Shown here piece after piece: positions 1-57,519 of a DNA stretch of 57,519 nucleotides. This DNA comes from a virus. A model generated the notes under the pieces. It searched no databases. It had not been told where the DNA came from and saw only the letters and a list, made by a program, of their open reading frames with translations. Numbering within the stretch: the stretch's first letter is position 1; the number at the start of each line of letters is the position of its first letter. The translations under genes and the position numbers were made by a program. The stretch is taken from IMG/VR virus record IMGVR_UViG_3300028831_000449, positions 1 to 57,519 of that record. One strand, written 5' to 3'.

Positions 1-1350
1 CGTGAAGAACTCGCTCCCATTTGTTAACGTTATGTCTCCGTCAAGTTGGTACGTTCCCAGAAACCCCGTGTACTCTGTAAGGGTTGGTGTAGTCGGGCCG
101 TATATCGCACCCGTAACAGCGTTCGCAACGAGATTGTGGATGACATCACCGTAAGTGCCAGAAACGAGCTGAACGGTATCAGGAATGATGTCGATTGCGG
201 ATGGTAGTGTTGGAGGGCTAGATGACTTCTCCCACCAAGTCTTAATCGTGTGACGAACGATGCCGGAGCGAGCCGCAATGTACGCATCAAAAGGGGTTAA
301 CGCACCCGTGTTGATTTCTGTAAGTCGTCCGGGGAATCGGTAAGGACGGTAGGCGTAGGTGACAAGCGCAGTCGCTTCACTAAGATAGGCCGGCTGCGGC
401 TTGTTGGTGTTGATTAAAACCGAGTGCCATTTGTCTTCCGCTTTGACCTCGGACACGAATGCCCAATCCCCGCCGCCCGCTACCGACGGAGATGTGCTTG
501 GATCGACGGTCTGTCGAGTTTCGTCGTACTGAACCCGCATCTCCTCGTCCCATAGAGAACTCGCAAGCTCGGGCCAGTCTTCATCGTCAGGCAACGCAGC
601 GGTTTCTTTCAACCACAACGAACCGCCCCCGGTGACAATCACCTTTGACCTAACAACCCGAAATCCCTCGTCCGCAGTGAGCGCGGAATTGTTCAGGGTG
701 AGGGTAACGTCCAGCAGTCCACCACCGTACTGGGTCGTCAGCTCTTGATTGGCAAAGACAACAGGAAACGAAATCCCCGCTCGCGTTAACAGAATGACTC
801 GTTTGAGTAGCGTCGAAATCTGCTCTTCCGTTTTCTTCAAGTCCCCGGCACTAAGAACCGGAGGATCGACAATCGCGCCGGTGACAGTGGTCTCCGTTTC
901 GTAGGATGGAATGACTCCTTTGAACTCGTCCGGTACCGGATCGTTGATCTCGGTCGTGCTCGACTTGTTAGCGAAGACAGGCTTGGTCTCGACCACCTTC
1001 CACCCCACCAGATCGGAAATCGCTTCGGCAAACGTCTTGACAACATTGCTGCCGACTAGTACCTCGCTCGCCGTTATCGCGCTGAGTTCGGAGAACGTTT
1101 CCTCGCGCGTGATAACGGTGCCGTCGGGGTCGAGCCGCGTCGAAACTATCGCGACACCTGTAACTGATCTTGTTGTGGTCAGTTCCCAACCGACGAGTCC
1201 GGTGTCCGGTTCGACGTATTGGACTTTTTTCCACAGTCCTCCTGTAACGGTCTCGGAAGTCGTGACGGAAGTCTTCTGCTTGCGCAGACGGCTTTCGGTG
1301 ACTGTAACCCCGTCCTTGTCCGGGTGGGTTGTGACAATTGCGTCAGGCAT
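1..1350 (-). CDS. repeat-containing virion/tail protein, 3' end beyond the window
   Basis: An open frame of 450 codons starts at ATG 1350-1348 and runs off the left edge without a stop. I do not recognise the family. The first 110 or so residues repeat the pattern of the two genes upstream: a D-x-DG-T turn, then a Thr/Val-rich strand, then VGWE or VGWK, then TTR or ETK. The middle and end are non-repetitive and rich in aromatic and beta-prone residues, as in tail or appendage proteins. The start overlaps the stop of the preceding gene by 8 bases, so the two are translationally coupled. Its place beside the fibre and lysis modules supports a virion role, but that is inferred. If the window is circular, the frame continues from the right end and stops at about 57355. 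Confidence 0.7.
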   Translation of the reverse strand, partial: MPDAIVTTHPDKDGVTVTESRLRKQKTSVTTSETVTGGLWKKVQYVEPDTGLVGWELTTTRSVTGVAIVSTRLDPDGTVITREETFSELSAITASEVLVGSNVVKTFAEAISDLVGWKVVETKPVFANKSSTTEINDPVPDEFKGVIPSYETETTVTGAIVDPPVLSAGDLKKTEEQISTLLKRVILLTRAGISFPVVFANQELTTQYGGGLLDVTLTLNNSALTADEGFRVVRSKVIVTGGGSLWLKETAALPDDEDWPELASSLWDEEMRVQYDETRQTVDPSTSPSVAGGGDWAFVSEVKAEDKWHSVLINTNKPQPAYLSEATALVTYAYRPYRFPGRLTEINTGALTPFDAYIAARSGIVRHTIKTWWEKSSSPPTLPSAIDIIPDTVQLVSGTYGDVIHNLVANAVTGAIYGPTTPTLTEYTGFLGTYQLDGDITLTNGSEFFT

Positions 1351-1567
1351 TGTAAGTATCCTGCCACCGCTCCGCTCGACCTAGCGAACTAACGTCGCTC
1401 GGGAGATAGCTTCCAGTGGGTTTCAAATCGCTGCCGCCAAGACCAAAAGTAGCGCCGTTAAGGCCGAAGTTACCCTTCGGAAATTCGGGCAGCGTGGGTC
1501 TTGTCTCGTCAACCTCCATTGGCTCGGTTGTCGGAATGTCGCTGCTGAACAGGCTGTTATAGTCCAT
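1343..1567 (-). CDS. small hypothetical protein in the repeat-protein operon
   Basis: This 74-residue product is not recognised. It is Pro/Gly-rich (FPKGNFGLNG, FGLGGSDL) and looks like a short linker or adaptor rather than an enzyme. I chose ATG 1567-1565 because it shares one base with the stop of the upstream repeat gene (TAATG), the same junction style used elsewhere here; a longer frame from 1600 would overlap that gene by 34 bases. Its 3' end overlaps the start of the large repeat protein by 8 bases. The tight coupling with repeat proteins on both sides suggests a minor virion or assembly protein. Confidence 0.6.
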   Translation of the reverse strand: MDYNSLFSSDIPTTEPMEVDETRPTLPEFPKGNFGLNGATFGLGGSDLKPTGSYLPSDVSSLGRAERWQDTYNA

Positions 1568-2148
1568 TACGCGATTGGTCTTGTCGTAACCACTTCCCAA
1601 CCCACTTTTTCAGTGACGGGATCAGTTGCGACTCGTTTCCAGACCGTGCCGCCGACAATCGTCTCGGCGACTGTGACAGTGGAGAGTTCCTTTAACGTGC
1701 GCGTGTCGGTCAACACGGCTCCGTCGATGTCGGTCTTTTGCTGGACAATCGCATTACCCGGCACGTCGCGGGTGCGGACAACCTTCCTTGCTACTAGCGC
1801 GCTGATGGGCTCGGAAGTCGTCTGCGTCCACACACCGGAGGTAACATCGTCACCTGCCGTAATGTCGGCGTCAGCCATGATGGTTCGAACCACGTCAACT
1901 TCTTTCCCGTCCTTGTCCATTTCGCGGGTGTTGACGGGATTGCCTGGAATGTCTCGGGTTTCCTCGACCTTCCAGCACGCCAGTTCACTTACCGGCTTGG
2001 ACGTGATTTTTGTCCACGTATCGGGCGAGCCTGAGGTGATGAACTCGAAATCGCTTAGCGCATCGACTGCGGCGACTGAGGTGAATGTTTCCTTGACGGT
2101 GATCTTCGCCCCGTCCTCGGCATACCTGAAATAATTTACACTTGCCAT
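1567..2148 (-). CDS. tandem-repeat virion protein
   Basis: The 193-residue product consists almost wholly of about three copies of a 55-residue repeat. Each copy has IPGN or VPGN, a turn with D-K-DG or DIDG, VRT or TRTLKE, an acidic strand, SGVWT or GTVWK, a short SEPIS or DPVT segment, then a strand ending in TRD or TTR. The same unit ends the neighbouring 419-residue protein and begins the 450-codon one. The start is preceded by a good Shine-Dalgarno (AAGGAGAA, 6-7 bases from ATG). No catalytic motif is visible. A beta-repeat fibre, decoration or baseplate protein is the most likely role; this is inferred from repeat type and position. Confidence 0.65.
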   Translation of the reverse strand: MASVNYFRYAEDGAKITVKETFTSVAAVDALSDFEFITSGSPDTWTKITSKPVSELACWKVEETRDIPGNPVNTREMDKDGKEVDVVRTIMADADITAGDDVTSGVWTQTTSEPISALVARKVVRTRDVPGNAIVQQKTDIDGAVLTDTRTLKELSTVTVAETIVGGTVWKRVATDPVTEKVGWEVVTTRPIA

Positions 2149-2158
2149 ACTGTTCTCC

Positions 2159-3418
2159 TTACGTTGCTATCGAACGGGAACGAATAACCTCGCGCCCAAC
2201 CAGTTCGCTAACTCCTTCTCTGATAACTATTGTCCACACCCCGCCGGAGATTGATTCGCCGTCGGAGATGGTCGAAACTTCTTTTAGTGTCTTAGCGACT
2301 GAGATGACTGTGCCGTCGCGATCCACTTCGGTTGTTAGAACTGGATTACCTGGAACTGGCCGGACTTCGACAATCTTCCACGAGATAGTGGCGGTGATTG
2401 CCTTGCTGTAGGTCTTAGTCCAAAAACCTCCCGCCACCGTTTCCCCTTCGGTGATAGCGGTGCGCAGTTCCATTGTCTGCGTCCGCACTGTGGTTGTACC
2501 GTCTTCATTTACTTCTTCGCTCGGGAGCGGCACTGCGGGGATCGCCCATGTCTCAGTAATCTTTTTGAGCAGGAACGGCGAGTAGCCCTCTAACGGTTGA
2601 TACTCGATGTGCGTCGCTATCCCGCCTGAAACGTCGAGGCTTCCGACTTCGCTCCCTGTCGCGACAACGACTTGGGTTGTGGTCTGAACTGCGCCACGCT
2701 CGTTCTCGTAGGTGTCAGCAGTCCCGATTGGGAACGCCGGATCGCTGCCGTCAGTCCAACTTTCTTCGATTTCCCACAAGACAACTGAACTGCCATCGCG
2801 TCCTTCGTAGGTGGTCTTGGTTGTCGATGTAAGCGACGCTTGCTGTCCGGTGTTGCGCACCGTGCGCCGACGGCCTTGAATTGGGCCGAGGTTATCGTCG
2901 TAGCGGGTGAACGGGATGTAGGGGCCGGGGAGAACTTCGAAAATTCTTAAGACTTTGATGTAGAGGCCAGCCAGCGGTTCGTCTGCCGCACCTAACACCT
3001 CCTCGTGGACGAGGATAGCGTCTTCATCCGCGCTGTCGGGAGTGTCTACCGCGACAGGCTCATAGCCTTCGCGCGGCAATACGTATTGCCGAATGTACAT
3101 CGGCGAAGTGGTATCGTCGGCCTTGTAGCGAAGAGCGAAATTGTAAAAATCTTGGTCGGTACGCGATGCCACATACACCCACTTAGCTTTTAAGCCATCT
3201 TCCGACGGCTGAATAAGGGCCAGTTGATGATTGGGAAACCGTGCAGAGTCGGGGTGGGGAGTGCCATAAGGTTCGACCTTGTAGCTCGGACTGTTGATCT
3301 CCTTTGCTACAATTACTACTACATCCGAAATGAAGGGAGTCGGGTACGCCCCAGCAACAGATTTGTTGAACGGCGGATGGATAAAAGACGGAGTTCTCCC
3401 GTCAGGCGACTTTGGCAT
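2159..3418 (-). CDS. repeat-tailed virion protein with unique N-terminal domain
   Basis: This 419-residue protein is not assignable to a named family from sequence alone. Residues 1-170 form a unique domain with many aromatic and acidic residues and a PFTRYDD segment that I see in uncultured phage tail proteins. Residues 170-300 form beta-rich segments with ETW and ESW. Residues 300-419 are the 55-residue repeats shared with the two genes downstream. There are 10 bases between its stop and the next ATG, which contain that gene's ribosome binding site. Its own start has no clear Shine-Dalgarno. It is the first gene of the repeat operon and probably the anchor of the complex; function is inferred. 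Confidence 0.65.
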   Translation of the reverse strand: MPKSPDGRTPSFIHPPFNKSVAGAYPTPFISDVVVIVAKEINSPSYKVEPYGTPHPDSARFPNHQLALIQPSEDGLKAKWVYVASRTDQDFYNFALRYKADDTTSPMYIRQYVLPREGYEPVAVDTPDSADEDAILVHEEVLGAADEPLAGLYIKVLRIFEVLPGPYIPFTRYDDNLGPIQGRRRTVRNTGQQASLTSTTKTTYEGRDGSSVVLWEIEESWTDGSDPAFPIGTADTYENERGAVQTTTQVVVATGSEVGSLDVSGGIATHIEYQPLEGYSPFLLKKITETWAIPAVPLPSEEVNEDGTTTVRTQTMELRTAITEGETVAGGFWTKTYSKAITATISWKIVEVRPVPGNPVLTTEVDRDGTVISVAKTLKEVSTISDGESISGGVWTIVIREGVSELVGREVIRSRSIAT

Positions 3419-3482
3419 TGGTAGTAGCAGTAATAGGGCGAAATCGCTACGTTACCGGAGCCACTCGCCGGTAAAATATACT

Positions 3483-4454
3483 CTATGCCGCGCGGTTCTG
3501 CTGAAGTGCAACGACCTCTTCGCCAGTAACGTCGTCTAATCTGCGCCAGCCGAGATATTCGTCAGTCCGACCATTAAGTAACTTATTGAACCCAGAATTG
3601 AGCAACGCTTGATTACCTATCGGAAACATTTGCCGTAACCATTTGCTCAAGTTTTTACCTTTAATCTTGTCGCCGTTTGGTGCCGACAGCCGGAAAATAC
3701 GTCCTCTATTATCTTCGACAACTCTACCTGGCACGCACCATCCATTGAAGTTGTTGCGTTGCCCGTACAACATTTGCAATATGGCACCGTACGCAGACTT
3801 CAATGTCGGAAACGTCTCTTGGCACCACTTTTTGAGCTTGCCACCGGGCACAGTGATTCGAGCGCCGTCAGGCGAAACGAACGCGTAATTTTTGTTGCTT
3901 CTACTTTTTGGCAGTAAATTTTGCACTGAAAGATATGGTTTTTCGCGCTTGAACCTGCGCGGGCGAAAAACAGCTTTGATAATTTTTCGTCGCTTGGAGC
4001 GTTCCGCATCCCGACGAGCAAGTGTTTCCGCTGTTAGCGCAGTAACGCGCGTTCCCACGACGGCAGGTGCGAGATTGAACCCGCATTGTCGGTTACATGC
4101 ATTCAGTCGATCAATCCAGAATTGTTCTTCCGCAAGTAAAGAATCTCTGTCAGTAATGACTAACGGATGAAACTGAAACGTTGCTTCACCGTAAAGATTA
4201 AATGCTCTTTGCAGCAGAACATTTCCGTGTCTGTTTGATCTTAAATGGGCGAGGTGAATCTGCTTTCGCGTCTTAAAATCTACTGCGCTGCCAACGTACA
4301 CTTTTTTGTTAGCCGAGCAGGTGATTGTGTAAACACAACTGATTTTGGCGCGGACAGATTTGCGTCCGGTTTGGTAGACATCGAAAAGTTCGTCAAAAAA
4401 GAGCCCTTCCTTCGGTGCATTCTGATACAGATCGCACTCAAACGGGGACACCAC
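3483..4454 (-). CDS. GIY-YIG homing endonuclease
   Basis: The 323-residue product has a GIY-YIG nuclease domain near residues 40-120: VYTI, then KVYVGS, followed by the usual Arg-containing helix (HLAHLRSNRHGN), L-x-x-AFNLYGE and F-x-F, and a Glu in LLAEEQFWID. The rest (from about 150) is basic and probably binds the target, with YLGWRR near the C-terminus. It is a free-standing mobile endonuclease of the Seg/intron-encoded type. It sits between the repeat operon and the lysis operon, as an invader would. The start is GTG, 5 bases after a TAAATT -10-like box and a copy of the dispersed palindrome, with no Shine-Dalgarno, so its mRNA is likely leaderless. Confidence 0.88.
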   Translation of the reverse strand: MVSPFECDLYQNAPKEGLFFDELFDVYQTGRKSVRAKISCVYTITCSANKKVYVGSAVDFKTRKQIHLAHLRSNRHGNVLLQRAFNLYGEATFQFHPLVITDRDSLLAEEQFWIDRLNACNRQCGFNLAPAVVGTRVTALTAETLARRDAERSKRRKIIKAVFRPRRFKREKPYLSVQNLLPKSRSNKNYAFVSPDGARITVPGGKLKKWCQETFPTLKSAYGAILQMLYGQRNNFNGWCVPGRVVEDNRGRIFRLSAPNGDKIKGKNLSKWLRQMFPIGNQALLNSGFNKLLNGRTDEYLGWRRLDDVTGEEVVALQQNRAA

Positions 4455-4469
4455 TCGCTAATTTACCAC

Positions 4470-4484
4470 AGGTTGCTGCTACCT
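4470..4484. promoter_or_regulatory. dispersed palindrome copy 1 (operator candidate)
   Basis: AGGT-TGCTGCT-ACCT, with outer C and G extending the stem. On the minus strand it is followed by TGTGG and TAAATT (4465-4460) and then by the GTG of the GIY-YIG gene 5 bases later. The stop codon of the endolysin gene lies inside the palindrome. Confidence 0.7.
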
Positions 4485-5141
4485 GACGCCCCGCGCCTCG
4501 AACTGTTTTAAGATCGCGGCTACGCCGGCCTGCTTATCGACTGCCAGAGGATCGAACCGTCCGTCAGAAACGTACTTGCCGCGCAAATATGCGGTGGTCA
4601 TACTCCATGCATAGGGTGACGGCAGTCCACGTTTGGTATAGCCCAGACCGTTGAACCCGACGCAGTTCCACAACACTGCGCCAATCTCGCTCCAGTTTTT
4701 CGTGTCGAGGTGATCCAGTTCGGGTGAGTAATACGAATCTTCCGCACTCTCTAGGAAGGTGTACGGCGGGTTCTTACCGGGTATGCGTCCCTTCGGAACG
4801 TGTATACTGCGGTGATTGAGTGGATCGCCTTGCGCGGGCGATTTCGTCATATCGTTGTCTGCCTCGCGGTAGAGCAAAGCAAAGACGACGCGTGCCGGCA
4901 CACCGTTGCGACGCATGTGTTCAATCGTTTGGTAGACAGATTGCGTGCGTTGATAGCGTGCGACCAACTTGTCTAGGTGTGGAATCGCCGCTTTGTCGAT
5001 CTTCGCTGTTTGCCATCGCGCACGTTCTGCATCTGCGCCACTTGAATGTTCGACGCTGACCGGGCGCGAAGGCTGCGCCGTTGGCGTAGTGGCTTTGCTG
5101 CACGCCGTTAGCGCCAGCAACAGGATCAGGAATCGCCGCAC
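4479..5141 (-). CDS. lipoprotein endolysin with lysozyme-like fold
   Basis: The 220-residue protein starts with a lipoprotein signal (MRRFLILLLALTACS, lipobox LTAC) and continues into a phage lysozyme-like domain at residues 60-220. Visible features of this family are ALLYREAD (the Glu is the likely catalytic acid), QGDPL, HVPKGRIPG, WSEIGAVLWNCVGFNGLGY, and GKYVSDGRFDP-AVDKQAG at the end. It should cleave peptidoglycan glycan strands. The lipidated start would export it and anchor it on the far side of the inner membrane, unlike holin-dependent soluble endolysins. The start is GTG 5141, placed right after the holin candidate stop, so it is coupled. The 3' end overlaps the promoter of the GIY-YIG gene. 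Confidence 0.8.
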   Translation of the reverse strand: MRRFLILLLALTACSKATTPTAQPSRPVSVEHSSGADAERARWQTAKIDKAAIPHLDKLVARYQRTQSVYQTIEHMRRNGVPARVVFALLYREADNDMTKSPAQGDPLNHRSIHVPKGRIPGKNPPYTFLESAEDSYYSPELDHLDTKNWSEIGAVLWNCVGFNGLGYTKRGLPSPYAWSMTTAYLRGKYVSDGRFDPLAVDKQAGVAAILKQFEARGVR

Positions 5142-5142
5142 G

Positions 5143-5472
5143 TCAGTGGATCAGCGCCGCTGCGATCATACACATGCCAATAAAAAGCACTGACATGACG
5201 ACCAGATTCGCGTAAATCCGTTCGCGTGGCCCGAGCTTCTTCCACTCATCGACAAAGAATCCGTTGTGTGCGTCTTGGTCGAGTGTATTTTTGAAAAAAA
5301 TGTGGCGAATGACAAGTGCCGCGATAGTTGCGCCTGAACCATAGACCGGCAGATAGACAAGCGAACCCGCTACGCCGAAGGCAAAGTCAGTCCACGAGAT
5401 TAGGAACGTGACGACAAATACTGTGAGCAGCGCCCAATAGCGTTGTAGGAAACTGATGGGATTGTTCTTCAT
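5143..5472 (-). CDS. holin candidate, multi-pass membrane protein
   Basis: The 109-residue protein has three predicted membrane segments: about 12-33 (WALLTVFVVTFLISW), 35-58 (VAGSLVYLPVYGSGATIAALVI) and 88-109 (ANLVVMSVLFIGMCMIAAAL), separated by a charged loop DEWKKLGPRERIY. Size, topology and position one base before the endolysin fit a class I holin. Its ATG overlaps the upstream stop by 4 bases (ATGA). No family signature proves the role, so holin is inferred from context. Confidence 0.6.
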   Translation of the reverse strand: MKNNPISFLQRYWALLTVFVVTFLISWTDFAFGVAGSLVYLPVYGSGATIAALVIRHIFFKNTLDQDAHNGFFVDEWKKLGPRERIYANLVVMSVLFIGMCMIAAALIH

Positions 5473-5795
5473 TTTGCCAAGCTCGACAACTCATTCACAT
5501 AAGCAGTCAGGATCATGTGGCAGAGGATTGGGATTTGTTTTTCGATCTCGGCGGCGTCAAACTTACCTGTTGCAACGAGCGCGGCTTTGAGGTTTTGGAC
5601 GCCGGCTTTGTGCTTTTCAAATCCGTCGAGTTTGCCATTGTCCTCCAAGTCTTTGATGATCCCGATGGCGAGCGGGTATCCCGCTTTCCAAATGCGGCTG
5701 CCCGAACTTGCCAGGAGCGCACGGAGTTGAGTGAGGACGTACGGGCTTACCCTTACAAAAGGGTAGAGTAGGAATGCTGCGATTGTTGCTGTCAT
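5469..5795 (-). CDS. hypothetical helical protein of the lysis operon
   Basis: This 108-residue protein is not recognised. The first 25 residues are hydrophobic (ATIAAFLLYPFVRV), then comes a helical, moderately charged body (LEDNGKLDGFEKHKAG) and a hydrophobic C-terminal helix (ILCHMILTAYVNEL). I chose ATG 5795, which shares ATGA with the stop of the 38-residue gene just upstream. The frame stays open to 6008, but that extension would cover two other coupled genes. It is likely a membrane-associated lysis or superinfection protein. Confidence 0.6.
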   Translation of the reverse strand: MTATIAAFLLYPFVRVSPYVLTQLRALLASSGSRIWKAGYPLAIGIIKDLEDNGKLDGFEKHKAGVQNLKAALVATGKFDAAEIEKQIPILCHMILTAYVNELSSLAK

Positions 5796-5908
5796 GGAAT
5801 TAAATGAGTTGGCTCGCCTAAAACCCATCCTGCTACTGTAATTGCAACGATGGTGGTCAGCGTCACGGCGATGATGGCGGTGATCCAAATTTTTGTGTTG
5901 TCGCTCAT
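5792..5908 (-). CDS. 38-residue single-span membrane protein
   Basis: A short frame has a polar start (SDNTKIW) and one hydrophobic segment of about 22 residues (ITAIIAVTLTTIVAITVAGW). It overlaps the gene before it by ATGA (5908-5905) and the gene after it by ATGA (5795-5792). These two precise couplings are the main evidence that it is real. Function is unknown; small holin or anti-holin is possible. Confidence 0.65.
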   Translation of the reverse strand: MSDNTKIWITAIIAVTLTTIVAITVAGWVLGEPTHLIP

Positions 5909-6324
5909 ATTCTGTATTTACGCCACGCCCAACGCAGGGCGATAAAAAGAAGCACTGCTGCAACGAGTGCGAGCGCGAGTTCCACGAGCCGGGTAACGAT
6001 GAAGCCAAACGGATTGGAGATGAAACCTACGGCTAGGCCGAGGATGTTCCAAAACGGTATCTTCGGTTTCGAGGCCGCCGCGCGCAGCTTTTGCAGTTCC
6101 TCGTCTTTCGCGCGCAGTTGCGTGTCAACCGCAAGGGCGAATGCGATCTTGTCTTTCCGCTCAGCATCCAACTGTTTTGTTAGTGCGCGATTCGACTTGA
6201 CCAAGTCTTTGTAAGCGGCGCTGTTCTGCACGACTACATCGTTACCAGCAAATCGTTCTGGTAAGACCACAACAGTGGATGCCGAGGCGGTTGCAACGAG
6301 AAACAAAACGAGCAGGAACCTCAT
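5905..6324 (-). CDS. exported coiled-coil protein with C-terminal membrane anchor
   Basis: The 139-residue product has a signal peptide (MRFLLVLFLVATASAS), a coiled coil at about 35-85 (SNRALTKQLDAERKDK, LRAKDEELQKLRAAA) and a long hydrophobic C-terminus (about 100-130) ending in WRKYRI. This arrangement resembles an inverted spanin or a periplasmic coiled-coil scaffold. The small lipoprotein gene directly upstream would then be the outer-membrane partner. The spanin reading is inference from layout. Both ends overlap neighbours by ATGA. Confidence 0.6.
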   Translation of the reverse strand: MRFLLVLFLVATASASTVVVLPERFAGNDVVVQNSAAYKDLVKSNRALTKQLDAERKDKIAFALAVDTQLRAKDEELQKLRAAASKPKIPFWNILGLAVGFISNPFGFIVTRLVELALALVAAVLLFIALRWAWRKYRI

Positions 6325-6533
6325 TTCTGAATCGGGTGAATAATGATCCGGGTTTTTGGCGGAGGCACGATGCGGGTGAGATCATCGAGATAACTGTCGC
6401 TAAGATCGAATCGTCCAACTTTCGCACTGTCGTGCGCAGCGTAAACACCTTGCCGCACAGTTTCACTTTCGCGGTGAGGTAGAATGCTGCATCCGACAAA
6501 GGCAAACGTAATAACGAGTAGTCGAGCAGTCAT
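6321..6533 (-). CDS. small lipoprotein (possible spanin partner)
   Basis: The 70-residue protein has a lipoprotein signal (MTARLLVITFAFVGC, Cys 15) followed by a short polar and Pro-containing tail (IVPPPKTRIIIHPIQK). Small lipoproteins next to coiled-coil membrane proteins in lysis cassettes are often outer-membrane spanins, and this pair overlaps by ATGA. No sequence similarity proves it. The upstream gene also overlaps by ATGA. Confidence 0.6.
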   Translation of the reverse strand: MTARLLVITFAFVGCSILPHRESETVRQGVYAAHDSAKVGRFDLSDSYLDDLTRIVPPPKTRIIIHPIQK

Positions 6534-6679
6534 CTCTTCAAGTCGTTTAACGTCTTCCCGTATGGCGTGGCGATGCGTCCGACTCCTGGCGCTTGTCCGA
6601 GGTACTGCCGGAAAACACAGCTTTGCGGCGCGGGTGGTTTCCGCTTCGGTCGAAAAATGCGTTTCAAACTTGCTATCAA
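6530..6679 (-). CDS. small basic protein, start uncertain
   Basis: A frame of about 49 residues is rich in Lys and Arg (SLKRIFRPKRKPP). TTG 6679 would give the TTGA overlap with the upstream stop that is typical of this operon; ATG 6715 would extend it by 12 residues with a 40-base overlap. The stop overlaps the next ATG by 4 bases. No function can be assigned. Confidence 0.45.
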   Translation of the reverse strand: MIASLKRIFRPKRKPPAPQSCVFRQYLGQAPGVGRIATPYGKTLNDLKR

Positions 6680-7080
6680 TCTAAAAACTCCGCGTGTGTT
6701 ACTTTTGGAAACCATTTCGACAACGCGAATCTAAGGCTGTCGATGTCTTGTTTGCGTGTGTGCAACGGTGCCGATCCGCGTTTCGTACCGAGATACGCCC
6801 ACACATCTCCATTCCGCAGTGCGTAACAAACGACTGCGTGGCGCGTCTCGTTATAGGTAATTTGAACAATCCGAGCCCAAGTGCAGCGGGTTAATCCATC
6901 GCGAGCAGTGACAAGTGCCTCAAATTCAACACTGTGTATCAAACAACCCAGTTCAATTGGCGTGACCTGCACAGTTGTGTTCGGGTGCCACGTTGCGGCG
7001 GCATCTCCCGCCCAGGTAGCAGATACCCCAACAAGCACGAACAACGCGAGACAAAAACACAGGCGTCGCACAAGACCCAA
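6676..7080 (-). CDS. secreted hypothetical protein
   Basis: The 134-residue protein begins with a clear signal peptide (LCFCLALFVLVGVSATWAG) and continues as a compact mixed domain containing QVTPIELGCLIHSVEFEALVT and a late CYALRNGDVWAYLG strand pair. No enzyme motif is seen. The start is TTG 7080, preceded by AAGG at 8 bases; GTG 7071 is an alternative. It belongs to the lysis/envelope operon by spacing and could modify the host envelope. Confidence 0.6.
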   Translation of the reverse strand: MGLVRRLCFCLALFVLVGVSATWAGDAAATWHPNTTVQVTPIELGCLIHSVEFEALVTARDGLTRCTWARIVQITYNETRHAVVCYALRNGDVWAYLGTKRGSAPLHTRKQDIDSLRFALSKWFPKVTHAEFLD

Positions 7081-7108
7081 ATATACCTTAGAATGGCGGT
7101 TGCTGCTT

Positions 7109-7582
7109 TTAAGCGGCGCGACTTTTTCGGGTTTTCTTACTGCCGTTTAGCGATTCAATCCGGTTCGTCAATGTACTTAACGCTACAGGAATCTTGGTCA
7201 TTGAATCGTTGATCTGTGCAAAAATCACGGCGTCAGATGCGATGTGCGACTCAACCGATTTTCCGATTGTTCGCATCACATCTGATTGTTCGCTTAGCAA
7301 ACCGTGGATCGTGGTCAAGTCGGGCCGTTGCCGTAAGGCTTCGAGTTCACTTAAATGTTTTTGGTGCTCGTCTCTTTCTGTGTGCAGTTTGTCTCGGTAA
7401 CTATCCCGGTCAATACTAAGAGTCCGTATTGTCTCTTTGTGAACTTCCGTCAATGTTCCAAGAGATTCGCGCTGCAAGGCAAAAACACGCCTGTTGGCAA
7501 AGTAGAAAATAAATCCCGAGATGATGGTGCCAATGACTACCCACGCTGCCGGAAATGCTTTGAAAAAATCTAGTAGGCTCAT
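7109..7582 (-). CDS. membrane-anchored coiled-coil protein
   Basis: From ATG 7582 (ATGA overlap with the gene before) the product is 157 residues: one N-terminal membrane span (WVVIGTIISGFIFYFA), then a long polar coiled coil from about 35 to 140 (DRDSYRDKLHTERDEHQKHL) and a basic tail (SKKTRKSRAA). It looks like a phage protein of the Rz or structural-helper type. It bridges the fibre module and the lysis module, so a lysis-related role is possible but unproven. Confidence 0.6.
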   Translation of the reverse strand: MSLLDFFKAFPAAWVVIGTIISGFIFYFANRRVFALQRESLGTLTEVHKETIRTLSIDRDSYRDKLHTERDEHQKHLSELEALRQRPDLTTIHGLLSEQSDVMRTIGKSVESHIASDAVIFAQINDSMTKIPVALSTLTNRIESLNGSKKTRKSRAA

Positions 7583-7896
7583 AATGCTGTTGTTCTGCTC
7601 ATTTCCATCCACGTCACGCCGTCGGGCAGAGAACGGAAAACTACGGCAAATTTCTTTCCTGAAACCGTGCCTGTGGCAAGCGTTCCGCTTGACTTCAGGT
7701 TGGTTCCGAAAGTCATGGTGAAACTGGTAGTGCCGGAAGTCGTGAAGATAAAAACAACCTCGACGCCCGGATAGCCGCCAGTGGCGTTGAATGTGCAGGC
7801 ACCAGACGGAGTGATCGACATCATCGTCCCGGCCAGCATGGGAATGGTCATCGTGCCGCTTGAGGCCGGAGCGTTAACAGTTTGGGGTAAGTCCAT
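7579..7896 (-). CDS. small beta-rich virion-associated protein downstream of the tail fibre
   Basis: The 105-residue product is Thr, Gly and Ser-rich with alternating hydrophobic residues (VEVVFIFTTSGTTSFTMTFG), typical of a beta-sandwich. It starts 3 bases after the stop of the tail fibre and resembles the C-terminal, receptor-facing parts of phage fibres. It may be a fibre tip or fibre-attached lectin-like protein. This is inferred from composition and position. Confidence 0.55.
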   Translation of the reverse strand: MDLPQTVNAPASSGTMTIPMLAGTMMSITPSGACTFNATGGYPGVEVVFIFTTSGTTSFTMTFGTNLKSSGTLATGTVSGKKFAVVFRSLPDGVTWMEMSRTTAL

Positions 7897-7899
7897 GTT

Positions 7900-10800
7900 T
7901 TACGACCAGTTGCCGATACTCACGACGGTGTTACTGCCGAGTGGCGAGAGTTTGAAGCAGGAGTCTTGTCCTACCACAGCCGCAGCAGCCTGGCTGAGAG
8001 AAACCTGAGGGATAACCGTTCCGCCTGCGTTTATCCGCATTATGCCCTTGATGGTAGCATATCCAACCGTGTTGGTGTTGTTGGCGGTCAAGGCTGTATT
8101 GGATGAAGTAGTATTCATCGTCCCGCCAAGTTGAGTCACTGCTGTGATAGCCGGAGTGACTTTAACAGCCGCGCTCCACCATTTCACATAGGTAAAGGTC
8201 GCCGTTCCTCCAAGAGCAAACCCAAATGTGCCGGATGTGCCGGACATGGAGGAGAGGTCAAACTGGCACTCGAATTGATAGGAGCGAGAGCCGCCGACTG
8301 TGACTGCGCCGTTGGTCGGAGAGTTGAACATCTTCTGGGCAGCCGTCTGGTTGGCGAGCGTGTAAGAGCCGCCCTGCGTCGTAATGAATTGCTCTTCGTT
8401 GATTACTGCGCGCTCACTGGCAACGGCGGTGCCATAGTGAACAACCCCATCGTATTCCATGTCTCCGGCTACAGGAGTAGTTGCGACTGTGCCGGAAGCA
8501 AAGTTGAATGGCGCTGCTCCAGTTCCACCAGCAGCAAGATTGATTTTTTTATTGGTGAGCGTGTTGGATGAAGAAATGGTCGGAACAACAACACCTTCCA
8601 CGGCAAGAACTCCCGCCGAGCTTCGAGAGAGGGTGGTATCAGATGCGTGGCCTAACTCAACCGTTCCCACTCCAATTGCGGCTGATGTGGATACGGTAAA
8701 GAACCCAAGATTGTCGGATGCCAGTCCAACCGTGCTGCCTTCAACGGAGATATGTCCCGCAGACGAACGTGCGATGGTTGTATCGCTGGCCGCTCCCAAC
8801 TCGATTGTGCCGGTCGTAAACGCATTGGAAGTTCCAATCGACAAACTGTTTTTGGTCAACGTGAGCGTGTCGGTCAACGTTCCGGCGCTCATCAGTGAGA
8901 CGATGAAACTGCCGTCCTCTGACGTGCTGGTTACGACTGGAGCTTTGAAATTGAGCCTGACAAATTCCTTTTGCGTACCTGCGCTGTTGGCAAGGAAGTA
9001 GGAATCATAGATCAGATCGTTATTGGCGCGCGTTGCGTTGGTGCCGGAAAACTTGGCGACCTGATTACTTGTTCCATCGGTCGAGTTCGTTACGTCGAGT
9101 GCGAGTCCAGCTTTTGAAGCCGTAACCAAAGTGAACGAACCGGCCAAAGGCGTACTTGTGCCGATGATGATGTTGTTAAGCTGGTTCCCGCCGCCACTTA
9201 CCGTTCCGCCAAGCGTAAACGCAGGCAATGTCCATGTGCCAGAGGCAGTCCAAGTCCCTTTGCCGACCGATGCGTTCAGGGTTTTATTGGTCAACTCATC
9301 AGTGCTTGAAGTCGTAACCACGTTTACGCCCTCAATCGAAACAACGCCAGCGGAGACGCGCGCTATCGTGGTATCAGATGCGTGGCCAAGCTCAACCGAG
9401 CCAACACCCAATGCTGTCGATGTAGATGCAGTGATGCCGCTTACCGGCAATCCGCTACATCCACTCAGTGTGCCGCTTGAAGGCGTTCCGAGCGCGCCGC
9501 CACTAACGAGAATGTTCGATCCCTCAATCGAGACGATACCAGCCGAAACGCGCGCAATCGTGGTATCTGAGGCGTGACCCAACTCGATTGATCCTACGCC
9601 AAGCGCCGTAGAGGTTGAAGCCGTGATCCCTGAGACTGGGAGCCCGCTACAACTGGATAGCGTTCCCGATGACGGTGTGCCGAGCGCACCGCCAGAATAA
9701 AGTAACGTGGCGCTGCTATTTGGCAACGTGAAGACCTTGGTGCTGGTGGTCGGGCCGGTGAACTGGACGAAATCTGAGCCTGCGGCGAGAGCGGTAAGCG
9801 CGGCGTCGAGCGGTTGAGCGCCAATGTCAGATGCACTAAGCGCAACGTCGTTGATATAATATCCGCCGCTGACGTTTACTGTGCCAGCCCCTTTGTCAGT
9901 TAGACGGGTGCCGACTCGTAATCCGTCGAGGAAGATTGCGGTATCAGAGCCGCCATTTGCGCCGAAGTAGACGCCGTTCGGCGAATTGATGAAGATGTTG
10001 CCATTTGTTCCGCCCGAGAGCTGGGCGAGACTGGCTGGATCGACATCAGTAGGCGGCGCGGCTCCGTCAGCTAAACTAACGTCGGCGTAAGTGTCCTGAT
10101 ACTTGATGAGCCATGCCTGATCCGCACCGAGCCCGCCGTAGGCAGCCTTGAGCGCGGCATACGCACTTGTGCCGGTCACATCGGTATTACTGACCGTGAA
10201 TGAGGTTTCGCCGTCAACGTTATGGTTCCATAGCACAACCCCGGGGCCGACCGCTTCGGACAAAGTTTCTATCGAGTGGGCGAAGTAGCCTCGTGTGCCG
10301 CTGCTATTCGTGCCGTAATACTTCGTGTTCCCCGGCGTGGCCGAATCGTTCGTCAACGTAACAGTGTTGCCGGAGCGGCTGAGTGAATCTGAAAACGTGA
10401 GTGGAACTTCAAAGTCTGTAGCCGCATGAGTGGACGCGCTGCCGAGCGTTTCAAACTTATCGCGCACAGCATTTTTACTCGGGGCTATCCCGGTAACGCC
10501 GTTCCAGGTTGTCGCATCGTAAGCTGTGTCCGAGACTACGGCTGCGGCTGCGCCTGCGGCGTCGTAAGCGGTAGAAGCGGTGAAGGCGGCGCTGCCGAGT
10601 GTGCCGCCCGCGCCGATGTTCAACGAGCGTGTGCCGGTGCCATCGGTGTCGAGGGTGATGGAATGGGAGACGGTGAGGTTGCCGCTAAGATCGACAGTGC
10701 GATCGGCGTCGTTGACCTTGAGGTTGAGAATCCGCGCGGCGCTGAGGGTCTCGTTCGGCTTGATGGTGAGCGCGTTGGCCGAGCCGCCTTTGACCACTAG

Positions 10801-13800
10801 CCCGGTCTGGTTGAGCAGGAGCGAAGTAATGTCGGTGTTTGCGCCGCTGTTGGCTTTCGCGCTGGTGGCGAGGGCGCTCCAGCCGTCGAGATTCGTGGAG
10901 TGATCCTGTTTCGCGCTGGTAGCCAAGGCCGACCACGCATCGAGGTTCGCGCTCCATGCTTCAACGTCGGTGCCGATGTCGGATGAATGAAGAACGCCAG
11001 TTAAGCCGCTACCGTCGCCGAAGTGCGGGCCACCAAGAAGCACATCATCGTAAACCGTGCTGGTCGCTGCGTTCGTGCCTTGAACGCGCGCATCGATAAG
11101 ATGGAGTGCCCCACAGGCCGTGACTTGTTGGATAATTCCGCCTGTTACCCACACTTCTGAGCCAGCGGAATCTATGGTCGGGCCGTAGTAGGTTCCATCG
11201 GCTTGAGCACCCGTAGATGGCGAGCAGTTCTTTAACCGAATATCACCGCCGCCAGTCGAAGTAATTGTTCCACCGAGCAGGCCGCCGTAAATGTCGATGG
11301 TTGTGCCTGCTGTTATGTCGCTGAACAAGGGGGAGCCGTCCGTGAAGATTTGTAGCGAGGTCGCGGCTGTAATCGCTCCGTTCTGATTCGTGCCTGCGGC
11401 TGCACCTATGATTAAATCGCCAGAGGAAGTGATTGCCCCAACGTCGCCGCCGACAAATTGAATGGTTGCCGATCCGACTGTGATGTCATCGAAAAAGGCT
11501 GTGACGACTGTAGCTTGAGCGGCTACGGCTTGCGCCACGAAAACCATGTTTGTTAGGGAAGTAGTTACGCTGCCGCCGCTAGTGCCATTGCCGCAGTATA
11601 TGACGACCCGTGTGCTCGGCGTTGGCACTACGCTTTCCAGCTTAGCGATAGCGCTGGGAACAGTGGCGAATGGTTTGGCAATCGGATCGCCTACCGCGCC
11701 GGTTGAATCATCACCGCTCGGATCAACGCGAACCGAATAGGCGTAAGGCCAACTCGGCAAGTCCTGCAAATCATTGTAGGAGCGGTTCGGGATGGATGTG
11801 ATGTTGCCGCTGGTGAAATCGAGCGAGGTAAAGAGGCCGTCGAATGAACTTGAGCCTGCGCCTATTGCTGATCGAAACGTTGCCGCGTCCAAAGCTGAAA
11901 CGGAATTATCAGCGTTGAACCGTGGAAACGTGATTGCGCTCGGGTTGGTGAGTGTGAAAAGGCTTTGACCAATAGTCGTGCCGCCGAGCGAAGTTCTGCC
12001 GGTTGAAGCTGTAAGCCCGGTCGAACCTCCATCCCATTTCAACCTGTCGGTGTAAGCGGTGTCCCAGTTACTCGAATTATTCGCAGTCGTGCCGAGAACG
12101 CCGCTGGCGAGTGTAGCCAGGCCGCTGCCGGTCGCGCGCTTGCCGGTCTTGCCAGCCGTGCCGCTAAAGAGCACCACTTCGCCGTCAACCGATGTGCTGG
12201 TGATGGAAGAGAAATCGCCGTAGCTGCCTGCGGGCTGTTTGTTGTTAAACGTGTTCCAATCGGTGCTCGACAAATAGCCGTCGTGGGTCGTGTCCGCGAC
12301 GTGCATCGACAAATGGCTCGCGCTCGTGCCTCCGCCCGAGAGCGGGGCGTTGACCGTGACGCCGGTGAGATAACCCGCGTCGTTTGTGAACGAGCTAACG
12401 TTGGTCGGGAACGTGGCAAGGCTAAGGTCGCCCCGGAAATACTGCGAGGTCGTGCCAGTGGTGATGGTGTTTTGCTTCGCATCCAGCGAATCCTTGACCA
12501 GTTTCTCACTCGGATAATGCGTATCGTCGGGTGTAACCTGGAACGACGTGCGTTTGTTCGCGACATCTTCGGGAGTAAAGCCGAGAGCAAGTTCGAACGC
12601 AGTGCTGTCGAGGCCGTCGAGCTTGTCCGCGTCATCGGCCTTGGCGTGGAGGTCGAGCTTTAACGCGAGTCCGGTGTCGGCGTAAGTCTTAACCGCTTTT
12701 TGAGACGGATAGAGAGTGTCGCTCGTGCCAAGTGCCGTGTTTGTCGATTTGTTTGCGGTCAATTCCACCGCCGGATCGTTTGCGCCGAACGCTATCGGGT
12801 TAGTCGGACTTGCTGGTGCGACTGAGAGTTTGGTGATTCCTTTAACCGTGTCGGACGCATTGGCAATTGTCGGCGTCGCGTTATCGACGTAGGTCTTGAC
12901 TGCTTTCTGCGATGGATACTTGGTGTCGGAGTTGGCGGCGAGCGTGCCGTCGGTGTCTTTGTTCGCGACATCTTCCGGCGTGAACCCAAGCGCGTCTTGT
13001 TTCGCGCTCGTTGCCAAAGCACTCCAGGCGTCGAGGTTCGCGCTCCATGCTTCGACGTTTGTGCCGACCACTAGCCCCAGCGAAGTTCGACCCGTCGCGG
13101 CATTTAAGCCTGTCGAACCTCCATCCCATTTTAAGCGGTCGCTGTAAGCGGTGTCCCAGTTTGATGTGTTGTTCGCCGTGGTTCCAAGCACGCCGCTCGT
13201 GACCGTGGCTAGGCCACTGCCAGTAGCACGTTTCAGACTTTTGCCGCTGGTGCCATTAAAGAGTGCGATCTCGCCATCTACCGATGAACTTGGGAAATCG
13301 CTTGCTTTGATCTGCGCGTCGTTGGTGAGGTTGTTGAGCAACGTAACCCGACTCGATCCATTGACGCCGGCATAGCCGTTGGCCTGATCTTTGCCGGAAA
13401 GTTTTTGGAAATCACCGCTGTCGAACCCGTCGAGTTTGTCTGCATTATCTGCCGTCGCGTGTGCGCCCAGGTAAAGGGTGTCGGCAGTTGTCTGAGTCAG
13501 ATCGCCTGTGCCTGCCCCGATGAAGACGCGAACGCTCGGCCCGTCGGTCTTTGTGAGCAGCGCGCGCCCGAAACTGTCGGTCGTCAGCGATGCGATTGCG
13601 GTGAGATCGCTGTCGAGAGGCTGTTTCGCGTTTAGTGCTGCTTGCAGATCGAGCTGGTTCGAGAGCGTGCCGCTGATATTGCCCCAAACTGCTGCCGCTG
13701 CGGCAGGCGACATGGTGAAGATGACGGCATAAACACCGGCATTCCGTTGGTAAACGTCACCTGTGTCGCTATCCAGATAGAAATCGCCGTTCGCGCCGAG

Positions 13801-13983
13801 TGAATTACTTGGTGCGCCTGATCCCGCACGCCATGTCGCCCCCGGTGCCCCCTGCAATCCGGGCGCGATGAGAAGGGACACCTGCGGTTGTTCAACCAGC
13901 AGAATATCCGTGTCGCCGTCTTGCTCGATTAACTGGAATCGCGGCGTGGATTCTTCGATGAGCGTGACGTTATACGTGCTCAT
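7900..13983 (-). CDS. giant tail fibre protein (2027 residues)
   Basis: This is the host-recognition fibre. The N-terminus (to about 60) has a collagen-like stretch (PGLQGAPGATW) and the FYLDSDTGDVY motif common at fibre starts. The middle is a long array of phage fibre repeats: KYPSQKAVKTYVD, GFTPEDVANK, SNWDTAYSDRLKWDGG, SALATSAKQD, and ELGHASDTTIARVSAG, several of them repeated nearly exactly. From about 1850 to the end is a compact Ser/Thr/Gly-rich domain that probably binds the receptor. It follows the 113-residue gene by 9 bases. The length is very large for a fibre, and near-identical DNA repeats within it invite recombination and host-range variation. Confidence 0.9.
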   Translation of the reverse strand: MSTYNVTLIEESTPRFQLIEQDGDTDILLVEQPQVSLLIAPGLQGAPGATWRAGSGAPSNSLGANGDFYLDSDTGDVYQRNAGVYAVIFTMSPAAAAAVWGNISGTLSNQLDLQAALNAKQPLDSDLTAIASLTTDSFGRALLTKTDGPSVRVFIGAGTGDLTQTTADTLYLGAHATADNADKLDGFDSGDFQKLSGKDQANGYAGVNGSSRVTLLNNLTNDAQIKASDFPSSSVDGEIALFNGTSGKSLKRATGSGLATVTSGVLGTTANNTSNWDTAYSDRLKWDGGSTGLNAATGRTSLGLVVGTNVEAWSANLDAWSALATSAKQDALGFTPEDVANKDTDGTLAANSDTKYPSQKAVKTYVDNATPTIANASDTVKGITKLSVAPASPTNPIAFGANDPAVELTANKSTNTALGTSDTLYPSQKAVKTYADTGLALKLDLHAKADDADKLDGLDSTAFELALGFTPEDVANKRTSFQVTPDDTHYPSEKLVKDSLDAKQNTITTGTTSQYFRGDLSLATFPTNVSSFTNDAGYLTGVTVNAPLSGGGTSASHLSMHVADTTHDGYLSSTDWNTFNNKQPAGSYGDFSSITSTSVDGEVVLFSGTAGKTGKRATGSGLATLASGVLGTTANNSSNWDTAYTDRLKWDGGSTGLTASTGRTSLGGTTIGQSLFTLTNPSAITFPRFNADNSVSALDAATFRSAIGAGSSSFDGLFTSLDFTSGNITSIPNRSYNDLQDLPSWPYAYSVRVDPSGDDSTGAVGDPIAKPFATVPSAIAKLESVVPTPSTRVVIYCGNGTSGGSVTTSLTNMVFVAQAVAAQATVVTAFFDDITVGSATIQFVGGDVGAITSSGDLIIGAAAGTNQNGAITAATSLQIFTDGSPLFSDITAGTTIDIYGGLLGGTITSTGGGDIRLKNCSPSTGAQADGTYYGPTIDSAGSEVWVTGGIIQQVTACGALHLIDARVQGTNAATSTVYDDVLLGGPHFGDGSGLTGVLHSSDIGTDVEAWSANLDAWSALATSAKQDHSTNLDGWSALATSAKANSGANTDITSLLLNQTGLVVKGGSANALTIKPNETLSAARILNLKVNDADRTVDLSGNLTVSHSITLDTDGTGTRSLNIGAGGTLGSAAFTASTAYDAAGAAAAVVSDTAYDATTWNGVTGIAPSKNAVRDKFETLGSASTHAATDFEVPLTFSDSLSRSGNTVTLTNDSATPGNTKYYGTNSSGTRGYFAHSIETLSEAVGPGVVLWNHNVDGETSFTVSNTDVTGTSAYAALKAAYGGLGADQAWLIKYQDTYADVSLADGAAPPTDVDPASLAQLSGGTNGNIFINSPNGVYFGANGGSDTAIFLDGLRVGTRLTDKGAGTVNVSGGYYINDVALSASDIGAQPLDAALTALAAGSDFVQFTGPTTSTKVFTLPNSSATLLYSGGALGTPSSGTLSSCSGLPVSGITASTSTALGVGSIELGHASDTTIARVSAGIVSIEGSNILVSGGALGTPSSGTLSGCSGLPVSGITASTSTALGVGSVELGHASDTTIARVSAGVVSIEGVNVVTTSSTDELTNKTLNASVGKGTWTASGTWTLPAFTLGGTVSGGGNQLNNIIIGTSTPLAGSFTLVTASKAGLALDVTNSTDGTSNQVAKFSGTNATRANNDLIYDSYFLANSAGTQKEFVRLNFKAPVVTSTSEDGSFIVSLMSAGTLTDTLTLTKNSLSIGTSNAFTTGTIELGAASDTTIARSSAGHISVEGSTVGLASDNLGFFTVSTSAAIGVGTVELGHASDTTLSRSSAGVLAVEGVVVPTISSSNTLTNKKINLAAGGTGAAPFNFASGTVATTPVAGDMEYDGVVHYGTAVASERAVINEEQFITTQGGSYTLANQTAAQKMFNSPTNGAVTVGGSRSYQFECQFDLSSMSGTSGTFGFALGGTATFTYVKWWSAAVKVTPAITAVTQLGGTMNTTSSNTALTANNTNTVGYATIKGIMRINAGGTVIPQVSLSQAAAAVVGQDSCFKLSPLGSNTVVSIGNWS
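9370..9700 (-). repeat. near-identical repeats inside the tail-fibre gene
   Basis: Two consecutive blocks encode the same string pattern: SIEG, then SGGALGTPSSGTLS, CSGLPVSGITAS, TSTALGVGS, ELGHASDTTIARVSAG. The DNA differs at many third positions, so the protein is being conserved more than the DNA. A third, shorter copy lies near 8630-8800. Boundaries are approximate. Confidence 0.65.
12000..13190 (-). repeat. repeated fibre modules (KWDGGSTGL / GFTPEDVANK type)
   Basis: The segments near 12000-12200 and 13060-13250 both encode ATGSGLAT, GVLGTTANN, SNWDTAY, RLKWDGGSTGL and GRTSLG in the same order. SALATSAKQD, often with EAWSANLDAW, recurs near 10870-10990 and 13000-13060. These are internal duplications of fibre modules. 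Approximate limits. Confidence 0.6.
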
Positions 13984-13992
13984 TCCGCGCCG

Positions 13993-14334
13993 TTATGCCC
14001 GCGATACTGTTGGAACAATTGTAGCTGTGCCAGCAAGCAGACGGTCTGCGCCGCCCGTATAAACCCTGAAAAAATCCCAGTGAAATGTGCCAGCCGGCAG
14101 GTCTGCTGTTACGGCTTTGTCAATTGAAATGTCAATCTCGCCGGTCGCAGGCGTTGGAAAGTCCACGTCGATGTCGGCGATTTTCTTGCGCGAATCGGGT
14201 GACTCACGAATTTGTGCCAGTCCAGTCGAGCCGGTTAGATCAAAGGGTGTGTTACCGTCCGCATTTTGCATTAACAGGCGGTAGGAGAAGGACGCGCCTT
14301 TCTCGATAGTGATGTTTTTCGTGGCGGCACTCAC
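13993..14334 (-). CDS. small baseplate or fibre-attachment protein
   Basis: The 113-residue protein begins with a pattern common in small phage baseplate proteins: NITIEKGASFSYRL, then DLTGSTGLAQIRESPDS, then GEIDISIDKAVTADLPAGTFHWDFF and a final strand. This resembles the N-terminal beta domain of BppU-type connectors that hold fibres. It directly precedes the giant fibre, which supports a fibre-docking role. No catalytic motif. Family assignment is by pattern and is moderate. Confidence 0.6.
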   Translation of the reverse strand: MSAATKNITIEKGASFSYRLLMQNADGNTPFDLTGSTGLAQIRESPDSRKKIADIDVDFPTPATGEIDISIDKAVTADLPAGTFHWDFFRVYTGGADRLLAGTATIVPTVSRA

Positions 14335-14350
14335 AGGCTAGTAATATACT

Positions 14351-15040
14351 TCATTCTGCGTGGTTAAGAGCGGACTGGACTAACACGGAATCGCGCCAGC
14401 GTTTGTCCTTAAAATGGATCAATTTCGGTCGGTAACGTTTGATGCGCGCGAGCCACGCGGGGTTGGAGTCGTCTTCCAAGTTATACAGGTTCTCACTTAC
14501 CGGCGTCGCGTAATAGGATCGCTCGCCGTGAAAAGCAGAGTGAACTAGGTTGGACGCCGCCGTTTGCTCGGCCCACCGCGCGGCGGATAGCTTGTCTGTC
14601 GCCGCGGCCCACTCTTGGAAGAACTGTGGCAGGCGGACAGAGCGTTGAAAGAAAAGCACACCGGCGTTGATTGCACCTTGCCCGCGTTTGGTGTTATTGA
14701 ACATCCGCGTCGCCGCGATCTCGGCAGTTCCCATCCGCTCAAACACTTCGCTAAACTCTGCTACGCAATAAACGTCCGCATCCAGCCAGCAGAAAAACTG
14801 CGTTGAACACCGCGCGTATGCGTCTGCGAGACTGTCGATCTTGCGACGCCACGACACCCTCGGATCGTCTGAGGGCTGTTTGAAAAAGTAACGTGTCTCC
14901 GCGCCGTCGAAGGCAGCGGGGTGATCGGTATAAACAACGATCTTGGCCGCGCCTGCGTTTGCGACCCACGATGGCAGGGTGAACAGGAGCGCAGACACAA
15001 ACGCTTTCGAAACGTAGGTAACGATCTGAAAATCCGTCAT
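14351..15040 (-). CDS. GT-A fold glycosyltransferase
   Basis: The 229-residue protein shows the nucleotide-sugar-binding features of GT-A enzymes: an early strand KIVVYTDHP, a conserved RRKIDSLADAY helix, the metal-binding FFCWLDADVYC (DxD), then GAINAGVLFFQRS, and a late H at LIHFKDKRW. It probably transfers a sugar from a nucleotide donor to a virion or host-surface acceptor. Its start overlaps the stop of the methyltransferase gene (ATGA), so it forms an operon with that gene and a second transferase. Donor and acceptor cannot be told from sequence. Confidence 0.75.
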   Translation of the reverse strand: MTDFQIVTYVSKAFVSALLFTLPSWVANAGAAKIVVYTDHPAAFDGAETRYFFKQPSDDPRVSWRRKIDSLADAYARCSTQFFCWLDADVYCVAEFSEVFERMGTAEIAATRMFNNTKRGQGAINAGVLFFQRSVRLPQFFQEWAAATDKLSAARWAEQTAASNLVHSAFHGERSYYATPVSENLYNLEDDSNPAWLARIKRYRPKLIHFKDKRWRDSVLVQSALNHAE

Positions 15041-15531
15041 ACCCGCACCATCCAGCTTGAGTCGGCGAACATGACGTGCGGCCCGCCGAAGGCTTCATCC
15101 ACTGCGTTAATCACTCCCTCAAACGGCGATTTGTAATCGTGACCGGCTATGATACCGCCGGGCTTGATCTTGGGGAGCCACGCAGCAATGTCGTTAGCCG
15201 GATGGGGAGCTGAATGGTTAGCGTCGATGTAAACAAAATCGAGGCTTTGCGGTGCAAACCGAGTGGCTGCTACAACCGACTTTTCTTTTAGCTTCGTTAC
15301 CGGCAGCTTTTTGGCGTCGAAGACCTTTTCGGCGGCGGCGTGATCCGTCCACTCCGGCCAGCTATCCACGCAAGTTAACGATTTGAACTTGCCGGTGCTA
15401 AGAAAAATCTCCGTGCTCTCTCCGGCGTAGCTGCCTACTTCGACGCCTATGCAATCCTCAGGTAGATAGGATGCAAGCGCAATTAAGCCTTCTCTGGAAT
15501 CACCGCCGGAGCGCATCTTTCGCGGCTCCAT
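15037..15531 (-). CDS. class I SAM-dependent methyltransferase
   Basis: The 164-residue product has a Methyltransf_24-like fold: IGVEVGSYAGESTEIFL (SAM-binding motif I with acidic residue), LTCVDSWPEW (acidic end of strand 2), LDFVYIDANHS (catalytic strand 4), and PGGIIAGHDY (motif post III). These small enzymes often methylate sugars or other O-groups. Lying between two glycosyltransferases with 0-4 base spacing, it most likely modifies the same glycan. Substrate is inferred, not seen. Confidence 0.8.
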   Translation of the reverse strand: MEPRKMRSGGDSREGLIALASYLPEDCIGVEVGSYAGESTEIFLSTGKFKSLTCVDSWPEWTDHAAAEKVFDAKKLPVTKLKEKSVVAATRFAPQSLDFVYIDANHSAPHPANDIAAWLPKIKPGGIIAGHDYKSPFEGVINAVDEAFGGPHVMFADSSWMVRV

Positions 15532-16221
15532 TTATGCCGCCCTCCGCGATTTAAGGTGCAACCTTTGTGTGTAAAAGTGGTTGTTGCGCGCGTTGATGGA
15601 AAGCTCGTGCCACGGAATCCCCAGACTCCACAGGCAAAACATGAGACTGAGCTGATCGCGCTCACTGCCGGCGAGATACTCGCTCCACCACATTTCATTG
15701 AGTGCGCGCGCGGCGTCGTTATTGCGCCGGATGATGAAGCAGTTCTCCAGTAACCCGAACTCCTCGGGGAAACCAGTCTCGCGGTAACGCTGCATCTGCG
15801 CGTCAATTCGCTCGCGACGATCCAACGACAGTTCGGCGCACACCTTGGCTTCCGCATAGGTGCAGGTGTGACTGTGTTTACGCATTTCCCATTTCCGCTT
15901 GACGTGACGCGGCACCGCTATGTCTGCCCGTTCCAGTGCTGCTTCGGCAACAGGTCTTAGCGCGGCGCGTTCGTGCAGGTTGATATTGGCATCAATGTAG
16001 ACCGACACCGAATGCGGCGGCAGAAAACAGTACGGCCTGATCTTGGGCGCGCGCGACAATCGCCGTGGGCTGAGACCAGCGTCTCTTAATGGAACGACCT
16101 GCCACGGTGCCGGAGCATCATCGTCAGAGTCGGAAAAGAGCAGGTAACGAACGCCCGGCTCTGGTGCTGGCACCACAGGGAATTGGTCGTAACCCGAGGT
16201 GAGACACGAGTAGACGATCAC
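15532..16221 (-). CDS. DUF616-like glycosyltransferase
   Basis: The 229-residue protein matches the pattern of the DUF616/TOD1-type hexosyltransferase family: MIVYSCLTSGYD at the start, LLFSDSDD, then SPRRLSRAPKI-PYCFLP, the YIDANINL motif that carries the metal-binding acidic residues, and a late ERDQLSLMFCLW segment. The stop is adjacent to the methyltransferase start, with no gap. Together with the genes downstream it makes a small glycan-modification island within the structural module. Confidence 0.75.
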   Translation of the reverse strand: MIVYSCLTSGYDQFPVVPAPEPGVRYLLFSDSDDDAPAPWQVVPLRDAGLSPRRLSRAPKIRPYCFLPPHSVSVYIDANINLHERAALRPVAEAALERADIAVPRHVKRKWEMRKHSHTCTYAEAKVCAELSLDRRERIDAQMQRYRETGFPEEFGLLENCFIIRRNNDAARALNEMWWSEYLAGSERDQLSLMFCLWSLGIPWHELSINARNNHFYTQRLHLKSRRAA

Positions 16222-16233
16222 ACCGTCAGGTGT

Positions 16234-16650
16234 TTAGTAGAGCGCGACGAGATTGGTAGCAGTTGTGCCGGTCGCGTAAACGCGCTTGGCTTGGACTGCG
16301 AGAATGCCGACAGGTGCGGATTTGAAGACGATCCCGGTGCCGGTTGTAGTCAAGTCTACTTTCACGTCTCCAGTCACACCGACATACACGCCTTTAACAG
16401 CGGCGTTCGGTAGATCGACACTGTTACTCGGAGTGACAACAGCAGCCCGAGTGGGGACAACGGTGAGATGATCGTCGATGTTGCCCAATAGCGCGGTCTG
16501 CTCATCCTGCTTCGACGCTGTAGCGTTGCCGCCAAGCACGTCGGCTGACGCGATACCGTCGAGCAGGTTGGTGATTTTACTGAGAAGGATTTGATCGCTG
16601 TCCCCGCTTGTAGGGATGTTTCCTTCAGGATATGTTTTTCGGTTAGCCAT
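16234..16650 (-). CDS. spike-base-like small virion protein
   Basis: The 138-residue protein ends with a pattern that I associate with phage and gene-transfer-agent spike base proteins: VVTPSNSVDLPNAAVKGVYVG, GDVKVDLTTTG, FKSAPVGILAVQAKRVYATG and TNLVALY. The N-terminal half is a helical or flexible segment with a SKQDEQTALLGNI motif. It is placed between the capsid gene and the glycan island. Function as a base for a receptor-binding spike is family inference. Confidence 0.7.
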   Translation of the reverse strand: MANRKTYPEGNIPTSGDSDQILLSKITNLLDGIASADVLGGNATASKQDEQTALLGNIDDHLTVVPTRAAVVTPSNSVDLPNAAVKGVYVGVTGDVKVDLTTTGTGIVFKSAPVGILAVQAKRVYATGTTATNLVALY

Positions 16651-16698
16651 AAAATTTTCCGGTCTCTCCCTGTTGCGCCGTGACGCGACAGACAGAGA

Positions 16699-16723
16699 CC
16701 GGGGGTAGAGTTGCTACCCCCGG
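16699..16723 (-). terminator. strong hairpin after the major capsid gene
   Basis: CCGGGGGTAG and CTACCCCCGG form a perfect 10-bp stem with loop AGTTG, 16 bases after the capsid stop. There is no clean T-run on the minus strand (TCTCTGTCTG follows), so it may be a partial terminator, an mRNA-stabilising 3' hairpin, or both. That would help raise capsid expression over the genes downstream. Confidence 0.7.
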
Positions 16724-16738
16724 ATAACTGTTAGTTGC

Positions 16739-17908
16739 TTAGGAACCTGAACCGTAACCGGGACGCAGGTGGCGGATGCGATACCCGAATTTCGGGAACA
16801 TCGGCTGATGCGCCAGTCGGAACACGCCGTAGAAGAACCCGATCTGGCCGAGCGGGTTGTATTCATCGCCAGCGAGGAAGCTCTTGATGTTCTCCCATGT
16901 CCATTCGCCGCGGTAATTGCGCGGTTCGAAGTTGACTCCAGCCGCCTGGCCGGAAGTCTTCGGATTGGGATAGCGCACCGTCATTACATCCGGGTGGAAG
17001 ATGACAGTGTCAGTGAACGGAGCCGTTTCATAGTCGGTGTTTGCGATGTTGTAGCTCTCGCCATTCAACTCGCCGTCGGTCGTGGTCGTGTAAGGAAGAA
17101 CACGGTGATAGACCGAGCCGTCGTGAGTGTAACGAGGGGACTGCACGTTAACCGCATGGTACCAACTCTTGTAGACGCCACTGATACCCAGCGGCCCAAG
17201 CAGTTCAGTTGACCGGCCTGCAAATCGCAGGTTCTCAGCCAACTCATCAACCAGTGCGTCGGATACATCTTCTCCGAGCACCAACGTATAGATTGGCCTG
17301 CCATTGATTCTGTCCATCGGACGGCGACCCGCACCCGATAGATTCATACGACTGTAGTAACGGTCGAGCGCCTTGTTCGACAGTTCTTCCGTTGCCGCAT
17401 TGTTGGACATTGTGGTGCCCTCCGTTGCAGAGCCATCAAGAACGATCTGATTCGCGGCGAGGGCGGCGTACTGCTCTTCGTGTCGGCCCGCGAGACGGTC
17501 TTGCGTGTTTTGCGCAAGGTTCGCGTAAATCGCCTGGAGCTGTTGCTCGCAGGAAAACGCGCCCATGAGATCGTTGACATTCAACTTTTCGCTTTTAAGA
17601 GCGGTCTGGTAGATGTCGAACGACTGCATCGTCTTCGCTGAGACGACATCGGAAGCAGTAGGACTGATTGATTCGCCGGAATCGTCTTTAGGACGAACTT
17701 TCGTCCATGTAGCCGCGCCAGCAGAGGTTGACTCGTATGTCGGGACGGAGAGGGAGTAGCCCATGTGCTCCGGCCAAACGTCGGTGTCGGGAAGTTCGAG
17801 CCACACGGAAGTCTGCTTCGTGTTACGAAGGATTGTGTCGGGCAAAGCGCGGCCCGACTCGTCAACTAATATTCCGTTAATTGCGTCAATTTGTGTGATT
17901 TGTGCCAT
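16739..17908 (-). CDS. major capsid protein
   Basis: The 389-residue protein is called as the capsid subunit from size, position after terminase, portal and scaffold, and its own long, structured leader and 3' hairpin, which suit a highly expressed gene. Visible features: LPDTILRNTKQTSVWLELPD at the start, PTYESTSAGAATWTKVRP, a central helix (EEQYAALAANQIVL), IYTLVLGEDVSDALVDELA, and a C-terminal EPRNYRGEWTWENI-IGFFYGVFRLAHQP. An HK97-type fold is likely but cannot be proven here. Its start is ATG 17908 with weak upstream purines. Confidence 0.8.
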   Translation of the reverse strand: MAQITQIDAINGILVDESGRALPDTILRNTKQTSVWLELPDTDVWPEHMGYSLSVPTYESTSAGAATWTKVRPKDDSGESISPTASDVVSAKTMQSFDIYQTALKSEKLNVNDLMGAFSCEQQLQAIYANLAQNTQDRLAGRHEEQYAALAANQIVLDGSATEGTTMSNNAATEELSNKALDRYYSRMNLSGAGRRPMDRINGRPIYTLVLGEDVSDALVDELAENLRFAGRSTELLGPLGISGVYKSWYHAVNVQSPRYTHDGSVYHRVLPYTTTTDGELNGESYNIANTDYETAPFTDTVIFHPDVMTVRYPNPKTSGQAAGVNFEPRNYRGEWTWENIKSFLAGDEYNPLGQIGFFYGVFRLAHQPMFPKFGYRIRHLRPGYGSGS

Positions 17909-18180
17909 TGTCTAAAATTTCTTTTCGTTAGGCGCTTGCCTTTCACGAGACCCGCAGTGGCGGGAGAAGGAGAAACAAACACCGTGTTTCGTTTGCGCGG
18001 TCGCTCGTGTTCGCCTATCGGCGGCCCGAACAACGCGCTATGGGGCGGTGTTTGTTAGCGGAGTAACGCAGTCTCTCCGGTCGCGACTCAATCAGGCCGC
18101 GATCATCTGGCGGAAGTCAACCAACAGACGCTCATCCGCTGCGTGGCTAAATTATCGCACAGGTGTCTGTAACCTGCAAC
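17909..18180 (-). promoter_or_regulatory. long structured leader and promoter of the capsid gene
   Basis: No gene is seen in these 272 bases. At the distal end is a promoter with the dispersed palindrome: minus-strand TTGCAG (18179-18174), a 17-base spacer, and GATAAT (18156-18151). The leader contains an 11-bp inverted repeat, AACAAACACCG at 17974-17984 against CGGTGTTTGTT at 18046-18056, which competes with a local hairpin AAACAC-C-GTGTTT at 17977-17989, and a CCCGC-AGTGG-CGGG hairpin near 17951. Alternative pairing could control translation or stability of the capsid message. Confidence 0.6.
18161..18175. promoter_or_regulatory. dispersed palindrome copy 2, in promoter spacer
   Basis: AGGT-GTCTGTA-ACCT with outer C and G. 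It fills the 17-base spacer between TTGCAG and GATAAT read on the minus strand, and so is placed to act as an operator over the capsid promoter. It also lies 6 bases beyond the HNH stop. Confidence 0.75.
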
Positions 18181-18801
18181 TCAAGCCGCAAGTTTTGCAC
18201 CTTTGCGCAGGTTATCTGGCTTCCATAACGGTTGCGTGTTTGTGAAGTGAAAGGCTGCGCGTTGTTGCTTCGGATTCATAAGGTCAAACCTCGCCAATGG
18301 GATGATGTGGTCGATGTGCCAGAGCTGACGATTCTCCCATGTCATGCCGGGTAAGAATCGGAGTTCAAGATAGGCCATATAAAATTCCGTTGTGCAACCG
18401 AGCAACTCAATTGTTTTGGCGCTTTTAACGCCGCGACGACTGCGACGAAGAGCGGTATTGATTCGATTTCGCACTCGCGTCGCGATTGCAAATTCAGGAT
18501 CGCTCAGCATTCTCTGCTTCGTGTAGGCGACTTGATAACCCGGATTTATCTTTCGCCATGCAGCAGATCGAGCGGCATTTGCGCCTGGATTTTTTTCATG
18601 CCAATCGCGGCTCATTTGTTTCGTTCGCTCACGAAACTTTAGGTCTTCGGCGTATCGTCGTCTTTGACGTGCGCGCATTTTTGCACGCAGTTGTTCTCGA
18701 TTGCGTGCATAGTAGTTGCGACAACTCGCTCGGCATTTCTCTGGATTTTTCCGGTAATAAGCACGGGCGGCTGCTGCCTTCTCTTCTTTTGTCTTTGCCA
18801 T
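18181..18801 (-). CDS. HNH endonuclease
   Basis: From ATG 18801 the product is 206 residues. The N-terminal half is very basic with repeated YYRKNPEKCR, YYARNREQLRAKMRAR units, a DNA-contact region. The C-terminal half has the HNH core: WHIDHIIPLARFDL, then FHFTNTQPLWKPDNLRKGAK. It is a free-standing homing-type nuclease inserted between the capsid gene and the plus-strand moron. A longer frame begins at 18846 but passes through the palindrome; the ATG at 18801 sits 11 bases after a TAAATT box, and no good Shine-Dalgarno is seen. Confidence 0.88.
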   Translation of the reverse strand: MAKTKEEKAAAARAYYRKNPEKCRASCRNYYARNREQLRAKMRARQRRRYAEDLKFRERTKQMSRDWHEKNPGANAARSAAWRKINPGYQVAYTKQRMLSDPEFAIATRVRNRINTALRRSRRGVKSAKTIELLGCTTEFYMAYLELRFLPGMTWENRQLWHIDHIIPLARFDLMNPKQQRAAFHFTNTQPLWKPDNLRKGAKLAA

Positions 18802-18822
18802 TTGTAACCTAGAATTTACCAC

Positions 18823-18837
18823 ACATGACAGACACCT
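18823..18837. promoter_or_regulatory. dispersed palindrome copy 3a (one arm degenerate)
   Basis: On the minus strand: AGGT-GTCTGTC-ATGT, followed by GTGG and TAAATT (18818-18813), then the HNH ATG 11 bases on. This is the same order as at the GIY-YIG gene and the gene after terminase. Confidence 0.6.
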
Positions 18838-18854
18838 GCTCACCAATGTCTGTC
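18827..18854. repeat. 8-bp inverted repeat between divergent genes
   Basis: GACAGACA (18827-18834) and TGTCTGTC (18847-18854) are perfect complements around a 12-base loop. The repeat is formed by two back-to-back half copies of the dispersed palindrome (3a and 3b), so it could bind a larger regulator complex or insulate the HNH gene from the plus-strand moron. Confidence 0.65.
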
Positions 18855-18898
18855 ACCTAAACGCCTGATGTCCGGCTACTTATAGCCCGGGACAAAAC

Positions 18899-18913
18899 AG
18901 GTGTCCGACACCT
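18899..18913. promoter_or_regulatory. dispersed palindrome copy 4, most symmetric
   Basis: AGGT-GTCCGAC-ACCT. With flanks, ACAGGTGTC-C-GACACCTGT is a perfect 19-base palindrome around one central base (18897-18915). It ends 18 bases before the ATG of the secreted glycoside hydrolase and is the best single candidate for a full operator. Confidence 0.75.
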
Positions 18914-18932
18914 GTCGTACCGTATATGCAGA

Positions 18933-19832
18933 ATGAAACTATCCGCAGCTTTGCTGCTCCTTGCCGCCAGCACCCTTCACGCCGCCCCGATCTGGGGTCA
19001 TTGCAAAACGACCGCAATCGCAAGCCTCACCACACCGCCCACAATCCAACGTGAGTTGCAAGATATGTGGGACAGCGGAGGCAGGTGTCCGAGAATTGAT
19101 TGGTCGCTCGGCGGCGGCTGGCCGACGGCGTTGGATCAAGCCTACCAGACCGGGTTTAAGAAAGTCGTGCTGATAATCGGCGGGACGATGACCACCGTGC
19201 CTGACACCACGACCTACGCGAACTATGCTGTTTCGGTCGCGACGGCTTATCCAAAGGCTTACATCGAATTGGGAAACGAGTGCAACCTTAATGGCTTCAG
19301 TCCCGAACAGTACGCAACAATGGCGCGCGCGGCTTACGCAGCAATCAAGGCCGCCCACCTCAGAAACGTTGTGCTGCTTGGTTCGGTCGGCAATTCGCTC
19401 TCCACAGTCGGCGGGTATTCGATGCTCGATTGGTGCAAACAACTCGTGGCGAACGGTTGCGTGAAGGGACAGGCCTTTGATTGGGCGAACTACCACATCT
19501 ACGGCGACCCCGCGGTTGAAGAACCGTGGCATCACTTGTTCACGCCGAATGAGTCCGGCGAATCGTGCCAAACCGTGCTCGGCAACCCGCCCTTTGCCGT
19601 CACCGAGTTCGGCGCGTCGGTGCAAAAAGACTGCGGCAGCGACGATGCAGTCCAATCGCAATACGTCGATGCTTGGATGGCGCTGTTCAAAACGCAACCA
19701 CAGTTCAAACTCGGGACGCAATACGCGATGGCCGACGAAGCACCCGACGGCAGCGGCTACGGCCTGCGTCGGCTCGACCTGAGCCACCGCCCTTCGTGGG
19801 ACGCTTACCAAGCGGAGGCAACCCGGAGGTGA
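18933..19832 (+). CDS. secreted clan GH-A glycoside hydrolase (moron)
   Basis: The 299-residue protein has a signal peptide (MKLSAALLLLAASTLHA) and a TIM-barrel glycosidase body. YIELGNECN near residue 111 carries the Asn-Glu pair of clan GH-A (acid/base Glu), and AVTEFGAS near 225 carries the nucleophile Glu. FDWANYHIYGDP gives the usual strand with His/Tyr. It would be exported and cut host or biofilm polysaccharide. It is transcribed against all the structural genes around it, with its own palindrome-bearing upstream region and a strong terminator after the following small gene, so it is a moron. The exact GH family cannot be set without a search. Confidence 0.8.
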   Translation: MKLSAALLLLAASTLHAAPIWGHCKTTAIASLTTPPTIQRELQDMWDSGGRCPRIDWSLGGGWPTALDQAYQTGFKKVVLIIGGTMTTVPDTTTYANYAVSVATAYPKAYIELGNECNLNGFSPEQYATMARAAYAAIKAAHLRNVVLLGSVGNSLSTVGGYSMLDWCKQLVANGCVKGQAFDWANYHIYGDPAVEEPWHHLFTPNESGESCQTVLGNPPFAVTEFGASVQKDCGSDDAVQSQYVDAWMALFKTQPQFKLGTQYAMADEAPDGSGYGLRRLDLSHRPSWDAYQAEATRR

Positions 19833-19834
19833 CT

Positions 19835-19850
19835 GAAAAATAATTCTTGA
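19835..19850 (+). promoter_or_regulatory. AAAAATAATTCTTGA box upstream of a small gene
   Basis: GAAAAATAATTCTTGA lies just after the glycosidase stop and includes TTGACG (19847-19852). Closely related boxes occur at 31848-31863 (+) and 55060-55076 (-). It looks like an AT-rich upstream element with a -35 box. A matching -10 is not clear. Confidence 0.55.
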
Positions 19851-19881
19851 CGACCTCCGCAACCCCGTTCAGGTTGCCGTC

Positions 19882-20064
19882 ATGCAACAGACACTACAAC
19901 ACAGACCGATCAGTGAAGTGAAGTCCGACATCCTCACTCAGTTGAACAAGCTGCGCGAGGCGTGTCAAAAACCCAACTTCAACTGGGGCAACGTCGAGCC
20001 ACTCTTCGACAAATTCGAGGCGAGCATCCAAAACGGCTTCGCCAGCCTCGAAACGTCAGGCTAG
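19882..20064 (+). CDS. 60-residue helical protein downstream of the glycosidase
   Basis: The small protein (LTQLNKLREACQKPN, WGNVEPLFDKFEASIQ) is acidic to neutral and helical, with no recognisable domain. It has its own AT-rich promoter-like box about 32 bases upstream and is followed by a strong terminator, so it belongs to the moron unit. Function unknown. Confidence 0.6.
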   Translation: MQQTLQHRPISEVKSDILTQLNKLREACQKPNFNWGNVEPLFDKFEASIQNGFASLETSG

Positions 20065-20096
20065 GGCCGGCGGCTGTTCCCACGGTCTAAAAGCAG

Positions 20097-20133
20097 AACG
20101 CCCCGCTTTCACGAGCGGGGCGTTTGTTTTTTT
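20097..20133 (+). terminator. Rho-independent terminator
   Basis: AACGCCCCGCT and AGCGGGGCGTT make a perfect 11-bp stem with a 6-base loop, followed by TTTGTTTTTTT. It ends the plus-strand moron and protects the convergent structural operon. Confidence 0.92.
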
Positions 20134-20169
20134 CGATGTTGCTGTAGCAGCAACAGAACCGAGGAAATC

Positions 20170-20250
20170 TTAACGAGTGATTGTGCCGTCGTCGTTCCCG
20201 CTTTTTCCGTAGATTTGCATCTTGAATTTGTCGATCTTATCGAGCACCAT
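20170..20250 (-). CDS. possible 26-residue peptide after the scaffold-like gene
   Basis: A tiny frame (MVLDKIDKFKMQ start, Lys/Asp-rich) begins inside the last codons of the scaffold-like gene, overlapping 14 bases. Coupled tiny genes are common in this genome, but this one has no other support. Confidence 0.35.
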   Translation of the reverse strand: MVLDKIDKFKMQIYGKSGNDDGTITR

Positions 20251-21592
20251 GCAGCGCCGCCTGAATCCGCGCAGCAGTGCCCTTGGCTCCGAGCAACTGC
20301 GGCTTGGTGTCTACGGCAGTGTCTTCGCGCGTCGTCACCTCGGCTCCAGGTTTATTCGCTTCGAAAGCCGCTACTTTGGCGGCCAGCTCCGCGTTCGTTT
20401 TGATTAGCTCAGTTAGCGCAGTTTCACGCGATTGCAGTGCGCCAACCAGATTCGGCACGACCGCCGCTTGCGCGGCGATCTTGGCGCGGTCTGCCGGCGC
20501 GAGTGCGTCGAAGTCAATCGCCGCCGAGCGCGTGCGCGCGTCGGTGAGACTCTTGTTCCAAGTCTTTGTCACTTCGTCGTCGCCGTCCACGGGTTGCAGA
20601 ATCGGGACTGCCTCGGTCAGTTCTTTCCAACTCTCGGCGTGGGCGTCGGTGAACGCTTTTTTTAACGCTTCCTTTTGTCCAGTCGCTTCTGCCGAGCGCT
20701 TTTCGTTGATCTTGGTGAGCGCGGTCGCTGCGTTTGTGCGCAACGTCTCGGCGCGCTGGTCAATCTCACCCGCTTTAAGGGCGAGACTGTAAAAAAGTGT
20801 CTGCTCCGGCCCGGTCAATTCTTCAACCGCTGCCGTCTGCTCTTCCATTGTTCCATAGAGCGCGGCCTGTAACGCGCGCGGGTTGATCTTGTTTTTCTCG
20901 GCGAGCGCTTTGACCCGGTCTTCAATTTCTTTCCTCGGCTTCGTCACTGCGTTGGCGAACTCTTCTGTCCGCTCCACCGCCGCGACGTGCAATTCCTGCT
21001 CTAATTCTTCCCGGCGTTTGCGTTCCGCTTCGATCTTTTCTTTGTAGGTCTCGATTTCCTTGGGATCAACCGGGGTTGCCGCTTGTAGTTTGGCCTCCGC
21101 CGCAGCGAGTTTTTCCTGGAGCGCGGCAGTGTCTTTGCCCTTGGCTTCCGCGTCGGCGATTTTCTTTTCAAACTCGGCGACTTTTTCTTTGAGCGGTTCG
21201 AGTTCCTTGACCTTACGTTTGAGATCGCGGTTTTCATACGTCTTCTTGGTGAATGCTTTTTTCTCACCGGGAGCCCAGTTCTTCGTCGTCGATTCAATCT
21301 CGGCGTTAAGCGCGTCATCCGAATCAGGTTCGGTTGTGGCAGCAGGCGTTGGCGCTACTGGCTCTTCCGCACGCCCCGGATCGGTGCCGGTCGCCACAAA
21401 CTTTTTCAGTCGCTCAGCGATAGGATCGGCGGGTTTCTTGGACTTGGCCGGAGTTGGCTCCGGCGTCGGAGTCGGCGCGGGAGCCGCCGCTGCGGGCGCG
21501 GGCGTAGGCTCCGCAGGCGGAGTCGGCTCAGCCTTAACAGGTTTCGCCGCAGGCGGCGGTGCGATGATTGGTTCTAGTGTTGCTGTTGGCAT
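20237..21592 (-). CDS. scaffold-like protein
   Basis: The 451-residue protein has a Pro/Ala/Thr-rich disordered start (to about 60: PTPPAEPTPAPAAAAP), a very long charged coiled coil at about 110-260 (LKRKVKELEPLKEKVAEF, ETYKEKIEAERKRREELEQ), and an Ala-rich helical C-terminus. This composition and its place between portal and capsid genes fit a capsid scaffolding protein, which guides procapsid assembly and then leaves or is cleaved. No protease domain is visible. The start is ATG 21592, 3 bases after the previous stop. Confidence 0.7.
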   Translation of the reverse strand: MPTATLEPIIAPPPAAKPVKAEPTPPAEPTPAPAAAAPAPTPTPEPTPAKSKKPADPIAERLKKFVATGTDPGRAEEPVAPTPAATTEPDSDDALNAEIESTTKNWAPGEKKAFTKKTYENRDLKRKVKELEPLKEKVAEFEKKIADAEAKGKDTAALQEKLAAAEAKLQAATPVDPKEIETYKEKIEAERKRREELEQELHVAAVERTEEFANAVTKPRKEIEDRVKALAEKNKINPRALQAALYGTMEEQTAAVEELTGPEQTLFYSLALKAGEIDQRAETLRTNAATALTKINEKRSAEATGQKEALKKAFTDAHAESWKELTEAVPILQPVDGDDEVTKTWNKSLTDARTRSAAIDFDALAPADRAKIAAQAAVVPNLVGALQSRETALTELIKTNAELAAKVAAFEANKPGAEVTTREDTAVDTKPQLLGAKGTAARIQAALHGAR

Positions 21593-21594
21593 AG

Positions 21595-21780
21595 TTAATT
21601 TTCTGGGAAAGGTTCTGGAAATCTGACATTTTGCGTCCGGTATGTCTCACGCAGATTGTCAACAGCGTCGGAGACCGTATCTCCCAACGCGACAATATCT
21701 GGCCGATCAGACCAACGTACACTGTATTGCCGAATACCCTTCGGCTCATCGGCTTTCATCTCTAATTGTGCTGTTCTCAT
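21595..21780 (-). CDS. HicB-like small protein
   Basis: The 61-residue protein contains RQYSVRWSDRPDIVALGDTV followed by SDAVDNLRETY, close in pattern to the HicB-type partial RNase H fold (strand, GDT turn, helix with Asn-Leu). There is no HicA partner beside it, so a toxin-antitoxin role is unlikely. In this position it is probably a small structural or regulatory protein of the head operon. Confidence 0.55.
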   Translation of the reverse strand: MRTAQLEMKADEPKGIRQYSVRWSDRPDIVALGDTVSDAVDNLRETYRTQNVRFPEPFPEN

Positions 21781-21782
21781 AG

Positions 21783-22172
21783 TTACTCCGGCTCCTCCTG
21801 CAAAACTCCGTAAGGCGATTGGGGCACATCGACATTCTGACCGCTTACCAAAAACTTGAGCAGGCGAAAAACGTGTCCCATCCCCGAGCGATGTGCGTAA
21901 CGAGACGCGAGCGCCGCGTTCATAGCCTCCGCACTCACGCCGGCTTCGGCTTTTGATTGGGGCTCGACGCCAGGAAACGCCGCGCGAATAATCGTCTGCG
22001 ACGCCATTAAAAAGACCGGGTCTTCGAGAATTTTACGTAGCCGTGTCTGAAGATCGGGATGACTTCGCCAATCCTTGAGTGCGATCTCGTGGAGCGGCTG
22101 CGGGACGACCGGCGGAGGCGCTCCCGGCAAGACTGACTTCTGACCTTTGGGGGATCGGGGGGCTTTAGGCAA
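21783..22172 (-). CDS. hypothetical head-operon protein
   Basis: The 129-residue protein starts with a basic, Pro-rich leader (APRSPKGQKSVLPGAPPPVVP) and then has a helical body (WRSHPDLQTRLRKILEDPVF, ASQTIIRAAFPG). It is not recognised. It begins at TTG 22172 in the gap left by the plus-strand gene and ends 2 bases before the HicB-like start. Lying between portal and scaffold, it may be a small head-assembly factor. Confidence 0.55.
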   Translation of the reverse strand: MPKAPRSPKGQKSVLPGAPPPVVPQPLHEIALKDWRSHPDLQTRLRKILEDPVFLMASQTIIRAAFPGVEPQSKAEAGVSAEAMNAALASRYAHRSGMGHVFRLLKFLVSGQNVDVPQSPYGVLQEEPE

Positions 22173-22218
22173 AACGGCGCGCGGTTAAATGCGGCAGCAG
22201 AAAGATAATCTACTTGAC

Positions 22219-22233
22219 GGGTATCTGCAACCT
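22219..22233. promoter_or_regulatory. dispersed palindrome copy 5 with TTGACG
   Basis: GGGT-ATCTGCA-ACCT, directly after ATAATCTACTTGACG (22205-22219). The ATAATCYACTTGACR stretch is repeated before copy 7. It drives the plus-strand gene at 22249, whose ATG lies 15 bases on. Confidence 0.7.
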
Positions 22234-22248
22234 GCTACGCTGCGCATT

Positions 22249-22575
22249 ATGGCTAATTGGAAATATCACCTGCGCGTCGGTGTGGATCGTCGAGAATACG
22301 AAGATGGCAAAATTTCCATTCAAGAACTCGGAAAGCGATTCGCACAAAAGATCAAAACATTGCCCTGCTACGAAAAAGAAGAGTCGCGATTTTCGTCAAC
22401 CGACGAACTTGAAGACTGTGCGCTCGAATTTGAACACGTCCAAGATGTAGAGGATTTCGACGACATCCTTGAATCCCTTTACAACTGGGGCGACACCGAG
22501 ATAGCCCCGTTCAATTGTTGGCCGCGAAACAAGATGTGTTGGATCGAACCAACCGCAGTTCGACGGGCAGCCTAA
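22249..22575 (+). CDS. small acidic moron protein
   Basis: The 108-residue product (WKYHLRVGVDRREYEDG, then ISIQELGKRFAQKI, an acidic HVQDVEDFDDILESLY helix and a Cys/Trp-rich end, FNCWPRNKMCWIEP) is not recognised. It is encoded on the plus strand inside the minus-strand head operon, with its own palindrome-bearing promoter, and converges on the portal gene with a 4-base overlap of stops. These features mark it as an accessory gene. An acidic protein expressed from the prophage could be an inhibitor of a host system, but that is only a guess. Confidence 0.65.
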   Translation: MANWKYHLRVGVDRREYEDGKISIQELGKRFAQKIKTLPCYEKEESRFSSTDELEDCALEFEHVQDVEDFDDILESLYNWGDTEIAPFNCWPRNKMCWIEPTAVRRAA

Positions 22576-24920
22576 ACCGCTTTCGCCCTGTCGGCAGTCT
22601 CTTTAAGATTGGCGGCAGTCTCAATGTCGCGCAGACGCATCTTCTGCGCTACATCTGCGACTTTCGCGCTCGCTAGTTGCAATTCGACTTGATGCAATTC
22701 CTCGGCGTGACGCAACTGCTGTTCGTTCCGCTGAGCCGTGAACTGGAGTTGTTGTGTGCTCGCGTTGACCGCATTGTATTGCTCTTGCGTGTCGAGTGCT
22801 TGACTCTCCGCGCCGCTCGGCGCGCCTGCTCCCGGCGGGGTGCCCGCACCGACTTGATGCCGTTCCTGCTGTTGAAGAGTGCGAGCAAACCCGGCTAACA
22901 AATTCCCGCCCTGCTCCAGCGCAGCCTTGTAGGCTTTCGCATCCTTAATTTGCAGCGGGTCTGCCGCCATTTGTTCGACATGCTGCGCAGCGTGGTTGTG
23001 CAGGTTGAACGCGTATTGCAGCACAGGCTCAAGCGGCTTGAAATCCATTTCGGGATTCTGCTCCCGCGCCGCGACCAATTGCTCTATCGCTTTTTGAAAC
23101 TCTGGCACATGGATCGACGCGTGTATTCCGTGGTTTTGATCGGGTAAAACGGGCACATCGCCGTTGCGAAGCAGCCCGTTTTCGAGCACGGCCACTTGTG
23201 CATCCGGCGCGATCCGCTTCTGCTTCGGACAGTACCGATCCGCCGCTTGTCTGCCTGCGGCAACAGCGACGGTGTCGCGAATCACCAGGTTCCGGCCTGT
23301 CGAATCGAAGCCGCCTTGAATTTGTAACAACCGATCCATCGCGACCGAACGCATCGCAGGTGAACCATTGCCAATCGCCCGCAAGCAGCGAACGGTGCGA
23401 ACGCCTTTCTGAATTGTTTTCGCCTCCACGCCGCGTTCTTTGCAGCGCTCGTAGAAATCGGCAACTTCGGGATACTTCGTGCTCTTTGGCCCGATCTTTT
23501 GAATCCGGCGAAACTGCTCGCCCATTAAACGATCCAGTGAACGGTAAAAGCGATTGACACTGTTGTTGGTGAGCGCGCCGGCATGTTCCTGTTCGGCAGC
23601 GTACTGAAATTTACTGACGTTGTGGCGGTTGTCAGCGGTCTGCGTGCTGCCACGACTTGACTCAAACTGCCCCGTCGCGTTGGCGAGTGAACGGTCTAAC
23701 CGCTCTAACACTGGCAGCCCTTGCGTGCCCACATCCGGCATCTCATGCGCCACGATCTCCGCTCGATCTTTCGGCGGGAAGTACGCAATCGGCCCGGCGA
23801 GCGTGATGCTCATGTCATCGAGCGATTCCGCGTCCGTCGCCTGCAAGAACACCGACATCGCCAGATCAGTCTGCGTCAGCATCTTATTATTGAAACGGTT
23901 GATCGTCTGGTTGAACGGCCACATCTTCCAGAGCAACCCTCGGATGGAATGGTACGTCCCATTCCCGACACCGAGCGTGAATGAGACAACTGCTTGTGTC
24001 ATCCGCTCGTAGCGACTTACGTCTTTGTAAAGATGCTTCTCGTTGCTGCCGTTGGTCAGTCCTACGTAAAACGACACGCTCCCATCGAACTCGCGCACCA
24101 AGGCGTGTAACGCGTGAACTTCTTCCACTGCGCCGTAGCCAAGTCCAAGGTCGTTGTTCTTGAGCGACATTTCGATATCAGCCCAAAACGTCTGCCACGG
24201 GCGATCTTTTGTCGGCGTAGCGCAGGCATAGACAATTGCCTTCTGCACCTCCTCAACGTTCCAGTTGGAGTGCTCTGGGTCGCTAATAAATTTGTAAAGC
24301 TCATGCACGCGATAATCGTGCTGCCACATGAGGATCGGAATCTTCTCGTCACCCACCTTAGTCCGGCGGGGCATGACAAACTCGTTCCAACCGGCGGCGT
24401 CCCAGAATGGGGTTTCTTCGTCGGAGAAGTAGGCGAACCCAACTCCGAACTTGGTAAACTCGCTTCCGAGCCGTTCCCAGGTAGAATAAAAATCACTGCT
24501 CTCGCGGATGAGCCGGTTGTGTTCCTCGGCAATCACATCCGCCGCATCCGGCATCTCTTCCGGCGCGATCTCTTTCGGATAAAACTCGGGTTGAATCAGC
24601 TCGGATGTGCCTTCGAGCAGGTCGCTGTAAGCGGTGAGCGCGGCTTGGAGCTTGGTATCACCGCCGAGCCAGTTGAGGTTATAGTTCCAACTAAGCCCGT
24701 TGGCGTTTAGTTTCGCCTGGTTCTCAGGCGGTGCGCCGTCGGCGTCTTGCTGGAGAATCGCACGATTGCGCGCGCTGGTCTGATCCGCTTGGAGCGCGGT
24801 CGTATAGATTGAGTGGAGCGCTGCGGCGTCTTTCAGCCGTTCCTTGGGCGCTTTACCCTTCTCGTCGAGCGTGTCTAACTGTTGCGCCTTATCGGCTCCA
24901 CGCGATTTCGCCGTTGCCAT
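22572..24920 (-). CDS. portal protein
   Basis: The 782-residue protein follows the terminase and is the right size for a large portal of podovirus type. Supporting stretches are SWNYNLNWLGGD and FYPKEIAPEEMPDA near the start, STWERLGSEFTKFGVGFAYF (portal wing region), a long middle with GLLWKMWPFNQTINRFNNKM (helices near the tunnel), and a C-terminal coiled-coil barrel rich in Gln and Ala from about 640 (AAQHVEQMAADPL, QLQFTAQRNEQQLRHAEEL). It would form the dodecameric DNA entry ring and bind terminase. The call rests on position, size and pattern. Confidence 0.8.
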   Translation of the reverse strand: MATAKSRGADKAQQLDTLDEKGKAPKERLKDAAALHSIYTTALQADQTSARNRAILQQDADGAPPENQAKLNANGLSWNYNLNWLGGDTKLQAALTAYSDLLEGTSELIQPEFYPKEIAPEEMPDAADVIAEEHNRLIRESSDFYSTWERLGSEFTKFGVGFAYFSDEETPFWDAAGWNEFVMPRRTKVGDEKIPILMWQHDYRVHELYKFISDPEHSNWNVEEVQKAIVYACATPTKDRPWQTFWADIEMSLKNNDLGLGYGAVEEVHALHALVREFDGSVSFYVGLTNGSNEKHLYKDVSRYERMTQAVVSFTLGVGNGTYHSIRGLLWKMWPFNQTINRFNNKMLTQTDLAMSVFLQATDAESLDDMSITLAGPIAYFPPKDRAEIVAHEMPDVGTQGLPVLERLDRSLANATGQFESSRGSTQTADNRHNVSKFQYAAEQEHAGALTNNSVNRFYRSLDRLMGEQFRRIQKIGPKSTKYPEVADFYERCKERGVEAKTIQKGVRTVRCLRAIGNGSPAMRSVAMDRLLQIQGGFDSTGRNLVIRDTVAVAAGRQAADRYCPKQKRIAPDAQVAVLENGLLRNGDVPVLPDQNHGIHASIHVPEFQKAIEQLVAAREQNPEMDFKPLEPVLQYAFNLHNHAAQHVEQMAADPLQIKDAKAYKAALEQGGNLLAGFARTLQQQERHQVGAGTPPGAGAPSGAESQALDTQEQYNAVNASTQQLQFTAQRNEQQLRHAEELHQVELQLASAKVADVAQKMRLRDIETAANLKETADRAKAV

Positions 24921-24924
24921 TCAC

Positions 24925-25107
24925 TTAATGCTTGAAGCGCCGCGCATTTACCGCAAACCGGGCGCGCTTACGCAGCACGGGATTGGCCGAATGCAACGCT
25001 TGCTCCAATAGCGCAGCCGGGATTTGGTGATCCTGCGGCACACCGAGTTCTTTGTGGAGCAAGCCGCGATGCGACTTCTTTATGTGGATACCGCCGCGCT
25101 TCGACAC
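24925..25107 (-). CDS. 60-residue basic protein between terminase and portal
   Basis: The small protein starts at GTG 25107 (SKRGGIHIKKSHRGLLHKELG, then a helical KRARFAVNARRFKH end). Short basic proteins of this type (IHIKKSHRGLLHKELGV) are seen beside phage head genes, and I recognise the pattern but know no function. The start codon follows TAAATT by 6 bases with no Shine-Dalgarno, so the transcript is probably leaderless and regulated by palindrome copy 6. Confidence 0.65.
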   Translation of the reverse strand: MSKRGGIHIKKSHRGLLHKELGVPQDHQIPAALLEQALHSANPVLRKRARFAVNARRFKH

Positions 25108-25123
25108 GCGGTTAATTTACCAC

Positions 25124-25138
25124 AGGTAGCGGAGACCT
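25124..25138. promoter_or_regulatory. dispersed palindrome copy 6 with -10 box
   Basis: Minus strand: AGGT-CTCCGCT-ACCT, then GTGG, TAAATT (25119-25114), 6 bases and the GTG start at 25107. The stretch ACCTGTGGTAAATTA is shared with copy 1. Confidence 0.7.
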
Positions 25139-25141
25139 GCC

Positions 25142-26977
25142 CTACGCTGCCCGATCCAACGTCACCACGTCGCTTAACGACCCCATCCGCTGCACAAAAG
25201 ACTTCCAGTTGCGGCGCTCGTTGACCGGCGCGTTGTTTTTGCCCGCAGCGCGGAATTTGTATTTCGTACGGACGAAATCGAGAAGAATCAGCGCCGCATC
25301 TGCAATGTCGGGCGATTTCCCCGTGCGCGCGCGCATGTCTTCTTTGGTTTCAACTTGCTCTTTCAAGACCGCACCGCTTTTCGTATGCCGCATCTGACGC
25401 GACGTAAGTTCCTGCCCGAGATCGGGACTGATCCCGCGAATCTGGCCGGCGCGCATAAACGGACGAATGGAGCACCAAATTTCCGTCACCCGGTTCGCAT
25501 ACTTGTCGCAACTCCGTGTCCGTTTGTCCTCCGCACTTACCGGACGCTCGGTTGCTTTACCGCCGAAATTGATCCGAGTGACTTGCTTGCTCCAAACCAC
25601 ATGCACAATATCGCCAAACGCCGCCGCACCTGTGTCATCGGTCGCAGCACGGTCAGGAGAAATATAATCCGGCGCGACAGTTGATTTATCTTTGAACTGC
25701 TGCGCGATTTGAAAGTTCTGCGGTTGATCCTTTTTCGTCACGTCCGCAAACAGCACCTCATAATAAAGAAAGCAAAGCACCATTTTCCCGGTGCCAAGTT
25801 CTTCGCCAAACTCCGCCACGTAGCGAACCGAGCGGTCGCCGCCATTCGTAAAGCCAGGATCAAGCGCCGTGACCTTGACCGGCGGTCGCGCCCACTTCAC
25901 GTCCTTGCTTTCACAATTGAATTTGATGATGTCCGCCTCGCTCACCACCGTTTCTGTCGAACCATTGGGGCACCAGTAGCCGCGCCACATGCGCCAAAAG
26001 GCAAAACTATCCTCGCCGCCCGTGTCACGCATCGCATTGTCAATTTTCGCTTGCGTCGGCAACCACGGGTAAATCGTTCTGCCGGCAAGCACGTTCGGAG
26101 ACTTGAGCGCATCAAAGCGGATGTGGTAGCCCTTCTCCGTTTCCCATTCCTCATCGTTCGGCGTCACGCTTGCCCATCCGCCCTTCGGCTTGGACAGGAC
26201 ACCGTGCGGATCGTAAATCGACGATGGGTTACCAGTGCCAATAAGTTGGAACTCCGGGTTTGACGCCAGGTTCGAAAATGCGGCTTCGAGAATTGCGTGA
26301 CTCAACTCCGGCAACTCGTCGGCGATAAAAAACACGCGCTGGTTTTTCAAGCCGATCATCTTACCAATCGACTCCTTCTCTTTTTTCTTTTCGCCCGCGA
26401 TCAAGTGAATGCCGCAGCGGTCGGACGTTTTGAACTCCCCGGTCGGGTCTTCGAATCGGATCATTCCGATACTGGAGACGAGTTTCCCAGGCAGCGCCCC
26501 GCCGCACACATGCTGCGCGCCGAGCCAGTAGTCTTCCACTCGACCCCAAATCCGTCCGCGGCTTTCCTTCAACGAAGTTGAAGTGATGAGCACCATCGTC
26601 TCAATTGGCGCGCACAGAAAATTGATAATTCCCCACACCGCGTAGAAGTCTGATTTCTCCGAGTTGGCGCAACCCGACACCGCGAGATACTTGTGTTTGC
26701 AACTCGCTTCCAGTTTCCGGTCGCCCCACGGCGTCCACTTGAATTGGATGCGGTCGTTATGCGGCCCCCAAAGGAGAGCGACCGCTTCTTTGTAATGCCC
26801 CGCCTTCCCGAGCCCGCCCAATTCAACCGGATGTCCTCTGCGGAAGCAATAAAGTTCAATGTCGAGATCACCCGTCCCGAGCGGCCATTCGTAGCCGTAT
26901 TTCACGAACGTCCGTTTCGGCTGCACCTTGCGCGGGCGACCGCGCGGACGTTTGGGCTGCGCTGTCGAGAAATCCAA
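25142..26977 (-). CDS. terminase large subunit
   Basis: The packaging motor and nuclease. With TTG 26977 it is 611 residues. ATPase motifs: a Walker A-like loop SGCANSEKSDF near residues 101-111, in which the usual Gly before Lys is Glu; Walker B FFIADELPEL near 216; and an IGTGNPSS coupling-motif region near 248. The RNase H-like nuclease domain has VTALDPGFTNGG (first Asp), DYISPDRAATDD and SPDIADAALILLDF (last Asp). The basic Pro/Arg start (RPRGRPRKVQPKR) may bind DNA. A longer frame from 27061 would cross a plus-strand promoter, so the TTG is preferred. TATATT lies 8 bases before it. Confidence 0.88.
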   Translation of the reverse strand: MDFSTAQPKRPRGRPRKVQPKRTFVKYGYEWPLGTGDLDIELYCFRRGHPVELGGLGKAGHYKEAVALLWGPHNDRIQFKWTPWGDRKLEASCKHKYLAVSGCANSEKSDFYAVWGIINFLCAPIETMVLITSTSLKESRGRIWGRVEDYWLGAQHVCGGALPGKLVSSIGMIRFEDPTGEFKTSDRCGIHLIAGEKKKEKESIGKMIGLKNQRVFFIADELPELSHAILEAAFSNLASNPEFQLIGTGNPSSIYDPHGVLSKPKGGWASVTPNDEEWETEKGYHIRFDALKSPNVLAGRTIYPWLPTQAKIDNAMRDTGGEDSFAFWRMWRGYWCPNGSTETVVSEADIIKFNCESKDVKWARPPVKVTALDPGFTNGGDRSVRYVAEFGEELGTGKMVLCFLYYEVLFADVTKKDQPQNFQIAQQFKDKSTVAPDYISPDRAATDDTGAAAFGDIVHVVWSKQVTRINFGGKATERPVSAEDKRTRSCDKYANRVTEIWCSIRPFMRAGQIRGISPDLGQELTSRQMRHTKSGAVLKEQVETKEDMRARTGKSPDIADAALILLDFVRTKYKFRAAGKNNAPVNERRNWKSFVQRMGSLSDVVTLDRAA

Positions 26978-27002
26978 GAGACGGAAATATAATCCACTTG
27001 AC

Positions 27003-27017
27003 AGGTGCCTGCTACCT
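27003..27017. promoter_or_regulatory. dispersed palindrome copy 7 in promoter spacer
   Basis: AGGT-GCCTGCT-ACCT. TTGACA (26998-27003), 17-base spacer and TATGGA (27021-27026) fit a sigma-70-type promoter for the plus-strand cassette array. The preceding ATAATCCACTTGACA matches the box at copy 5. The predicted start site falls near the ATG at 27035. Confidence 0.75.
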
Positions 27018-27034
27018 TGGTATGGACAGACGGA

Positions 27035-27208
27035 ATGAACGGCCCATACCCCGACCCACAATCACCAGAGCAAGCAATTCAACAACACGAATGGGCAATC
27101 GGCGTACTCTACGGACGCGCCCTCCGCGGCATCGTGACCGCGCCCATTCTCATGTATGACGAATCGAAAACCCATCCAGCGCAACCACGAAAGGAAGGAC
27201 AGCAATGA
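27035..27208 (+). CDS. first small gene of the plus-strand cassette array
   Basis: The 57-residue protein (PYPDPQSPEQAIQQHEWAIG, LYGRALRGIVTAPI) is not recognised. An in-frame GTG at 27005 would put ten more residues through the promoter, so ATG 27035 is preferred; it lies at the expected transcription start, suggesting a leaderless message. Its end, KEGQQ, comes from the DNA stretch GGAAGGACAGCAATGA, which doubles as ribosome binding site and start of the next gene. Confidence 0.55.
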   Translation: MNGPYPDPQSPEQAIQQHEWAIGVLYGRALRGIVTAPILMYDESKTHPAQPRKEGQQ

Positions 27209-27669
27209 CACAGAATGTTTTGGAACAGAAACCCCGCGTGCGAGGGAGCAAAGACGCGAGCAGACAGGTCACGCTTGAGGAAGTAAAAGCGATGCCAGAT
27301 GACATTTTAAGGATCGCGGTCGCTGAATTGGATGGTTGGCATGACGTGAAGATTCGCGATGGATGGTGCTACGGTTATCGGACACCTGACCAAGACGAGG
27401 AAGGTAAAAGCGTTCCCGACTACCCGCACGACCTCAACGCCACGTTGCCATTACTCGGTAGCGATTTCGATATTAATACCCGGAACGGATTCTCGAAAGT
27501 TACGATCTATCGACCGTCAGAGGAATATTCATCTTACTCAGAGAATTTGTGTCGGGCTATCTGCGAAGCCCTAGTGCTTTGCCTGTCTGCTCGCGGGAAA
27601 AACACGAGCGGAAGTGGGGCTTCTAAGCCTAAACTTGTTGGCGCTGCGGCACGAAAGGAAGGACAATGA
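27205..27669 (+). CDS. phage ABA-sandwich-type protein
   Basis: The 154-residue protein has a pattern common in small phage proteins of the ABA sandwich type: LRIAVAELDGWHDVKI near 35, VPDYPHDLNATLPLL near 75, and a final helix LCRAICEALVLCL. A paralogue lies at 31452-31856 with AELDGW, LPDYPHDLNAV and RCEALVLTL in the same order. No catalytic residues are known for such proteins. It overlaps both neighbours by ATGA with a GGAAGG ribosome binding site. Confidence 0.65.
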   Translation: MTQNVLEQKPRVRGSKDASRQVTLEEVKAMPDDILRIAVAELDGWHDVKIRDGWCYGYRTPDQDEEGKSVPDYPHDLNATLPLLGSDFDINTRNGFSKVTIYRPSEEYSSYSENLCRAICEALVLCLSARGKNTSGSGASKPKLVGAAARKEGQ

Positions 27670-27857
27670 GCATTACTACTCCACGACCGAAACGCCATTC
27701 TGCGTCTGAGATTCTTGAGCAGATTAGGGCGAATGAGCGGTTGCTTGCCCTCTACGACAGTCCGTTTCCTGACCAAATAGAACGTCAAAAACGCAGAGAA
27801 CTTCGAGAATTTATCGGACTGCTACGCTTTGAACTGAAATCGGAGGAAGGACAATGA
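27666..27857 (+). CDS. 63-residue helical cassette protein
   Basis: The product (ASEILEQIRANERLLALYD, IERQKRRELREFIGLLRFEL) is helical and charged, without a known domain. It starts at ATG in GGAAGGACAATGA and ends in the same junction (EEGQ then ATGA), so it is a unit of the cassette array. Confidence 0.6.
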   Translation: MSITTPRPKRHSASEILEQIRANERLLALYDSPFPDQIERQKRRELREFIGLLRFELKSEEGQ

Positions 27858-28915
27858 GCAGCATCGAAGATGGTTATGCAGCACCTTACGGCAAGGAATG
27901 GATTGACCGACGGGACAGCAGCGTTCCAACCACTGCGAAACGAAAACTTCCTCGACGTGAACAAGACATAGCAGATGGAGTTTGTGGCGACGACCCTGCT
28001 CCGGCAGCGGCCACGGAGAAATTGTGGATAGGTGGCAAGTGCGCTTATTGCGGGCAGGATAACGGAGAGCATCGCGAGGGCTGTCCTGTTTTGGGGAGCG
28101 AAACACAGGTGCCGATGGGAGTGGCAGGCGAGGAAAGTGCAGCGCCGTGGCGAGTAGTTCCTGTTTGGGTTGGAGGAAAAATCGTCGCGGTCGATCTTTA
28201 CATATACGATGTCAATTACCGTTTTGACGGCGTTTACCATGACACACTAAAATCAATTTCCGTTGCTCATAACGCTGTCCTAATTAAATGCGGCTTGCCT
28301 GTCTCCTCGTCAACTACGGAGCCTGTGGCATCGGGAGAAAAAGAAAATCCGCCTGCCCCGCGCCCGATGGAGCAGCAACGCCCAGTTGTTGAGGGCGATT
28401 GTGTTATTGTTGATATGGCAACTTTTGAGGGCGCTGGAAAAGTTATCGAAGCCGGAGTGACTTCTGTACTAGTTCAGTGGCCGGATAACCGCCAAAGATG
28501 GTTCGACCGATACTTCGTGAAATTGGCGCACCCGCCTGTCTCCTCGCGCGCTCAAACAGCCACGGATGCGGGAGAAACCAAAACCAACGTCTCCCCTGCA
28601 CCAGCCACGGCAACGGAAGAAAAGAAAGGCCAGTGGACTTGGCGAATGAAGGCTGATGGTCAACACGCCTCACTTAGAATAAGTCCTGATCACTCGGTAA
28701 TGGTCGATGGATACGTCGCACCAATAATCTGTGAAGCTCACAACTCCACTCTGTCGCCGCAGCCCTCCGCAACCGACGAGCAGATCGCGCGAGAGGCGGC
28801 AATCAATCTTCACCGCAGTTTGCGACCGGTAGATACTATCAGTCCAAGTGAAGAACACTTCGCTGAGAGATTCGCTCCATTTTTCCTCTCCGCTATACAA
28901 GAGTCCAAACAGTGA
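27854..28915 (+). CDS. multi-segment cassette protein with a Cys-rich knuckle
   Basis: The 353-residue protein appears to be built of joined segments. Residues 55-75 contain CAYCGQDNGEHREGCP, a possible zinc knuckle. Residues 95-150 form an ABA-like strand pair (WRVVPVWVGGKIVAVDLYIYD). Two linkers rich in Ser, Thr and Pro each begin with PVSS and carry the same CCTGTCTCCTCG DNA, near 28300 and 28533. A short SH3-like strand segment (GDCVIVDMATFEGAGKVIEAG) lies between, and a C-terminal helix ends FFLSAI. It seems to be a fusion of small phage domains. No function is assigned. Confidence 0.6.
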   Translation: MSSIEDGYAAPYGKEWIDRRDSSVPTTAKRKLPRREQDIADGVCGDDPAPAAATEKLWIGGKCAYCGQDNGEHREGCPVLGSETQVPMGVAGEESAAPWRVVPVWVGGKIVAVDLYIYDVNYRFDGVYHDTLKSISVAHNAVLIKCGLPVSSSTTEPVASGEKENPPAPRPMEQQRPVVEGDCVIVDMATFEGAGKVIEAGVTSVLVQWPDNRQRWFDRYFVKLAHPPVSSRAQTATDAGETKTNVSPAPATATEEKKGQWTWRMKADGQHASLRISPDHSVMVDGYVAPIICEAHNSTLSPQPSATDEQIAREAAINLHRSLRPVDTISPSEEHFAERFAPFFLSAIQESKQ

Positions 28916-29245
28916 AAGAATCCAAGCGCCGTGAAACAATGCAGCGCCAGCCGCGAAGCGGAACCCCGCTGCCGACGCCGCTCGCCGAATAAAATCTGTC
29001 AGCAATTCGTCACCAGCTTGTTTTTCTCCTAGCAAAGTGACACGGTTCGAGCCCCGTAGGCTCCGGTTTCATTTTCCCCTCGTTTCACTCGTAAGGCACA
29101 GACTTTTCTTCCCTCGTAAAAGAGCGTTTTTCGCATTGTTTTTGCCTTGGGTTGTCAGCGAATCGTCATCAAAACCGCTGCTTTTTTGATGTAAAATTTC
29201 GCTTGCTTGTCGGACAACAATGGTGTAGGTGACATCCACCTTATC
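28916..29245. other. noncoding integration region
   Basis: No gene is seen in these 330 bases except the tRNA-like 3' end described separately. CATCAAAA (29167-29174) and TTTTGATG (29184-29191) form an 8-bp inverted repeat just before the integrase, a possible integrase arm site or promoter-proximal hairpin. TAAAAT at 29192-29197 could be a -10 for the integrase gene. Confidence 0.5.
29036..29062 (+). other. tRNA or tmRNA 3'-end-like segment, candidate attP core
   Basis: GGTTCGAGCCCCGTAGGCTC looks like the T-loop (TTCGAGC), the 3' half of the T-stem (CCCGT) and the acceptor 3' strand (AGGCTCC) of a tRNA or tmRNA gene. No 5' part of a tRNA is present, and the 5' T-stem has one base missing (ACGG rather than ACGGG), so identity stops within the arm. 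That is what an attP core carrying only the 3' end of its target gene looks like, and the tyrosine recombinase starts about 180 bases away. Confidence 0.6.
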
Positions 29246-30880
29246 ATGCTTACCCTCGATGAACGATTTTGGAAAAGCGTCGAAAAATCGACCGACTGCT
29301 GGATATGGACTGGCTGCTGCAATCAGGATGGCTACGGCAAAATTAAAGTAAACGGAACTCAAATATCTGCTCACCGGCTATCGTGGCAGATTCATTATCC
29401 CGAACAACCGATTGGTGATTTGTGGGTTCTGCACAAATGCGACAATCCGTCCTGCGTTCGGCCAGATCATCTCTTCCTTGGCACTCCGCATGACAATTGT
29501 CTCGATGCGATGGTGAAAGACAGACACTCCAAAATTCGCGACGAATTTACAAACTTACCATTATCGGATTTAGAAAAACAGCGGCTACGAAAAAAGCGCG
29601 ATAACAAATGTTTGAAGTGCCAAAACCCGCGTTTACCACATTCAGATTACTGCCAAACACACGCATTAAAACGTGATCTCCGCCCACGGCGCTTCGTCAC
29701 CCTTAATTCATACAAGCGAAGCGACAACGGCAAAATGGCGTGGGTCGTGAAGTGGAGTCCGCAACGAGGCGACCCCCGCCGAAGAACTTTTACCAACGAA
29801 GCAGACGCAGTACGCGAAGCAGACCACATTGAGCGCCTATTTCGAAACGGAATGCGGGTCGTGGGCAACCTGTCCATTCAGGAACTCGCGGGTGTCGCGC
29901 TCATGCTCGCGCAAATCCCGAATGTGCCGCCGCATGAAGTGATCCAGTACTATTTGCAGGCGCACGGGCTCAACGGTCACTCCGCCAACAGCGTGCCGCT
30001 CGAATCAGCGGCGGCGCAATACATCGCGCTGCGCGACAATCCCGATGAGTTTTCGCATCGCCAGTTCACCAGCGTCCGCCAGCACCTCAACCGGCTGGCC
30101 CGACATTTTCCAGGGCGAATGCTCAACACCATCCGGGTGGAGGAACTCAACGATTACGTGCAGGAGGAGATCGGCGGCGCTCCCAAGACGCGCGCCAACC
30201 ACGTCATCGACATACGGGCTTTCGGACGGTGGTGTCGGTCGGAGAAGAAGTGGTTGCCTCGACTCGTGCCGACCGCGTTTGAGGAAACGAGAATGCCGCG
30301 GGTCAAAGCGAGCAACAAGGAAATTTACACACCAGAAGAAATGACGCACCTGCTCGTATTCACTCCCACTCACACGCTCGGGTTTATGACGACGGGCGCG
30401 TTTGGAGGGATGCGCGCGGCAGAGCGCCTACGGCTCACAGGCGAGCATTGGCAGTCCGACAACGAACAGATCGCCGCCGACCGCGACATCACCAAGACCG
30501 CCCGCCGCCGCATCATCGGCTCGCTTCCAAACCTTGCCGCCTGGATGCGGATCATCGAAACCGAGAAGGACGAATACATCGTCCGGCGACGCAAACCGTA
30601 TGAGCAGGTCGCAAAAATCTGCAAAGCGGCGGGGGTAAAATGGAAGTTCAATGCGCTGCGCACCAGTTTCGCATCGTATCACCTCCAAAAATTCCGTAAC
30701 GGCGCGCTCACCGCCGCGCTCGACGGCCATTCCGAAGATCAATTGGAAACCGATTACAAGAGTTTGACCGGCGTAAACGACCGCACGGCGGAAGAGTGGT
30801 TCGCGATAACGCCGGAGAGTGTGATTGCGTATGCTGCGAAGCATGGACTGCCCGAGCCTGAATGGGCGAACAAAATATGA
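29246..30880 (+). CDS. tyrosine recombinase (integrase) fused to an N-terminal HNH domain
   Basis: The 544-residue product from ATG 29246 has two parts. Residues 1-95 are an HNH_3 nuclease: CWIWTGCCNQDGYG, then AHRLSWQIH, VLHKCDNPSCVRPDHLFLGT, followed by a Cys/His knuckle (CLKCQNP, YCQTH). Residues 150-540 are a tyrosine recombinase: an AP2-like arm region (WVVKWSPQRGD), a SAM-like core-binding domain, then catalytic Arg in GAFGGMRAAERL (about 389), NALRTSF (Asn for the first His, Arg about 471), GHSED (about 494) and Tyr in DYKSL (about 503). It should integrate the phage at the tRNA-like site. A longer frame starts at 29207. The HNH half is unusual and may be a captured homing nuclease. 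Confidence 0.85.
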   Translation: MLTLDERFWKSVEKSTDCWIWTGCCNQDGYGKIKVNGTQISAHRLSWQIHYPEQPIGDLWVLHKCDNPSCVRPDHLFLGTPHDNCLDAMVKDRHSKIRDEFTNLPLSDLEKQRLRKKRDNKCLKCQNPRLPHSDYCQTHALKRDLRPRRFVTLNSYKRSDNGKMAWVVKWSPQRGDPRRRTFTNEADAVREADHIERLFRNGMRVVGNLSIQELAGVALMLAQIPNVPPHEVIQYYLQAHGLNGHSANSVPLESAAAQYIALRDNPDEFSHRQFTSVRQHLNRLARHFPGRMLNTIRVEELNDYVQEEIGGAPKTRANHVIDIRAFGRWCRSEKKWLPRLVPTAFEETRMPRVKASNKEIYTPEEMTHLLVFTPTHTLGFMTTGAFGGMRAAERLRLTGEHWQSDNEQIAADRDITKTARRRIIGSLPNLAAWMRIIETEKDEYIVRRRKPYEQVAKICKAAGVKWKFNALRTSFASYHLQKFRNGALTAALDGHSEDQLETDYKSLTGVNDRTAEEWFAITPESVIAYAAKHGLPEPEWANKI

Positions 30881-31047
30881 GAACACAACAACCAATAGAA
30901 CAGACACCACTAAACGATCTCGAAGCCGAACGCGCGGCGCTAGAGAAAAAATACACCGACGGCAGCATAACACCGTATCAAACTGTTAGACTACGAGAAA
31001 TCAACGCCGCGATTAACCAAATTCGCGGCGCATATCGGTCTTGGTAA
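30877..31047 (+). CDS. small helical protein after the integrase
   Basis: The 56-residue product (LNDLEAERAALEKKYTDGSI, YQTVRLREINAAINQI) is a two-helix protein of a type often seen beside phage genes, with no known function. ATG 30877 overlaps the integrase stop by ATGA, so the two are co-translated. It could be an excisionase-like accessory, but no DNA-binding motif is seen. Confidence 0.6.
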   Translation: MRTQQPIEQTPLNDLEAERAALEKKYTDGSITPYQTVRLREINAAINQIRGAYRSW

Positions 31048-31068
31048 ATTTTGACCCGCACAAGTAAT

Positions 31069-31254
31069 ATGAACACCGACGAACTTGTCGATCTTGTAGC
31101 GAAATCATTTCCGACCTTCGGCGGCGGGCGCGGGAGCGAATGGAATCCGATTGCCGAAGCGTTGAAAGACCGCGAGCCGTCGTTTGCGGCAGGCGTCGAT
31201 GTCCGCGCCGTCGTCGAGTTCGTTCTTGAGCGCGCGGGGATTGGGAGGAACTAA
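31069..31254 (+). CDS. small hypothetical protein
   Basis: The 61-residue protein (TDELVDLVAKSFPTFGGGRG, VDVRAVVEFVLERAG) matches a common small phage pattern in which a helix pair carries a VRAVVEFVL motif. ATG 31069 is preferred over TTG 31051. Function unknown. Part of the plus-strand array. Confidence 0.55.
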   Translation: MNTDELVDLVAKSFPTFGGGRGSEWNPIAEALKDREPSFAAGVDVRAVVEFVLERAGIGRN

Positions 31255-31260
31255 ACGACT

Positions 31261-31455
31261 ATGGCACTCGCACTTGTTCCAAATCGCAGCGAAGAACGAC
31301 GACTACGCCGACAACGCAACACGTTGTTGAAGTGCTGTAAAAAGGCGCTCGCAGAAATTGAACGTCTCGGCGGCAATGATAACGACAAGGAACTCGGTGA
31401 AAACCGCGTCACAAAAATGTTGAGACAAGAGATACGAAAGGCCAGTAAGCCATGA
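31261..31455 (+). CDS. 64-residue basic coiled-coil protein
   Basis: The product (RSEERRLRRQRNTLLKCCKK, LAEIERLGG, RVTKMLRQEIRKA) is a basic helical protein without a known domain. Its stop overlaps the start of the ABA-sandwich paralogue by ATGA. Likely a regulatory or DNA-contact protein by charge only. Confidence 0.55.
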   Translation: MALALVPNRSEERRLRRQRNTLLKCCKKALAEIERLGGNDNDKELGENRVTKMLRQEIRKASKP

Positions 31456-31856
31456 CCACCATCACCGAAATCAAAAACCTGACCGACGAAGAACTGCGCG
31501 TGCGCGTTGCGGAGTTGGATGGGTGGCGTTATGTCAATCACGGCAAGCTCACGCGAACACGATGGTGGCTTACGTCTCCATCAGACTGCGCTCAATACAA
31601 ACCGGAATACGTTCACGACAAACCGGGCGAAGACCGCTTCGGCATAGCGGGTGGAAAGCTACCCGACTACCCGCACGACTTGAACGCCGTGCATGAAGTA
31701 GAGGAAGCAATGACGAAAAAACAGCTTCAAAACTATGGGCTTTGGCTTGCTCAAAATGTTGGACTTTCGGCACCAAACCCCAAGGGAACATACCTATTTC
31801 ACGCCACCGCCCGCCAACGCTGTGAAGCCCTCGTGCTCACATTATCCGAAAAATAA
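31452..31856 (+). CDS. phage ABA-sandwich-type protein, second copy
   Basis: The 134-residue protein is a paralogue of 27205-27669: LRVRVAELDGWRYVNHG, LPDYPHDLNAVHEVEEAM, and the last helix RCEALVLTLSEK. The insert between the first and second motifs is different. The two copies bracket the integrase region, suggesting duplication of a cassette. Function unknown. ATGA overlap with the gene before. Confidence 0.65.
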   Translation: MTTITEIKNLTDEELRVRVAELDGWRYVNHGKLTRTRWWLTSPSDCAQYKPEYVHDKPGEDRFGIAGGKLPDYPHDLNAVHEVEEAMTKKQLQNYGLWLAQNVGLSAPNPKGTYLFHATARQRCEALVLTLSEK

Positions 31857-31863
31857 TTCTTGC
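31848..31863 (+). promoter_or_regulatory. AAAAATAATTCTTGC box
   Basis: GAAAAATAATTCTTGC spans the end of the ABA-sandwich gene and matches the boxes at 19835-19850 and 55060-55076. It lies about 40 bases before the gene at 31903 and just upstream of palindrome copy 8. Confidence 0.55.
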
Positions 31864-31883
31864 ATTTTCTGACAATCCCTGCA

Positions 31884-31898
31884 AGGTGGATGCTACCT
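31884..31898. promoter_or_regulatory. dispersed palindrome copy 8
   Basis: AGGT-GGATGCT-ACCT, ending 4 bases before the ATG at 31903. The loop is less conserved than in most copies. Confidence 0.6.
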
Positions 31899-31902
31899 CG
31901 AC

Positions 31903-32310
31903 ATGAATGCCCCGGACAAGAGCAAAAAGAAGTTCACGTTCTTTATCCATAAGGACGTGTTCAGGATTTACGAGCAGATCGCAAAAGACGAAAGCGAACG
32001 ACTTGGACGCACTGTGACCGTGCCGGAATTGCTGCGCCGCGATTCACTGGAGCGCGCCAACAACGTGCTCAAACGCAAAGGCAAACGCCTTCTCGATCTC
32101 GACCCCTCCGCCGGCAAGTTCGCGTCGGCGGGGCCGAACTCGGTCGCGCAAGTGATAATTCGTCCAGGCGGCAGGATCGAAGCCTACAACAAAAAAGGCG
32201 ACCGCTTGAGGGAATGGAAGCATCTGAACCAGCTCGAAGAAATCACCCGGCTTTATCGCCGGGTAAGAGTGGCGCATGAGATGGCGACGCAGGAAAGGAA
32301 GATGGCGTGA
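31903..32310 (+). CDS. basic hypothetical protein, possible DNA-binding regulator
   Basis: The 135-residue product is Lys/Arg-rich. Residues 8-50 (KKFTFFIHKDVFRIYEQIAK, VTVPELLRRDSLERAN) have a strand followed by two helices, as in ribbon-helix-helix proteins, and residues 75-110 form a strand pair (VAQVIIRPGGRIEAYNKKGD). It has its own AT-rich box and a palindrome at the start, so it may be autoregulated. The regulator call is inference. Confidence 0.55.
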   Translation: MNAPDKSKKKFTFFIHKDVFRIYEQIAKDESERLGRTVTVPELLRRDSLERANNVLKRKGKRLLDLDPSAGKFASAGPNSVAQVIIRPGGRIEAYNKKGDRLREWKHLNQLEEITRLYRRVRVAHEMATQERKMA

Positions 32311-32699
32311 TTGCTGATCTACAAACTCCACGTACTATCGGTTTAGCACACGAGATTTGGCGTCAAGTGATGGCTGACCGAGAAGAAATTATCAAAGCGT
32401 TCGTCGCAAAACACGGATGCGGCCCTGACGATGTGATCCAAGTTGAACAGCGGCAATCCGATTTCACGACTCGTTGGTACGTGCGTTTGAAAGACGATGC
32501 CGACCGTGAAATGGAACGCCGCGCCAAAGAAATCCGCGAACGACAGGTTGAAAACATGAAAACCGACCGCGAACGCGCAGAAGCAGATGGTTTCATTGTC
32601 GATACTTATCGCTACCCGTGGTTCGCTTACAAAGGGCCGCGCTTCGCGCCCATAGCATCAAAACAAATTCGAACTGACGCTGAGTGTGCCGTCCGTTAA
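32307..32699 (+). CDS. hypothetical protein with charged coiled coil
   Basis: The 130-residue protein starts at GTG 32307 with a GTGA overlap. It has a helical start (LAHEIWRQVMADREEIIKAF), a beta pair with WYVRLKDDADREMERR, and a final YPWFAYKGPRFAP. Not recognised. Its stop overlaps the convergent primase stop by 4 bases, closing the plus-strand array. Confidence 0.55.
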   Translation: MIADLQTPRTIGLAHEIWRQVMADREEIIKAFVAKHGCGPDDVIQVEQRQSDFTTRWYVRLKDDADREMERRAKEIRERQVENMKTDRERAEADGFIVDTYRYPWFAYKGPRFAPIASKQIRTDAECAVR

Positions 32700-34870
32700 A
32701 CCGGCTCCTCTACCGCCGGAGTAATTCGCACCACTTTCCCTTCTCTTTCGCCGAGCGCGATGCGGTAGCGGTTCCCTTTTCGACGATCCTCATCGACAAC
32801 CGAAATCCCTGAATCGCGGATGCGCGACGCTTCGCTGAAACGGCGTCCGATAATGCGCGGACTGTATTTCATAATAAGCGGCTTGGTCGTCTCGTAGATC
32901 GACGCCTGGGAATAAAATGCGCTAGCGTTACCGACCCAATCGCCTTGTTCGGGCGGCAACGATTTCACGAACAGCGCCACGATCTCCAACAGGTCCCCCA
33001 CATCGCCCGAATACAGCGCCTTGGAACGCATGTCGCTGTTGATGTATGACGCAACGCCGAGCCGTTCGTCGCCCATTATCGCGGCAGGCGGCGACCAGTC
33101 GAGAAGCCAGCGCAGCAGACAGGGCAACTCAGAAGCAATGGCGGCTTCGTAAGGCCGCGTCGCGTGCGCGCACGCTGCGGGCGGATCAGGGAACGGCCCA
33201 CTGCGAAAACGTTCTACGATGACCTTTTCTTCCATCGACGTTTCCAAGTCGGGAATCATCTGCATGGAATACGCGTCGTAGTTAAGCGTGATAAGCAGGC
33301 GTCCATTGTGAACGGTGCTCTGTCCATCCTGACGCATCGCTCGATAGACTACCGTGGGCGTTGCGACCACTCGCTTCACGGCCTCGGAAAACTTGCGGTG
33401 TGAGACCGGATCGGCAGCAACCTGCCCGTCATCAATCGTCCACAGCGCGCAGCCGACCAGCTCGCGGTTGAACTCCGAATCCTTGCTTATGTGACTGGAC
33501 GCATCGGCAAACCCACCCACCGACGCGCCGATCATCTTGTTGCTGAAAAGCGTCTTCCCAATATTCACGTCGCCGACAAGAAACAACGCGTGCCCCGGCA
33601 GGAGATCACCGGCCAGAGCAGACCCGTAAAAACGTTTCCACCAAGCGAGCATCACTACCCGTTCGTGATCGTCGAAACGTGTTTCAAGGAAACGCGCACA
33701 CCAAGGAAAATTCGCACCCCATTCCTGTGATTCATCCGAGGGTTCCAGCGGACGAACATAGGCAATGTTCAAAAAGCGTTGCCCATTAATGTCGATCACG
33801 TCGCGCGGATCAAATACCCGCGGCACGACACCCGCGACCCGGCGATGCAACTGCACGAATACTTCTGCCCGCGTCGTCTCACTAGCCGATTCGCCTTTGC
33901 CTTTTCCGCTATCCAAGCCTTTGACCGCACAGAGATACTTCACGAAATCTTCTTTCGCCACGCTCTGCCACAAATTGTCGATCTTGCGGTAGTAAGACCT
34001 GCCGTCGAAATAGACGCCCTCGATTGCGCCGCCGATTTTGTCCTGCGCGTATTTCCGCACGAATGCTGCGCCGAGCACCTCGGCCCAAGAGTGAAAGAGC
34101 TTGTGGGATGAAAACGCGATCATCCCGTGCTCCGTCACAATCGCTGCGGTCGGGTTTGATTTGTTTTCCCAAAAGACTGAGCCGCGCGCGCCGACTTGGA
34201 AAGTGCCGTTCCACTGACCTGGGTATTGTCGTTCAATCTCCGCAGCCACATCCTCCAGTGGAATGCGCAACTCCCCGAGCTTGCTCCAGTTGGTTTGCTT
34301 GCTCGCTTCCGTGAGCCACAGGTGAATTAGCGACGTGGACAGTGGCTCGTCGCTTAGTTTCTCCCATGCCACTCCCACATCATAAATTTTCAGCGGGTTG
34401 TGCCAGCATGATGGGTCGAGTCCCGGCAACAAGCTGGTCGCGCGCAACTCGCGCACTGCGATGTCGAAAAAGCGTCTCGACAACACCGCGTCGAAGGCGA
34501 CCGGCTCACTCAACAGCCACACCACACGTCGTCCACCCGAGAAAGTGCGAGAAAGCCAGTTGGGTTGCAGTCCTGCCGGCGCATTCGCGAGCACACTCGC
34601 GTCCATTGCTGTGCTGATGTTGCTGTCGTAATCGCCGATGATTGCCGTAAGTTGCCGGATCGGATTGGTCTTGGCGTTGCACCGCATGGCGGGATTGACC
34701 CCGATTGCGCCGGTAAAGAGAAGATGCTCCGTGCTCGGATCATTCCGCCATTTCAGGTAATCTTCCTTTTCCTTGAAAGCGGGAACGTTCGATTTGAACT
34801 CCCACGGGACGCAGGGAGCGGCGACGGTCGAACGATCATTCGCCACACCGTAAAGGGTTGCGTGGGTCAA
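32696..34870 (-). CDS. primase-helicase (AEP-like N-terminus, SF3-like helicase)
   Basis: The 724-residue protein should prime and unwind DNA at the fork. The N-terminal part has an archaeo-eukaryotic primase-like signature: TAIIGDYDSN (metal-binding acidic pair, about 75-85), FSGGRRVVWLLSEPV (about 110-125) and CWHNPLKIYDVG. The C-terminal part has the helicase: HALFLVGDVNIGKTLFSNKM (Walker A, about 440-460), CALWTIDDGQVA (Walker B), and NGRLLITLNYDAY (sensor-like Asn). This resembles D5-type phage primase-helicases. Its start overlaps the methyltransferase stop by 4 bases. The final part (RRKGNRYRIALGEREG) is a small winged or beta tail. Confidence 0.75.
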   Translation of the reverse strand: MTHATLYGVANDRSTVAAPCVPWEFKSNVPAFKEKEDYLKWRNDPSTEHLLFTGAIGVNPAMRCNAKTNPIRQLTAIIGDYDSNISTAMDASVLANAPAGLQPNWLSRTFSGGRRVVWLLSEPVAFDAVLSRRFFDIAVRELRATSLLPGLDPSCWHNPLKIYDVGVAWEKLSDEPLSTSLIHLWLTEASKQTNWSKLGELRIPLEDVAAEIERQYPGQWNGTFQVGARGSVFWENKSNPTAAIVTEHGMIAFSSHKLFHSWAEVLGAAFVRKYAQDKIGGAIEGVYFDGRSYYRKIDNLWQSVAKEDFVKYLCAVKGLDSGKGKGESASETTRAEVFVQLHRRVAGVVPRVFDPRDVIDINGQRFLNIAYVRPLEPSDESQEWGANFPWCARFLETRFDDHERVVMLAWWKRFYGSALAGDLLPGHALFLVGDVNIGKTLFSNKMIGASVGGFADASSHISKDSEFNRELVGCALWTIDDGQVAADPVSHRKFSEAVKRVVATPTVVYRAMRQDGQSTVHNGRLLITLNYDAYSMQMIPDLETSMEEKVIVERFRSGPFPDPPAACAHATRPYEAAIASELPCLLRWLLDWSPPAAIMGDERLGVASYINSDMRSKALYSGDVGDLLEIVALFVKSLPPEQGDWVGNASAFYSQASIYETTKPLIMKYSPRIIGRRFSEASRIRDSGISVVDEDRRKGNRYRIALGEREGKVVRITPAVEEPV

Positions 34871-36213
34871 GCCGCAACCCCCGTCCGTTGTTCGATCAGC
34901 GGAATATACGAAGCATTAAGTTCGATGCCGACCGCGTTGCGCCCATGCTGCTGCGCCACCTGCGCCGTCGTACCCGATCCCAAAAACGGATCAAGTACAA
35001 CACACGGCTCGACTTCGGCATTGCAATCGCAGGTTGCTTTCCAGCCAAGATTCAAAACTTCCTGCGGCGGCACTGATCCCTGCTTACCACTTTCATTTAA
35101 CTTTCTCGGCGTAGACTTGCCGGGGCACGACCAATTATCAGCAACCAACTCTGCGCTAATTCCACGCTCCGCCTTCCAATCATTTATATAACCACAAGAA
35201 GGACACGATTTGCCTTGTGTGGGAATGAACCCATTGCACGCCTTGCACGGCCTACCAACAATCCGCTCCCACGGAGCTTCACATTTCGAACAGCAACCAT
35301 GCGCGCTTGTCGATGCGAGAATGCACGGCTCAATTAGCTTCGGCGGGAAAGTGGCGAAGTGACTACCTTTGTAATTGACTGTGTTGACAACAAACGCGAG
35401 CGGGTCGCCATCTTCATCAGTTAGCAATCCTTGCCAGCTCTCGATAAACCAATCACGAGTACGTCTAACTCGACCGTTCGGTTTCTCTTTGTCGAACATT
35501 TTGTGCAGTTTTTTCGGATTCTGCACACCTTCTGGGTAATCTTTCTCATTCGCCGCCGACGATCCGGTCTGATGACGTTTGTCGTTCGCGAACGATGCTG
35601 AGAGCGGCATTTTGACCGCTTCGGCGTCGTAGTAACAACGTTGAGATTTAGTCAGCATGAAAATGTATTCAATGACCTGCGACGGGCGGTCGCGCACGCT
35701 CTCCGGCATCCCGTTGCGTTTGATCCACGGAATTGCCGCGCGGAGATACCAGCCATCCGCACGTAGAGCGGCGGCGACTGTGTGTGGAATAAGAATTAGG
35801 TCTTTGTGCTTGAACCCATAAACGCGACAATTTCGACGCGGATTACCTGCGGAACGTTCGCCTCGGCCACGAAGCGTCTCGGTGTTACCATGCCCATTCT
35901 TACCACCCGACATTGTCTCGGCGGGCATTCCGCTACCACCACGATCAGCAGCGTAGCTGTCCCCCAAATTCAGCCACAGCGTCCCGTCATTCCGCAGCAC
36001 GCGCCGCACTTCGCGAAACACTTCAACCATTCGTGCGACGTATTGCTCCGGGGTCTGCTCCGCGCCGATCTCGTTTCCCTTGTTCGGATCATCTGCGCTA
36101 AGATACGAGCGGAGTCCGTAATACGGCGGACTTGTCACAACGCAATGAACGCACTCATCCGGTAGTTCGCGCATCTTCTCAACGCAATCGCCTTGGAGAA
36201 TTTTAATAGCCAT
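34867..36213 (-). CDS. DNA methyltransferase (N6-A or N4-C type) with zinc insert
   Basis: The 448-residue protein has the catalytic motif TSPPYYGLRSY near residue 28 and SAM-binding DPFLGSGTTAQVA near 415, which is the order of beta-class amino-methyltransferases. Between lie WLNLGDSYA and IPWIKRNGMPES, typical of the family. A Cys-rich insert near 305-335 (CCSKCEAPWERI, CKACNGFIP, SCPSCGYI) is probably one or two zinc ribbons. It would methylate phage DNA against host restriction. No partner restriction gene is present. It follows the 58-residue gene by 28 bases. Confidence 0.85.
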   Translation of the reverse strand: MAIKILQGDCVEKMRELPDECVHCVVTSPPYYGLRSYLSADDPNKGNEIGAEQTPEQYVARMVEVFREVRRVLRNDGTLWLNLGDSYAADRGGSGMPAETMSGGKNGHGNTETLRGRGERSAGNPRRNCRVYGFKHKDLILIPHTVAAALRADGWYLRAAIPWIKRNGMPESVRDRPSQVIEYIFMLTKSQRCYYDAEAVKMPLSASFANDKRHQTGSSAANEKDYPEGVQNPKKLHKMFDKEKPNGRVRRTRDWFIESWQGLLTDEDGDPLAFVVNTVNYKGSHFATFPPKLIEPCILASTSAHGCCSKCEAPWERIVGRPCKACNGFIPTQGKSCPSCGYINDWKAERGISAELVADNWSCPGKSTPRKLNESGKQGSVPPQEVLNLGWKATCDCNAEVEPCVVLDPFLGSGTTAQVAQQHGRNAVGIELNASYIPLIEQRTGVAA

Positions 36214-36241
36214 TCGAACGAGAACAAAAAAGATGCCGACC

Positions 36242-36418
36242 TTACACCTGTTTCAAGGTATCTGCAACCTGTTTTGTTAAAGCAACAAATCTTTCTTCCG
36301 CCAGCAACGTCGGCACGGACACGACCATCGGCGGCGCGTTGGGGTTTTTCACGCTGGTGAGCACGACGGTTGCGTAGAAGACCTCGTGGCGCCCGTTGTC
36401 GTACCAGTAGTTGCTCAT
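36242..36418 (-). CDS. 58-residue protein between HNH and methyltransferase genes
   Basis: The short frame (NYWYDNGRHEVFYATVVLTS, then a helix LLAEERFVALTKQVADTLKQ) shares ATGA with the stop of the HNH gene. Palindrome copy 9 is inside its last codons and encodes QVADTL. Similar short WY-rich starts occur in small phage proteins. Function unknown. Confidence 0.6.
   Translation of the reverse strand: MSNYWYDNGRHEVFYATVVLTSVKNPNAPPMVVSVPTLLAEERFVALTKQVADTLKQV
36256..36270. promoter_or_regulatory. dispersed palindrome copy 9
   Basis: AGGT-ATCTGCA-ACCT, inside the end of the 58-residue gene and 42 bases before the methyltransferase ATG. Another ACACCTGT lies directly beside it (36244-36251). 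Confidence 0.65.
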
Positions 36419-37116
36419 TTCGCCTTGGCTCTCCTAGCGCGACGAACTGGATTAACCGCAAGCACGCGTTGACCTGAATCTGCTGGCACGAACCACTTCG
36501 ATTGGGGCCAGCCGTAGGAAATGCGTTGCCGTAACGTTGCAAAATTCAACCCGTAATACTCTGCGGCCATCTTGAGCGTCAGGCGTCCTGCTGGCGTCTC
36601 AATCCAGACATTGTCGCGGCGGTTATTATTTTGAACCTTGCGCGTGACCCATCGACAATTTGATTTGCTGTAGCCTGCATTGTTATCAATTCGGTCAAGA
36701 GTCAGACCGGACTGAAAGGATGGAGACATATCCCGCCAAAAATTCTCAAAATCCTGTAACCAATCAGGGCAAATCGTTATGCCTCGCCCGCCGTACCTGA
36801 AATAATATTTGTGCGTTGGGGAACAGCATCGCGATCTCATGCCGAGCCAAACACGATAAAGACGCCTGCGGGAAACATCCACTGACCCGCCGTGGGTTCG
36901 AAGACGGTTGCTAGCCAACTCACGATTGAGACAACCGCACGATCTCGTCCCGCCCCGCTTTTTCCGCAAATCGCCGCTGCGAACCACGCATGGTGTTCCG
37001 CAATCGCACAAACAGTTCCAGTAGGTGATAGCTTTCGCGCTTTCCCGAGGAACTTGAGAAACTACCAACAGTCGTCCGAACCGTTGTCCCGTAAGGTCAA
37101 TGACAGGCCGACCCAT
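36415..37116 (-). CDS. HNH homing endonuclease with Cys-rich start
   Basis: From ATG 37116 the product is 233 residues. Residues 1-70 are a Cys-containing strand region found at the start of such nucleases (GQRFGRLLVVSQVP, CLCDCGTPCVV, SCGCLNRE). The nuclease core is YGGRGITICPDWLQDFENF, then LTLDRIDNNAGYSKSNCRWV and QNNNRRDN. The C-terminus has a small helix-turn-helix-like target reader (LKMAAEYYGLNFATLRQRIS). It lies immediately after the polymerase stop (2 bases), a common site for homing nucleases. A frame from 37236 would overlap the polymerase. Confidence 0.87.
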   Translation of the reverse strand: MGRPVIDLTGQRFGRLLVVSQVPRESAKAITYWNCLCDCGTPCVVRSGDLRKKRGGTRSCGCLNRELASNRLRTHGGSVDVSRRRLYRVWLGMRSRCCSPTHKYYFRYGGRGITICPDWLQDFENFWRDMSPSFQSGLTLDRIDNNAGYSKSNCRWVTRKVQNNNRRDNVWIETPAGRLTLKMAAEYYGLNFATLRQRISYGWPQSKWFVPADSGQRVLAVNPVRRARRAKAK

Positions 37117-37118
37117 AT

Positions 37119-39149
37119 TTATTTCGTATAAAACATCGTGCTCTTGCACTCGCTCGTGACCGGCAAGTTTGGGAGCCAGTCTGGGGCGACACTCATAATG
37201 TCTATGATGCGTTGCGCGGGCACATCGGTCGGGCATTCGACCACAGCCTCGTCATGGATCGACAGCGCCGTCCAATATCCCGCGTCGTCCAGGCGCAGCA
37301 GACACTCGCAGAACACGTCGCGGGCGACCGCCTGCACCAAATTTTCCGTGAGCAATCCGCCGTAAAGTTTCTTGCGCGCGGGTTTGCCGAACTGCATGAC
37401 GATCCCGGTGAGGTCGTCACCGTTTTCAACAGCGATGTTTTTGTAAGTCAGCGACCGTCCACTCGGGAGTCCGATCTCAAAATCTTCACCAACCGCTTTA
37501 CGAAGCGCGTCGTCCAATTGCTTCCACAATCCAGGCTGACGTGAATCTTTACTCGCAATCTTCGGATTCTTCTTGCGATAATCCTGCACGATCAGCCACG
37601 AGTTCACGTAGCTGCGCGCCGTGTCTTCATCGGCCTTGTTCCACAATCCGATCCATTCCGACACTCGACACTTATGAATGTAATCCACGAAAGCGTCGCG
37701 CTGCTGTTTAGTAACAGGGGCATTGAATATGCGTTTGCAGTCGTCCTTGGAAATGTAGAGACCGGCCATCACAATGAACTTCAAATAGCCCGCGCCGTAG
37801 CCCAGAGCGATGACTCGCGCCTTGGACAAAGCGTAAATGCCAGCCGCGTGCGGATCGGTCTCTCTAGCAGTCTTGAGTTCACCGCCTTCCCATCCGAGCG
37901 TGTTAACCGCGTGCGCGTGATAGGGGCTGAACCCCTGACGCACAAGATTCAGCGAAGCCGTATCCCGAGCGAACAACCACAACGTAGTCGGCTCAATCGC
38001 CACCAGATCGGCAGGATTGAAATGACAACCATCGGCAGGAATGACCCGGTTGCGCATGTTGACGCCTTGAATGCCGTCGGGGAACAGATGGGCAAAACGC
38101 TGTCCGCTTTTCTCCAGCCATTCCACTCCAAACACTTCCTTCCGCGGCATGTTCCTTGAATTGAACCCCTTCTCCTTACCCCGGCCTTCGTCGCCGTTCC
38201 CGTCGCCCCATCTGCCAGTGTGCGCGCCAAAATACTTGTTCGCGTAACTCATTCTTTGATCGGTCGGGCGAATACGGTCACGCATTGTCTCTAGTTTCTT
38301 CAAGAAACCATTCGCACTGCGCAAAGTCCGCATCGCGTCCACCCAGCCGCACTCTGCGTGGGCATCTTCCCAGCGCGCGAGTTCGTCGGAGTTCTTGTCA
38401 AGACACGGCGGCGCGTCGATCCCCGCTTTTTTACACTCAGCCACGAGCAGATCATACGAGAGCGACGTGCCGCTTGCGTTCCAAGGCAGCATGTTTTCCG
38501 CAGTCCAGCAGATCAGTTTCAAATGTTTAATGTCGCGTTCAATCGCAGGTAGATCGAGTCGCAGCCCGTACCATCCTTGCTGGCGACTCAGGCGAGATAA
38601 CCGTCTCTCCTTCTCCGGCCAACGATGCGAGTGGTCGTTCCAAAACCGTAGTGTCTTACGCGCATCGACCAACCCGGCTTGGACGACTTCTTTCTGAACT
38701 TCGGGCGAAACAGTTGCAAACCGTTTGCCCTTCATTTTGAGCCGGTAGTCCTTGGAAACTTTCTCGCCGTAAAAATACAGACACGAGTTCGCCAAAGACC
38801 GCGGCCCGGCGCAATAGGCGCTCAGATCGGCGGCGCAATGCCACAAGCGCGGCTTATACGCAGGCGCTACGATGCCGTGCTCCAGCAAGTATTGATGGAC
38901 GCGTTCGTCGAACGACGCATTCCAAGCGACCCACTCCCACTCGTCGCCAGAAATTTTATCCCACGGCGCGTCCTTTGGATCGCCGGCCCACTCGAACTCG
39001 TCAGTGACAATACTGACAAGGTAAACTTCGAAGCGCGGATGCCGGATGTAGGCGTCAGTGCCGAGTTGTCGAATCGAACAGGGGTCGTCTTCCTGCTCGT
39101 CGAAATAACTCTCATAATCAACGGCGGCGTAGTTCAAGGTATCTGTCAC
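37119..39149 (-). CDS. family A DNA polymerase with proofreading domain
   Basis: The 676-residue replicative enzyme. The N-terminus (1-150) is a DnaQ-like 3'-5' exonuclease: VDYESY (Exo I), WNASFDERV (Exo II). The polymerase palm and fingers show motif A in FNPADLVAIEPTTLW (about 385), motif B in SKARVIALGYGAGYLKF (about 440), and motif C in ALSIHDEAVVEC (about 640). The Arg usually found after the IE of motif A is Thr here. The start is taken as GTG 39149, 3 bases after the exonuclease stop; this codon lies inside palindrome copy 10, and TTG 39137 is a possible alternative. No ribosome binding site is clear. Confidence 0.88.
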   Translation of the reverse strand: MTDTLNYAAVDYESYFDEQEDDPCSIRQLGTDAYIRHPRFEVYLVSIVTDEFEWAGDPKDAPWDKISGDEWEWVAWNASFDERVHQYLLEHGIVAPAYKPRLWHCAADLSAYCAGPRSLANSCLYFYGEKVSKDYRLKMKGKRFATVSPEVQKEVVQAGLVDARKTLRFWNDHSHRWPEKERRLSRLSRQQGWYGLRLDLPAIERDIKHLKLICWTAENMLPWNASGTSLSYDLLVAECKKAGIDAPPCLDKNSDELARWEDAHAECGWVDAMRTLRSANGFLKKLETMRDRIRPTDQRMSYANKYFGAHTGRWGDGNGDEGRGKEKGFNSRNMPRKEVFGVEWLEKSGQRFAHLFPDGIQGVNMRNRVIPADGCHFNPADLVAIEPTTLWLFARDTASLNLVRQGFSPYHAHAVNTLGWEGGELKTARETDPHAAGIYALSKARVIALGYGAGYLKFIVMAGLYISKDDCKRIFNAPVTKQQRDAFVDYIHKCRVSEWIGLWNKADEDTARSYVNSWLIVQDYRKKNPKIASKDSRQPGLWKQLDDALRKAVGEDFEIGLPSGRSLTYKNIAVENGDDLTGIVMQFGKPARKKLYGGLLTENLVQAVARDVFCECLLRLDDAGYWTALSIHDEAVVECPTDVPAQRIIDIMSVAPDWLPNLPVTSECKSTMFYTK

Positions 39150-39151
39150 CT
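39137..39151. promoter_or_regulatory. dispersed palindrome copy 10 over the polymerase start
   Basis: AGGT-ATCTGTC-ACCT with outer A and T pairing. It covers the GTG proposed for the DNA polymerase, so a protein or hairpin here would directly affect polymerase expression. Confidence 0.65.
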
Positions 39152-39152
39152 T

Positions 39153-39917
39153 CTAAGCCACGCGTTTCTTCGCGTTCTCGTAATCTTTCCGCGCTGCTAC
39201 GGAGATGTTATGGTAAGAACCACAATCAGAACATTTCATTTGCTGTTGCTCGACGCCCTTGGCAGTAACGTAAGCGCGCACCTTATGCACGTTCTCGCTC
39301 GCGCAATGCGGGCAACTCCATTTGTCGCGACCCTCCATCACTCCGGCATGAGTCTTCGCTGGCACGACCTTACTCAATTTCTCCCACACCTTTTCCAGTA
39401 GGACTACGTCTTGCGCGCAATACCGCTTCATCGTCGCAAGCGCGGCGCGGTCGTTCTCTAACAGAATCGACTTCCACAGATTGAACTCAGTCTTGAGTTT
39501 GGAGCCGATTCCCAAAAACGATGCGATGTAATCGAGCCGGTTCGAATTGAACAACATGCGCCGCCGCGCCCATTGCAAAGTGTCGGCGGTCTTGATGTTC
39601 GGTAGCGGCGGCAAACCGTGGAAAACGCAACGCGTTTTTACCCACGGCAAATCAAACTGGTCAATGTTATGCCCGACACATTCATCCGCTTTCTGCAAGA
39701 TCGAGGAGAACTCGGCAAGCAACGCGCGGTCGGACTGCTTTTTGTCCCACGCGATAACCCGCGCCTCTTTCTCGCCCTGCCATTTATAGCCGACGCAAAT
39801 AATCGCGCGCTCTTGCAAAAGGTTGGAATGGTCGATGTTAATCTTATAACCAAGCCGCCAGGACAAAACGATGTTAGGCGACGTTTCGATGTCGAAAAAG
39901 AGACGGCGTAATTTCAT
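39153..39917 (-). CDS. RNase H-like 3'-5' exonuclease with zinc ribbon
   Basis: From ATG 39917 (TAATG overlap) the product is 254 residues. The exonuclease motifs are LRRLFFDIETSPN (Exo I), CVGHNIDQFDLPW (Exo II) and MKRYCAQDVVLLEKVW (Exo III, Tyr-x3-Asp). A C-terminal zinc ribbon follows: CPHCASENVHK, then MKCSDCGSYH. It resembles stand-alone ribonuclease H-like or DnaQ-like enzymes of phage replication modules and lies just upstream of the polymerase. It could trim primers or degrade DNA ends. Confidence 0.8.
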   Translation of the reverse strand: MKLRRLFFDIETSPNIVLSWRLGYKINIDHSNLLQERAIICVGYKWQGEKEARVIAWDKKQSDRALLAEFSSILQKADECVGHNIDQFDLPWVKTRCVFHGLPPLPNIKTADTLQWARRRMLFNSNRLDYIASFLGIGSKLKTEFNLWKSILLENDRAALATMKRYCAQDVVLLEKVWEKLSKVVPAKTHAGVMEGRDKWSCPHCASENVHKVRAYVTAKGVEQQQMKCSDCGSYHNISVAARKDYENAKKRVA

Positions 39918-40306
39918 TAGATGGAAACTCGAATGCCTGCTTTCTTGAGCTGGCGATAGACCCAATCGGTCAGCGTGTCGTTGAGGTAAGCCGCCGCCTC
40001 TTGATTCTCTGGGTCAAACTTGTAATTGACGCGATTGAGGATGTGATGCGTTTGATGAAAACATTCGTGCGCGACATCTGCGTGACTCGGTCTGCAATCG
40101 AAAAACAAACCGAACACTCCCCATTCATACTCATACGCGCTTCTAGCCTTAAACGTCGGCTTCTCTCTCGGCGGCTTATTGTCGAGACCTAAGGGAACGA
40201 CAAGATCGGCATAGGCTTGCGGTGCGTCATGTGCGACCACGAGCCAAATCGTTCCGCCATAAACCGGCACACTTCGACTAACCTTGAGAATAACATTTTT
40301 CTTCAT
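39917..40306 (-). CDS. minimal HExxH metallopeptidase-like protein A
   Basis: The 129-residue protein has ADVAHECFHQTHHIL near 75 (HECFH, a zinc-binding HExxH) and NQEAAAYLNDTLTDWVY about 25 residues later, whose Glu is well placed as third ligand. It begins with a beta hairpin (VPVYGGTIWLVVA). It is a paralogue of the next gene, and the two overlap by ATGA. Known phages carry similar small proteins of unknown use. Peptidase activity is possible but not shown. Confidence 0.65.
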   Translation of the reverse strand: MKKNVILKVSRSVPVYGGTIWLVVAHDAPQAYADLVVPLGLDNKPPREKPTFKARSAYEYEWGVFGLFFDCRPSHADVAHECFHQTHHILNRVNYKFDPENQEAAAYLNDTLTDWVYRQLKKAGIRVSI

Positions 40307-40656
40307 CGCAGTCGCACCCCTCCACGCCGCAGTTTCTTATGAACCCACTCCGTCAGATAGCCAGTCAGATAAGCGCTGGCTTCCGAGCCCGTCGGGTTGC
40401 CGATGTAGCGCATGATCTGATCGGCGAGATGTTTAATCTCGTGTCCGATGTCTTCCGTGTTCAAATCGCGCGGGAAAAACAGTCCGAAATCGCCTTTATC
40501 GTTCCACGCGCAAAGCGAACGAAATTCACCCGCATCTTTCGCATCCGAAAAGCGGCGACTGCGCTGATACACCGTCACCGGATTGGTCGCTACGACCAGC
40601 CACACATCGACGTTGTAGATCGGCACTGTTAGTTTGGATTTGAGGATGATGTTCAT
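40303..40656 (-). CDS. minimal HExxH metallopeptidase-like protein B
   Basis: The 117-residue protein has EDIGHEIKHLADQIM (HEIKH, HExxH) near 70 and GSEASAYLTGYLTEWVH about 25 residues later. It shares with protein A the order VPIYNVDVWLVVA, FGLFF, HExxH, E-A-x-AYL and W-V. The two diverge strongly outside these points, so the motif is under selection in both. Its start lies 9 bases after the reductase stop. Confidence 0.65.
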   Translation of the reverse strand: MNIILKSKLTVPIYNVDVWLVVATNPVTVYQRSRRFSDAKDAGEFRSLCAWNDKGDFGLFFPRDLNTEDIGHEIKHLADQIMRYIGNPTGSEASAYLTGYLTEWVHKKLRRGGVRLR

Positions 40657-40665
40657 TTAGGTAGC

Positions 40666-43269
40666 CTAACCGCCACACGAACCGCTCTTCGTAATCTCAC
40701 AAACATCTGTGCCTTCCACGAATACTTCGCCGACATGCTTCACCGCCGTTTGGTGCCGGACAGGGGTAAGCGGTTGTCCTCCACGCGCGCCGTCGGGGTA
40801 ACAAGTGATTCCGCGCAGTTTGGGCAAGTGTTTTATCAACATCTTGCCAAACGGTCGCACCCCTTGCTCATTGTTGTGCTCGCTTCCCCAGGCCGGCAGA
40901 TTGATAGTGGAACTGATCGCGTGATCTACCCAGCCTTGAAGCCACACTTGGAACGCAACACGCCGCTCGACGTTCTCGGCCAAACTGTAGGCGTCTTCAA
41001 TTGTCTCAGGATCAACGCCATTATCAATCAAGCGTTGTGCCGTAGGATCGACAACATATTGGTAGTGCGTGACATTGCCTTTGAGGTACCGACGCTTGTA
41101 AGCTACACAGAAGATAGGTTCGGTGCCGGTAGTCGTCTCAGCGACAATGCCGATAGTGCCGGTAGGAGCGATAGCACGCGTCTTTTTCGGGCGACTGATC
41201 TCCCATTCATCAGCCTGTTTGCGCGCGATGTCGGTCGAGGTCGCATAGATGTCGAGATACTTCGCCAGATCGTCATCTGCGCCGTAACGCTTGCCTTTAA
41301 GTAACAACCACTCGTGCAGACCCATTAACCCGAGCCCAAGCCGGCGGTTCTTTGTGCGAATCGAATCGACCTTGGGATAAGGTACGTCGCTATAGACCGT
41401 GCCGGCGAGCAAGAACTTGGTAGCAAGATCGACAATCCTCTCCATCTCTTCCAACGACTCGATCCGCGCCATGTTAATTGAGCCGAGGTTGCAAATGTCG
41501 GAATCGTCGCGCGATGTAAGCTCAGTGCATTGTCCAGTAACAATTCCATTAAAGCAGCCAAGATGCCGCTTGGGTTCGTTAAAGCAGTAAACGTCTTCAG
41601 CGACACCCGCGTTTTCGATAGATACAACTCGCACAAACTGTGTTGCGTCGCGCTGCGGCGTGTAACCTGTAAAATCTAAACGTGAGCAACGCATGCCAAG
41701 TTCGGTAAGTTGCTGCATCTGAACCGCGCCAATCAACAATCGCCATGATCGATTGCAGAAATAATCCTTTTTCCCGCCCCGCCCGTCAGGCATCGGGCGA
41801 TAGCCTGCAACGTTACCGTCTGTAATCTTGGACTGCACACCGAGGGTGGATAAAAGTTTCTGCACGTCTTGCAAAAACAAAAAGTTAATCGAGCCAATTT
41901 GTGCGCCACCCTCCTTCAATTCCGTCCCGTCTCCATCAAGAAGCCCTGCCAACCATTCAAGCCGCGATGAGACATCCCACTCAAATGGCACAAACGACTT
42001 CGGCGCGGTCTTGAACGCCAATCCCACATTAACCTTCACAGTCGTTCCTACCCCATATGGCTTACTGACGGAACGAGAAGAAAGTCTGTCAACGCACGGA
42101 AATTTTGGTTCGTAAACGTCAACGTGCGAATGCCCATCCATACCATCAGCAGACACAAATCCTTGAGTGTAGGCATGTAGGTTACTGACACCTCCGGCCA
42201 AAATAGGAAACTCGTGTTTGGCTAGCGTGTCACCACACTTCAAATCGCGCGCCGATGCACGCTCCGTGCGTCCCGTGTAGCCAATCGCTAACTCCCATTC
42301 GTGATAGTGTGTGCATACCAACGACCTGCCATCAGATAATGTGACACGCAACATTGGCTCTTCGTGTCCAGTGATTTTCGGTGTCACGATTGACCATTCG
42401 AAACCATTCCAAACATCAACATCTCGTCCAACGACTGAGTCTATTCGTTGGTAACCTTCGCGTGTTAGAATTTCCGTGTCACCAGTGACACAGGCGTTGC
42501 GCAGGGTCTCACCCGCGTTCACGCCGACATCAACACTGAAGCCTGGCTCGGCAGTTTTAAGCATCTGCCGCACAACCGCCCAGTAGACCGTCTGGGCTAA
42601 CGCGTGATCGCGGTTCTTTTCATTGTGAAATGCTTTGAAAAAATCGTCGTCGAGCAGCACCGAGATATTGGTGCCGTCCATTGTCGCGGGAAAATTAAAG
42701 TCCTTCTCTTTAAGCGCGCGCACCTCTGGCGACCAGTTCTTCATCTGCACGAACTCGACGCAATCGGGGTGGTTCCAACGCAGTCCGGCCCATATCGCCG
42801 AGCGCCTGCTTCCTCCCTGCATAATGCCGCGGCCAGCTTCGTTCACCATTTGCATCACCGCAGTCGGCCCGGTCGCTTGTCCGCCGGTCTTACGAATTGT
42901 TTTACCCTTGGCGCGAATCTCGGAATAATCGACACCGATCCCCGCGCCAGTCATAAGCGACATAGTGATCTTGTGCATCAAGTCTGCCCAACCCTCGCGA
43001 CTGTCTTCGGCGCGGAGCATGAGACAGTTCTGCACTTGATGGAAAGGTCGCCCGGTAGCGTAAAGGTATCTGCCACCTGGCATAAATTTGCGTTGCGCTA
43101 TTGCCTGTTCAACCTCACGCACAAGCGCCTTTGGCGCGTGAACGGCGTGCATGACATGGTGCGCAACACGATGCGCGACCTGTTCCCATGTCTCCTTTTC
43201 GCCGTCAATCTCATGGGCATACTTCTGCTCCATGATGGCTTTGGCGAATGGGCTAAATTTGTCGGTCAT
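40666..43269 (-). CDS. ribonucleotide reductase (cobalamin-type) with intein
   Basis: The 867-residue precursor contains a reductase of about 546 residues interrupted by an intein at 260-580. Extein features are FMPGGRYLYATGRP (about 63), HQVQNCLMLRAEDSREGW (redox Cys), MTGAGIGVDYS, GRGIMQGGSRRSAIW, then NA joined to CTELTSRDDSD-CNLGS (active site Asn, Cys, Glu), APTGTIGIVAETTTG and a C-terminal CEITKSGSCGG with the redox Cys pair. This pattern fits adenosylcobalamin-dependent class II enzymes. It makes deoxynucleotides for phage replication. The start overlaps the zinc-ribbon frame by ATGA. Palindrome-like copies inside are probably coding coincidences. Confidence 0.88.
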   Translation of the reverse strand: MTDKFSPFAKAIMEQKYAHEIDGEKETWEQVAHRVAHHVMHAVHAPKALVREVEQAIAQRKFMPGGRYLYATGRPFHQVQNCLMLRAEDSREGWADLMHKITMSLMTGAGIGVDYSEIRAKGKTIRKTGGQATGPTAVMQMVNEAGRGIMQGGSRRSAIWAGLRWNHPDCVEFVQMKNWSPEVRALKEKDFNFPATMDGTNISVLLDDDFFKAFHNEKNRDHALAQTVYWAVVRQMLKTAEPGFSVDVGVNAGETLRNACVTGDTEILTREGYQRIDSVVGRDVDVWNGFEWSIVTPKITGHEEPMLRVTLSDGRSLVCTHYHEWELAIGYTGRTERASARDLKCGDTLAKHEFPILAGGVSNLHAYTQGFVSADGMDGHSHVDVYEPKFPCVDRLSSRSVSKPYGVGTTVKVNVGLAFKTAPKSFVPFEWDVSSRLEWLAGLLDGDGTELKEGGAQIGSINFLFLQDVQKLLSTLGVQSKITDGNVAGYRPMPDGRGGKKDYFCNRSWRLLIGAVQMQQLTELGMRCSRLDFTGYTPQRDATQFVRVVSIENAGVAEDVYCFNEPKRHLGCFNGIVTGQCTELTSRDDSDICNLGSINMARIESLEEMERIVDLATKFLLAGTVYSDVPYPKVDSIRTKNRRLGLGLMGLHEWLLLKGKRYGADDDLAKYLDIYATSTDIARKQADEWEISRPKKTRAIAPTGTIGIVAETTTGTEPIFCVAYKRRYLKGNVTHYQYVVDPTAQRLIDNGVDPETIEDAYSLAENVERRVAFQVWLQGWVDHAISSTINLPAWGSEHNNEQGVRPFGKMLIKHLPKLRGITCYPDGARGGQPLTPVRHQTAVKHVGEVFVEGTDVCEITKSGSCGG
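41530..42492 (-). mobile_element. LAGLIDADG-containing intein in the reductase
   Basis: The 321-residue intein begins CVTGDTEIL, has the block B His in VCTHYHEW, one clear homing-endonuclease block LEWLAGLLDGDGTE near the middle, and ends VYCFNEPKRHLGCFNGIVTGQ followed by Cys+1. The last residue is Gln instead of Asn, and the penultimate residue is Gly instead of His, a variant known in some reductase inteins. The Cys+1 is the catalytic thiyl-radical cysteine, so the enzyme cannot work unless splicing is exact. Confidence 0.88.
43064..43078. repeat. palindrome-like sequence inside the reductase gene
   Basis: AGGT-ATCTGCC-ACCT encodes the conserved GGRYL of the reductase. It fits the consensus well, but since the peptide is conserved in the family it may be coincidence. 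Confidence 0.4.
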
Positions 43270-43442
43270 TGCATCTTTGTCTGCGGCGCGTCAACGATGA
43301 TTCCAATCTTGTTCGTTCCTATTTTCTTACCGCATTAACAGCGTTGATTTGGCTTTGGGAGACCACCATCGAAAATGTGCCACTGCGCATTGCATTTCGG
43401 CGTGCCTGTCTTCGGCGTTTCAGCTTTCAGTTGCGCGCTCAC
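43266..43442 (-). pseudogene. zinc-ribbon gene interrupted by one in-frame TAA
   Basis: The frame starts at GTG 43442 with a GTGA overlap to the MazG-like stop and ends at TGA 43268-43266 with an ATGA overlap to the reductase start. Between them is a single TAA at 43337-43335. Read through, it would be 58 residues: CNAQWHIFDGGLPKPNQRC, stop, CGKKIGTNKIG. The Cys-x-Cys that would close the zinc site straddles the stop. The perfect coupling at both ends says this was one gene. It is either a nonsense mutant, a sequencing error, or a recoded stop. Confidence 0.65.
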
Positions 43443-43756
43443 CTCTCATCCCCCGACCCGGTGAGCTTCCCTCGCCCTTGCCGCGAGCGGAGCTTGTCGA
43501 TGTTGCGCTGCGCGATCTCACTCAAGTCCATTTGTAGCATCGTGGAAAGGCCGGCGAGGTACCACAGGCAGTCGCCTAACTCAGCGGCAATCTCGTCATG
43601 CAATGACTGTGAGCGTTCGTCGCCGCGGAAGTACTTCTTGAGTTTGCCTGCAACTTCGCCCGACTCGTTAGCCACCCCTAGCACCATGTACGTTATGGAT
43701 TTAGCTTTCGGCAACGCGAACTCAAATGCGGTTTTTTGGTATTCGTTAAATGTCAT
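43439..43756 (-). CDS. MazG-like NTP pyrophosphohydrolase
   Basis: The 105-residue protein matches the MazG-like all-alpha NTP pyrophosphatase pattern: YMVLGVANESGEVAGKLKKYFRGDE (metal-binding ESGE), then EIAAELGDCLWYLAGLSTML (ELGD), and IAQRNIDKLRSRQGRGKL with final GDER. It would hydrolyse nucleoside triphosphates, for instance clearing host alarmones or non-canonical dNTPs. It lies beside the reductase, consistent with nucleotide-pool control. Confidence 0.85.
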   Translation of the reverse strand: MTFNEYQKTAFEFALPKAKSITYMVLGVANESGEVAGKLKKYFRGDERSQSLHDEIAAELGDCLWYLAGLSTMLQMDLSEIAQRNIDKLRSRQGRGKLTGSGDER

Positions 43757-44049
43757 AGGTAACGTTCGCTATCTGTCACACCTTCCTCAAGCGGAGCTGC
43801 CCCTTCGCCGATCCACTTCACCAACACTTTTGTTGCCGGCGGAAACGTTTTGCCAAACTCGTGCGCGTGGTTGGCAAACTTGAACGCCCCAATCAACACC
43901 TCCAACGCACCGTAGGTACGCAGAAACAACCCGTAACGGAAGTAAGCCTTGCCGTGCGGATCGTTGCGCACACCATCGTTCCCCTTGTTCTTAAAATCGT
44001 CGGGGTGGTCACCGGTGTAGCCGATTGCGCCATAGTCGTCCTTTCTCAT
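43753..44049 (-). CDS. hypothetical protein of the nucleotide operon
   Basis: From ATG 44049 (ATGA overlap) this 98-residue protein has an acidic, His-containing start (DDYGAIGYTGDHPDDFKNKG), a strand AYFRYGLFLRTYGALEVLIG and a KVLVKWIGEG strand. Not recognised. It also overlaps the MazG-like gene by ATGA. Confidence 0.6.
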   Translation of the reverse strand: MRKDDYGAIGYTGDHPDDFKNKGNDGVRNDPHGKAYFRYGLFLRTYGALEVLIGAFKFANHAHEFGKTFPPATKVLVKWIGEGAAPLEEGVTDSERYL

Positions 44050-44402
44050 GCCGCCTTTTCCAATTTCACCGAGCCCGACTTCCACGCCGCGACGCGCGTC
44101 CCTACCGGCACTTTGCTAAGCGCGTCGAAATCGCTTTTACTTATCGAGCGCAGCGACCGATCTTCAAACACAATGTAGTGCTGTCCTTCGCCGCCGGTGC
44201 GCTTCGGCGGGCCGATAAGCAGCGAACCGCGCGGGTGAGAGAACTGCCGGGTGAAACCGACTAGCTTTGGCTTAACATCGGAAATAATCGGGCTTTTCTC
44301 GAAGACGGGCATGCGCCGCCAACCGTAAAAGGGCCGCCACTTGGGTTTTACCTTTTGCTCCGCGCGCCACTGCTCGCGTTGTTCTGGGGTGAATTGCGGC
44401 AT
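44046..44402 (-). CDS. hypothetical protein with basic Trp-rich start
   Basis: From ATG 44402 the product is 118 residues: QFTPEQREQWRAEQKVKPKW, RPFYGWRRMPVFEKS, then a beta part with LLIGPPKRTGG and a closing VGTRVAAWKSGSVKL. This might be a small nucleic-acid-binding protein, but no family is known to me. A longer frame to 44546 would overlap a well-supported membrane gene. Confidence 0.55.
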   Translation of the reverse strand: MPQFTPEQREQWRAEQKVKPKWRPFYGWRRMPVFEKSPIISDVKPKLVGFTRQFSHPRGSLLIGPPKRTGGEGQHYIVFEDRSLRSISKSDFDALSKVPVGTRVAAWKSGSVKLEKAA

Positions 44403-44406
44403 TCGG

Positions 44407-44580
44407 CTAATCCCAGTGAGTAACGAACACCACAATGAAACCAAGTAAGGACACAAGTGTGCCGACCACAGGCAGAAGCCACAGCACAGCGTTATCGCCA
44501 TACCCAAACGTGACGGCCAGCCACCACACATTCGCCAACGCCGCACCCCAGAGAAAAGCTGTTATGTAACGCGCGAGCAT
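44407..44580 (-). CDS. 57-residue two-span membrane protein
   Basis: The frame (MLARYITAFLWGAALANVWW, then VLWLLPVVGTLVSLLGFIVV) has two hydrophobic segments joined by a GYGDN turn. It shares one base with the stop of the gene before (TAATG), and the next gene starts 4 bases after its stop. Both junctions match the operon style. Possibly a superinfection or membrane-remodelling protein. Confidence 0.6.
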   Translation of the reverse strand: MLARYITAFLWGAALANVWWLAVTFGYGDNAVLWLLPVVGTLVSLLGFIVVFVTHWD

Positions 44581-44858
44581 TACTTCGCTCCTTTCCCTTT
44601 GCGGGCGCGCTTAGGCTTCGGCGTATCGCCCGAGCCAATGACTGTCGTGCAATCCCAACTCCAATCGCAACCAGGCGACACTGTTAGTGTCCCACAGCAA
44701 CATCTGCCTTTTCTTAACTCGTGCTTCTCAGGCTGCGCACTGATGTGGGCGCGGTGAATGTCGAGGTGATCGTAAAGTTCGTCGAACCGTTTGAACAGCT
44801 CAACATTCTGCTTCTCCAACTCAGCAAGCTGCGCTGCCTGTTTCGGGAACAACATCAC
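44580..44858 (-). CDS. coiled-coil protein with Cys cluster
   Basis: The 92-residue protein has an N-terminal coiled coil (QAAQLAELEKQNVELFKRFD), a Cys/His cluster (HELRKGRCCCGTLTVSPGCD, then CTTV) and a Lys-rich tail (KPKRARKGKGAK). It could bind zinc and nucleic acid. The start is GTG 44858, sharing GTGA with the previous stop and preceded by AGGAGGTG. Confidence 0.6.
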   Translation of the reverse strand: MMLFPKQAAQLAELEKQNVELFKRFDELYDHLDIHRAHISAQPEKHELRKGRCCCGTLTVSPGCDWSWDCTTVIGSGDTPKPKRARKGKGAK

Positions 44859-45676
44859 GCCACCTCCTGTAACCGGCGCTCGACGATAATGCCTTTGAGC
44901 AATACGGCGTAGTTGATGATGTCTTGGATCGCATCTTCGACACTCTCGCTTTTGACTTGGAGCGTGCCTTTGTTTACAAACGTCTGAATGCGCTTGATTT
45001 TGTCGAGCATTCGAACAAGCACGCCCGTCTCGGCTTTGACTCCAATTGTTTCCGCAGAGCGGAAGTTCGCGAACGGATCAACCGAGCCGTCGGTGTAGTC
45101 ATTATTCTTCACTCGGATGATGTCACGAGCGGCGGCGCAGGTTGACTCGTGCAGTTTAAGCACGTCATCAGTAGTCAAATGCGATTTGTTTGACACGCCC
45201 GCTCCTGCGGAAGCGGGTTGGCCTTTTCCCTTCCAAAGCGTCAAAGTCTGAGTAACAGGATGCGTGTGAATCTGCACCTGACCTTCGATACCGTAGGCTT
45301 GCAGCACAGCGCCGAGTATATCGTTCGGCTTGTAGCCTTGGGCGAGCGCGATAAGCGTCTTCTGCGCACGAGTCGCGATCTCAATCGCTTTGGTCTGCTC
45401 CGACTCGTGAAGGGTCAGACCATCGATTGTGTCCAAGTCTTCACGCTTAAAAACGAGTGGCTCGCGCTCCTGTTGCGGCGGGATTCCCGCTAGCTCGGGA
45501 TCGGCTTGGCGACAGGCTTCGGTTGCTTCGACTACGTTGGTCGGTTCGGCGTTCACGACTTCAGGCGTGTTCACGGGTTCGTGGACAGGCGAATCGGTTG
45601 TGGATGTTACCTCCGGCGCGGGCGGCGAACCGTTCGCGTCGAAGGATGGTTGAATTGGGGTTGTTTCGTCGTTCAT
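44855..45676 (-). CDS. Nmad1-like protein with long disordered start
   Basis: From ATG 45676 the product is 273 residues. Residues 1-80 are acidic and Pro/Thr-rich. Residues 170-273 match the DUF1599/Nmad1 pattern (nucleotide-modification-associated domain 1): RVKNNDYTDGSVDPFANFR, TGVLVRMLDKIKRI, then VKSESVEDAIQDIINYAVLLKGI. These helical domains are related to MazG-type folds and are found near base-modification genes in other phages. Here it sits in the nucleotide operon; its activity is unknown. Confidence 0.7.
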   Translation of the reverse strand: MNDETTPIQPSFDANGSPPAPEVTSTTDSPVHEPVNTPEVVNAEPTNVVEATEACRQADPELAGIPPQQEREPLVFKREDLDTIDGLTLHESEQTKAIEIATRAQKTLIALAQGYKPNDILGAVLQAYGIEGQVQIHTHPVTQTLTLWKGKGQPASAGAGVSNKSHLTTDDVLKLHESTCAAARDIIRVKNNDYTDGSVDPFANFRSAETIGVKAETGVLVRMLDKIKRIQTFVNKGTLQVKSESVEDAIQDIINYAVLLKGIIVERRLQEVA

Positions 45677-45677
45677 T

Positions 45678-45869
45678 TCAGATAAGTCGTGTAGTTTTAA
45701 CAGGTTTCGGCTTGGCTTCGTCGAAATAGGTTGTCTTGATATTCTTGACACCGACATCGTGAAGCAGGTCAGACGCAATCTGCCATTGAAGGTTTCCAAT
45801 GGCGACACGAGTGCCGTATTGTTTTTGCGCGGATTCAAAATCACGCACGAGTGCTTTGGTTAGTTTCAT
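45678..45869 (-). CDS. 63-residue hypothetical protein
   Basis: The product (MKLTKALVRDFESAQKQYGT, LQWQIASDLLHDVGV, then KNIKTTYFDEAKPKP) is a small helical protein of unknown use. It ends one base before the start of the Nmad1-like gene. The start is ATG, 22 bases after the previous stop. Confidence 0.55.
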   Translation of the reverse strand: MKLTKALVRDFESAQKQYGTRVAIGNLQWQIASDLLHDVGVKNIKTTYFDEAKPKPVKTTRLI

Positions 45870-45891
45870 AAGTCTGGTGGTCTATTTGTCG

Positions 45892-46164
45892 TCAAACTTC
45901 CCTCCGCTCGATTATTCCTTGAAGCGTTCGACGTGTGCGTTTCGCTATATCAACGTAATCGCGAATGTTATCAGCAAGCGGCACTAACTGCTCTCGCTCG
46001 ACTGATTTGTCTGCGCTTGGTACCTCCGGTACCGGCTGACGAAGGACACTGCCAAACAGCGTCTCGATTTCGGCGGCGAGTTTCTCGTTCTCGCCAAGAA
46101 CGGCAGCAAGTTCATAGGTCTGCTGCGAAACCTGATTCATGGTTTGTGCTACTGGTGTATTCAT
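45892..46164 (-). CDS. helical hypothetical protein
   Basis: From ATG 46164 the product is 90 residues: a coiled coil (QTYELAAVLGENEKLAAEIE), a short Pro-rich linker (RQPVPEVPSADKS), and a second helix (LADNIRDYVDIAKRTRRTL). No domain is known. An upstream frame to 46215 would begin inside palindrome copy 14, so the later ATG is preferred. It could be a small partner of the OB-fold-like protein upstream. Confidence 0.55.
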   Translation of the reverse strand: MNTPVAQTMNQVSQQTYELAAVLGENEKLAAEIETLFGSVLRQPVPEVPSADKSVEREQLVPLADNIRDYVDIAKRTRRTLQGIIERREV

Positions 46165-46202
46165 AAATTTCTTTTTCCACATCTCCCGCCCGCAGGGCGG
46201 CA

Positions 46203-46217
46203 AGGTTACAGACACCT
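46203..46217. promoter_or_regulatory. dispersed palindrome copy 14 in an intergenic gap
   Basis: Minus strand AGGT-GTCTGTA-ACCT. It lies between the OB-fold-like gene and the next start, with CGCCC-GCA-GGGCG, a small GC hairpin, at 46187-46199. The next ATG is 38 bases downstream. Confidence 0.65.
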
Positions 46218-46260
46218 CTCGAAGCCCCGCGGGACGGGATTATGCGGACACTGTTGATTG

Positions 46261-46746
46261 TTAGGCTGCGGGAATGACTTTCACCGCATAGAGCTTCTGC
46301 GGATTCAGCTTGGGATTCTTCGCGTTTGGCTTGGTGCCAGTGAAGGTGATTTCCAACGTGTCGCCCTGGCGCAACGCGCGCCCGAGCCGTTTCGTTTCGG
46401 ATGCGACAGCGCTGAACATCGCGGACGGTTTCGCCGCCCAAAGCGACCGAAGCTCGCCATCCACATTGAGACTAACGACCGCGCTCATTTTCGGATTTCC
46501 GTCCGGCCAGAACGCCAGTGCGCCGGTCTCAAAAACACGGGACTGGACTAACTGCGCCGGCTTAGTGACTACACCCACTACCTTGTCGCCGACGGCGGCG
46601 TCTCTAAAAGAGACTGCGGGAGTGCTTTCCTGTTGGAAAGGGTCGGTGTAATCTTCACCATCGAAGAAAACTGGTTCATTGCTGGGATGAGCGGGTTCGG
46701 GCGTAGCTGCCGATTGCGCCGCTTGGTTAAAACTGATCTTTGCCAT
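46261..46746 (-). CDS. OB-fold-like single-stranded DNA-binding candidate
   Basis: The 161-residue protein has an acidic, flexible N-terminus (to about 45, with FFDGEDYTDPFQQ) and a beta-rich domain: VSFRDAAVGDKVVGVVTKPA, QSRVFETGALAFWPDGNPK, SAVVSLNVDGELRSLWAAKP, and LRQGDTLEITFTGTKPN. This set of strands is common in phage proteins thought to bind single-stranded DNA. Its place directly before the helicase genes supports that. The call is by pattern. Confidence 0.6.
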   Translation of the reverse strand: MAKISFNQAAQSAATPEPAHPSNEPVFFDGEDYTDPFQQESTPAVSFRDAAVGDKVVGVVTKPAQLVQSRVFETGALAFWPDGNPKMSAVVSLNVDGELRSLWAAKPSAMFSAVASETKRLGRALRQGDTLEITFTGTKPNAKNPKLNPQKLYAVKVIPAA

Positions 46747-46803
46747 TTTGTTTATCTGTTCTTGTTCTAGGGGGTTTGTTTTTGTTGTGTTTGTTCGGTT
46801 AAA

Positions 46804-47388
46804 TTAATAAAGTGAAATCTGTAGTTTCTGAGCCACGTTCTTCGCGAAGTTTTCAGCGGTCGCGGCCTGAGTAAGCGCGGACATCATTCCGGCCTGCATA
46901 CTCGACAGCCCGCTTACGAACCACGCAGCCATTGCGTCGTGGACATACTTTGGAAAATCTTCCCGGATCTGAGCGAGCACGCATTCCTTAACTGCCGCAA
47001 TCTGCGGGTCGGTTTCGACCAATCGCTTAGCCTCGGCGCGATAGGTGACAACGGCAGCGCTTGTGATTTCCTCGATCAGTGCGTCGCGCGTGCTTTTGAA
47101 CCTGGAAACGCGATCTCGGAATTCGGAACTGCCCCGAATATCTTCATCAGAACAATTCTTCGCGCCAGCGCGGCCATACCGGCTCGAAAGATATATCTCA
47201 GTGTTTTGTTCGCGGAGGCGGCCGATCACGCTCGCCTCAAACGCCTCGCGCTCGGCCTTGTGCGGCTCGGCGATAAACTTCTCCATCACCACCAGCGCGA
47301 GTTTCTTTTTGTCCTCGGCTGAAAGCTCGGCGAAGACTTCGGCCACGCTACCAGCGAGATTGGCGTCGATGTTTAGTGTTACTTGCAT
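46804..47388 (-). CDS. hypothetical replication-module protein
   Basis: The 194-residue protein is helical with acidic and basic blocks: VAEVFAELSAEDKKKLALVV, VSRFKSTRDALIEEITSAAV, KYVHDAMAAWFVSGL. No motif is known. It starts one base after the helicase stop and ends before a CA/AC-rich leader (46747-46803), which contains no gene. A role with the helicase-nuclease or ssDNA-binding protein is likely by position only. Confidence 0.55.
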   Translation of the reverse strand: MQVTLNIDANLAGSVAEVFAELSAEDKKKLALVVMEKFIAEPHKAEREAFEASVIGRLREQNTEIYLSSRYGRAGAKNCSDEDIRGSSEFRDRVSRFKSTRDALIEEITSAAVVTYRAEAKRLVETDPQIAAVKECVLAQIREDFPKYVHDAMAAWFVSGLSSMQAGMMSALTQAATAENFAKNVAQKLQISLY

Positions 47389-47389
47389 A

Positions 47390-49885
47390 TTACTTGCGGA
47401 TTGGCTTCAAATAGCGGACATCGCCCGCCTGGTTGAAAATATCTCCTTCGATAAGCAGGTCTTGCACACGCTGAACAGCCTTGGCTTTCTGACCGCGTTT
47501 ACTAACAGCTTTGACCAAATCGTCCACGGCAGACGCTTTGATGTCGCAGTATTCCACAAAGTCATCCGCCTTTAATTCGGGTGCGACTTCCGTTTTAATA
47601 ACGTCGAAAGCCGCCTTCGCCGAAACAACCGAGCGGCGACCACGTTTTTCGGCAATTTCGTAGCCGGGTATCTGCGTTCCAGATTCGTGCATATATAAAG
47701 CCGCACTTTTCCATCCGCTCGCTGCTTTAGTTACCGCTGGCGCAATCTGCATCAACGTGGCAAAAGCCTCGGGATCGGTAATCTCGCTGCCATGCAGCGA
47801 TCCTTCAGGTAAGTCCAGCTCCGGTGAATAGCGCCGCGCAATCTCTAGCCCAAGATTCGCGAGCTTCGTGCATTTACCAGCGAAGCCGCAGTACTGGCAC
47901 TGCGCGGAGACCGTGTAATCTTCCGGTCGATTTGCTCGTGCTCTCGCAATTATCGCCGCAACTTGGCCGGAGAGACGGTCGTAGTCCTTGCTGCGGGTGA
48001 AGGTCTCAATGTCGATCTCGTCTCGCAGCGGATGAACAGCATGAATACGAACCGTTTCGACCGGAAACTTATCCCACGTTCCGATAGCATAACAGTGAAA
48101 CTGCGGCGCATCGGCAGGGTAAAAATTATAGGCGAACTTCCAATCTATGATGTCCGCAACCAGACCGTCGTGAGCGAGAACATCTGTGTATCCAAACTGG
48201 TCGAAATAATCGAGTCGGATTTCTTGAAATACCGACGGCGTTACTCGATAAGTCGCTAAGACTTGTCGCTTGTATTCAACGCACTTCTCCACCGCTGCCT
48301 TGAGAATTGCGTCGTGCGCGATAAGCGACAGGTCTTCGGTCTCAACCGCCTTATGCGCGAGCGTGCCGCGATCCGCGAACGTGCGGTCGCCGTCGGGGTC
48401 TGAGAAGTAGCCGGGGCAAATCGCTTTGGATTTGAGCACACTCGGGGAAAGCGGGGCGTGCTTACGTTCGGTTGTCGGTTCGGGGGAAGACAAGACAGCA
48501 GTATACGAGGTATCTGCAACCTCGCAAGCCAAATCAGACTTATTTGTGAATTTAGGTTGACAAGTCGATTTTACCGCTTCTGTTGTTGCTCTTCCGCCTG
48601 CCAACTCCTCCAGCGGGTCTAAATCCCCATCTTGAAGCAGCGCAATATTCGCGAGTTTCGCCTGCACGCGCTTGCACACCTTCTCTTCGTACGTGCCGGC
48701 GGCAAACACAATCTTCTGCACAGCCTTACTCTTTGCACCCGCGCGATGGATGCGTCCAAGCGCCTGCTTTAAGTCAACGGCGTGATCGGTTGGACAGATA
48801 AGCGACACCCGCGGATAGCGGCCGTGAAGATCATGCAAACTGATCCCAACCCCGCCGGCTTGCACGTTGACGATGATAGCGCGCGACTTATCGGCTTGGA
48901 AATCGGCAATCGCTTTCTGCCTTTCGGCGTCATTCTGCCCGCCGTAAATTCCGTCGCACTTTAGCTTGGTACGCAGCTTCTCCAGCGTTTCACGGAACGA
49001 TGTGAACACGACGACACTGTTTCCTTCGGCAATTAGATCGGTCGCCATGCTTGCCAGCCCATCAGCCTTTAACACTTCGGCTTTCTGCCGCGCCTGCATG
49101 ATAAGAACGCCGCCTTGAACGGATTCACCTGCGAGAATGCGGCGGTTCTTCTCTTCTGCCGCAGCGTCGTAGGCGGCATTGACCTGGGCTTCGTTGCCAA
49201 AGGCATAGACCTCGGCATTCACGCTGTTGTCAGGGAAAGCATCGCCAAGATCGGCAATGCGAATGCGGCTGCCGAACTTGGGGAAAATCTGTTCGTGCAG
49301 AGACACGAGAACCTTGGCAGCAGATTTTCGCTTGAACTCGATCCCGCCGAAGGCTCCGCGCCAGCATCCGTTACGCAAACACCATTTATAGAAGTTCGTC
49401 CAAGTGTGCAAGCCTAACAAGTAACCGACGGCGCGCATCTCGGTCGGGTCTTGGGCGAGTGTGGCACTCAAGAGAAGACAGCGGAACGGTTTGGCTGCGG
49501 CGAGAATGCGCGCGTTTTGACTCGTTGGACTTTTGCAGCGGTGAACTTCGTCGAAAATGACTAGACAGCCGGGATTTAGTGACCACTCCCACTTCTTCAC
49601 ATTAAATCGGCCCCAACTCGTATTGCCCATGCGCAACAGTTCGTAATTCACAACCGCCGCCCTCGCGTTATTGCCTAACGCCTGCTTCAGCACGTTTTCC
49701 CAAACAGGAATAACTGCCTTTGGGCAGACCACAAACACTTCACAGTCCAGTTGTTTAGCAATCCATGCCGCTTCGTAAGTTTTACCTGTGCCTGTGTCGC
49801 TCGCGCTAACCGCGACGCGGTTCTCCCGCAGCGACCGGAGCAGATTCTCGGCGCTTGGGACTTGATAGGGGTAGAGGGAAATCAC
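47390..49885 (-). CDS. fused SF2 helicase and Cas4/RecB-like nuclease
   Basis: The 831-residue protein joins two enzymes. Residues 1-430: SNF2-type SF2 helicase with VSASDTGTGKT (Walker A), VIFDEVHRCKS (DEVH), LLLSATLAQDP, VVVFTSFRETLEKL, VNVQAGGVGISLHDL and QALGRIHRAGAKS. Residues 470-740: a PDDEXK nuclease resembling DUF2800/Cas4 with RGTLAHKAVE, DIIDWKFAYNFYP (D-x-K), and a Cys cluster CQYCGFAGKC that may hold an Fe-S centre. A C-terminal helical domain follows. It probably processes DNA ends for recombination. The start is GTG 49885, 4 bases after a tiny membrane gene. The linker carries palindrome copy 15. Confidence 0.83.
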   Translation of the reverse strand: MISLYPYQVPSAENLLRSLRENRVAVSASDTGTGKTYEAAWIAKQLDCEVFVVCPKAVIPVWENVLKQALGNNARAAVVNYELLRMGNTSWGRFNVKKWEWSLNPGCLVIFDEVHRCKSPTSQNARILAAAKPFRCLLLSATLAQDPTEMRAVGYLLGLHTWTNFYKWCLRNGCWRGAFGGIEFKRKSAAKVLVSLHEQIFPKFGSRIRIADLGDAFPDNSVNAEVYAFGNEAQVNAAYDAAAEEKNRRILAGESVQGGVLIMQARQKAEVLKADGLASMATDLIAEGNSVVVFTSFRETLEKLRTKLKCDGIYGGQNDAERQKAIADFQADKSRAIIVNVQAGGVGISLHDLHGRYPRVSLICPTDHAVDLKQALGRIHRAGAKSKAVQKIVFAAGTYEEKVCKRVQAKLANIALLQDGDLDPLEELAGGRATTEAVKSTCQPKFTNKSDLACEVADTSYTAVLSSPEPTTERKHAPLSPSVLKSKAICPGYFSDPDGDRTFADRGTLAHKAVETEDLSLIAHDAILKAAVEKCVEYKRQVLATYRVTPSVFQEIRLDYFDQFGYTDVLAHDGLVADIIDWKFAYNFYPADAPQFHCYAIGTWDKFPVETVRIHAVHPLRDEIDIETFTRSKDYDRLSGQVAAIIARARANRPEDYTVSAQCQYCGFAGKCTKLANLGLEIARRYSPELDLPEGSLHGSEITDPEAFATLMQIAPAVTKAASGWKSAALYMHESGTQIPGYEIAEKRGRRSVVSAKAAFDVIKTEVAPELKADDFVEYCDIKASAVDDLVKAVSKRGQKAKAVQRVQDLLIEGDIFNQAGDVRYLKPIRK
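48508..48522. repeat. dispersed palindrome copy 15 within the helicase-nuclease linker
   Basis: CG-AGGT-ATCTGCA-ACCT-CG, with two more paired bases on each side than the consensus. It encodes EVADTS in the linker between the two enzyme domains and is not near a start codon. Confidence 0.55.
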
Positions 49886-49889
49886 TCCG

Positions 49890-49961
49890 TCAGTGACAAA
49901 AGACCAACAGATAAACCACCGCAAAGACGCACAAACCGGAAACAACGAGCCACTCTTTCAT
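49890..49961 (-). CDS. 23-residue single-span membrane peptide
   Basis: MKEWLVVSGLCVFAVVYLLV, then a short end. One membrane span fills almost all of it. It starts 7 bases after the stop of the Fn3-like gene and ends 4 bases before the GTG of the helicase-nuclease, so it is well placed as a translated leader. Low certainty because of its length. Confidence 0.4.
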   Translation of the reverse strand: MKEWLVVSGLCVFAVVYLLVFCH

Positions 49962-49968
49962 TCTTGTG

Positions 49969-50301
49969 TCATCGCCCGGAGACGAAAATTTCCCAAGACA
50001 CCGAGCTGCCAACCTGCCCTTCGTTGTCATAACTCTTGACCGCTACAGAATAGGTCGCGCCCAATTCGCAATCGGGCAGCGTGAAACTAAGAGCGTTGCC
50101 TACATCCAGGTGTTGCGACTTGCCATCCGGCTGCTTGTTCCAGGTAAGGATATATCCAAAGGCGCTATCGAACCGATTCCAGTGGATAAAAACGTTACGC
50201 GTCTCTACAGGAGTAGGAGTCGGAGTGACGGTCGGAGTCGGTGTTTCTTGTGCGAAACTCGCGGCGGCGAACAGCAGAAAAACCAGAATAAAGTTAGTCA
50301 T
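49969..50301 (-). CDS. secreted fibronectin type III-like protein
   Basis: The 110-residue protein has a signal peptide (MTNFILVFLLFAAASFA), a TPTPT linker (PTVTPTPTPV), and a single fibronectin III-like domain: VFIHWNRFDSAFGYILTW, LPDCELGATYSVAVKSYDNE. It would be exported to the periplasm or surface. Its ATG shares ATGA with the stop of a 32-residue frame. Possibly a surface-binding or superinfection factor. Confidence 0.65.
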   Translation of the reverse strand: MTNFILVFLLFAAASFAQETPTPTVTPTPTPVETRNVFIHWNRFDSAFGYILTWNKQPDGKSQHLDVGNALSFTLPDCELGATYSVAVKSYDNEGQVGSSVSWEIFVSGR

Positions 50302-50396
50302 AAAAAAGAATTTCGCCCTGCGCCGCGAGAACGCCCGTTAAGGAAGTGGGCGCGCAACCTTGTTGCGTGCTTCTCTCGCGCTCGCCTTTTATCCAT
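50298..50396 (-). CDS. possible 32-residue basic peptide
   Basis: MDKRRAREKHATRLRAHFLN and a basic end. It shares ATGA with the secreted Fn3-like gene. A small hairpin (CGCAAC-CTT-GTTGCG) lies inside. Coupling is the only support. Confidence 0.4.
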   Translation of the reverse strand: MDKRRAREKHATRLRAHFLNGRSRGAGRNSFL

Positions 50397-50506
50397 CCGG
50401 CAACCAAACCTTTCGATCAGGTAAAGGGGCCGCACCCCAATAGCGCTGTTGTTTCAAACAGGCGTGGATTCAGACTTGGCCAAGCAAGGCACGCAGGACG
50501 AAAAAG

Positions 50507-50623
50507 TCATTTGTTAAGCAGCAGTAACACGAGACCCACGATCATCAGCACCACGCCAACAATGCGCGGCACGAAGCCAGTCTCGATAACTGTGAGCCCA
50601 AACCACAGTAGTTTAGTTCCCAT
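50507..50623 (-). CDS. 38-residue membrane protein
   Basis: MGTKLLWFGLTVIETG, then IVGVVLMIVGLVLLLLNK. One long or two short membrane spans. The start is preceded by AAAGGAAAACAAGAAAA and overlaps the stop of the basic 35-residue frame by 11 bases. The region from here to 50397 has only an 18-codon frame and nothing else I can support. Confidence 0.55.
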   Translation of the reverse strand: MGTKLLWFGLTVIETGFVPRIVGVVLMIVGLVLLLLNK

Positions 50624-50720
50624 TTTTCTTGTTTTCCTTTCGTTTCTTTTTGCGCCGCCTTACCGGCAGCGTTGGCGCTTCGTTTTGAATTAGTGTTTCA
50701 GGCCGGCGCGAACGTTTCAT
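50613..50720 (-). CDS. 35-residue highly basic peptide
   Basis: MKRSRRPETLIQNEAPTLPV then RRRKKKRKENKKNGN. It shares ATGA with the preceding gene and overlaps the membrane protein start. It might bind nucleic acid. Only operon coupling supports it. Confidence 0.5.
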   Translation of the reverse strand: MKRSRRPETLIQNEAPTLPVRRRKKKRKENKKNGN

Positions 50721-50971
50721 AGCTGCTCGTAAAATTCTTCTTCAGCCTTTTCACGAGCAACATTCAACAACGAGCCGGGCATCTCTTCACCCCAAAACTC
50801 AGTGTCACCAGTCTGCTTATCAGTAGCAAACACATCGTACCAACGATACCGAACGGGATAAAAACGGTCACTTGGGTGGGTCGCTTCAGCGTCATGTGTG
50901 TAATCAACCTCACAGTCCGCCTCCACAATGTGAGTCTCGGTCTCTGCGAAAACGTGGAATCCGGTTGTCAT
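50717..50971 (-). CDS. 84-residue hypothetical protein
   Basis: The protein (HVFAETETHIVEADCEVDYT, RFYPVRYRWYDVFATDKQTG, then a helix REKAEEEFYEQL) is a beta-plus-helix fold without a known family. It shares ATGA with the stop of the HNH/AP2 gene and with the next frame. Acidic overall. Confidence 0.6.
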   Translation of the reverse strand: MTTGFHVFAETETHIVEADCEVDYTHDAEATHPSDRFYPVRYRWYDVFATDKQTGDTEFWGEEMPGSLLNVAREKAEEEFYEQL

Positions 50972-51624
50972 ACCCCCGCCTCCACCAAAACGTCGAATTG
51001 AGCCGCTACCTTACGGTAAGCATCAATTGCAGATTTTCTCGCATCGAAAAGCCCCAACCAGTATTCTCGACCAGAGACCATAATCCGTGCTTGCCATTTT
51101 CGTAAACGCTTGTTCCACGACGCTCCTAAAACACGCAGATCATACTTACGCCTAGTATTTTCGTGCTTTGGTATCCAACAACAATTCCTCGGAAAATAAC
51201 CAAGATCATTATTGACCCGATGGATCGTCAAATCAGAAGTATACCCGCTACGAGTTGCCCATTGCTGGAACGCTTCAAACCTTTGCCATTCATCACACAC
51301 GACGATGCCTCGACCGCCGTAATGTTTGTAAGCCTCACTGTTCGGATTGGTACAGCGTTGCCGCATATTTATCCAGCATTGGTACAGCGGTGTTCCAGCA
51401 CTCGAATGCTTTGTCACCTTCTCTTGTGCATAACACCCACACGAAACAGTCCCGTTAAAAAGCTGGTCAATGCGAACGTCTTTCTCCACACCACAAACAC
51501 ACTGACACGAAACCCAACGCTCGGTGTAAACTCTCTTGTTGCGTGGGATGCGACGCTGATACACATCACGAATGACAGTCAGACGCCCAAAAACATCTCC
51601 TACACTTGCTATAAGTTGGCGCAT
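50968..51624 (-). CDS. HNH homing endonuclease with AP2 domain
   Basis: The 218-residue protein has a Cys-containing strand region at 1-70 (VGDVFGRLTVIRDV, CQCVCGVEKDVRI, SCGCYAQEKV), the HNH core YGGRGIVVCDEWQRFEAFQQ, LTIHRVNNDLGYFPRNCCWI, ENTRRKYD, and a C-terminal AP2 domain for target binding: GASWNKRLRKWQARIMVSG, WLGLFDARKSAIDAYRKVA. The core His is seen in IHRVNND. It is related in design to the HNH gene at 36415-37116 but lacks its second reader. It is one of four free-standing homing nucleases in this genome. Confidence 0.87.
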   Translation of the reverse strand: MRQLIASVGDVFGRLTVIRDVYQRRIPRNKRVYTERWVSCQCVCGVEKDVRIDQLFNGTVSCGCYAQEKVTKHSSAGTPLYQCWINMRQRCTNPNSEAYKHYGGRGIVVCDEWQRFEAFQQWATRSGYTSDLTIHRVNNDLGYFPRNCCWIPKHENTRRKYDLRVLGASWNKRLRKWQARIMVSGREYWLGLFDARKSAIDAYRKVAAQFDVLVEAGV

Positions 51625-51629
51625 AGTTA

Positions 51630-52061
51630 TTACCCAACAATCTCCGCCGGCTTGTCAGTTAGCTTTCCACCAGTCGTATCAAGCAACCTACCGCCAACAA
51701 CAAAGAGTCTGTCTCGATGCTTGTCGGCAAAGGCAGCACGCAGCGCGTTTACTTCCTGGCCCAAATCAATCGTCTTGTCGCGCAGTCGGTTGCCTTCTTC
51801 GACAAGCGCGATGTGCTCGGCTTCTTTCTCTAGGAGGGCGATAAGTTCTTCGTGAGCGGTGTCAGTCGGCGGGGGGTTGTGAATCTTGAAAAACTCTCGA
51901 TTCGGGTTGCTGTCGATTTTGCGGCGATAACGTCCGGCAGTCCATGCGTCGCCAACTTTTTTACCCGCACATGATGTCTGCTCCCAACCGTCCAACCCTA
52001 CACACTCATCCCCACATTCGATAACCTCGCCTAACGCCAGTTCTCTATATCCAGTTTCCAT
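51630..52061 (-). CDS. hypothetical phage protein with coiled coil
   Basis: From ATG 52061 the product is 143 residues. It starts with a pattern seen in many small phage proteins (METGYRELALGEVIECGDEC, WTAGRYRRK), followed by a coiled coil (LIALLEKEAEHIALVEEGNR, LGQEVNALRAAFADKHRD) and a short C-terminal strand. Function unknown. The start follows the upstream stop by one base; the palindrome-like AGTATCTGAACC lies just upstream. Confidence 0.6.
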   Translation of the reverse strand: METGYRELALGEVIECGDECVGLDGWEQTSCAGKKVGDAWTAGRYRRKIDSNPNREFFKIHNPPPTDTAHEELIALLEKEAEHIALVEEGNRLRDKTIDLGQEVNALRAAFADKHRDRLFVVGGRLLDTTGGKLTDKPAEIVG

Positions 52062-52062
52062 A

Positions 52063-52374
52063 TCAACCAAGTATCTGAACCGCCGCACGGATCGCGGCCT
52101 TGAGGTGAACGCCTAGCTCGGTAGCGAGACAGAGTTCTTTGAGCAATTGCTCGCGGTCGGATGTTTTTCCGAGTTCATCCACGCCATCGCCACAGCGCCA
52201 CTCCGCGTTGAATTGCAGTTGCTCGCGCAATTGCTCGGAAAGCACATCGAGTTGTTCGATGGGCTCAATGAGTTGGTTGAGTATGCTGGTGAGAGTCGGC
52301 ACCGTTGGTGCGACCCGCGGAGGTTGAAGGGTGCTGAGGGGAATCAGCCGTCCGACTACGTGGGAGTTTATCAT
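52063..52374 (-). CDS. helical hypothetical protein
   Basis: From ATG 52374 (ATGA overlap with the 48-residue exported gene) the product is 103 residues: a Pro-containing start (RLIPLSTLQPPRVAPTVP), then a coiled coil (LIEPIEQLDVLSEQLREQLQ) and an amphipathic end (ATELGVHLKAAIRAAVQIL). No known domain. An upstream frame to 52455 is less likely because it would read through the exported gene. Confidence 0.55.
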   Translation of the reverse strand: MINSHVVGRLIPLSTLQPPRVAPTVPTLTSILNQLIEPIEQLDVLSEQLREQLQFNAEWRCGDGVDELGKTSDREQLLKELCLATELGVHLKAAIRAAVQILG

Positions 52375-52517
52375 ATGTGTGGTGGTAGAGGTGGTAACGG
52401 TAACGGGTCTTGTTCGTCTGGATACGGAGGCACCGGGCGCGGTATCGGATGACACTTCACGGCGAACGCGCTAACTGCTGCCGAAACGACCACCGTTAAG
52501 ATGAGCAACGTTTTCAT
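52371..52517 (-). CDS. 48-residue exported Pro-rich protein
   Basis: MKTLLILTVVVSAAVSAFA is a clear signal peptide, followed by KCHPIPRPVPPYPDEQD and a run of Pro and Leu. It shares ATGA with both neighbours, which is strong support. It may act in the periplasm, for example as a spanin-like or inhibitor peptide. Function unknown. Confidence 0.65.
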   Translation of the reverse strand: MKTLLILTVVVSAAVSAFAVKCHPIPRPVPPYPDEQDPLPLPPLPPHI

Positions 52518-52885
52518 AGCTGTGGTCGCAGCTTATCCCAATTGATTTTAAGCAGCAGTGCCTTGGTGCGATTAACCACTTCGGCAGTTCTTGGGAACTT
52601 CGTTTTCCAGTTGTCGTATAGCTCCCACTTCAGCTTCCGTTTAGCGTGCTGCAAACGCCCCTCCGCGCCGGCCAAGTTCTCCTCTGCTCGGGCGATCACC
52701 TGGCCGCCGTGGAAATCATCTTCGTCATTCTTCTCCTCAGCATCCTCAACTCGCGCGCCGGCACGACGCAATTCCTCATCGGCTCGACGTAGGTTGTCGG
52801 CGGCAAACTCCTTGGATCGGGCAGCGAGAGCGTAAGGGTTGATCGCCGGCTCGTCGGGAGGTTGGGTAAGGAACAGCCAGTTCAT
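52514..52885 (-). CDS. coiled-coil protein downstream of the resolvase
   Basis: The 123-residue product is mostly helix: SKEFAADNLRRADEELRRAG, EDAEEKNDEDD, VIARAEENLAGAEGRLQHAK, and a closing RTKALLLKINWDKL. No family known. It shares ATGA with the resolvase and sits 7 bases after palindrome copy 16. Confidence 0.55.
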   Translation of the reverse strand: MNWLFLTQPPDEPAINPYALAARSKEFAADNLRRADEELRRAGARVEDAEEKNDEDDFHGGQVIARAEENLAGAEGRLQHAKRKLKWELYDNWKTKFPRTAEVVNRTKALLLKINWDKLRPQL

Positions 52886-53514
52886 GCTTCAGAGGTGACA
52901 GATACCTTGGAAGAAAGGGAATGAGCAGCGCCGCGAGAGTGTCCGTTAGTCCGGCTTATTACTGTGCTCTCTCGCGCTTTACCGGGCGCTTCTCGTCTGA
53001 CTTTTTCATCCGGCTCGGCCAGCACAGACACGCTGCTCAAAAGGTGATCGCTCGCGTACGCCGCAATCGCTAACGCGCTGCGTATGTCACTCCCGCAACG
53101 CGCGATGTCTTCGTTTGGAAACCGGGCAATCATACTCGCTCGGATTTCCTTGTCCCCGCCGGTAGAACGTCCGGTGTGATGGATGACGCATTGCTTGCGC
53201 GTGACGGGAAAGACGGTGACGTTGTGCCGCTCTGCGGCTTGACGGAAGCGCCCGTTCCACTCAATCGTTTCAAACACTTCTTTTCCCACCGGGAAACCGT
53301 AAGGAGTCAATTTCTCAAAGGCGAACACTGATATGCGCAAAGGTGCGACAAGCGTCCTCAAGAGATCGGCGTTGGTTTCGATCCCCATGCTCTCGATGCG
53401 TTGCGTTGAAGGGTTGAAGACCACGTAAGCGGATTTCTCGGAGCCGGCGTCTACAGCGAAGATCGAACGCCGATCGGCTACCTGCTTTGTTCCTGGCCGC
53501 AGCTCTGTTTCCAT
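52882..53514 (-). CDS. RuvC-like Holliday junction resolvase
   Basis: From ATG 53514 the product is 210 residues and matches the RuvC/RNase H-fold resolvases common in phages: IFAVDAGSEKSAYVVF (first Asp), VFAFEKLTPYGFPVGKEVF (Glu), a RFRQAAERHNVTVFPVTRKQC segment, and DIRSALAIAAYASDHLL (last Asp). It would cut branched DNA before packaging or during recombination. The tail (EKVRREAPGKARES) is basic and disordered. The start shares one base with a 30-residue membrane gene (TGATG). A frame to 53718 is much weaker. Confidence 0.78.
   Translation of the reverse strand: METELRPGTKQVADRRSIFAVDAGSEKSAYVVFNPSTQRIESMGIETNADLLRTLVAPLRISVFAFEKLTPYGFPVGKEVFETIEWNGRFRQAAERHNVTVFPVTRKQCVIHHTGRSTGGDKEIRASMIARFPNEDIARCGSDIRSALAIAAYASDHLLSSVSVLAEPDEKVRREAPGKARESTVISRTNGHSRGAAHSLSSKVSVTSEA
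52893..52907. promoter_or_regulatory. dispersed palindrome copy 16
   Basis: Minus strand AGGT-ATCTGTC-ACCT, overlapping the last codons of the resolvase gene (KVSVTSEA) and ending 7 bases before the next ATG. Confidence 0.65.
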
Positions 53515-53606
53515 CAGACCAACCGACGTTCGAAATTGACAAACGACGCCACAACGACGACGGCGAGGAGCAGCACTGCTGCAAACGAGCAGATCAATCG
53601 CTTCAT
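53514..53606 (-). CDS. 30-residue membrane peptide
   Basis: MKRLICSFAAVLLLAVVVVA, then SFVNFERRLV. A strong Shine-Dalgarno GGAGG lies 4 bases before ATG. The start shares ATGA with the 58-residue Cys-rich gene and the stop shares TGATG with the resolvase. Its place in an exact chain and the good ribosome binding site make it likely real. Confidence 0.65.
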   Translation of the reverse strand: MKRLICSFAAVLLLAVVVVASFVNFERRLV

Positions 53607-53779
53607 ATCGCCTCCTCTGTGTCGAAAAACCACATGATGTCCAAGCCCCAGAAGAGGAATTGAAAGTGGACGAAAAAGCCGTGCGCAGCTTGGCAGTCAT
53701 CGCAAAGAATCTCACCAACCGAAATGGCGGGCAGAACCGAGCATTCGTGCGGCGTGCAAAATGGGATGCAGTCGATCAT
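53603..53779 (-). CDS. 58-residue Cys-rich protein
   Basis: MIDCIPFCTPHECSV, then CDDCQAAHGFFVHFQFLFW. Four to six Cys and a His could hold one zinc ion (C-x3-C-x4-C, C-x2-C-x3-H). The end has the GGAGG used by the next gene. Upstream stop to start distance is 11 bases. Function unknown. Confidence 0.6.
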   Translation of the reverse strand: MIDCIPFCTPHECSVLPAISVGEILCDDCQAAHGFFVHFQFLFWGLDIMWFFDTEEAI

Positions 53780-53790
53780 TCCGGTTACGT

Positions 53791-54048
53791 TTAATCAAGC
53801 GATCTAGCAATCTGCCAATCGCGAACAGCGACAGATTTGTCGTTCGGGTCGATATATTCAAAAGACGCGTCATTGAACTTACCAACCACACCTTTCAAGC
53901 TGATCTTCGTGTGCCACGAATGAACTTCGATCCTGTCCAATTCGTAGACTTCATTCACAACCAAAATAGCGCGCGGGTCATCATTACTGCCCCACCCGAC
54001 CTGGGCATCAGATGCACCAACAAATCGGACAAATCCTATAGGTGTCAT
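53791..54048 (-). CDS. small beta-rich hypothetical protein
   Basis: From ATG 54048 (ATGA overlap) the product is 85 residues: IGFVRFVGASDAQVGWGSND, ILVVNEVYELDRIEVHSWHT and a final RDWQIARSL. It looks like a small SH3-like or OB-like barrel. Not recognised further. Confidence 0.55.
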   Translation of the reverse strand: MTPIGFVRFVGASDAQVGWGSNDDPRAILVVNEVYELDRIEVHSWHTKISLKGVVGKFNDASFEYIDPNDKSVAVRDWQIARSLD

Positions 54049-54263
54049 TCCGGTTTCTCCAGTCGCGCGTCGATTATCTGGTGACACTGCTCACGCGTCA
54101 GACCTTGCACGGCGCAGTCGTAGCCGCGATCTGCTGCGGTATGAACCAACTCAGAAAGGTGGCTGCGAAAGTCTGTGACGTTTAGCTTCTCGCGCGGCAG
54201 AAACAGCAGAGCGGCTAGTGCGGCCATAACCGCAGCAAAAATGAAACAAGCAAGAAAACGCAT
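54045..54263 (-). CDS. single-span membrane protein
   Basis: From ATG 54263 the product is 72 residues: one membrane span (MRFLACFIFAAVMAALAALL) followed by a soluble helix (FRSHLSELVHTAADRGYDCA, LTREQCHQIIDARLE). The start lies 2 bases after palindrome copy 17. The longer frame to 54416 overlaps the HTH gene and is rejected. Confidence 0.6.
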   Translation of the reverse strand: MRFLACFIFAAVMAALAALLFLPREKLNVTDFRSHLSELVHTAADRGYDCAVQGLTREQCHQIIDARLEKPE

Positions 54264-54265
54264 AA

Positions 54266-54280
54266 AGGTTACAGATACCC
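54266..54280. promoter_or_regulatory. dispersed palindrome copy 17 (one mismatch)
   Basis: Minus strand GGGT-ATCTGTA-ACCT, overlapping the last codons of the HTH gene (KGYL) and ending 2 bases before the membrane protein ATG. Confidence 0.6.
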
Positions 54281-54568
54281 CTTGGCGCAAGGTTGCGCGT
54301 TTAGATAGTGAAACAAATCTCGTTCGATAATAAAGAGTCGCATCCCAGGGCCGCGGCGAAATGGCATCGGATTGCGTTTCTGCCGGCTGCGCTTTTGGAT
54401 CGTTTTTTCGTCGCATCGGAGCTTTGTCGCGACATCCTTAATGTAGAGAACGCGCGTGCTCGTGGGGTCGATGTCGGTCGGGTTGGCGGAGACGGGGGAC
54501 TCGATCTCCAGTTGGATACGTTGATCCAAGAGGGGCGTCGCGCGGAAGGCCGTGCAGAGGATTGTCAT
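54269..54568 (-). CDS. HTH (excisionase/MerR-like) DNA-binding protein
   Basis: The 99-residue protein has a flexible start and at 42-95 a winged-helix pattern of the HTH_17 or excisionase type: LYIKDVATKLRCDEKTIQKR, then RNPMPFRRGPGMRLFIIERD and a last helix LFHYLNA. It may regulate transcription or help excision. The gene ends in palindrome copy 17. It starts 2 bases after the stop of the previous gene. Confidence 0.7.
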   Translation of the reverse strand: MTILCTAFRATPLLDQRIQLEIESPVSANPTDIDPTSTRVLYIKDVATKLRCDEKTIQKRSRQKRNPMPFRRGPGMRLFIIERDLFHYLNAQPCAKGYL

Positions 54569-54570
54569 GC

Positions 54571-54852
54571 TTAGTCGATGACCTCGCGGACGTGGATTTG
54601 ATTATCGGTAATCCCACGTTGTCGGCACGAGTAAGCAGTAAAAGGCACGTCGTCGCAAGAACGGATCAGCCAAAACTCCCGCGGCTTCGGCGGCTCGGGC
54701 TTGACCCGGTAATCGTAAGTGCCAAAATTCGCGGAGAAACACACTGGGTGTAAATCGTCCCACTTCCCTTGGGAGTCTCTGTCCCGAAACTGAATCGTCT
54801 TCCCATCTCGGTGCGCCTGGATGACGGCAATCATTTCGTCGTGTGTCATCAT
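54571..54852 (-). CDS. small phage protein of common type
   Basis: From ATG 54852 (ATGA overlap) the product is 93 residues: THDEMIAVIQAHRDGKTIQF, GKWDDLHPVCFSANFGTYDY, then RVKPEPPKPREFWL. This order (helix, strand ending IQF, W-D, YDYRVKPEP, REFW) is widespread in small phage proteins with no known function. Confidence 0.65.
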   Translation of the reverse strand: MMTHDEMIAVIQAHRDGKTIQFRDRDSQGKWDDLHPVCFSANFGTYDYRVKPEPPKPREFWLIRSCDDVPFTAYSCRQRGITDNQIHVREVID

Positions 54853-55028
54853 ACCGGGCGATTCCGTAGAGCAAACCAACAGGCGGCGTTGATTAGAGCG
54901 AGCACTACACACTCGAATTGGCGTACGGTACTGACTCCGCCAAGAGTTGCGCCTGCGAGAACTTGACTCGCGGCAAAGCCAAACCCGAAAAGATTCAGTT
55001 CACCGCGGGGATTGCTCCAGAAGTTCAA
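54849..55028 (-). CDS. membrane protein, start uncertain
   Basis: Two hydrophobic segments (LNLFGFGFAASQVLAGATLG, ECVVLALINAACWFA) with a basic end. ATG 55058 is possible, but it lies inside the promoter-like box and palindrome; TTG 55028 gives 59 residues and is preferred here. Shares ATGA with the next gene. Confidence 0.5.
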   Translation of the reverse strand: MNFWSNPRGELNLFGFGFAASQVLAGATLGGVSTVRQFECVVLALINAACWFALRNRPV

Positions 55029-55036
55029 ACCGTGGA

Positions 55037-55051
55037 AGGTAGCAGATACCT
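55037..55051. promoter_or_regulatory. dispersed palindrome copy 18
   Basis: Minus strand AGGT-ATCTGCT-ACCT, 8 bases after the AAAAATAATTCTTGC box (55076-55060) and about 8 bases before the TTG proposed as start. Confidence 0.65.
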
Positions 55052-55059
55052 GATTCATT

Positions 55060-55076
55060 GCAAGAATTATTTTTGG
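55060..55076 (-). promoter_or_regulatory. AAAAATAATTCTTGC box, minus strand
   Basis: CCAAAAATAATTCTTGC on the minus strand matches the plus-strand boxes at 19835 and 31848. It contains a TTGCAA -35-like hexamer and lies just upstream of palindrome copy 18. Confidence 0.55.
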
Positions 55077-55082
55077 AAATGT

Positions 55083-55334
55083 TTAAGGTGTGAGACGAGC
55101 GTCGATAAAAGACCGTATAGCATCTTGAATTTCTTGGTCGTCCCTGGGATTCAGCCATCCAGCACACACCGCCGCACTGTGACTTTCCCAAAGCTCCTCC
55201 GCTTGCCACAACGTCATTCGTATGCCCATTCCTGCGGCAACGCGACAAATGCGCGCCGCGTCATCTGGATGCTGACAATGCCCGTTGTTAAACGCGGCGT
55301 CGAATGTGAACTGGTTCACTTCCATAAAGCTCAA
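55083..55334 (-). CDS. hypothetical helical protein
   Basis: The 83-residue product (FTFDAAFNNGHCQHPDDAAR, GMGIRMTLWQAEELWESHSA, QEIQDAIRSFIDARLTP) is helical with several His and Cys. The start is either TTG 55334, which gives a TTGA overlap with the regulator gene, or ATG 55325. Function unknown. Confidence 0.55.
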   Translation of the reverse strand: MSFMEVNQFTFDAAFNNGHCQHPDDAARICRVAAGMGIRMTLWQAEELWESHSAAVCAGWLNPRDDQEIQDAIRSFIDARLTP

Positions 55335-55567
55335 ACCACCGCACGCGGCTCAATCGTGCAGAAGAAGGGAAAGCCGAGAACGGCGTTAGCTGGAACGAGC
55401 ACAATTTTACGCGAGGTGTCCCGGTAGAGATCGGCAGCGTTGCGGGTGGTGAATTGAATGAATCGCTCGCGGGATTGACTTTCTTCCGCAGCAGCTTCGT
55501 CGATAAGCGCAAGCTCATCATCACTGAAATCGAGGACGACCGGCAGGAGTGATTGATCTTTTAACAT
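55331..55567 (-). CDS. ribbon-helix-helix-like protein
   Basis: The 78-residue protein has PVVLDFSDDELALIDEAAAE, then SQSRERFIQFTTRNAADLYR, which resembles the DUF1778-type antitoxin/RHH fold, followed by a C-terminal hydrophobic end. There is no toxin gene beside it, so a solitary regulator is more likely. It is the first gene after a 196-base gap. Confidence 0.55.
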   Translation of the reverse strand: MLKDQSLLPVVLDFSDDELALIDEAAAEESQSRERFIQFTTRNAADLYRDTSRKIVLVPANAVLGFPFFCTIEPRAVV

Positions 55568-55655
55568 GGGTGTTTGGTTTTTGAACGACTCGGATTAAAG
55601 CACAACATTTTGTCCAAAACTTTTTTGTAGCGCGTCGCCGGAGTTTAGATACGGT

Positions 55656-55793
55656 ATGATCCGCTCAGAACCGACACGAGCCGATGAGAGCCGAAATATA
55701 TTTGCAGAAAAAATTGACAGGCTCTTCGGAAAAGAAAGTGAAGAGCGTTGGCCCACGATTTGCTTACCGCGTCGCGCTCTTCTTGGCGCGTGA
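55656..55793 (+). CDS. possible 45-residue plus-strand protein
   Basis: MIRSEPTRADESRNIFAEKI, then DRLFGKESEERWPT. It runs against the neighbours and overlaps the end of the HTH-like gene by 30 bases. Composition is protein-like, but there is no promoter evidence. The rest of the gap 55568-55763 shows nothing else that I can support. Confidence 0.3.
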   Translation: MIRSEPTRADESRNIFAEKIDRLFGKESEERWPTICLPRRALLGA

Positions 55794-56057
55794 AATTTTC
55801 ACCGGAAGGGGAACAATCTTGCGCTCGACCTTGGGAGCGGATTTGCACTGGAGAGGCGCACCGTCATATTCGTGCAAAAATTCCATGATCCATTCGGGGC
55901 GCGACATTCCGAAATGATTTTTTGCACCCAGCTTGAAACAGCACGATACAACTTCCTCACTCACGACATGAATCGCTGCCAGCTCCTTAACGGTAAACAA
56001 CTCGAATGGATTGTCCTTCGCCTGAGCGTAAGTGGCGGGCGCTTTTGGAATAGACAT
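55764..56057 (-). CDS. HTH-like small protein, divergent from the RHH gene
   Basis: From ATG 56057 the product is 97 residues: a Pro/Ala start (PKAPATYAQAKDNP), a possible helix-turn-helix (FTVKELAAIHVVSEEVVSCC), FGMSRPEWIMEFLHEYDG, and a basic tail (PVKISRAKKSATR). It faces the plus-strand RHH gene across 50 bases, a layout typical of a lysogeny switch. The regulator role is inference. Confidence 0.55.
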   Translation of the reverse strand: MSIPKAPATYAQAKDNPFELFTVKELAAIHVVSEEVVSCCFKLGAKNHFGMSRPEWIMEFLHEYDGAPLQCKSAPKVERKIVPLPVKISRAKKSATR

Positions 56058-56107
56058 TGCGAGGTCGGTGTGAATTAGCATACAAAGAACACACAGGCAA
56101 GCACTAA
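56058..56107. promoter_or_regulatory. divergent intergenic region between two small regulators
   Basis: The 50 bases contain AT-rich AATTAGCATAC and tandem ACACA-type stretches, but no copy of the dispersed palindrome. Both flanking proteins look DNA-binding, so a genetic switch could lie here. Confidence 0.4.
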
Positions 56108-56353
56108 ATGAGGGAGCCTTTCACTGTGAGGATTTCCGACTCATCCGACCCCGAACGAGCCGACAAATTCGAGCGCATACTCAAAAAACGAGGAGCCAAC
56201 GCTACGGACGTGATCCGGGGGCTGATCGACGCCTATAATCTCACTGACGGCATCAAAGCCTTCCCCGTTATCTTGGAAGAATCGCCGCCCGCATACCGGA
56301 CGAAGGGCAAAATCCGCAAAAACTCTCGGAGCACACGTCGGACGCATCGGTAG
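56108..56353 (+). CDS. ribbon-helix-helix (Arc/CopG-like) regulator
   Basis: The 81-residue protein has the RHH layout: strand FTVRISDSSDPERADKF, helix ERILKKRGANATDVIRGLID, followed by a C-terminal basic tail (KGKIRKNSRSTRRTHR). RHH dimers read 4-6 bp half-sites in palindromes with the strand pair; AGGT and ACCT arms at an 11-base centre spacing could suit tetrameric binding. It is therefore one candidate for the protein that binds the dispersed palindrome. That link is speculation. Confidence 0.65.
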   Translation: MREPFTVRISDSSDPERADKFERILKKRGANATDVIRGLIDAYNLTDGIKAFPVILEESPPAYRTKGKIRKNSRSTRRTHR

Positions 56354-56391
56354 GACATAACCTACAAACCGCGATTGCGACGTAAAAAGAT

Positions 56392-56412
56392 TGTGGATAC
56401 AGTGTGTCCACA
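56392..56412. promoter_or_regulatory. TGTGGA/TCCACA inverted repeat
   Basis: TGTGGA (56392-56397) and TCCACA (56407-56412) form a 6-bp stem with a 9-base loop in the 97-base gap before the next plus-strand gene. It may be an operator or leader hairpin. Nothing else is seen in the gap. Confidence 0.45.
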
Positions 56413-56450
56413 CCAACGTCCATTTAGCGTCGGAAAACGAAAAATAGGAA

Positions 56451-56825
56451 ATGACGAGCAAAGAATGGCACATGCGCGCCTCGTGGAGCCTGGACGAACT
56501 GCTCGGTCTAATGGCTCAGCACTTTGGCTACGCCGACAAGACGGCGCTTCTCAAAAGTCTCGTTCGGTTGTGCGCGTTGATTGGTCGAAACGGGATCGCG
56601 CACACTATCGCGCTTCCGATGTCGCACGAGCCGCCGGCAGTCCAAGACAAGATCGACAAGGAGTTGCTCAGAATGTGGAATGCAAATGAAACCGTGGACG
56701 CAGCTTATCTGGGGCGAGTGGCAGTGAATGCGGCGGCTGAAGCTGGCATTGAGCCGCAAGCATTGTTGGCGCGCGCCGGACAAGAATTAATCGCTCGAGT
56801 GAGGAGTCAGGAAGCGGCGGAGTAG
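56451..56825 (+). CDS. helical plus-strand protein, possible regulator
   Basis: The 124-residue protein is all helix: HMRASWSLDELLGLMAQHFG, KTALLKSLVRLCALIGR, LLRMWNANETVDAAYLGRVA, and a last helix AGQELIARVRSQEA. No known domain. It follows the RHH gene on the same strand and converges on the gene below with a 19-base overlap of coding ends. Confidence 0.55.
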   Translation: MTSKEWHMRASWSLDELLGLMAQHFGYADKTALLKSLVRLCALIGRNGIAHTIALPMSHEPPAVQDKIDKELLRMWNANETVDAAYLGRVAVNAAAEAGIEPQALLARAGQELIARVRSQEAAE

Positions 56826-57181
56826 TCGTCTTCAGTCTTTCGCGGACGACCGGGGCCTCGTTTCTCCTTTGCAGCGGCGAGTGCTTCAAACGTCGCGTCC
56901 ATCTGCTCAAGCACGGCGCAAATTTCATTTGCTAAAGGATCGTCGGCGTCGGCAACTAGGTCTCGAATTTTAGTGATAGTGGTGTCAAATACACTCGTTC
57001 GTTCCCACTCTTCGGTGTATTGAGCGGAGCGTTTTTCAAGGTCTGCGCGCAATTCCTTAGTCATGCCGCGAGCCATATCTGTTGCCTCCAGCCTGACCAT
57101 CCGGGCTACATCGGTCTCGATCCTCGACAGCAGCGATTGCTTGACGAGCTTGGTATTGTGCGAAAAATCCGAGTCACTCAT
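56807..57181 (-). CDS. coiled-coil protein with AT-hook-like end
   Basis: From ATG 57181 (8-base overlap with the previous stop) the product is 124 residues: long helices (VKQSLLSRIETDVARMVRLE, MTKELRADLEKRSAQYTEEW) and an end with KRGPGRPRK, an AT-hook-like minor-groove motif. It may compact or mark DNA. The assignment is by motif only. Confidence 0.6.
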   Translation of the reverse strand: MSDSDFSHNTKLVKQSLLSRIETDVARMVRLEATDMARGMTKELRADLEKRSAQYTEEWERTSVFDTTITKIRDLVADADDPLANEICAVLEQMDATFEALAAAKEKRGPGRPRKTEDDYSAAS

Positions 57182-57398
57182 TGGCAGTTGATACGATCCA
57201 AACTCGGATACGATCCTCACCAATCTGCTTGGTGGTAATCGTGCAGCCAAGGTCGCGGGCTACACGCCCGATAACAGACCTGTCGGTGAGCGGAAAGACT
57301 TCGGACTCACCAACAGACATTTTAGACAAAGCACGGCGATGGGATGCGGCCACATCACGCCGACGCATTCTGGGTATTGGGAACTCTACAGTAGGCAT
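57174..57398 (-). CDS. small DNA-binding-like protein
   Basis: The 74-residue protein (VEFPIPRMRRRDVAASHRRA, KMSVGESEVFPLTDRSVIGR, then TTKQIGEDRIRVWIV) is of a type common in phages: a short strand, SVGESxxF, and a helix, ending with a strand pair. ATG 57398 lies 8 bases after a -10-like TAGTGT, so the message is likely leaderless. ATG 57368 is an alternative if the left-edge gene continues across a circular junction. Confidence 0.6.
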   Translation of the reverse strand: MPTVEFPIPRMRRRDVAASHRRALSKMSVGESEVFPLTDRSVIGRVARDLGCTITTKQIGEDRIRVWIVSTANE

Positions 57399-57416
57399 AT
57401 AAGGCAACACTACCAC

Positions 57417-57431
57417 AGGTCACAGACACCT
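57417..57431. promoter_or_regulatory. dispersed palindrome copy 19 in promoter spacer
   Basis: Minus strand AGGT-GTCTGTG-ACCT with outer C and G. TTGCAG (57435-57430), 17-base spacer, TAGTGT (57412-57407), then the ATG 8 bases on. Same geometry as the capsid promoter. Confidence 0.7.
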
Positions 57432-57519
57432 GCAAGGGCAATGTCACTAAAATCAGCATCACAGTCATGCCAATTGACCGAAAATCAGCCTGTGGTGGGA
57501 TCAATGGGATCACTTTACC

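Follow-up and report, generated by a model that had tools for sequence, protein, structure and literature searches.

A small cysteine-rich gene between the MazG-like and ribonucleotide reductase genes of a phage, probably interrupted by an in-frame TAA codon

Analysis of a complete IMG/VR record from a virus of bacteria (57,519 bases, hereafter the window) points to one small gene, about 58 codons long, that is interrupted by an ordinary TAA codon, either as a real lesion or as an error in the consensus, an interpretation to which we assign a probability of roughly three in four. The gene would occupy the interval between MazG-like and ribonucleotide reductase (RNR) genes within a putative operon, and its product would probably be a small, Cys-rich, zinc-ribbon-like protein with a candidate zinc site. 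Codon use behind the stop, the motif with which the tail opens, and a match to a ribbon from another virus that continues past the stop are the features upon which this interpretation is built.

Organization of the locus

On the minus strand the gene order is MazG-like gene, split frame, and RNR gene (Table 1). Translation of the split frame (43442-43266) yields 35 codons, TAA, 22 codons and TGA; this arrangement and the overlap with each neighboring gene are read directly from the sequence. At its start, the GTG (43442) and the TGA of the MazG-like ORF (43756-43439) share 4 nt; at its end, the TGA at 43268-43266 overlaps the RNR ATG (43269) by the same length. Translation thereby bears out an earlier sequence-only reading, which had described a start and an end coupled to both neighbors and a TAA at 43337-43335 between them. 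The position of the RNR start is backed by the likeness of its first residues to those of relatives. The RNR gene itself (40666-43269) carries an intein in frame, with a LAGLIDADG domain.

Table 1. Features of the MazG-RNR interval, in window coordinates
Feature	Position	Strand	Evidence
MazG-like nucleotide pyrophosphohydrolase gene	43439..43756	minus	Pfam PF03819, E 6e-9; phrog_229, E 5e-31
Split frame, first part, 35 codons (Cys17, WH.FDGG, Cys35)	43338..43442	minus	Translation; resembles L234 residues CGELWHFFDGGGPIENRMC
In-frame TAA, next base T	43335..43337	minus	Sequence and translation
Split frame, putative coding tail: 22 open codons (CGKKIGTNKIGIIVDAPQTKMQ), then a TGA that overlaps the RNR ATG	43266..43334	minus	Coding-like codon score; family-model gain
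RNR gene, intein-bearing, next downstream	40666..43269	minus	PF02867, E 6.5e-49; LAGLIDADG_3, E 6e-6; weak Intein_splicing

Evidence for a probable coding tail

Openness of the tail is by itself weak evidence, since 22 open codons follow 1539 of the 3429 six-frame stops of the window (44.9%). Similarly, overlap of the tail's end with the RNR ATG would, by our own estimate, arise by chance about once in three, given that RNR begins with ATGA. The features that do exceed chance are codon use and the CGKK motif. The codon score of the tail, 3.64, is matched by 1.9% of 12,437 out-of-frame open windows, a rough figure as these windows overlap, and falls at the 65th percentile of 2,068 (likewise overlapping) coding windows, making it typical for genes of this record. 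Within the head, the first half scores well while the second half, at -1.52, lies below 94% of coding windows. The tail opens with CGKK; among the 1539 control tails, four begin with CG and a single one with CG followed by K, R or G.

Gene spacing and similarity to a protein family add to this picture. If no gene lay between MazG and RNR the two would be separated by 169 nt, a gap that the split gene would close, and tight junctions, at which neighbors lie no more than 15 nt apart or overlap by no more than 60, make up 21 of the 37 listed for the window, a list that takes in some uncertain ORFs. When the tail is added to the head, the score against the family model described below rises from 8.8 to 12.1 bits, a gain equalled by 23 of the 1539 control tails, or by 19 of them when L234, a relative also described below, is left out of the model. 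Taken together, codon use, the CGKK opening, and the L234 match past the stop suggest that the tail is a putative coding part of the same gene as the head. The proposal of one gene split by a stop thus gains support that falls short of proof.

Likely relationship to phage ribbon proteins

The Cys and His residues of the frame comprise Cys17, His22, Cys35 and, two codons further on and behind the TAA, another Cys. The earlier placement of Cys residues on either side of the stop therefore stands, and the accompanying zinc ribbon label is fair but weak. Pfam, PHROG and NCBIfam models gave no match to the read-through frame. An AlphaFold model of this frame (pLDDT 40.5) was set aside as having no evidential value.

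One relative was found using a DNA pattern built from the head alone (C...WH.FDG), which retrieved 15 stretches in viral_contigs. Fourteen were dropped as short or stop-broken frames or as non-ribbon sequences (L231), and L234 (IMGVR_UViG_3300048929_000631) was kept. Its 230-aa ORF at 5030-5722 ends in the ribbon CGELWHFFDGGGPIENRMCFCHFCSKPI, and its match to the window extends beyond the stop-side end of the pattern, as G.P..N..C.C, up to the Cys behind the TAA. As the search pattern stopped at FDG, the shared G, P, N, C and C that follow it were not selected for. Common to both is C-x3-WH-x-FDGG-x-P-x2-N-x2-C-x-C, whereas the L234 ribbon is uninterrupted, is fused behind a domain with a weak MazG-like match, and carries C-x2-C as its knuckle together with one more upstream Cys, both of which the window lacks. 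The front domain of L234 strongly matches phrog_8593 and phrog_14118 and shows a weak MazG-like match (phrog_715, E 0.01), and the ORF also matches phrog_10312; in L234:5030-5722 a possible MazG-like domain is joined to a C-terminal ribbon.

Through L234 a family of phage ribbons was reached in which C, CG, GP-x-EN and C-x2-C are invariant. Ribbons of the form C-x-W...CG...GPxEN..FCPxCGK occur in Enterobacter phage Arya, Klebsiella phage SopranoGao, Pseudomonas phage LSL4 and Erwinia phage vB_EhrS_59. Like the window, these have Gly-Pro-x2-Asn ahead of the last Cys pair and, in several, CGK after it; unlike the window, they have C-x2-C rather than C-x-C, about three more residues from Asn to the last Cys, and an invariant CxW motif. 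In terms of the family alignment (A1), the Gly-(x)-Pro-x2-Asn that leads up to the last Cys pair is present in the window as DGGLPKPN, while the last knuckle, C-x2-C in A1 (invariant Cys 42 and 45), is C-stop-C in the window, and both the upstream CxW and the W before CG are absent from the 16 residues that precede Cys17.

Against a six-sequence model, the read-through frame ranks first among 1,201 window sequences, though at no better than E 0.008, a value owed in part to L234, which was picked by likeness, compared with E 0.088 for the head alone and E 17 for the tail alone. The frame, with X at the stop, was also compared with each relative against 1000 shuffles. L234 scored 71, a result biased by its selection for likeness; no shuffle equalled L241 (score 50) or L242 (score 45), both found through L234. 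Matches to L243 (38; 12 of 1000 shuffles as good), L240 (34; 11 of 1000) and L238 (29; 95 of 1000) were weak. The window frame is likely a distant or decayed cousin of the ribbon family. As the first Cys of the family is missing from it and C-stop-C stands in place of C-x2-C, it is not filed as a member.

Searches for closer relatives

Searches with the read-through protein found no relatives in viral_contigs, phages or genome_contigs. Its 37-aa core gave just seven matches in phages, at E 3-4, and the one that was fetched sat within a polymerase gene. The pattern W-H-x-F-D-G...C-x-C-G-K had no matches in viral_contigs or genome_contigs, and neither did a compact pattern of fixed spacing. A looser pattern returned 75 stretches, which on translation gave 28 matches to the motif, with no convincing small ribbon of this kind; L153, promising at first, was rejected for its overlap with a longer open frame. 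The neighboring genes led to 64 RNR loci (the stretch upstream of RNR being printed for 36) and 80 MazG loci, among which no relative of the split frame was seen, and the family model, run on 244 loci, gave a best E of 0.019 once ribbon seeds and the near twin L239 were put aside. Neither the window's DNA polymerase, used as a query, nor 10 kb of the window compared with phages returned a match (in the latter case, a near match). Taken together, the collections searched yielded no ortholog and no close relative.

Decoding at the TAA codon

The stop signal here is UAA-U, which is reported to be probably the strongest or most efficient bacterial terminator (PMC5289835), and is thus not the leaky context expected of readthrough. 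The 101-nt RNA around the stop (43355 to 43255) shows no stable fold, with 192 of 200 shuffles folding at least as well (z-score +1.56), and no tRNA gene, suppressor or otherwise, was found in the whole record. In addition, of 73 ORFs chosen greedily, a set that may include spurious ones, 29 terminate in TAA, polymerase and helicase among them, so that TAA serves as an ordinary terminator elsewhere in the record. Given the context, the lack of a stable fold or tRNA gene, and this ordinary use of TAA, ribosomes should stop at the codon and release a 35-residue stub that lacks the last Cys; such a stub would leave the metal site incomplete and would presumably be without function.

The Shine-Dalgarno match at the RNR start is weak, as it is at many starts of the phage, and an argument for coupling based on this signal was dropped because many starts are without one. 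Across the window, many gene starts show almost no Shine-Dalgarno match and a few a strong one; the host may rarely use that signal.

Weighing the alternatives

The main rival explanation, which we regard as unlikely though far from negligible, is that a 35-codon gene ends naturally at the TAA, leaving 66 nt of non-coding sequence before the RNR start, with CGKK and the open frame arising by chance. The frequency of open tails in the window fits such an ending, as do the failure of the tail alone to match the family, the absence of a known ortholog, and the differing Cys spacing of relatives. Codon use in the tail, its CGK start, and continuation of the L234 match beyond the stop argue against it, and a ribbon stopping there would presumably miss its last Cys. 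If instead a single gene is interrupted, as we favor, the TAA would be either a true nonsense lesion in the genome of the phage, which would tolerate it because it can dispense with the gene, or an error in the metagenome consensus. The latter, taken together with a minority strain variant that entered the consensus while the true gene is intact, is a sub-case counted within the preferred explanation and is a tentative possibility, somewhat better placed than a natural end: the record probably derives from metagenome assembly, and one codon is the sole defect noted. Against it, the nearby helicase, polymerase, RNR and methyltransferase genes are each single open frames, which argues that the consensus is generally good.

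Programmed readthrough, yielding a short and a long protein, is improbable. Known cases resemble the window in combining an in-frame stop with a coding-like extension, and the position of the stop exactly between two Cys would suit such a mechanism; the window differs, however, in its strong terminator context, its lack of structure or a tRNA gene, and the absence of a known relative that keeps the stop. Slightly less credible still is a stop kept on purpose, whereby an amino acid inserted now and then at the UAA between two Cys would complete the metal-binding protein in a small fraction of its copies, and ribosomes that pass the stop would reach the ATGA overlap, couple translation to RNR and so set RNR levels. 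Least credible of all, to the point of being barely worth entertaining, is a reassigned code in this phage, with TAA read as an amino acid: it could call upon one in-frame TAA, and is opposed by the general use of TAA as a terminator and by the lack of a suppressor tRNA. The original argument against a change of code accordingly holds. Of the three causes first put forward, either mutation or sequence error fits best, while programmed readthrough has become unlikely.

Significance and additional observations

As it stands, the split frame is a small point of annotation, as gene callers would either miss the 58-codon frame or report 35 residues. Were relatives found to have kept the stop, a UAA readthrough switch would lie ahead of a phage RNR gene, and in that case alone would the finding be of larger import. 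The analysis also connects the split frame with ribbons from phages, including one that follows a possible MazG-like domain in a fused ORF.

Two further ORFs of the window appear to be composite. The ORF at 47390-49945 has a front half that matches a DNA helicase family and a back half that matches an exonuclease family (phrog_62, phrog_69). At 29207-30880, a 557-aa ORF seems to have an HNH-type front followed by a tyrosine-recombinase-like remainder, labels that were read off the translation rather than taken from a search.
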